Source: Nitrospirota bacterium
Lineage (GTDB): Bacteria; Nitrospirota; 9FT-COMBO-42-15; HDB-SIOI813
Direction: 5' to 3'
Assembly (NCBI GenBank): GCA_016217665.1
Contig: JACRHF010000092.1
Location: 1-40,331 of the forward strand
DNA length: 40,331 nt
Positions 1 to 40,331 of the stretch are shown here, in pieces (the first letter of the stretch is position 1; every line of letters begins with the position of its first letter). A program made the position numbers and the translations under genes. Below the pieces are notes generated by a model that was not told where the DNA came from, searched no databases, and saw only the letters and a list, made by a program, of their open reading frames with translations.

Positions 1-753
1 CCGGAAGATTTATTTGCCTACCAGACGGCGCTTTACACGGTGTATCACATGGATGAGGCGCAGATTTTCTACAACAAGGAAGATCAGTGGCAGATTCCGG
101 TTATCGCCGGCGGAAAACAGGCTGATTCAATGATGCGGCATGTGATTTTGAAACTCCCCGGCGAAATACAGGAAGAGTTTATTTTAATGATCCCGTTTAC
201 GCCTCGCGGCAAAGACAACCTCGCGGCCTGGATGGTCGCGCGCAATGACGGAGCGTTTTATGGACAGTTGGTGGTGTATCGTTTTCCAAAGCAAAAACTG
301 GTTTATGGACCTGCGCAGATCGTCAACCGCATCAACCAGGACGCAGAGATCTCCCGTCAGATTTCTCTCTGGGATCAGAGAGGGTCTGAAGTCATCAGAG
401 GCAGCCTTTTAGTCATTCCGATTGAAGAAGCGCTTATTTATATCCAGCCGATTTATCTGCGGGCCGAAGGCGGCAAAATCCCGGAGCTGAAAAGGGTGAT
501 TGTGGCGTATGAGAACCGCATTGCCATGGAAGAGACCCTGGATTCGGCTTTGGCATCCGTGTTTGGCGGCCGGGTTGTGCAAGACAAAGAAACAGCCAGG
601 ACTGTTACCAGAGTGCCGGAGCTGGGTCAAAATGTACTCCAGCAGGCGAAAGATCATTACAACCGCGCCCTTGAAGCACAGCGCCGCGGCGACTGGACTC
701 TCTACGGCGAAGAAATAAGAAAGCTTGGCGATTTATTGAAAAGCGCAAAGTAA
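1..753 (+). CDS. UPF0182 (COG1615)-like membrane protein, C-terminal part (5' end outside window)
   Basis: Frame open from base 1 ([33 protein letters not shown]...); '[73 protein letters not shown]' is characteristic of the UPF0182 C-terminus. Confidence 0.88.
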
Positions 754-803
754 TTCGCCCTCGTCCCGCAGGTCAAGTTATCAGGGGTATCCTGGCAAAA
801 AAG

Positions 804-2420
804 ATGATGTTAGGACAAAAAATATCAAATAGTAATGATCAGATAAAAAGAGAAGCATCGCGCCGGCGTACGTTTGCAATTATTTCGCATCCGGATGCTG
901 GAAAAACAACTCTGACTGAGAAACTTTTGTTGTATGGCGGTGCGATACAACTTGCCGGATCGGTGACGTCAAAAAAGAAACAGCGGGAATCCGCCTCCGA
1001 TTGGATGGAGATTGAAAAGAAACGCGGGATCTCCATTTCTTCAACGGTTCTTCAGTTTGATTACGAGAGCTACCGATTGAATTTGCTTGATACTCCCGGT
1101 CATAAAGATTTTTCCGAAGATACGTATCGCGTATTAATGGCTGTCGATGCCGTAATTATGGTGATTGATGCCGGGAAGGGAATTGAAAGTCAAACCCGTA
1201 AACTCTTTGAGATCTGTCGAAAACGCGGCATTCCTATTTTTACATTTATGAATAAACTGGACAGGCCTGCCAGGTCGCCGTTGGATCTTATAGACCAACT
1301 GGAAAAGGTGCTTGATCTTCATGCGTTTCCGGTTAACTGGCCCCTGGGAAATGGCGAAGAATTTAAAGGTGTTTACGACCGGTTGAAAAAGGCAGTTTAT
1401 CTTTTTGAGCGAGTGCCGGGAGGGGCATATAAAGCGCCTGTTTCTGTACACGATCTTTCCGAGCCCTCGGTAAAAGATATTCTGCATGAGCAAACGTATC
1501 GTGAGGTCGTCGAAGAGTTAGAGATGTTGGACGGCGCTCATGGCGGTTTTGACCTTAATGCCGTGCTCCAGGGAAAAACAACGCCTGTCTTTTTTGGCAG
1601 CGCGGCCAATAATTTCGGCGTGGAACTTCTTCTCAAGGGATTTCTGGAATACTCCTCAGAACCGGCTCCAAGAAAATCAAAGAATGGTTTGATCCCTTTG
1701 GACCATCCGGCTTTTTCAGCTTTTGTTTTTAAAGTCCAGACGAACATGAATCCTTTACACCGGGATCGTGTGGTTTTTGCACGGGTCTGCTCCGGGATAT
1801 TTCATCGTGACATGCCGGTATATCACCCCCGGTCCGGAAAAGAAATACGTTTATCTGACCCATACAATCTTTTTGGCCGCAGCAGAGAAGCTATAACCGA
1901 GGCGTATCCCGGTGATATAATAGGTTTTGTTACAAAACTGGATTTTCGTGTCGGGGACACGATCAGTCTTGACCCGGCCATAGTTTTTGAGGAAATTCCA
2001 AGATTTGCCCCGGAATGTTTTGCTTTCTTACATAACACAATACCCTCAAGTTATAAGGCGTTCCGTAAGGGTTTGGACCATCTTCTTGCTGAAGATATTG
2101 TACAGGTATATTTTCTTGAAAATTCAAGTCATGCAACTCCTCTTTTAGGGGCGGTAGGACCATTACAATTTGAGGTGATGCAGTTCCGCCTTAAAGACGA
2201 ATATAAGGCGGAATCCAGGCTGGAAATGATGCCGTGGAAGATTTTAAGGTGGCTGGAATCCTCTTTAGGGGATGAAGATTTAAAAAAACGTTTGCCGCAA
2301 GGAGCGGCATTCGCAACAGATGACCAGACCCGAAGGGTTATGCTTTTTCTAACTGACTGGTCTTTGAAATATTTCGCAGAAAATAATCCTTTGATAAAAT
2401 TCCTGGATACACCTCCTTAA
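804..2420 (+). CDS. prfC: Peptide chain release factor 3
   Basis: Translational GTPase motifs (SHPDAGKTTLTEKLL, DTPGHKDFSEDTYR, NKLDRPAR), full-length RF3-type architecture, 538 aa. Confidence 0.95.
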   Translation: MMLGQKISNSNDQIKREASRRRTFAIISHPDAGKTTLTEKLLLYGGAIQLAGSVTSKKKQRESASDWMEIEKKRGISISSTVLQFDYESYRLNLLDTPGHKDFSEDTYRVLMAVDAVIMVIDAGKGIESQTRKLFEICRKRGIPIFTFMNKLDRPARSPLDLIDQLEKVLDLHAFPVNWPLGNGEEFKGVYDRLKKAVYLFERVPGGAYKAPVSVHDLSEPSVKDILHEQTYREVVEELEMLDGAHGGFDLNAVLQGKTTPVFFGSAANNFGVELLLKGFLEYSSEPAPRKSKNGLIPLDHPAFSAFVFKVQTNMNPLHRDRVVFARVCSGIFHRDMPVYHPRSGKEIRLSDPYNLFGRSREAITEAYPGDIIGFVTKLDFRVGDTISLDPAIVFEEIPRFAPECFAFLHNTIPSSYKAFRKGLDHLLAEDIVQVYFLENSSHATPLLGAVGPLQFEVMQFRLKDEYKAESRLEMMPWKILRWLESSLGDEDLKKRLPQGAAFATDDQTRRVMLFLTDWSLKYFAENNPLIKFLDTPP

Positions 2421-2433
2421 CCATTCTGTGCTT

Positions 2434-3582
2434 TTATTTTTTCCTGCTCCCCTCGTACAATGCATACTCAAGGAGCCTGCATTCTATGGGACCGTTAAAA
2501 AACGGTACCCTTCTCTTTGCTGTCAACCTCACCTTCTTTGCCAGATCAGGGTTCCCTGTAAAGATATATCCTGTATATCCCCTGCACTTCTGTTTAAAGA
2601 AATTACCGATCCCCTTGTACACACTCTCAAGCTCTTGGACCTCCCCCATTCTTTCTCCATATGCGGGGTTGAGGATTACGATACCGCTGCCGTCTGGAAT
2701 TGAGGTTTCGGAATAGTCACATACAGCAAATTCAATCAACGGTTCCACCCCGGCCATAGTAGCATTCTTCCTTGCTGCCTCGATGGCATCTCTCCTGATA
2801 TCCGTGGCAATGATCCTGCAATCCAGGGTCTTTTTGGCCGCTTTGATTGCCTGTGTGCGCAGTTCCTTCCAAAGAGAATCATTAAATCCCTTCAGATGCA
2901 TGAATCCGAAATTATCCCTTAATATCCCTGAAGCCCTGTTCAGGCCAGCCAAGGCGGCTTCTATGGCAAGAGTCCCGCTGCCGCACATGGGATTGATGAA
3001 ATGGCCGTTCCCGTTCCATCCTGTAGCCTTGATAACCGCAGCCGCAAGGGTCTCCTGCATGGGCGCCTTCATCGGGATCTTTCTGTAGTTGCGTCTGGAG
3101 AGGGGTTCTCCCGAGGTGTCAAGATAAATGGAGCAGTCCTCATTCTTCCAGTACAGGTTCACCACAACCCTGTCTTTTTCGGGTCCTGAATCTGGACGCT
3201 GCCCGCACTTTTCCTTGATCCGGTCCACAATCGCATCCTTGCACTTTACATTGGCAAAGAGTGAGGTCCTGATGGTCGGATTATCCACACTGGATGTCAC
3301 ACAGACATATCCATCCCCGGCGATATACTCCTCCCATGCTATACCCGATACCGCACGATAGAGGTCATCCGCATCTTCCGCATGGAATTCCCTGAGGAGA
3401 AAGAGGACGCGATGTCCTGTGCGGAGCAGGAGATTCAGCCGGAGGGTATCGTCCATAGTTCCCTCGGTCTCGATGCCTGCAACGGTTTCATAGGTTACCG
3501 GGAATCCCAGCAGAAGGAGTTCTTCCCTCAAAAAAGGGGTTATTCCCCTGGCACAGGTAATCAGGATTTTGTTTTTCCCCAT
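2434..3582 (-). CDS. Class I SAM-dependent RNA methyltransferase (THUMP domain, RlmL/YcbY N-half-like)
   Basis: 'NPMCGSGTLAIEAAL' and 'NPAYGERMG' motifs; N-terminal THUMP-like region. ORF extends to 3708 but MGKNKILITCARG at 3582 is the likelier start. Confidence 0.85.
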   Translation of the reverse strand: MGKNKILITCARGITPFLREELLLLGFPVTYETVAGIETEGTMDDTLRLNLLLRTGHRVLFLLREFHAEDADDLYRAVSGIAWEEYIAGDGYVCVTSSVDNPTIRTSLFANVKCKDAIVDRIKEKCGQRPDSGPEKDRVVVNLYWKNEDCSIYLDTSGEPLSRRNYRKIPMKAPMQETLAAAVIKATGWNGNGHFINPMCGSGTLAIEAALAGLNRASGILRDNFGFMHLKGFNDSLWKELRTQAIKAAKKTLDCRIIATDIRRDAIEAARKNATMAGVEPLIEFAVCDYSETSIPDGSGIVILNPAYGERMGEVQELESVYKGIGNFFKQKCRGYTGYIFTGNPDLAKKVRLTAKRRVPFFNGPIECRLLEYALYEGSRKK

Positions 3583-3757
3583 GGCGTTATTTCCTCTAAG
3601 GTACTTTACCACAAAAAAGCGGCTAATGAGGAGAAGGTGAGGATACCGGTTGCAGTATGAACATATAGAATGGACAACTAAAGAAGTAAAGGAGATGGGA
3701 GACGGCAAGAATGTGGCATTGAATGGCTTGAATAGGTTGTAACATCAGGGATGCCGT

Positions 3758-4126
3758 TCATTCATGGGGTTTCTTCCCGGGCGCCATTTTCTGCTTCCTT
3801 TGCTCTATCCCTTCCACATCACAGCAGGGAGCCGACCCGTGCTTCAGCTCGGACTGTTCGTTCTCCTCTGTAAAATGGATCCACCCCCGCTTTATCTTCT
3901 CCATCAGGCTGTCGTCTAAGACAAACCCTGCCTCTACCAGACACCTTTCGAGGGCCTCTTCCCTGCACTCCAGGAGGTCATACTCAGCGAAGATATCCCC
4001 TTTCTCCACGTTGATCGTCACCTGTCTTATCCCTTTGAGCCTTTTCAGCCCTGACTCCCACTCGGCCTTGCCCCCCTGTTTCGGCGCTTCTTTAAACCTG
4101 ATATGGTGGTGCTTTATGTTATCCAT
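3758..4126 (-). CDS. Hypothetical small protein with an HMA-like segment
   Basis: 122 aa ORF; 'LKRLKGIRQVTINVEKGDIFAEYDLLECREEALERCLVEAGF' resembles an HMA-type ferredoxin-like fold without the CXXC; C-terminal CC pair. Confidence 0.55.
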   Translation of the reverse strand: MDNIKHHHIRFKEAPKQGGKAEWESGLKRLKGIRQVTINVEKGDIFAEYDLLECREEALERCLVEAGFVLDDSLMEKIKRGWIHFTEENEQSELKHGSAPCCDVEGIEQRKQKMAPGKKPHE

Positions 4127-4191
4127 AGTAGTTCCTCCCTATCATTCCTGGGCTGATTATGGTTTTAAAATACCACTTGGGGAGAGTAAAT

Positions 4192-5184
4192 TCAAGGAGT
4201 AAAGGGTTGTTCCCTTTCAAAATCAGGACAGTAGTAGTCTTTGCTGGAATAGTCCTGGACCCAGCCGTTCTCAAGCCCAGACCGGTCAAGCCATTCCATG
4301 ACCTTTTCATATTCCCGCGGGTTGATCGGCCTTGATACGAGCGGATATCTCCCTGCCTTATGGGTCGGAAAGTATTGAGACATCGTACTGATAAACGTCT
4401 TCTCTCCAACCTCATCGCGGATAAATCTCAGACTTTCTTCGCTTCCGGCAAGATCATTGGGCAATACCAGATGTCTGATGATTAACCCTTTTATCGCAAT
4501 GCCGTCAGCATCAACGACAAGGTCTCCCACCTGTCTCTTCATCTCGACAATCGCGGGCCTCGCATGCCGCACGTAATCCTTTACCTTTGAATATTTAAGC
4601 GCAGCCCTGTCGTCGCTGTACTTCAGGTCCGGGAGGTAGATATCGATGATGCCCTCTAAAAGACTAAGTGTCTGAATGGAATCGTAGCCATTGCTATTAT
4701 AGACCAGGGGGACACAGAGGCCCTTTGAAGCGGCGATCTCAACCCCCCTGACTATCTGCGCCGCAAAGTGGGAAGGGGATACGAAGTTGATATTGTGGCA
4801 TCCCAGCGATTGCAGTTCCAGCATGATGGCCGCCAGACGCTCCATGCTGACCTCATTTCTCCTTAATGAACCCGCCGGTTGAGAGATCTGATGGTTCTGA
4901 CAGAAGACGCAACGGAGATTGCAGTGGCCAAAGAATATGGTCCCTGAACCTCTTGTCCCTGAGAGTACAGGTTCTTCACCATGGTGGGCACAGTAGCTCT
5001 CCACGATAGGAAGATGGCCGGAACGGCAGAAACCTCTCTCCCCCTTGACCCTGTCCACCCGGCAGGACCGAGGACAGAGGGCGCAGTCCCGGAGGACCTC
5101 TTCAAGGGCAAGGGCCCGATCATGGAGCTCACCCGATTCCAAGAGGCTGAGGTATCCTGGTTTAAGTTCCAAATCTCTTTTCAA
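4192..5184 (-). CDS. PflX/PflA-like radical SAM protein (COG1313-type)
   Basis: CALCPRSCRVDR plus radical SAM signature CNLRCVFCQNHQIS; 3' end of upstream ORF overlaps its start. Confidence 0.87.
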   Translation of the reverse strand: MKRDLELKPGYLSLLESGELHDRALALEEVLRDCALCPRSCRVDRVKGERGFCRSGHLPIVESYCAHHGEEPVLSGTRGSGTIFFGHCNLRCVFCQNHQISQPAGSLRRNEVSMERLAAIMLELQSLGCHNINFVSPSHFAAQIVRGVEIAASKGLCVPLVYNSNGYDSIQTLSLLEGIIDIYLPDLKYSDDRAALKYSKVKDYVRHARPAIVEMKRQVGDLVVDADGIAIKGLIIRHLVLPNDLAGSEESLRFIRDEVGEKTFISTMSQYFPTHKAGRYPLVSRPINPREYEKVMEWLDRSGLENGWVQDYSSKDYYCPDFEREQPFTP

Positions 5185-6463
5185 TCTGCACCCCTATCTT
5201 GTTGAGGAACTCGTTGGGCAATTCGCCGCCGGCAAATATATAGACATAATCATTCGGAACCTCAACGATCTCCTTAGGGGTCGAAATCTTTATGTCCTTT
5301 TCCCCAATCTCCCTGATATTGGATTGATGCATTATTGTAACACACTTTTTGGCAACCATGCCATCCAGGCGTTCCTTGTTCATGGGCTTGATGCGGCTAA
5401 AGGCCTCACCCCTGTAAGAAAGGATGACCTTGTTCCCAGGCTGGCTCCCCAGGGCGATGGCCGCCTCTACTGCGCTGTCACCGCCGCCGACCACAACGAT
5501 ATTCTGATGCTGGTGCTGCTCAGGTTCCAATAGACGATAAGACACCTTGGGCAGATTCTCTCCGGGGACCCCGAGCTTTCTTGGGGTGCCGCGCCGGCCT
5601 ATGGCCAATACAATGTTCCGGGCAAGGTACTCCCCCTTCGCTGTAAAGATCTTAAACCCCTCGTCTTCGAATTTGACATCCAGCATCTTTTCCTTCGTCC
5701 TGATGGTCAGGACTGTCTTCCCTATGACTTCCTCCCAGAGGGAGAGGAGCGCCTCTTTGGTAGTCTCCTTCAGTTTTACCCTTCCATACATCGGGAGGTC
5801 CATGGGAGAAGTCATCACGATTTTATGCCTCGGATACTGAAGTACCGTTCCTCCGATATCGTCCTGCTCGATGGTTACAGACTTTAGATTATGCCTTACA
5901 GCGGCAAGGGATGCAGAGATCCCTGCAGGCCCCGCGCCAATGATGGCGAGGTCATAGAGATCGCCCCTTTTTTTCTCATCGCTTCGGAGAAGACAGGAGA
6001 GATATTCAACGACCTCACGCCCCTGAGTCACCGCGTTCTTAATCAGCCCCATGCCCCCCAGCTCTCCTACAATAAAGACCCCTTTGATATTCGTCTCAAA
6101 ATTGGGCGTCACATGCGGAATATCCACCCCCCGGGTCTCGGTCCCAAAGACCAGTTTTATTGCACCAATGGGGCAGGCTATGGCACAGGCCCCGTGTCCT
6201 ATGCAGCGTGATGCATTAATCAGACTGGCCCGGCCGTTGACAAGGCCGATGATATCCTTTTCAGGACATGCCTTGACACAGGCGCCGCTGCCAATACACT
6301 TTGCCGGGTCGACATAGGGGTGGATATGCACTGGTTCATGAGTCCCATATTCCTTTGCCTTTTTTATCTTTTTTAAATTCTTCCGGCTTCTCTTGCCCTG
6401 TTGAATGGTATAGATACCGACTACCGAGGATATAAAGAAAAATGAGATGATAGACGTAAGCAT
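5162..6463 (-). CDS. Membrane-anchored Fe-S/FAD NAD(P)-dependent oxidoreductase (thioredoxin-reductase/YpdA-like flavoprotein fused to ferredoxin-type domain)
   Basis: N-terminal hydrophobic segment; CIGSGACVKACP and CIGHGACAIACP Fe-S motifs; dinucleotide-binding motifs 'AIIGAGPAGISASLAA' and 'VVVGGGDSAVEAAIALG'. Confidence 0.87.
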   Translation of the reverse strand: MLTSIISFFFISSVVGIYTIQQGKRSRKNLKKIKKAKEYGTHEPVHIHPYVDPAKCIGSGACVKACPEKDIIGLVNGRASLINASRCIGHGACAIACPIGAIKLVFGTETRGVDIPHVTPNFETNIKGVFIVGELGGMGLIKNAVTQGREVVEYLSCLLRSDEKKRGDLYDLAIIGAGPAGISASLAAVRHNLKSVTIEQDDIGGTVLQYPRHKIVMTSPMDLPMYGRVKLKETTKEALLSLWEEVIGKTVLTIRTKEKMLDVKFEDEGFKIFTAKGEYLARNIVLAIGRRGTPRKLGVPGENLPKVSYRLLEPEQHQHQNIVVVGGGDSAVEAAIALGSQPGNKVILSYRGEAFSRIKPMNKERLDGMVAKKCVTIMHQSNIREIGEKDIKISTPKEIVEVPNDYVYIFAGGELPNEFLNKIGVQIEKRFGT

Positions 6464-6516
6464 CTTTTAGTCCCCCCGAGGTAATGCCTCACAGATAAAT
6501 CCTTAGTCCACTCAAG

Positions 6517-7782
6517 TTAAAAACTCCATGAAATACGGGACAGGATGGTATTTGTATAATAATCCTTGGCCTGTCTCCCTTCGTAGGATAGGGATAGAGT
6601 CCACCTTCTGCTTAGAGTCCAATATCCGGATACATCATATGTAGTAATATTATCGGTGTAATCGGCAATGTCATAGGCACCCGTTATGTAAGAACTGTGT
6701 AACGTGACTTGAAATACATCGTCAAAGAACCGGCTGAACTGTACGTTGTAAGTGTTAGAATTAGAACTGTAACTATCAGCCAAAGTAGCGCTCATATCCA
6801 TAGAGATATGCTGGTTCAGTAGATTGTCGTTCCTGAAACCGATCTGATACGTACTGGAACTCCTTAATTTCTTTTCGAGGGCATTGTAATGCAAGCTCTG
6901 GAGATCATATCTCCCGTATAGGGTATACCGCTCACGGAACCTGTAGTCACCTTGGACATAATAGGATTGCTGCCGGCTCGTTTCGATCTCAAAGTCCATC
7001 GATCTGTAAAGTTGGTACGCCCGAAACTGATTATAACCAAAGGTGAGGCCCTTTCTGTAGTCAGGCCGGTAGGAAAGTTCCACCATGACATTTGTCAGGT
7101 CACTTTTTTCTTCGAACTGGTTTATATCCACAGTCAATGATCCATAGAGTCTTATTTGTTTCAAAGGGAAAAAGGAGGATTGTCCATATATATATTCACG
7201 ATCCGTTCTCCCTTTATATCCGCTATAGATATAGGCGAGATTGGCAAACAACTCCTCCTTACGATAGAAAATGTATCCACCCACCGTGGTGAAGTCTGAG
7301 TTTAATTTTCCAGTATAAGGGTCCGGCTTTGTCCCCCCAAAGATTCCTATGCCGAGTTTTTCCCCTTGCAGAATAAGATTGACTCCATCCACCCTTTCAA
7401 CATATAACTCCTTGGGCCATAGTCTGCCTGCTGCGAAATAGTACCCCTCGACTCCGGTATATTCAAGATTCAGGGTATCAATACGTTCATTGTTGCTATG
7501 CCTGTTATAATCTTTCGACCCGAGGTTATTCCGCTCTCTCCCTTCAAAATGAAAGGAAAGACTTCCAGCCTTATTAAATTTATTGGCATCCAACCGGATA
7601 CGGGTGGATAGAAGATTAAAATCATAAGCAGAACTGGAATCATCAGTATAATAATCTTCTAAGGAAACAAGGCCGTGATATTCCGCACCAAACACTTTGT
7701 GTGCGGTATTTAGAAGGGTCAATAAAAAGAGGACGCTGTATAAAACTGCAGATGTTTTTCTCATCACTTTAATGTGTGCCAT
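6517..7782 (-). CDS. Predicted outer-membrane beta-barrel protein (porin-like partner of multiheme cytochrome)
   Basis: N-terminal signal-like segment, alternating aromatic/polar strands throughout, C-terminal 'ILSRISWSF' ending in Phe; start overlaps the stop of the cytochrome gene. Confidence 0.75.
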   Translation of the reverse strand: MAHIKVMRKTSAVLYSVLFLLTLLNTAHKVFGAEYHGLVSLEDYYTDDSSSAYDFNLLSTRIRLDANKFNKAGSLSFHFEGRERNNLGSKDYNRHSNNERIDTLNLEYTGVEGYYFAAGRLWPKELYVERVDGVNLILQGEKLGIGIFGGTKPDPYTGKLNSDFTTVGGYIFYRKEELFANLAYIYSGYKGRTDREYIYGQSSFFPLKQIRLYGSLTVDINQFEEKSDLTNVMVELSYRPDYRKGLTFGYNQFRAYQLYRSMDFEIETSRQQSYYVQGDYRFRERYTLYGRYDLQSLHYNALEKKLRSSSTYQIGFRNDNLLNQHISMDMSATLADSYSSNSNTYNVQFSRFFDDVFQVTLHSSYITGAYDIADYTDNITTYDVSGYWTLSRRWTLSLSYEGRQAKDYYTNTILSRISWSF

Positions 7783-10700
7783 AAGGATGACATCTGAGGC
7801 ATTCAGAGTTTAGTGTCGTCTTATGTACCTTTTTCCCTCTGGCTGTATGGCATTCGATACATCCTCCTTTGTTCGTAAAGGCCCCTCCTGGATGACAGGC
7901 GGTGCAATTAGTCGGATTGGTCCCGGCATGATTGAGAGGGAAAGTTGTCGTAGGATGCGTGAAGGTCCAGGAGCTGGTGGACTTATGGCAGGTCTCACAG
8001 GTCGTCCAGTTATACGTTGTATGGCTCGCAGGCTTCGCAGGCGTACTGTAGCTCAAATGGCAACTCGAACACCCGGAGGTCGCCGTGCTATGCGTAAAGG
8101 CCCAGGCCGTCGTAGACTTGTGGCAGGTCTCGCAGGTCGTCCAGTTATTCGTCGTATGACTCGCAGGTTTTGCAGGATTGCTGTTTGTCAGATGACAGCC
8201 CGAACAGTTGGTGGTCACAGAGGGATGGATATGAGAGGTCCACGTTGTGATTGATTTATGGCAGTTCTCGCAGGTTGTGGAATATCTTGTCGTGTTGTTA
8301 ATATGTGTCGCAGGCCTCGTGCTGAGATGACAGCTCGAGCAGCCGGTGGTGGCCGTCGTATGGATAAACGTCCATGCCGTCGTGGACTTATGGCAGGTCT
8401 CGCAGGTCGTCCAGTTGTTCGTCGTATGACTCGCAGGCTTTGCCGGCGTACTGTAGCTCTGGTGGCAGCTCGAACACCCCGTCGTCGCCGTGGTATGTTT
8501 ACGCGAGGCCCATAAGGCTGTCGATATATGACAATTTTCACAGGTACTCGAATATGTCGTAGGATTGCTGGAATGACTTGCAGGCCTGTCACTGAGATGA
8601 CAGCTCGAACACCCGGTGGTGGCTGTGGTATGGATGAACGTCCATGCCGTCGTGGATTTATGGCAGGTCTCGCAGGTCGTCCAGTTATTCGTCGTATGAC
8701 TCGCAGGCTTTGCCGGCGTACTGTAGCTCTGGTGGCAGCTCGAACACCCGGTGGTGGCTGTGGTATGTTTACGCGATGACCAGGCCGTTGTTGATATATG
8801 ACAACTCTCACAGGTACTCGAATATGTCGTAGGATTGCTGGAATGACTTGCAGGCCTGTCACTGAGATGACAACTGGAGCAGTTGCTGCTTACCGATGGG
8901 TGAGTGTGCGATGTCCATGCAGTGATTGAGGTATGGCAGACCTCACAGGTTGTTGTGTTTTTTGCCGTACTAGTTGTGTGGCTAGCGGGTCTGCCATTGA
9001 TATGGCACCTTGAACAACCCTTACTCAATTGGACATGTTTAAAAGACCATGAAGTAAAGTTTGGCGAATGACATTCCGTACAGTTCTTGCTATATCCTTT
9101 GGAGAGATGATCAGACGCGGAGTTATATTGGCTGAGATGACAACTAAAGCATGCCGATGTCGTATTCCTGTAAACGCGGTTTCTGTGGCAGTCCTGACAT
9201 TCTGCCGTCCTGTGCCCTCCGATCAAGGGGTAGCCTGTCTTACTGTGATCAAACTGAGTGGGGTTCCATGTCTTTTCACTGTGACATTGAGCGCAGTTTT
9301 GGCTGCCAAATTGGTTGAAGTGTGGATCTGCATGACACTGGCTGCAATACCGGCTGGCCCCTTTATACTCTCCTTTAGTCTTGTGACAACTCGTACAGAC
9401 GATATCATTATGAACTCCTCTTAATTCAATGCCTCCCTCCTTCTTATGGTTAAATTTCCTTGGGAACCAGTCATTCTGTGTATGACATGAGCCGCACTCT
9501 TCTTTGAATTCCCCTTTGTGAATATCCTTATGGCAATCAATGCACTTTTCCGCCTTTGTCTTGTATCTCTTGTTCTCATGACACTTTTCACACTCTGTGC
9601 TTTTATGCTGTCCAATGAGCGGAAAATTCGTCTGTCTGTTATGGTCGAGGGTAGACTTTTTCCAATCCGCTGTGCTGTGGCATTTCGCACAGTTATTCCC
9701 CAATTCTTTTTTATGGGTATCGTCCTTCTCGTGACAATCATAGCAGCGGTCAGGCAGGGGCTTGTATTTTCCATCCGCATGACATTTCTCACAGGAGGTC
9801 TTTAAGTGCTTTCCGTCCAGCCTGTATCCCTCATACTCCCGGGCATTATGCTCAAAGAGGGACGGCTTCCAACCTTTCATGGTGTGGCAGGCCTCGCACT
9901 TCTTATCTTTAAACTGTCCCTTATGCGTATCCTTATGACAGTCCGAGTTATCACAGCTCTTGTAATTTAAAGGCTTGTAGCGCCCCTGAACGTGACACTT
10001 CTCACAGACCGTTTCTACATGCTTTCCCTCTAATTTATATCCCATGTACTTGGGTTCATTATGCTCAAAGAGGGACGGCTTCCACCCTTTCAGGGTATGA
10101 CAGGCCTCGCACTTCTTATCTTTAAACTGTCCCCTGTGGGTATCCTTATGACAGTCCGAGTTATCGCAGCTCTTGGTATTCAGAGGCTTGTAACGCCCCT
10201 TTACGTGACACTTCTCACAGGCCGTCTTTATATGTTTTCCTTCAAGTTTATATCCGGTATATTCCGGTGCCGCATGATTAAAGAGGGATGGTTTCCAACC
10301 CTTGATGTTATGGCAGGCCTCACAGACCTGATCTGTAAACTGCCTTTTGTGCGGGTCATTGTGGCAGGCTGAATTGTTGCAGGTTTTAAAAGGGATCCCG
10401 GTGAGTTGGTTACTCTTGTGACACTTGTCACATTTTACCTGGAGATGCTTATCGATGAGGGGATATTTTGTTTTGGCGTGGTCTGTGGGGACCTTTTTCC
10501 AACTCTCGGTTGTGTGACACTCTTTGCATGCTGGTTTATCTTTATGAGGATCTTTATGACAGGTACGACACTCTTCAAACTTATCAACCCGATATCTATT
10601 TTTTACATGACACTTATCACACTGAGTCTCAATATGTTTGCCAGTAAGGGCATACTTTGAATCCCTGTCATGATTGAATTTTTCAATTTCCTTCCATCCC

Positions 10701-11200
10701 TTGATGTTGTGACAGCGCTCACAGTCCCTGTCCAGTTCCCCTTTATGTTTATCTTTATGACAGGAGATACACTCTTGGGACAGGCCTGTATAATTCCCCC
10801 CTTTTTTATGACACTTCTCGCATTTGGCAGTGGAGTGTTTATCCAGGAGGGGATAATCTGTATCTTTGTGATTGAACTTATCCTTTTCCAGTGAGACTAT
10901 TTTAAAACTTCCACCCTTGTGGTCCGTGTGGCATTTAATGCAAGCATCTGTATACTTTGCATGGACCCCCGCCTTTTTCCTGATCCTCTCTGCCAGCTTA
11001 TCGTGGCAATCAAGACATTTAGTGTCAGGGATCCCGCCTCCCAGGGCGTGGCATTTCGTGCAGCTTGTAATTCCCTCGTATTTTTTATGAGGAGATGTGA
11101 GGTCTCCTGGACTTATCAACGATCCAATGCCTTCCTGCGCCAGGGCCGGTGAGCAAGACAGAAGAATCATCATGATAAGGAATAATTTTTTAAGCAGCAT
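7769..11200 (-). CDS. Giant multiheme c-type cytochrome (1143 aa; manual count 46 CXXCH + 3 CX4CH motifs)
   Basis: Signal peptide MLLKKLFLIMMILLSCSPALAQ; dense CXXCH motifs over the whole length; CNNSACH and two CDNSDCH CX4CH motifs; internal repeats. Confidence 0.95.
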   Translation of the reverse strand: MLLKKLFLIMMILLSCSPALAQEGIGSLISPGDLTSPHKKYEGITSCTKCHALGGGIPDTKCLDCHDKLAERIRKKAGVHAKYTDACIKCHTDHKGGSFKIVSLEKDKFNHKDTDYPLLDKHSTAKCEKCHKKGGNYTGLSQECISCHKDKHKGELDRDCERCHNIKGWKEIEKFNHDRDSKYALTGKHIETQCDKCHVKNRYRVDKFEECRTCHKDPHKDKPACKECHTTESWKKVPTDHAKTKYPLIDKHLQVKCDKCHKSNQLTGIPFKTCNNSACHNDPHKRQFTDQVCEACHNIKGWKPSLFNHAAPEYTGYKLEGKHIKTACEKCHVKGRYKPLNTKSCDNSDCHKDTHRGQFKDKKCEACHTLKGWKPSLFEHNEPKYMGYKLEGKHVETVCEKCHVQGRYKPLNYKSCDNSDCHKDTHKGQFKDKKCEACHTMKGWKPSLFEHNAREYEGYRLDGKHLKTSCEKCHADGKYKPLPDRCYDCHEKDDTHKKELGNNCAKCHSTADWKKSTLDHNRQTNFPLIGQHKSTECEKCHENKRYKTKAEKCIDCHKDIHKGEFKEECGSCHTQNDWFPRKFNHKKEGGIELRGVHNDIVCTSCHKTKGEYKGASRYCSQCHADPHFNQFGSQNCAQCHSEKTWNPTQFDHSKTGYPLIGGHRTAECQDCHRNRVYRNTTSACFSCHLSQYNSASDHLSKGYSKNCTECHSPNFTSWSFKHVQLSKGCSRCHINGRPASHTTSTAKNTTTCEVCHTSITAWTSHTHPSVSSNCSSCHLSDRPASHSSNPTTYSSTCESCHISTTAWSSRKHTTATTGCSSCHQSYSTPAKPASHTTNNWTTCETCHKSTTAWTFIHTTATTGCSSCHLSDRPASHSSNPTTYSSTCENCHISTALWASRKHTTATTGCSSCHQSYSTPAKPASHTTNNWTTCETCHKSTTAWTFIHTTATTGCSSCHLSTRPATHINNTTRYSTTCENCHKSITTWTSHIHPSVTTNCSGCHLTNSNPAKPASHTTNNWTTCETCHKSTTAWAFTHSTATSGCSSCHLSYSTPAKPASHTTYNWTTCETCHKSTSSWTFTHPTTTFPLNHAGTNPTNCTACHPGGAFTNKGGCIECHTARGKKVHKTTLNSECLRCHPYGTH
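7800..8930 (-). repeat. In-gene tandem repeat region of the cytochrome (period about 270 bp, 90 aa, 4 hemes per unit)
   Basis: 'tccatgccgtcgtgga..tatggcaggtctcgcaggtcgtccagtt' recurs at 8371 and 8641 (offset exactly 270), with a more diverged copy at 8101; the first two are nearly identical over the whole unit. Confidence 0.85.
9830..10500 (-). repeat. In-gene tandem repeat, period about 213 bp (71 aa), in N-terminal half of the cytochrome
   Basis: 'gacggcttcca(a/c)cc' at 9861 and 10074 and 'gatggtttccaacc' at 10287, offsets 213 and 213; protein CEACHxxKGWKPSLFxHxxxxYxGYKLEGKHxxTxCEKCHVxGRYKPLNxKSCDNSDCHKDTH. Confidence 0.8.
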
Positions 11201-11206
11201 AGTTGT

Positions 11207-12103
11207 TTACGCCGTATGTGTGGACCGGAACAAATAATAGATAACGACATGTAACATCATGATCAAAAACATCACAATCGCTAAAGGGATATGAACAATA
11301 TGCCAGTAATGCAGAAGTCTATGGGATGTGGAAAGATAATTCCTTTTTCTGATCAGGGCAGCCTTTTTCTTGAGGAGGAAATCGATCTCCTTTCTTATCT
11401 TCCGCGGGATGTGGTAGTTGGTTTTTAATATCCTGTTTAACTGAAATATTCGGTAAGAAATCGTAACATCGCTCTGAAGCGTTACCAGAAGGGTTTTTAG
11501 TAAGCCAATATTTTCAGAATCAATGTCTGCCGCATTGATGACCTTGCTGAAATCAGAGATTTTAATTCCTCCTGAATATTTAGTTAACTGGGCTTCAATG
11601 GTTTCTATCGTACATTCGATATCGTGGACTTCCAGTTCGGTCCCTGCCAGACTCCTCGGTATCTGCACATAGATATATCTTCCTAATATTCCAAAGATCA
11701 TTGTGATGATCATGGACCAAAAGCTGGTCGCGATGATCCCGCCGAACTTGAATGTGGTATGAAGGGTGACAAACAGGGGGCCCAGAATGCCCAAGAACAT
11801 GTGGGCCGTCAGCCAATGACGCAATGAACCAAAGGATGTGAACCATGCAATCCTCTTACGAACACTGTAGAGCATCATGATCACCATCATTCCAGAACCG
11901 AGCCATCCAAGAAGATGCCAGATTCCCTTTCCTGGTTCATAGATCACGGGATATTCTTTCAGGTAATCATACTGGTGCATCAGGTGCAACATACTATAGT
12001 CTGGCTCGTATCTCTCCATGTAGCTTTCATAGCCTCCGGCACATAAGGTCAGCAGGAGGGTGATAATAAGAAACAGATAAAGAGTAAAGTCTTCTTTATT
12101 CAT
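11207..12103 (-). CDS. Cytochrome-b-like integral membrane protein (putative quinol/heme b electron-transfer subunit)
   Basis: Multiple TM helices with spaced His (WHLLGWLGSGMM, LRHWLTAHMFLGILGPLFVTLHTTFKFGG, LLHYWHIVHIPLAIVMFLIMMLHVVIYYL); immediately upstream of the cytochrome gene. Confidence 0.72.
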   Translation of the reverse strand: MNKEDFTLYLFLIITLLLTLCAGGYESYMERYEPDYSMLHLMHQYDYLKEYPVIYEPGKGIWHLLGWLGSGMMVIMMLYSVRKRIAWFTSFGSLRHWLTAHMFLGILGPLFVTLHTTFKFGGIIATSFWSMIITMIFGILGRYIYVQIPRSLAGTELEVHDIECTIETIEAQLTKYSGGIKISDFSKVINAADIDSENIGLLKTLLVTLQSDVTISYRIFQLNRILKTNYHIPRKIRKEIDFLLKKKAALIRKRNYLSTSHRLLHYWHIVHIPLAIVMFLIMMLHVVIYYLFRSTHTA

Positions 12104-12121
12104 AATTTATCGGTTATACGA

Positions 12122-12157
12122 CTTTGGGATTTTATTCCCAAATATATTATTTGTCAA
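12122..12157 (-). promoter_or_regulatory. Predicted sigma70-type promoter with palindromic operator over the -10, driving the cytochrome operon
   Basis: Minus strand TTGACA (12157-12152), 17-nt spacer, TAAAAT (12134-12129); palindrome TTGGGA-N6-TCCCAA; same arrangement as 28838-28873. Confidence 0.75.
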
Positions 12158-12309
12158 GTTTTTAAAAAGGAGAGGTTTTTTAAAAAAGGCCATTTTTCTG
12201 ATTATTGACGTTTTATCGTGAGTTATATTAGGATGTATTTACTTTTCGGGTTTTTCCGTAGATATATAATAAGGATTAAGGCCGCAGAAATCCAGATAGA
12301 ATCTTTACA

Positions 12310-13551
12310 ATGGACGTGGAATCCCCTGACAATCCAAACGATTCTGAAGAGACAGAGGGCTCGCAGAGAGTCCCCTCCTCTGATCCTTTAAAGACCTACC
12401 TGAAAGAGATGCGGTCTGTGGCCCTTCTCACAAGAGAGGAGGAGACTGGCCTTGTTAAAGAGATCGAACAATACAGGATGACCATTGCGGGGGAGCTGTT
12501 AAAAACCAGGATTACCCTTGAGGAGCTTAACCACCTCATAAACAGAGGGGATAAAAAGAGGAGGGGGGAACAGACACCCGACTATCTGATTGACGAAGGT
12601 CTGGCGAATGAAGACAGGCAGGAATTGACGGATATCCTTGAGGCGATAAAAGAGGCCGTTTCGATCTGGGGTAAGGAAAAGGACCGGGAGAGGCTGATAC
12701 AACTTCTCGTCTTTATCGAGAAACAGGCCCACATCTTTGAAAGGGTGATTGAAAGATTGATAGCGCTGAACCAGAAAGAACTGGAAGAGGTGATCAGGAA
12801 CACCAGTGTCCTGGAAGATAAGATAAAAAGGGCAAAAGACCATCTCATCAGGGCAAATCTCCGCCTTGTCGTCAGTATAGCACGAAGGTACGCAAACAGA
12901 GGACTCCAGCTCCCTGATCTGATTCAGGAGGGGAATATCGGGTTAATGATTGCCATGGATAAATTTGAATATCAGAGGGGGTTCAGGTTCTCAACGTATG
13001 CGACCTGGTGGATACGCCAGTCCATATTAAAGGCGGTTGCCAACCAGGGAAAGACCATCCGTGTCCCGCTTCACATGCTTGGCGTTATCAATAAGTTTGT
13101 CCGTACCTCCCATTATCTTTTACAGGAGAAGGGAAGAGAGCCTACTGCTGAAGAACTCTCCGAGAAAATGGGGCTCTCCGTTGAAAAGATAAGGGAGATA
13201 TTAAAGACCATGCAGGAACCGCTATCCCTTGAGAGGCCTGTGGGCAGCGAGGGGGATGCCCTGCTGGAGGATTTTATAGAGGATTCTCAGCCAACAGCCC
13301 CCCATGATGAGATCGTTAAAAATGAACTGGCCGGACAGATCAACGAAACCCTGTCCACCCTCTCCCCCCGTGAGGAGAAGGTCTTGAGGATGAGATTTGG
13401 CATCGGGGAATCTAAGAGTTATACACTGGATGAGGTGGGGGAATACTTTCATCTGAGCCGGAAGAGGGTGCGTCAGATTGAGGCAAAGGCCCTCAGAAAA
13501 CTCCGCCACCCCCGGCATGCTAAGAATCTACGGACGTTCTCAGATAAGTAA
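12310..13551 (+). CDS. RpoD-family RNA polymerase sigma factor lacking a region 1.1-like N-terminus
   Basis: Region 1.2 'DPLKTYLKEMRSVALLTREEE'; region 2 'RANLRLVVSIARRYANRGLQLPDLIQEGNIGLMIAMDKFEYQRGFRFSTYATWWIRQSI'; region 4 'LSPREEKVLRMRFG..TLDEVGEYFHLSRKRVRQIEAKALRKLRHP'. Confidence 0.93.
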   Translation: MDVESPDNPNDSEETEGSQRVPSSDPLKTYLKEMRSVALLTREEETGLVKEIEQYRMTIAGELLKTRITLEELNHLINRGDKKRRGEQTPDYLIDEGLANEDRQELTDILEAIKEAVSIWGKEKDRERLIQLLVFIEKQAHIFERVIERLIALNQKELEEVIRNTSVLEDKIKRAKDHLIRANLRLVVSIARRYANRGLQLPDLIQEGNIGLMIAMDKFEYQRGFRFSTYATWWIRQSILKAVANQGKTIRVPLHMLGVINKFVRTSHYLLQEKGREPTAEELSEKMGLSVEKIREILKTMQEPLSLERPVGSEGDALLEDFIEDSQPTAPHDEIVKNELAGQINETLSTLSPREEKVLRMRFGIGESKSYTLDEVGEYFHLSRKRVRQIEAKALRKLRHPRHAKNLRTFSDK

Positions 13552-13552
13552 A

Positions 13553-13758
13553 GATGATGCTGAAAACTACGGGGCACCCATTGCTACGAAGTAAATGCAA
13601 TGGGTCGTGCGGCGTCAGAGCATTGGATTTGAGCCTCAACGTACACGACCCGTTGCATTTCGCTTCGCGAGCAACGGGTACCCCGACGCCTCGACTCAAA
13701 TCCAATGCTCTTCCTTCGGGTACCCACAAAGTGGGTGTGGGTAGTTTTGAGCATCATC
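13553..13758. repeat. About 206-bp compound inverted-repeat element between convergent genes
   Basis: Outer arms GATGATGCTGAAAACTAC (13553-13570)/GTAGTTTTGAGCATCATC (13741-13758); inner pairs 13593-13609/13644-13660 and 13618-13635/13693-13710. Confidence 0.8.
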
Positions 13759-13786
13759 TCAGCACATTAAGGTTATTTGAACAGCT

Positions 13787-16700
13787 TTATTTGAGGTGCC
13801 AGCCGCGCCAAAGGGTATATATGGCCGGGATGACCACGAGGGTCAATATCGTTGATGATACCATCCCGCCTACCATCGGAGCTGCGATCCTCTTCATCAC
13901 CTCTGAACCTGTGCCGCTTCCCCACATGATCGGGAGGAGGCCTGCCATGATTGCGACTACTGTCATCATCTTGGGCCTGACCCTCTCCACTGCCCCCTCC
14001 ATGACTGCAGCGTGCAGATCCTTTATGGTCTGCATCTCGTGGCGGTTGAACCTCTCCTGATAGGCATGATCTAAGTAAATCAACATGACCACTCCGGTCT
14101 CTGCCGCGACACCTGCAAGGGCAATAAAACCCACCCCAACGGCAATACTCATGTTATACCCCAGCAGATACATCAGCCACACCCCTCCAACCATTGCAAA
14201 GGGTAAAGAGAGCATGACTATCAGTGTCTCCGCAACGTTGCCAAAATTAAAATAAAGGAGCAGGAATATGATGGCGAGTGTCAATGGGACGATGACCTTA
14301 AGCTTTCCATAGGCCCTTTCCATATACTCATACTGGCCGCTCCATGTGACATAATAGCCGGGTGGGAATTTTACCTTTTCTAATACCGCCTTTTGGGCAT
14401 CTGCCACATAACTTCCAATATCCCTCCCCCGCACATCCACATAGACCCATGTGTTTAATGAAGCATTTTCAGTCTTTATGCCCGCCACCCCCTTGCTCAA
14501 TCTTATATCAGCTATCTGGGATAGCGGTATGTACTCCCCATGCATAGTGGGTATCAGGACACGGCCTATCTTATCGACACTATCCCTAAGCTCCCTCTTG
14601 TATCTCACATTCACAGGATATCTCTCAAGACCCTCAACTGTGGTCGTTATATTTTCTCCGCCGATGGCAGACATGATAACCTGCTGTATATCCTCTATCT
14701 TCAGGCCATATCTTGCTGCCTCATCCCTCTTTATATCTATATCCACATAATAGCCACCGATAATCCTCTCTGCAAAGGCGCTGGCCGTTCCGGGCACATT
14801 CTTTAGGGCCCCTTCAATATCCACTGCTAACTGTTCTATGGTCTTTAAATCTTTTCCAAAGACCTTCACTCCCACAGGCGTCCTGATACCGGTTGCCAGC
14901 ATATCCACCCTGTTCTTTATAGGCATGGACCACTGGATAGGCACGCCCGGCATCTCCAGTGCCACACTCATCTCCTGAACAAGCTTATCCACAGTCATAC
15001 CAGGCCTCCACTGACTCTCTGGTTTCAGATTTATCGTCGTCTCAAACATCTCAAGCGGCGCCGGATCTGTGGCTGTCTGCGCCCTCCCTACTTTCCCAAA
15101 GACCTGTTCTACCTCCGGGAAAGATTTGATAATCCTGTCGGTGGTCTGGAGAAGCTCTCCTATCTTTGTAACTGAAACGCCAGGAAAGGTCGCTGTCATG
15201 AACATAAGGGAGCCTTCATACAGTGTTGGCATAAACTCACTCCCGAGTCTTTTAAACGGATAGAGGGTTGCCACAAGCACTAAAATTGCCAGCAGAAGGG
15301 TGAGAATCTTTATACGAAGGACAATATTTATGACGGGTCTATAGACCCATATCATTAACCGTGTGATAGGATTTTTTCTCTCCGGAAGGATCCGTCCTCT
15401 TATGAAAATCCCCATCAATACAGGTACAAGAGTTATTGACAGCAAGGCCGATGCCGCCATGGCAAATGTCTTGGTGAATGCCAGAGGTTTAAAGAGCCTC
15501 CCCTCCTGGGCCTCCAGAGTAAAAACAGGCATGAATGAGACGGTGATGATGAGGAGGGAGAAAAACAGCGGCGGCCCGACCTCTTTTGCTGCGTCAAGCA
15601 CTATCTCCCAGTGGTCCTTCCTGCCCCCTTCCCTTTCGATATGCTTATGGGCATTTTCTATCATCACGATGGCGCCGTCTATCATAGCGCCGATGGCAAT
15701 AGCAATGCCGCCAAGACTCATGATATTGGCATTGATCTTGAGATAATACATGATAGCGAAGGATAGGAGGATGGCCACAGGAAGCATAAGGATGGCAACG
15801 AGGGCGCTCCTGAAATGAAGGAGAAAGACGATGCAGACAAGGGAGACGATGAGAGACTCTTCAATGAGCTTTTCCTTCAGCGTATCTATCGCCCTGTGAA
15901 TGAGGTCACCCCTGTCATATGTCGTGATAATTTGTACGCCTGGTGGAAGACCGGGTTTTAGTTCTTCTATCTTCTTCTTGACATTATCTATAACCTTCAG
16001 GGCATTTTCACCAAACCGCATAATAACAATTCCACCCACGACCTCACCCTCGCCATCTCTGTCCACAATCCCACGTCGCTCATCCGGCCCAAGCTCAACT
16101 CTTGCTATATTCTGTACCCTGATAGGTGTTCCACTCCGGTCTACCTTGAGCACGATATTTTCTATGTCAGGTATCTTCTTGATATATCCAAGCCCCCTGA
16201 CCATGTACTCACGCTCTGTCAGCTCAACGACTCTACCCCCAACATCAATATTGCTCATCTTGATAGAGTCTATGACATCTTTAAGTGAGATGTTATAGGT
16301 GATGAGCTTACTGGGGTCTATATTCACCTGATACTGCTTAACGAAGCCGCCGATGGATGCCACTTCAGAGACCCCTGGCACCTTTGTCAGTTGATACCGG
16401 ACATACCAGTCCTGGATACTCCGGAGCTCTGCAAGGTCATATCCCTTCCCCTCTATGCTATATTCAAAGACCCATCCGACCCCGGTAGCATCCGGCCCCA
16501 GGGAGGGCGAGACCCCTCCGGGGAGTTTTCCCGCAGCAAAGTTAAGATATTCTAAGACCCTTGATCTTGCCCAGTAGATATCCGTCCCATCTTCAAAAAT
16601 AATATAGACGAAGGATACACCAAAGAAAGAAAAGCCCCTCACCACCTTGGCCTTAGGAACCGCCAACATTGCTGTGGTAAGGGGATATGTGACCTGGTCT

Positions 16701-16885
16701 TCAACCACCTGCGGTGCCTGACCAGGGTACTCCGTGTAGATGATCACCTGGACATCAGAGAGATCAGGGATAGCGTCGAGAGGGGTTTTATAGATTGCCC
16801 ATATCCCCCAAGCCACTGCAAAAGCGGTAAAGAGGAGGATCAAAAACTTGTTATTTATAGAAAATTCTATGATCTTTTTTAACAT
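13787..16885 (-). CDS. cusA: CusA/CzcA-type heavy-metal efflux RND transporter
   Basis: 1032 aa RND permease; 'LDAIPDLSDVQVIIYTEYPGQAPQVVEDQVTYPL', 'GAMIDGAIVMIENAHKHIE', 'VGFIALAGVAAETGVVMLIYL' typical of the HME-RND family. Confidence 0.95.
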   Translation of the reverse strand: MLKKIIEFSINNKFLILLFTAFAVAWGIWAIYKTPLDAIPDLSDVQVIIYTEYPGQAPQVVEDQVTYPLTTAMLAVPKAKVVRGFSFFGVSFVYIIFEDGTDIYWARSRVLEYLNFAAGKLPGGVSPSLGPDATGVGWVFEYSIEGKGYDLAELRSIQDWYVRYQLTKVPGVSEVASIGGFVKQYQVNIDPSKLITYNISLKDVIDSIKMSNIDVGGRVVELTEREYMVRGLGYIKKIPDIENIVLKVDRSGTPIRVQNIARVELGPDERRGIVDRDGEGEVVGGIVIMRFGENALKVIDNVKKKIEELKPGLPPGVQIITTYDRGDLIHRAIDTLKEKLIEESLIVSLVCIVFLLHFRSALVAILMLPVAILLSFAIMYYLKINANIMSLGGIAIAIGAMIDGAIVMIENAHKHIEREGGRKDHWEIVLDAAKEVGPPLFFSLLIITVSFMPVFTLEAQEGRLFKPLAFTKTFAMAASALLSITLVPVLMGIFIRGRILPERKNPITRLMIWVYRPVINIVLRIKILTLLLAILVLVATLYPFKRLGSEFMPTLYEGSLMFMTATFPGVSVTKIGELLQTTDRIIKSFPEVEQVFGKVGRAQTATDPAPLEMFETTINLKPESQWRPGMTVDKLVQEMSVALEMPGVPIQWSMPIKNRVDMLATGIRTPVGVKVFGKDLKTIEQLAVDIEGALKNVPGTASAFAERIIGGYYVDIDIKRDEAARYGLKIEDIQQVIMSAIGGENITTTVEGLERYPVNVRYKRELRDSVDKIGRVLIPTMHGEYIPLSQIADIRLSKGVAGIKTENASLNTWVYVDVRGRDIGSYVADAQKAVLEKVKFPPGYYVTWSGQYEYMERAYGKLKVIVPLTLAIIFLLLYFNFGNVAETLIVMLSLPFAMVGGVWLMYLLGYNMSIAVGVGFIALAGVAAETGVVMLIYLDHAYQERFNRHEMQTIKDLHAAVMEGAVERVRPKMMTVVAIMAGLLPIMWGSGTGSEVMKRIAAPMVGGMVSSTILTLVVIPAIYTLWRGWHLK

Positions 16886-16890
16886 AATTT

Positions 16891-18387
16891 TTAATGACTA
16901 TGCTCTATCGTCTTCTCTTTCTTTTGAGGCCCTGAATCCCCCTTTGCATTCTCCCCTTGCTGGTGTCCAACCATCCCGGACAGGGCGGCCTTTAGACTGC
17001 TCTCTGAATCCACTAAAAAGTTGGCAGAGGTCACAACTGCCTCACCCTCTTTTACTCCTCCAAGGATCTCATAATAACCCTCTGCCTTTGCCCCTACCTC
17101 TACATCACGGGGTTCAAATCTACCATCCCCTTTGTCAATAATGACGACCTGCCTGACACCTGTATCTATCAGCGCCGAATCCGGTACTGCCACAGCATCT
17201 CTTGCCACATCGACCTCTAATTCTACCTTTACATACATCTCCAGTTTTAACTTGTGTTCAGGATTTGGTAGTTCAAACCTGATCTTGGCGGTTCTTACTT
17301 CTGCACCCCCCTCAGGTGTATATCTGATGGTGCCAAGGTGTGTATAGATATGCTGGATCTCACCGATGTACACCTCACTCGGAGAGTACGAGGGCATAAT
17401 CTTTGCCTTCTGGCCCACCTTAACAAAGGGGAGCTCGTATTCATACAGCTCTCCATAGATCCAGACGACCGAGTGGTCGATAATTTTAAAGAGCGGTTCT
17501 CCTGCCTCAATCCTCGTCCCCTCAACCACCATCTTCTCTGTAACACTCCCCTGAGCAGGGATACGGATTGTCATGGTCCTTGTAATCTTACCGTCTTTTT
17601 CAAGCTTCTTTATCTGATCTTCAGATATATCCCAGTATTTAAGCCTCAGCCTCGTCGCTGCCAACAGGGATTCCGCATTCTCTCTTATTTCCGGGTAAGG
17701 ACTCTCTTTCACCTTTTCCACCGCTCTGAAAGCCAGCAGGTACTCCTCCTGGGCAGAAACAAGCTCAGGGCTATATAACTCTAAGAGTGGTTCATCATGG
17801 CTCACCATTTGATCCGTCCTGTTTACATAGAGCTTTTCTACCCACCCCTCGACCTTGGCACTTATGTTAAAAACCTTCCTTTCATCCGGGGCGATCCTTC
17901 CGACAGTCCTTATAATCCTCTTCAAAGAGCGCCTGGTTACTACAGCCGACTTTACCCCGATCTTCTGGATCTTCTCAGGGCTTATCCTAACAGTCCCGGG
18001 GACCTCCTCCAAGCGCCCCTCTTCCTCATAGACCGGTATATAATCCATCCCCATCTCATCTTTTTGGGGTATGGGAGAGGTCGCCGTGGGGTTCATGGGA
18101 TGGCGGTAGAATAAGACCTTTCTTTCGCCCTTTTCCTTCTCTGCAGGCCCTGCCTCTTCTTCATAGACCGGGATGTAGTCCATCCCCATCTCGTCTTTCC
18201 TGGGTGTCGGTGATGTGACCTTGGGATTCATCGGATGCCGGTAGAACAGGACCTTTCTTTCCGTCTGCTGGGGGCCCTCCCCACTCTTCACTCCAAAAAG
18301 ATTGATGATATATTCCTTATTAAGAACCCCAAGCCCGATCACGATGCCGGCAAGGATGAGAACCAACAACATTGCTAACCTTTTCAT
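16891..18387 (-). CDS. cusB: RND efflux periplasmic adaptor with two tandem heavy-metal-binding domains
   Basis: Membrane fusion protein; two copies of 'ERKVLFYRHPMNP(K/T)(V/A)TSP(T/I)P(R/Q)KDEMGMDYIPVYEEE'. Confidence 0.92.
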   Translation of the reverse strand: MKRLAMLLVLILAGIVIGLGVLNKEYIINLFGVKSGEGPQQTERKVLFYRHPMNPKVTSPTPRKDEMGMDYIPVYEEEAGPAEKEKGERKVLFYRHPMNPTATSPIPQKDEMGMDYIPVYEEEGRLEEVPGTVRISPEKIQKIGVKSAVVTRRSLKRIIRTVGRIAPDERKVFNISAKVEGWVEKLYVNRTDQMVSHDEPLLELYSPELVSAQEEYLLAFRAVEKVKESPYPEIRENAESLLAATRLRLKYWDISEDQIKKLEKDGKITRTMTIRIPAQGSVTEKMVVEGTRIEAGEPLFKIIDHSVVWIYGELYEYELPFVKVGQKAKIMPSYSPSEVYIGEIQHIYTHLGTIRYTPEGGAEVRTAKIRFELPNPEHKLKLEMYVKVELEVDVARDAVAVPDSALIDTGVRQVVIIDKGDGRFEPRDVEVGAKAEGYYEILGGVKEGEAVVTSANFLVDSESSLKAALSGMVGHQQGENAKGDSGPQKKEKTIEHSH

Positions 18388-18393
18388 TTTTCC

Positions 18394-19662
18394 CTACTCC
18401 TCCAGGATCTCCGCCCCGACAACACCCTCTAAGGAGGCGATCCTCTTATAGTATGTGACGAGCGACCCGATGTAATCAATTCTCGTCTTTCTTAGAATCC
18501 TCTCTGTATCCAGTAAGGTTAAAAAGTCTATCTTCCCGGTCTGGTAATTTTTAAGCGCTGAATCAAAGGAGAGCTCGACCTGAGGGAGCAGGCTCGTCTC
18601 ATAGAGCGTCCTGATCCTGTCGGCGCTCTCCACTTTGACGACCCCCTCTTTCACCTCTGCAGACCGGATATTCTCTTCTGCCCTGAGTTTATACTGGCCG
18701 GCCTCTACAGTGCTCTGGGCCTCCGTGACCTGGCTGTCATACTTGCGCTGCCATATCGGGATGTTGATCTGGAACATGGCATCCCAGGCATCGAATCTCC
18801 CATCCCGCTGGATGGGGGCAAGATCTACCATAAAGTCAGGATAGTAGTTTTTTCTGGCAAGCTCCACTCCGATCTGATTCGCCTCGATTTCATATCTCAT
18901 CTTCTGTAAAGCGGGGTTGATCTCCAGGGCCTTTTCAGTAAGCTCTTCAACCTTTATGTCCACTTTTTTTTGGGGGATCGCAGAAGGGTCCTGGAGAGGG
19001 GCCTCCTGGGAACGGTTTAACAGCGCTTTTAGCCCTGCCTGTCCAACCTCCCTTTCAGCTTCAAGTTCGGTGATTTCATTAATCAACATGGTCAACTCAA
19101 CCTGGGCTTTGATCACATCCTGCTGGGATGCCTGACCTGTGGCATATTTGATCTTCGCAATCTCCGTCATGCTGGAGAGGAGTCCTTTGATCTCTTTTAG
19201 AATCTTTATGGATTCGGATAGTAAGAGGTACTCATAATAGGCATCCTTGACCATGGTAACGATCTCGAGCTCCCTGACCTTTACTTCAGCCTCGGCCATC
19301 AAGACCTCTTTGAGTGCCATGCCCTTCTGCAAGGACCTCTTCCCCGGGTAAGGAAACATCTGGCTGATGCCGTATTTTGTCTGCATTGCATTCCCGGGGC
19401 TTGGAAATGGATTGTCCCTTGAGAGGTCTTCCATCTCTATCCGGAAGGATGGATCATCAAGAACCCCCTCTGCCCTGGCTTTAGCCTCCTTTGCCTTGAT
19501 ATTCCGGCGCAGGGCCTGTAATTCAGGATTATTATTCTTAGCCTCCTCAATAAGGCCCCTGAGAGAAAGGGTCTCTTGAGCAAAGACCGGCACAGAGATT
19601 AATAAAGAAGTTAGAAGCAAGAAGCAAGAAGCAAGAAGCAAGATAAAGGCTTGTACCCTCAC
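18394..19662 (-). CDS. TolC-family outer membrane efflux protein
   Basis: Signal peptide and helical OEP pattern; in operon with cusB/cusA-like genes; GTG start. Confidence 0.9.
   Translation of the reverse strand: MRVQAFILLLASCFLLLTSLLISVPVFAQETLSLRGLIEEAKNNNPELQALRRNIKAKEAKARAEGVLDDPSFRIEMEDLSRDNPFPSPGNAMQTKYGISQMFPYPGKRSLQKGMALKEVLMAEAEVKVRELEIVTMVKDAYYEYLLLSESIKILKEIKGLLSSMTEIAKIKYATGQASQQDVIKAQVELTMLINEITELEAEREVGQAGLKALLNRSQEAPLQDPSAIPQKKVDIKVEELTEKALEINPALQKMRYEIEANQIGVELARKNYYPDFMVDLAPIQRDGRFDAWDAMFQINIPIWQRKYDSQVTEAQSTVEAGQYKLRAEENIRSAEVKEGVVKVESADRIRTLYETSLLPQVELSFDSALKNYQTGKIDFLTLLDTERILRKTRIDYIGSLVTYYKRIASLEGVVGAEILEE
19614..19641. repeat. Heptanucleotide tandem repeat (GAAGCAA)x4 in the TolC-like signal-peptide coding region
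   Basis: Four perfect copies gaagcaa-gaagcaa-gaagcaa-gaagcaa. Confidence 0.95.
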
Positions 19663-19669
19663 AAGACCT

Positions 19670-19698
19670 AATATATTCTACAATGCGTAGAATGTCAA
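19670..19698 (-). promoter_or_regulatory. Predicted cusCBA-like promoter with operator in the spacer
   Basis: Minus strand TTGACA-(TTCTACGCATTGTAGAA, 17 nt)-TATATT; perfect inverted repeat ATTCTAC-AATGC-GTAGAAT at 19675-19693. Confidence 0.72.
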
Positions 19699-19752
19699 GA
19701 GGGCTGTCTCTATTCTAAAATCTCTGCAATCCATTTATAATATCCCGTATCC

Positions 19753-20961
19753 ATGAAAAAGGACCGCGGGAAATTAGTCACCTGGGTTTTATTACCTCTG
19801 CTCCTTATCCTCTTTGCCATATCCGCAGGGGCCACCCTATGGGTCTATCATTTATTAAAGGACCTCCCGGATGAAAGGGCCATACAGGGCTTTACCCCAA
19901 AGGCGGTTACAACGGTTTATGACAAGGATGGAGATGTTCTGACCACGATCTATGAAGACAAGAATCAGATATGGGTCCCTCTCTTCCAGATCTCGGAGGC
20001 CGTGAAAAAGGCGGTCATCGCCACCGAGGACCCCTCTTTCTTACAGCACAGCGGGATTGATTACCGGCAGACATGGGAATCTATCAAGGATAATCTAAAG
20101 GGGTGGCAATGGATCAGGGGCGGGAGCACCATTACCCAGCAGGTGGCAAAGAATGTGTACCTGTCGGGAGAGAAGACCCTGACACGGAAGATAAAAGAAT
20201 ACTTCCTGGCCAAAAGGATAGAGTCTGTACTCCCCAAGGAAAGGATCCTGGAGATTTATTTCAACGAGGTGGGGTGGGGGTATGGGATCTACGGGGTTGA
20301 ACTGGCGGCCCGGTTCTACTTAGACAAACCTGCCGCAGAGCTTAACACAGCGGAGGCCGCCTTTCTTACGGCAATGCTCCGCAACCCTGCTATCTATAAT
20401 CCACATAAGGCCTTAGAGCGGGTGACAAAAAGAGAGCAGCTCGTCCTGGCGCTTATGCTGCAGCATCATCTGATTACCCGGGAAGAGTATGACAAGGCCG
20501 TTTCATACCCAATAGAGCTGAGGCGTCATAAGCCGCACAAGAGATTCGCATCTATTGGATTAGACCGGCATGCAGGCGCAAAAGATGCAACTCCCTGTTA
20601 TTCACGGTTAATCGAAGGTTATTTGGTGCAGACCCTCGGTCCACACCTCCTCTATGACGTGGGGCGTGCGGTCCGGACGACGATTGATGACAGGGTACAG
20701 GGAAAGGTCGAAGAGGTTATCAGAGAGGTGGAGGGAGACGATGAAAGGGCTGCCGTAAATCCTGACATGATCGGGCTTCTGCTGGAGAATGGAAGCCAGG
20801 TCAGGGCGATTGGATGTACACCGGTGTGGGAGGCGGCGGCGGAAAAGATGAGAGGCCTCGGGCCGCCTTTTGATTCTTATATGTATTACAGGGTTATATC
20901 CGAGCAGGATATTGCATGGAAGGATATTGTGCTGATCGCCACAGAGGAAAATTTATTGTAA
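19753..20961 (+). CDS. GT51 peptidoglycan transglycosylase (PBP1-like N-terminus without a transpeptidase domain)
   Basis: 'AVIATEDPSFLQHSGIDYRQTWESIKDNL..RGGSTITQQVAKNVYLSGEKTLTRKIKEYFLAKRIE..KERILEIYFNEVGWGYGIYGVELAARFYL'; no SxxK/SxN/KTG transpeptidase motifs. Confidence 0.9.
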   Translation: MKKDRGKLVTWVLLPLLLILFAISAGATLWVYHLLKDLPDERAIQGFTPKAVTTVYDKDGDVLTTIYEDKNQIWVPLFQISEAVKKAVIATEDPSFLQHSGIDYRQTWESIKDNLKGWQWIRGGSTITQQVAKNVYLSGEKTLTRKIKEYFLAKRIESVLPKERILEIYFNEVGWGYGIYGVELAARFYLDKPAAELNTAEAAFLTAMLRNPAIYNPHKALERVTKREQLVLALMLQHHLITREEYDKAVSYPIELRRHKPHKRFASIGLDRHAGAKDATPCYSRLIEGYLVQTLGPHLLYDVGRAVRTTIDDRVQGKVEEVIREVEGDDERAAVNPDMIGLLLENGSQVRAIGCTPVWEAAAEKMRGLGPPFDSYMYYRVISEQDIAWKDIVLIATEENLL

Positions 20962-21020
20962 ATAAGAAAATAATAGGTTAAAATGCAACTATTTTGACCT
21001 TCAGAAAGGAGATTCGGACA

Positions 21021-21842
21021 GTGACAATTAAGAGCAGGCTATTATTATTGGCAGGAGTGGTCATCGGCAGTCTGGGAATGTCGTTTTTAACCTCAACGGC
21101 GGGATATGCGGAGCTGACCGCCGACCAGATCGTGGCAAAATCAGAAGATGTCTATCCAGGGATGGATCAGCAATCGAAGCTTACCTTTGCAATCCGGGAG
21201 GCTGATGGCGGAGAAAGGAAGGTGATCTTGCGGAGGTACTGGAAAAACTACCCCGGGGATTCCAATATAGATTCCAAGGTGCTGGTATTTCATGAGTATC
21301 CTCCGGACACAACGGGAACAGCCTTTATGGTGTGGACCTATAAGACCGCTAAGCGCAAACCAGAGGACCTCTGGATATACCTCCCGATCCTCCGCAAGGT
21401 ACAGAAGCTGCCTGAACACCCGGATGAAATATTCAGCGGGGCCAATCTGAAACCTGCGGACATGATCCCCAGAGATGTCAGTCTTGACCAGCATAAATTA
21501 TTACGCGAAGAGACGATCGAGAATCAGCAGTACTACGTTGTCGAGAGCACCCCGAAGGAGGTCAATCGAAACTACAACTATGGTAAGGTCGTCAAATGGA
21601 TCAAAAAGAGTGATTTCCTTAAAGAGCGCATTGAATATTATAATACGGACGGAACGCTCCTGAAGACACAATTGATCACATGGAAAAAGGTCAAGACGGC
21701 CTACGTATGGGAAAAGGTGGTTCTCACAAGTGCCAAGACCGGGGTACAAACGATGCTGAGTATCAGCGACGTGGAGATCGATACCGGCCTCAATGATAAG
21801 ATCTTCTCAGAGAGGACGATGTCTACAGGGAAGGTAAAATAA
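21021..21842 (+). CDS. Outer membrane lipoprotein-sorting protein (LolA-like fold)
   Basis: Signal peptide; 'LTADQIVAKSEDVYPGMDQQSKLTFAI', 'DLWIYLPILRKVQKLPEHPDEIFSGANLKPADM'; GTG at 21021 is preceded by AAGGAG; ORF can extend to 20994. Confidence 0.85.
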   Translation: MTIKSRLLLLAGVVIGSLGMSFLTSTAGYAELTADQIVAKSEDVYPGMDQQSKLTFAIREADGGERKVILRRYWKNYPGDSNIDSKVLVFHEYPPDTTGTAFMVWTYKTAKRKPEDLWIYLPILRKVQKLPEHPDEIFSGANLKPADMIPRDVSLDQHKLLREETIENQQYYVVESTPKEVNRNYNYGKVVKWIKKSDFLKERIEYYNTDGTLLKTQLITWKKVKTAYVWEKVVLTSAKTGVQTMLSISDVEIDTGLNDKIFSERTMSTGKVK

Positions 21843-21843
21843 G

Positions 21844-23655
21844 GTGAAGACATTGGAGCACGTACAAAAAAAGGCAGGTCTTCAGAAAAGACTCGTCCTG
21901 TCAACCCTTGTCGTCAGCTTCCTGGCAGGCCTTATGGTGCTGGGCCTTATCTACATTACAGGCAAGGCCGCTCTCAAGGAGACCATCGGCGGGACATTCC
22001 GGGAACTTGCAGAGACAGTCGGCAGTAATATAGACCTCTCGGTGAAACACCACATCGAAGAATCCAGGCTCCTCGCCTCTGCCCAGAGTGTGCTCTCTGC
22101 GATCGAAACCTCAAATCTCGTCTATGAAGGAGAGACGGATGAAGAGATCACGAAGAGGGTCCTTGAGATAGAGAACCGGTGGACAGGGGCCGTTGGAGTC
22201 AATGCCTATCTGTTTGAAGTGCTCAATAACAGGGCCACGGATTATCTGAAGGATTTTGTTACAAGCGCTGAGCAGGGTATTCACAACATCATCCTGGTGA
22301 CCAATGAACGCGGGGCCGTTGTGGCGGCAACAGCAAAGCCCAAACATTACTACTACGGAGATCAGAGGTGGTGGAGGTTTGCTTATAACAGTGGGATCGG
22401 GGCGGTCTACGTCAGCGATATCTATACGAGTGAAGAGTTTGGAAACAAGACCTTTGATATCGCAGTACCGGTCGTCAAAGGGGGGAGGGCGATCGGAGTC
22501 GTCCTCATGTCGCATAATGTAGATGTCTTTTTTAAGGCGATTACTGCGGCAAAGGTAGGTGAGACCGATCATGTGATGCTCGCAAATTCGGATGGCGAGC
22601 TTCTGTTCTGTCCTGTATTTGGAACCAAGGAACACCGGATTGACAAAGAATTGCTGAAGGGGATTACAAAGGAGGCATCCGGATGGACCGTGACCACAGC
22701 GGATGTCCACTTTCCAGGGAAGCAATCGATCGTCGGATTCGCCCCGGTCAAGATCACGTATACCCTCGGCAAGGAAAATCTTGACGGCAGACACTGGCAT
22801 GTATTTACCAGTCAGGACCCGCAGGAAACCTTCATGCCTGTATTTTCTCTCCTCATCAGGATCGGCATTGCCGGGCTGATTGGCGCCTGTCTCATCATCA
22901 TCCTGGGTTATTTCAATGCAGGGAAAATCGTAAAACCCGTCAAGGAATTGCAGAAAGGGGCAGACCTCATAGGCGCAGGCGATCTGGACTACAGGATCTC
23001 CGTGAAGACAGGGGATGAGATAGAGGACCTTGCAGCCAAATTCAATGACATGGGCGCCAAATTAAAACTCTTCTACATCAAACTGGAAGAGATGGTTAAG
23101 GAGAGGACCAGGGAGCTTGAACAGAGAAATGAGGAGATATCGATACACTACTCCGTTGTCTCCACCTTAAATCAGTCTCTTGATCTTGAGAGGACATTCT
23201 CTGAATCCTTAAAGACCCTGATCGAGGTGATGAAGGCGGACGCGGGGGTTATATGGATGCTGGACAACCGGAGGAGGCGTTTTGCCATCGTGGCCTCGAC
23301 TGGGATAGAGTTCAATCCTGAACGGGAACAGAAATACTCGGAGCTGTTTGAGTTCATCGGGGATAAGATTATCACCGGCGGACAGATGTGGTCTTCGGAA
23401 AATCTCACCGTAGATGAACGTATTGAGGGTATTACCCTTCCCTCAGAAGAGGAGTGTCTTGCCATTGTAGGGATCCCCTTAAAGTCAAAAGATAAGGTGC
23501 TGGCCATCATGTATCTCCTCTATAAAAATATCCGGGCTCTAACCTCCAGAGAGGAAGATCTGCTCCTCTCCATCGGGAGCCACATCGGCATTGCCATCGA
23601 AAATTCCCTCCTCTTTGCAAAACTTCTGCGGCATGATGAACCGGAGAATAAGTAA
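21844..23655 (+). CDS. Cache-HAMP-GAF membrane sensor protein without a recognisable output domain
   Basis: N-terminal TM, extracellular Cache-like domain, second TM, HAMP ('GKIVKPVKELQKGADLIGAGDLDYRI'), coiled coil, GAF to C-terminus. Confidence 0.82.
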   Translation: MKTLEHVQKKAGLQKRLVLSTLVVSFLAGLMVLGLIYITGKAALKETIGGTFRELAETVGSNIDLSVKHHIEESRLLASAQSVLSAIETSNLVYEGETDEEITKRVLEIENRWTGAVGVNAYLFEVLNNRATDYLKDFVTSAEQGIHNIILVTNERGAVVAATAKPKHYYYGDQRWWRFAYNSGIGAVYVSDIYTSEEFGNKTFDIAVPVVKGGRAIGVVLMSHNVDVFFKAITAAKVGETDHVMLANSDGELLFCPVFGTKEHRIDKELLKGITKEASGWTVTTADVHFPGKQSIVGFAPVKITYTLGKENLDGRHWHVFTSQDPQETFMPVFSLLIRIGIAGLIGACLIIILGYFNAGKIVKPVKELQKGADLIGAGDLDYRISVKTGDEIEDLAAKFNDMGAKLKLFYIKLEEMVKERTRELEQRNEEISIHYSVVSTLNQSLDLERTFSESLKTLIEVMKADAGVIWMLDNRRRRFAIVASTGIEFNPEREQKYSELFEFIGDKIITGGQMWSSENLTVDERIEGITLPSEEECLAIVGIPLKSKDKVLAIMYLLYKNIRALTSREEDLLLSIGSHIGIAIENSLLFAKLLRHDEPENK

Positions 23656-23672
23656 CGGAACAAGGATGGGGG

Positions 23673-23715
23673 AAATTGAATTCCCCCCCTTTAGAAAAGG
23701 GGGGATGGGGGGATT
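23673..23715. repeat. Palindromic C/G-run repeat (CCCCCTTT...AAAGGGGG-type), intergenic copy
   Basis: aaattgaattccccccctttagaaaaggggggatggggggattt; same family as 24624-24669. Confidence 0.8.
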
Positions 23716-23730
23716 TGATCAAGGATTCAG

Positions 23731-24339
23731 GTGAAACTATTACAACCCAGCATCCGACAGGTGGTCCCTCCGGCGTGGTGCGCAGATTGTGACATCTGCT
23801 GCCGTTTCCCGGAAAAGAATAGTTTCCTTGCGCCTTATTTTACAAGGGAAGAGATTACCTCAGCTACGGAATTTCTTGGTGGGGGGACAGAATTAAATTC
23901 TGTCCCCGATGCAAATTCCCTCCCCTTCAAGGGGAGGGACAGGGTGGGGATGGGGTTATTTTCAGGCGAACCAAAGACTGGCTGCAAGATAACCCTGATC
24001 CCCTATAGAGAAGGCTACGTATGTCCTGCCTTCGACCCTGCAACAACCCAGTGCAAAATATATGATGCCCGTCCCATCGACTGCAAGTTATACCCCTTTG
24101 CCATCCTGTGGAACCCATCGGGCAAGGAAGTCCTGTTAGGCATTGATACCAAGTGCCCTTTTGTGACAGAACATGCGGAAGATGGCCTTCTCAAAGAGGC
24201 ATCCCTTGAGATTGCATCGGCCTTAGAATCAGCGCCTCTCCTGGATATCCTTGCCTCAAACAGGGAAATAATAGGTCCTTATCAGGATGATGTCATCCCC
24301 TTATTCACCCTAAAGGGTCTTACAAGCAGAATAATTTAA
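23731..24339 (+). CDS. YkgJ-family cysteine-cluster (Zn/Fe-chelating) protein with an in-frame repeat insertion
   Basis: 'WCADCDICCRFPE', 'GCKITLIPYREGYVCPAFDPATTQCKIYDARPIDCKLYPFAI'; start codon GTG at 23731. Confidence 0.85.
   Translation: MKLLQPSIRQVVPPAWCADCDICCRFPEKNSFLAPYFTREEITSATEFLGGGTELNSVPDANSLPFKGRDRVGMGLFSGEPKTGCKITLIPYREGYVCPAFDPATTQCKIYDARPIDCKLYPFAILWNPSGKEVLLGIDTKCPFVTEHAEDGLLKEASLEIASALESAPLLDILASNREIIGPYQDDVIPLFTLKGLTSRII
23881..23957. repeat. Two adjacent palindromic repeat elements inserted in frame in the YkgJ-like gene
   Basis: GGGGACAGAATTAAATTCTGTCCCC (23883-23907) and CCCTCCCCTT-C-AAGGGGAGGG (23918-23938) followed by acagggtggggatgggg. Confidence 0.85.
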
Positions 24340-24351
24340 AAGAGAGTCTAC

Positions 24352-24373
24352 GGCGGGGCTAAAAAACCCCGCC
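24352..24373 (+). terminator. Possible transcription terminator hairpin
   Basis: GGCGGGG-CTAAAAAA-CCCCGCC; no strong downstream T tract. Confidence 0.35.
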
Positions 24374-24394
24374 TATCGGGCTGAATATCACCCC

Positions 24395-25333
24395 ATGAAT
24401 AACTTACATCAATTGGGTCTCAGGCCTTTAAGGATAACGGATATCCCCTTAATAGATCGCCTCCTCAGTTCAGAAGAGACGATGCTCTCGGCTTACGCCT
24501 TTGTCAGCCACTACCTCTGGTCTGATCTTTTTCATTTCTACTGGGGAATCCTCGATGACCATCTCTGTCTCTTTGCGCAGTACAATGATTATCTTTATAT
24601 GCCGATTCCGCCCATTTTATCTGAAAATCCCTTCTCCCCCTTTGAAAAAGGGGGATTAAGGGGGATTTTACGAAAGGTTTTTTCTATTATGCAGGCAGTC
24701 AATAAGAATAAGTCCGTCTCGCGCATCGAGAATATTGATGCGGCTCAAATAGAGGCATTCATATCCCTTGGATACAATGTTACGTCAGGAGAAGGGGAAT
24801 ATGTCTACCTCCGTGAAGACCTTGCAACCTTAAAAGGGGATCCGTACAAATCAAAGAGGGCTATGTGCAATCATTTCATAAAGAACTACCACTACAGTTA
24901 TGAACCCTTCCAGGCACAGTTTGCGGACGACTGTATCCAACTATATGAAGTATGGAAGAAGAGAAAGAGAGAGAGAGCCAGTGATGCCTTTTCTCCTCTC
25001 TTGTCAGAAGACGCATCCCTGGCACACCGGCAGGCCATTATGCAATATGACGCGCTTCAATTAACCGGCAGGGTGGTCCGGATCAACAACAGGGTGGAGG
25101 GCTATCTGTTCGGATTTAAAAGAAGGGAGGATATATTTTGCATCCTGTTGGAGATCACAAACCCTGATATCCGGGGGCTTGCCCAATTTATATTCAGAGA
25201 GTTTTGCAGAGAGCTGGATGGCTATACCTATATAAATGCCCTCGGAGACTCAGGGCTTGAAAATCTGCGGAGGGTCAAACTCTCGTACCGGCCGTCGAAA
25301 ATTGTCCCATCCTATATCGCCTATTTACCCTGA
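24395..25333 (+). CDS. DUF2156 (phosphatidylglycerol lysyltransferase C-terminal-like, GNAT fold) protein with an in-frame repeat insertion
   Basis: 'FVSHYLWSDLFHFYWGILDDHLCLFAQYNDYLYMPIPP', 'LKGDPYKSKRAMCNHFIKNYHYSYEPF', 'INALGDSGLENLRRVKLSYRPSKIVPSY'. Confidence 0.85.
   Translation: MNNLHQLGLRPLRITDIPLIDRLLSSEETMLSAYAFVSHYLWSDLFHFYWGILDDHLCLFAQYNDYLYMPIPPILSENPFSPFEKGGLRGILRKVFSIMQAVNKNKSVSRIENIDAAQIEAFISLGYNVTSGEGEYVYLREDLATLKGDPYKSKRAMCNHFIKNYHYSYEPFQAQFADDCIQLYEVWKKRKRERASDAFSPLLSEDASLAHRQAIMQYDALQLTGRVVRINNRVEGYLFGFKRREDIFCILLEITNPDIRGLAQFIFREFCRELDGYTYINALGDSGLENLRRVKLSYRPSKIVPSYIAYLP
24624..24669. repeat. Palindromic repeat inserted in frame in the DUF2156-like gene
   Basis: AAAATCCCTTCTCCCCCTTTGAAAAAGGGGGATTAAGGGGGATTTT, encoding ENPFSPFEKGGLRGIL. 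Confidence 0.88.
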
Positions 25334-25346
25334 TGGGGAGATCTCT

Positions 25347-25721
25347 TTATGGCCTCTTCCCTTTGCGGACAGCTAATTGGAGGAAGGTGAGGATACTCTT
25401 CTTATAATCGCTGTTATCTATCTTTCTAAGCCAGGCCACAAACTCTCTCTCTTCTGGTGACATATAGGGGTGACCCCGGTCCATAATACTCACCCTCCCT
25501 TCCCCCTTTTCTTCAAAGAAATAGGTGATCGGGACATCGAGGGCATTAGATATAGCCTGCAGGCGATCCGTATTTAAATAACTCGTTCCATTCTCATATC
25601 GCTGGAACTGTTGATAGGTGATGCCGAGGGCCTCTGCTAATTTTTCCTGGGTCAACCCTAATTCCTTCCGCCTGTCTCTGATCTTTAACCCGATAAACGT
25701 CCTGTCCTTGATCCTGTACAT
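25347..25721 (-). CDS. XRE-family helix-turn-helix transcriptional regulator
   Basis: 'IRDRRKELGLTQEKLAEALGITYQQFQRYENGTSYLNTDRLQAISNALDVPITYFF'; alternative start at 25745. Confidence 0.9.
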   Translation of the reverse strand: MYRIKDRTFIGLKIRDRRKELGLTQEKLAEALGITYQQFQRYENGTSYLNTDRLQAISNALDVPITYFFEEKGEGRVSIMDRGHPYMSPEEREFVAWLRKIDNSDYKKSILTFLQLAVRKGKRP

Positions 25722-25820
25722 CCAGAGTCCCTCACCTTGCTCCACGGTTTAAGGAGTGCACTGAACACGATACAAGGTGAAGAATACAAAAGTCTACAAT
25801 ATACAATTTGCAATAAATCA

Positions 25821-25850
25821 TTGACAATTACCATATAATTGTTGTATAGG
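25821..25850 (+). promoter_or_regulatory. Predicted promoter/operator of the plus-strand XRE gene
   Basis: TTGACA 25821-25826, TATAGG 25845-25850; perfect inverted repeat ACAATTA-CCATA-TAATTGT at 25824-25842. Confidence 0.6.
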
Positions 25851-25857
25851 GATAGCA

Positions 25858-26214
25858 ATGCCTGGTGAAATGTCATTTCTAAAAAGGTTTGGAAGACAGC
25901 TCCGCATCTTCAGGAAGCAGAAGATGATCTCGAGAGAGGACCTGGGGTTGAAAACCAGACTCTCCGCTGAAGATATCGGGGAGTTGGAGGCAGGAAATCT
26001 GGACCCACCCCTGAGCACGATCTTTCTTATCGCACGGGCGCTTGATGTCCATCCCGAAGATTTGTTGATCCCTTCAGGGGGAATCAACCGTCAATATTAT
26101 GCCTACCGGTGTTATCTTTTAAAACAGATCAGTGCCCTTTCCCAAAGGGATTTGAAGAAGGCCATCAAGGTTCTGCACGACCTTTTTGAGACCTGGCCGT
26201 CTGAAACAAGGTGA
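25858..26214 (+). CDS. XRE-family helix-turn-helix regulator
   Basis: 'FGRQLRIFRKQKMISREDLGLKTRLSAEDIGELEAGNLDPPLSTIFLIARALDVHPEDLL'. Confidence 0.88.
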   Translation: MPGEMSFLKRFGRQLRIFRKQKMISREDLGLKTRLSAEDIGELEAGNLDPPLSTIFLIARALDVHPEDLLIPSGGINRQYYAYRCYLLKQISALSQRDLKKAIKVLHDLFETWPSETR

Positions 26215-26278
26215 ATGTCCTTTCTTTCGTAAGATAATCATTGCGGAATCTTTAAGGATTTGGGATAATTTCTCTATT

Positions 26279-26587
26279 ATGGAGAAAGACTCCTTGCCAG
26301 TGGAATTTCATGGATATTTCTGGGATATAGACACAAAAGCTTTATCTGTTACTCAAGATGCGTTTTTTATTATCGAGAGATTGTTGGAATATGGAAATGA
26401 GAAGGCCATACAATGGCTATTGCATCAGTACTCTAAGGATGAGATATCCAATGTTGTAAGAACCAGCCGCCGATTATCTGCACGCAGCACCAATTTCTGG
26501 GTACACATTTTAGATATCCCTGTGGAGGAAGTCTTATGTTTATCGAAGTCCTTCCAGAACACCTGCCGGGCCATCTGGAAACACTAA
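26279..26587 (+). CDS. Putative antitoxin-like partner (DUF6922-like) of AbiEii-type toxin
   Basis: 'LPVEFHGYFWDIDTKALSVTQDAFFIIERLLEYGNEKAIQWLLHQYSKDEISNVVRTSRRLSARSTNFWV'; 3' end overlaps the downstream gene. Confidence 0.72.
   Translation: MEKDSLPVEFHGYFWDIDTKALSVTQDAFFIIERLLEYGNEKAIQWLLHQYSKDEISNVVRTSRRLSARSTNFWVHILDIPVEEVLCLSKSFQNTCRAIWKH

Positions 26588-40331: not shown

Follow-up and report, generated by a model that had tools for sequence, protein, structure and literature searches.

A predicted PCC3-like electron conduit with a single-chain giant cytochrome in a Nitrospirota bacterium

Clusters of the PCC3 kind are known from Gallionellaceae, Leptothrix and other bacteria (He et al. 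2017, PMC5566968), and published accounts (including PMC8788666) present their conduit function as predicted. The PCC3 inner-membrane protein (IMP) is about 300 aa in length, with five helices, two WX3HX13H motifs and an SGXXG motif placed on the fourth helix (He et al. 2017, PMC5566968). A beta-barrel, of up to 42 strands in published examples, is encoded in the same cluster, along with separate periplasmic and extracellular cytochromes that are very large, repeat-rich and of low complexity. Outer-membrane barrels and multiheme cytochromes also come together in the MtrCAB, MtoAB and PioAB systems and in the Omb/Oma/Omc and Ext conduits of Geobacter.

The locus described here lies in a window of 40,331 nucleotides, the whole stretch of DNA that was analyzed, which corresponds to contig C71 in the draft genome of a Nitrospirota bacterium (1.71 Mb, 77% complete). 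Five ORFs follow one another on its minus strand, in the order cytochrome b, giant cytochrome, barrel, Fe-S/FAD protein and radical SAM protein, with the coordinates given in the initial annotation, and the cluster probably specifies a PCC3-type conduit that carries electrons across the cell envelope. With PCC3 it shares an IMP close to 300 aa in length that bears two WX3HX13H motifs, a beta-barrel in the same cluster, and very large, repeat-rich, low-complexity cytochrome sequence. It differs in having one cytochrome chain where PCC3 has two, FGXXG in place of SGXXG in its family (f1), a smaller barrel, and an Fe-S/FAD protein that lies outside the published definition. From these comparisons we classify the cluster as a PCC3 variant that departs from the two-cytochrome feature and from one motif, SGXXG. 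Unlike MtrCAB, MtoAB and PioAB, it contains no decaheme DmsE-family cytochrome at cut-off (decahem_SO model, 50.6 bits versus a cut-off of 192.2). From the Omb/Oma/Omc and Ext conduits it is set apart by family assignment alone, the window proteins having no Pfam or NCBIfam assignment to them. The initial annotation counted two members of the set as foreign to the well-known Mtr or Omb/Oma/Omc conduits. The set as a whole does not fall outside known conduits, as the IMP, the very large cytochrome and the barrel find counterparts in PCC3.

Gene order and neighboring genes

The IMP and cytochrome genes are separated by 6 bp, the cytochrome and barrel genes overlap by 14 bp, and 53 bp lie between the barrel and Fe-S/FAD genes. 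The short or overlapping junctions first reported thus include one genuine overlap; the other, between the last two ORFs, requires a TTG start for the radical SAM gene, whose homologs begin ~8 residues further in, and it may therefore be unreal. The order IMP–cytochrome–barrel is kept wherever it could be read, in five family members (one spans two contigs), so that cytochrome orthologs stay linked to barrel and IMP genes, and the Fe-S/FAD gene is next in line in four of the five. The same synteny, with the cytochrome in split form, occurs in other Nitrospirota, Proteobacteria, Bacteroidota and Ignavibacteria; the Bacteroidota loci include those of isolates (L051, L068, L074 and L111). The sample labels of cluster-bearing Nitrospirae relatives, nzgw272 and RIFCSPLOW2_12_42_9, are taken by us to denote New Zealand groundwater and the Rifle aquifer. 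Sequence searches of the PDB returned no match for the cytochrome, barrel and radical SAM proteins, and a single weak match (E 0.03) for the IMP.

The radical SAM protein (4192..5184, minus strand; PF04055) is PflX/AmmeMemoRadiSam-like. Its gene adjoins the FAD gene in G000, G003, G004 and G007, lies elsewhere in G006, and was looked for and not found in G005. Being adjacent in some close relatives only, it was ruled out as a core component; the PflX-like protein originally counted in the set is present, but this inconsistent linkage marks it as a loosely linked neighbor.

Three family members have CusA-like heavy-metal RND efflux genes close to the conduit cluster (window positions 13787-19662, L017 and L020), and a gene for an HMA-like protein is nearby in the window, L019 and L020. 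Elsewhere in the genome, contig C15 (L128, L129) carries five homologs of COX1, the heme-copper oxidase subunit I, within ~21 kb, with cytochrome b/Fe-S fusion proteins encoded between them. Contig C26 (L136:230-3578) encodes a DmsE-family decaheme cytochrome and an MtrB/PioB-like barrel, a second conduit of the classical type.

The single-chain cytochrome and its barrel

The cytochrome (1143 aa) contains 46 CXXCH and 3 CX4CH motifs, which bears out the initial estimate of ~49 hemes; shuffles of the same sequence contained 0.74 CXXCH on average and 6 at most. Since all three CX4CH sites pair with ordinary CXXCH motifs when aligned with the homolog L035, 49 is a fair motif-based count of heme sites. 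Very many heme motifs at a low ratio of residues per heme, here 23.3, are characteristic of PCC3.

The most unusual trait of the locus, overlooked in the initial annotation, is that, as judged from alignments, this chain is a fusion of two PCC3-type cytochromes that are separate elsewhere. Residues 1-649 (the N-part; 9254..11200, minus strand) comprise a signal peptide, by inspection of the ordinary secreted type, and 27 heme motifs in a Lys/Glu-rich sequence that matches split periplasmic cytochromes and would be their equivalent. Residues 650-1143 (the C-part; 7769..9253, minus strand) hold 22 heme motifs, are encoded by a region with 135-bp tandem repeats, and match split extracellular cytochromes in the same way. 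The split pair of the Nitrospirota relative L029 tiles the window protein in alignment (residues 3-645 and 648-1078), the split periplasmic cytochrome L064 covers residues 1-624, and the split extracellular cytochrome L049 covers residues 649-1103. Composition switches at the junction, Lys+Arg falling from 19% to 7% and Ser+Thr rising from 11% to 36%.

Family f1 carries the cytochrome as one chain, while other Nitrospirota and Proteobacteria have two genes instead, one Lys/Glu-rich (21-27 motifs) and one Ser/Thr-rich. Further fused forms come from L034 and L035, MAGs named Desulfuromonadales and Deltaproteobacteria respectively, and from L071. Family f26 is also fused, but it is less similar and its junction less distinct: L168 divides into 30 + 12 motifs by a looser junction motif, and L169 has no junction match. 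The fused trait needs two changes in the FAD tree and two in the N-part tree, so the fusion may have arisen once or a few times and then passed from lineage to lineage; binning error is another possibility.

The number of motifs in the N-part is 27 in seven of nine f1-type fused homologs and 24 in the remaining two, and the separate periplasmic cytochrome of L029 likewise has 27, whereas the C-part ranges from 11 to 44 across the fused homologs, the count for L019 being a lower bound as a contig end cuts this locus. A near-constant N-part followed by a variable C-part fits a periplasm-spanning segment with an external tail; in this proposed topology the span across the periplasm would be fixed and the outer portion variable. 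Should the fused cytochrome span the outer membrane, it would form a continuous, single-chain heme wire, in which the 27 retained motifs would act as a built-in gauge of periplasm width alongside a variable external part, and it would offer a natural design for studies of long-range electron transfer.

The adjoining gene (6517..7782, minus strand) encodes a predicted outer-membrane beta-barrel of 421 aa, with no cysteine and a C-terminal Phe. Its AlphaFold2 model has about 22 strands at modest confidence (mean pLDDT 57), and the best Foldseek matches of this model are outer-membrane barrels, including MtrB of the Mtr complex. Profile comparison relates it (E 6.7e-29) to barrels encoded in 29 split clusters, most of them from Bacteroidota and some from Ignavibacteria; these barrels are longer by an N-terminal stretch of roughly 100-120 residues. 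Prediction, Foldseek and this homology all point to a barrel in the cluster, as in PCC3, and agree with the earlier assignment of the ORF. Barrels of the window family recurrently accompany large cytochromes, and in the split clusters of Bacteroidota the barrel gene adjoins the second cytochrome gene. No MtrB homology emerged for the barrel: profile comparison with the genome's own MtrB-like protein gave no match, and the MtrB_PioB family was not matched in Pfam or NCBIfam.

The inner-membrane cytochrome and its flavoprotein partner

The gene first annotated as an inner-membrane cytochrome b (11207..12103, minus strand) encodes a 298-aa di-heme b-type cytochrome, which corresponds in length and in its two WX3HX13H motifs to the IMP described by He et al. 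The residues W97, H101, H115, W267, H271 and H285 of these motifs, which include the heme-ligand histidines, are invariant in an alignment of 11 sequences. The SGXXG position reads FGILG in the window protein (FGXXG in family f1) and SGXXG in f3 and f9 homologs. Pfam returned nothing above threshold, the match to Ferric_reduct being sub-threshold only. The structure model is of low confidence and served solely for the positions of helices and their count, which agrees with the five of PCC3; a Foldseek search with it gave nothing usable.

The Fe-S/FAD protein (5162..6463, minus strand) is a probably N-terminally anchored oxidoreductase with two Fe-S motifs and an FAD/NAD(P)H portion that is YpdA/thioredoxin-reductase-like in Pfam and NCBIfam, and its flavin fold is apparently circularly permuted (alignment A1). 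It shares the FAD and NAD(P)H Rossmann domains with YpdA/Bdr and the thioredoxin reductases, but adds a ferredoxin-like domain and the N-terminal anchor, has GAGPAG where YpdA has GGGPCG and hence lacks the cysteine there, and carries their C-terminal FAD motif on the N-terminal side. This motif, ETNIKGVFIVGELGG, precedes the GxGPxG motif, an order seen in all 87 homologs. When the segment bearing it was moved to the end of the query, the alignment with PDB 7a76 reached chain residue 297 rather than 274 and its score rose from 108.6 bits (core alone) to 116. In family f1 the first Fe-S motif has Ser at a usual Cys position; the second has His.

With the FAD protein family alone as query, at least 80 loci were found across Bacteroidota, Ignavibacteria, Nitrospirota, Proteobacteria and others, and in nearly all of them the IMP gene is near the FAD gene. 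The two are ≤400 bp apart in 66 of the 82 loci carrying both, a set that includes Nitrospirota loci first found via the IMP. The initial annotation had singled out the Fe-S flavoprotein as foreign to the well-known conduits. It is indeed outside the published definition of PCC3, but the gene neighborhoods mark it as a widespread, conserved partner of the inner-membrane cytochrome and not something peculiar to this locus. In the main text of He et al. (PMC5566968) neither FAD nor pyridine nucleotide is mentioned, and the main text of the CL21 paper does not mention FAD. A gene annotated as a ferredoxin-NADP reductase near decaheme PCCs (PMC13264449) gives a partial precedent for a flavoprotein partner, likened by annotation. 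In L036, L042 and L085 the IMP-FAD pair occurs with no cytochrome nearby, so that it may also work with other partners.

Given the likely N-terminal anchor, the NAD(P)H-type fold and the constant b-cytochrome partner, the simplest inference is that the Fe-S/FAD protein and the inner-membrane cytochrome exchange electrons directly. The pairing would suggest a quinone-bypassing route to extracellular electron transfer in several phyla, and it could serve as a marker for finding such clusters. It is also quite possible, though short of probable, that the IMP trades electrons with the quinone pool and that the FAD protein is an accessory rather than the point of entry. He et al. proposed a quinone-active role for the PCC3 IMP (PMC5566968), and in family f26 the fused cytochrome and barrel go with a cytochrome b561 (PF01292) in the inner-membrane place, and no FAD gene was seen in the vicinity. 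On this evidence the same outer module can work with a quinone-type inner module, and the inner module may be exchangeable. The association of the FAD gene with the IMP gene across phyla, sometimes in the absence of a cytochrome, argues against a quinone-linked conduit and suggests a direct partnership.

Electron flow through the predicted conduit and its control

The reading of the cluster as a PCC3-like conduit draws on the 49 heme motifs together with an IMP that has both WX3HX13H motifs; on the tiling of the cytochrome by two separate PCC3-type cytochromes of a relative, which matches the switch in composition; on the near-constant N-part as against the variable C-part; on the model, Foldseek matches and profile homology of the barrel; on synteny and the proximity of IMP and FAD genes in nearly all FAD-query loci; on a Geobacter-type riboswitch class that precedes the operon in three relatives; and on the second, MtrA/MtrB-like conduit of the same genome. 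The likeness to porin-cytochrome sets that was originally drawn gains support from the predicted barrel and from the linkage of the orthologs. Counting against a conduit, both PCC3 clusters of Sideroxydans ES-1 are down-regulated on Fe(II) (PMC8788666). A split-type cluster is present in the iron-corroding Prolixibacter denitrificans (L051); we set this organism aside as functional support, its corrosion having been attributed to nitrite (PMC8368055).

In the mechanism that we propose, the Fe-S/FAD protein would act as a cytoplasm-facing NAD(P)H oxidoreductase that, alone or with the quinone pool, or the pool in its stead, exchanges electrons with the conduit. Electrons would pass via the two b-hemes of the inner-membrane protein to or from the single multiheme c-type cytochrome, whose 27-heme N-part would reach across the periplasm into the barrel, while the variable, Ser/Thr-rich C-part would meet the final donor or acceptor outside the cell, be it a metal mineral, another cell or a shuttle. 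NAD(P)H use, the direction of flow, the topology of the cytochrome halves and insertion into the barrel are points that we infer. The fuller picture, of one polypeptide running through the barrel from periplasm to exterior as a fixed-length 27-heme segment with an expandable outer tail, and fed from NAD(P)H via a circularly permuted flavoprotein and a b-type cytochrome with no quinones, is put forward tentatively.

Electrons leaving NAD(P)H for the outside would move energetically downhill. The reverse, in which the conduit takes electrons from Fe(II), Mn(II) or some other solid donor outside the cell and supplies them to oxygen respiration, is possible but less likely. PCC3 was first found in iron oxidizers (PMC5566968), and several heme-copper oxidases are encoded in the genome, an aa3-type and a cbb3-like one among them, so that uptake with oxygen as acceptor is possible; yet inward flow to NAD(P)+ would have to climb in potential and work against the membrane potential, and the operon contains no oxidase gene. 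That the giant cytochrome instead remains periplasmic, serving as a capacitor or sink next to an unrelated porin, is improbable: its secreted-type signal peptide would allow this and its surface exposure is a prediction, but the barrel gene overlaps the cytochrome gene and stays linked to it in the readable relatives, its split-form counterpart adjoins the second cytochrome gene in Bacteroidota, and barrels of the family recur with large cytochromes.

Upstream of the IMP gene, a promoter matching the consensus at 11 of 12 positions, TTGACA-N17-TAAAAT (12157-12129; whole feature 12123..12157, minus strand), is overlaid at its -10 box by the palindrome TTTGGGAATAAAATCCCAAA (12123-12142), a predicted operator. 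The layout recurs upstream of this gene in four of five f1 relatives, with one imperfect palindrome arm in L019. Two more near-identical sites with the same promoter layout occur in the genome, one at window positions 28853-28872 and one on contig C4, where it precedes a DUF6502-DUF5666 gene pair (L201:5588-7551) as a predicted operator over the pair's own promoter. In f26 such a pair lies directly upstream of the fused cytochrome, with similar palindromes. The DUF6502 protein is on these grounds a candidate regulator of the conduit operon and may be an autoregulated DNA-binding protein. No papers on DUF6502 were found in the literature covered. Its gene with the shared operator would provide an initial candidate for the regulator and, for this domain of unknown function, a candidate role.

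In three relatives a c-di-GMP-I riboswitch lies upstream of the IMP gene (G004, 60.2 bits; G005, 56 bits; G007, 65.5 bits). All three have A at the nucleotide mapped to position 20, and by this signature they would belong to the cGAMP type (A20) of the c-di-GMP-I class. In a Geobacter riboswitch, A at the corresponding site accompanies selectivity for cGAMP, and replacing it with G shifts the selectivity to c-di-GMP; extracellular cytochromes are under the control of riboswitches of this type in Geobacter (PMC6456294). An Rfam scan of the window detected no RNA family at cut-off, riboswitches included. The leader in L017 (9112-9560) has a terminator-like hairpin resembling the one that follows the riboswitch in L018-L020, with the aptamer absent, as if the riboswitch had been lost.

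The other palindromic promoter copy in the window (28838-28872) stands before a plus-strand gene run (28957-35438) that encodes three RimK-like ATP-grasp proteins, a mannitol-dehydrogenase-like protein, an MFS transporter and a porin O/P, possibly a small-molecule pathway co-regulated with the conduit.
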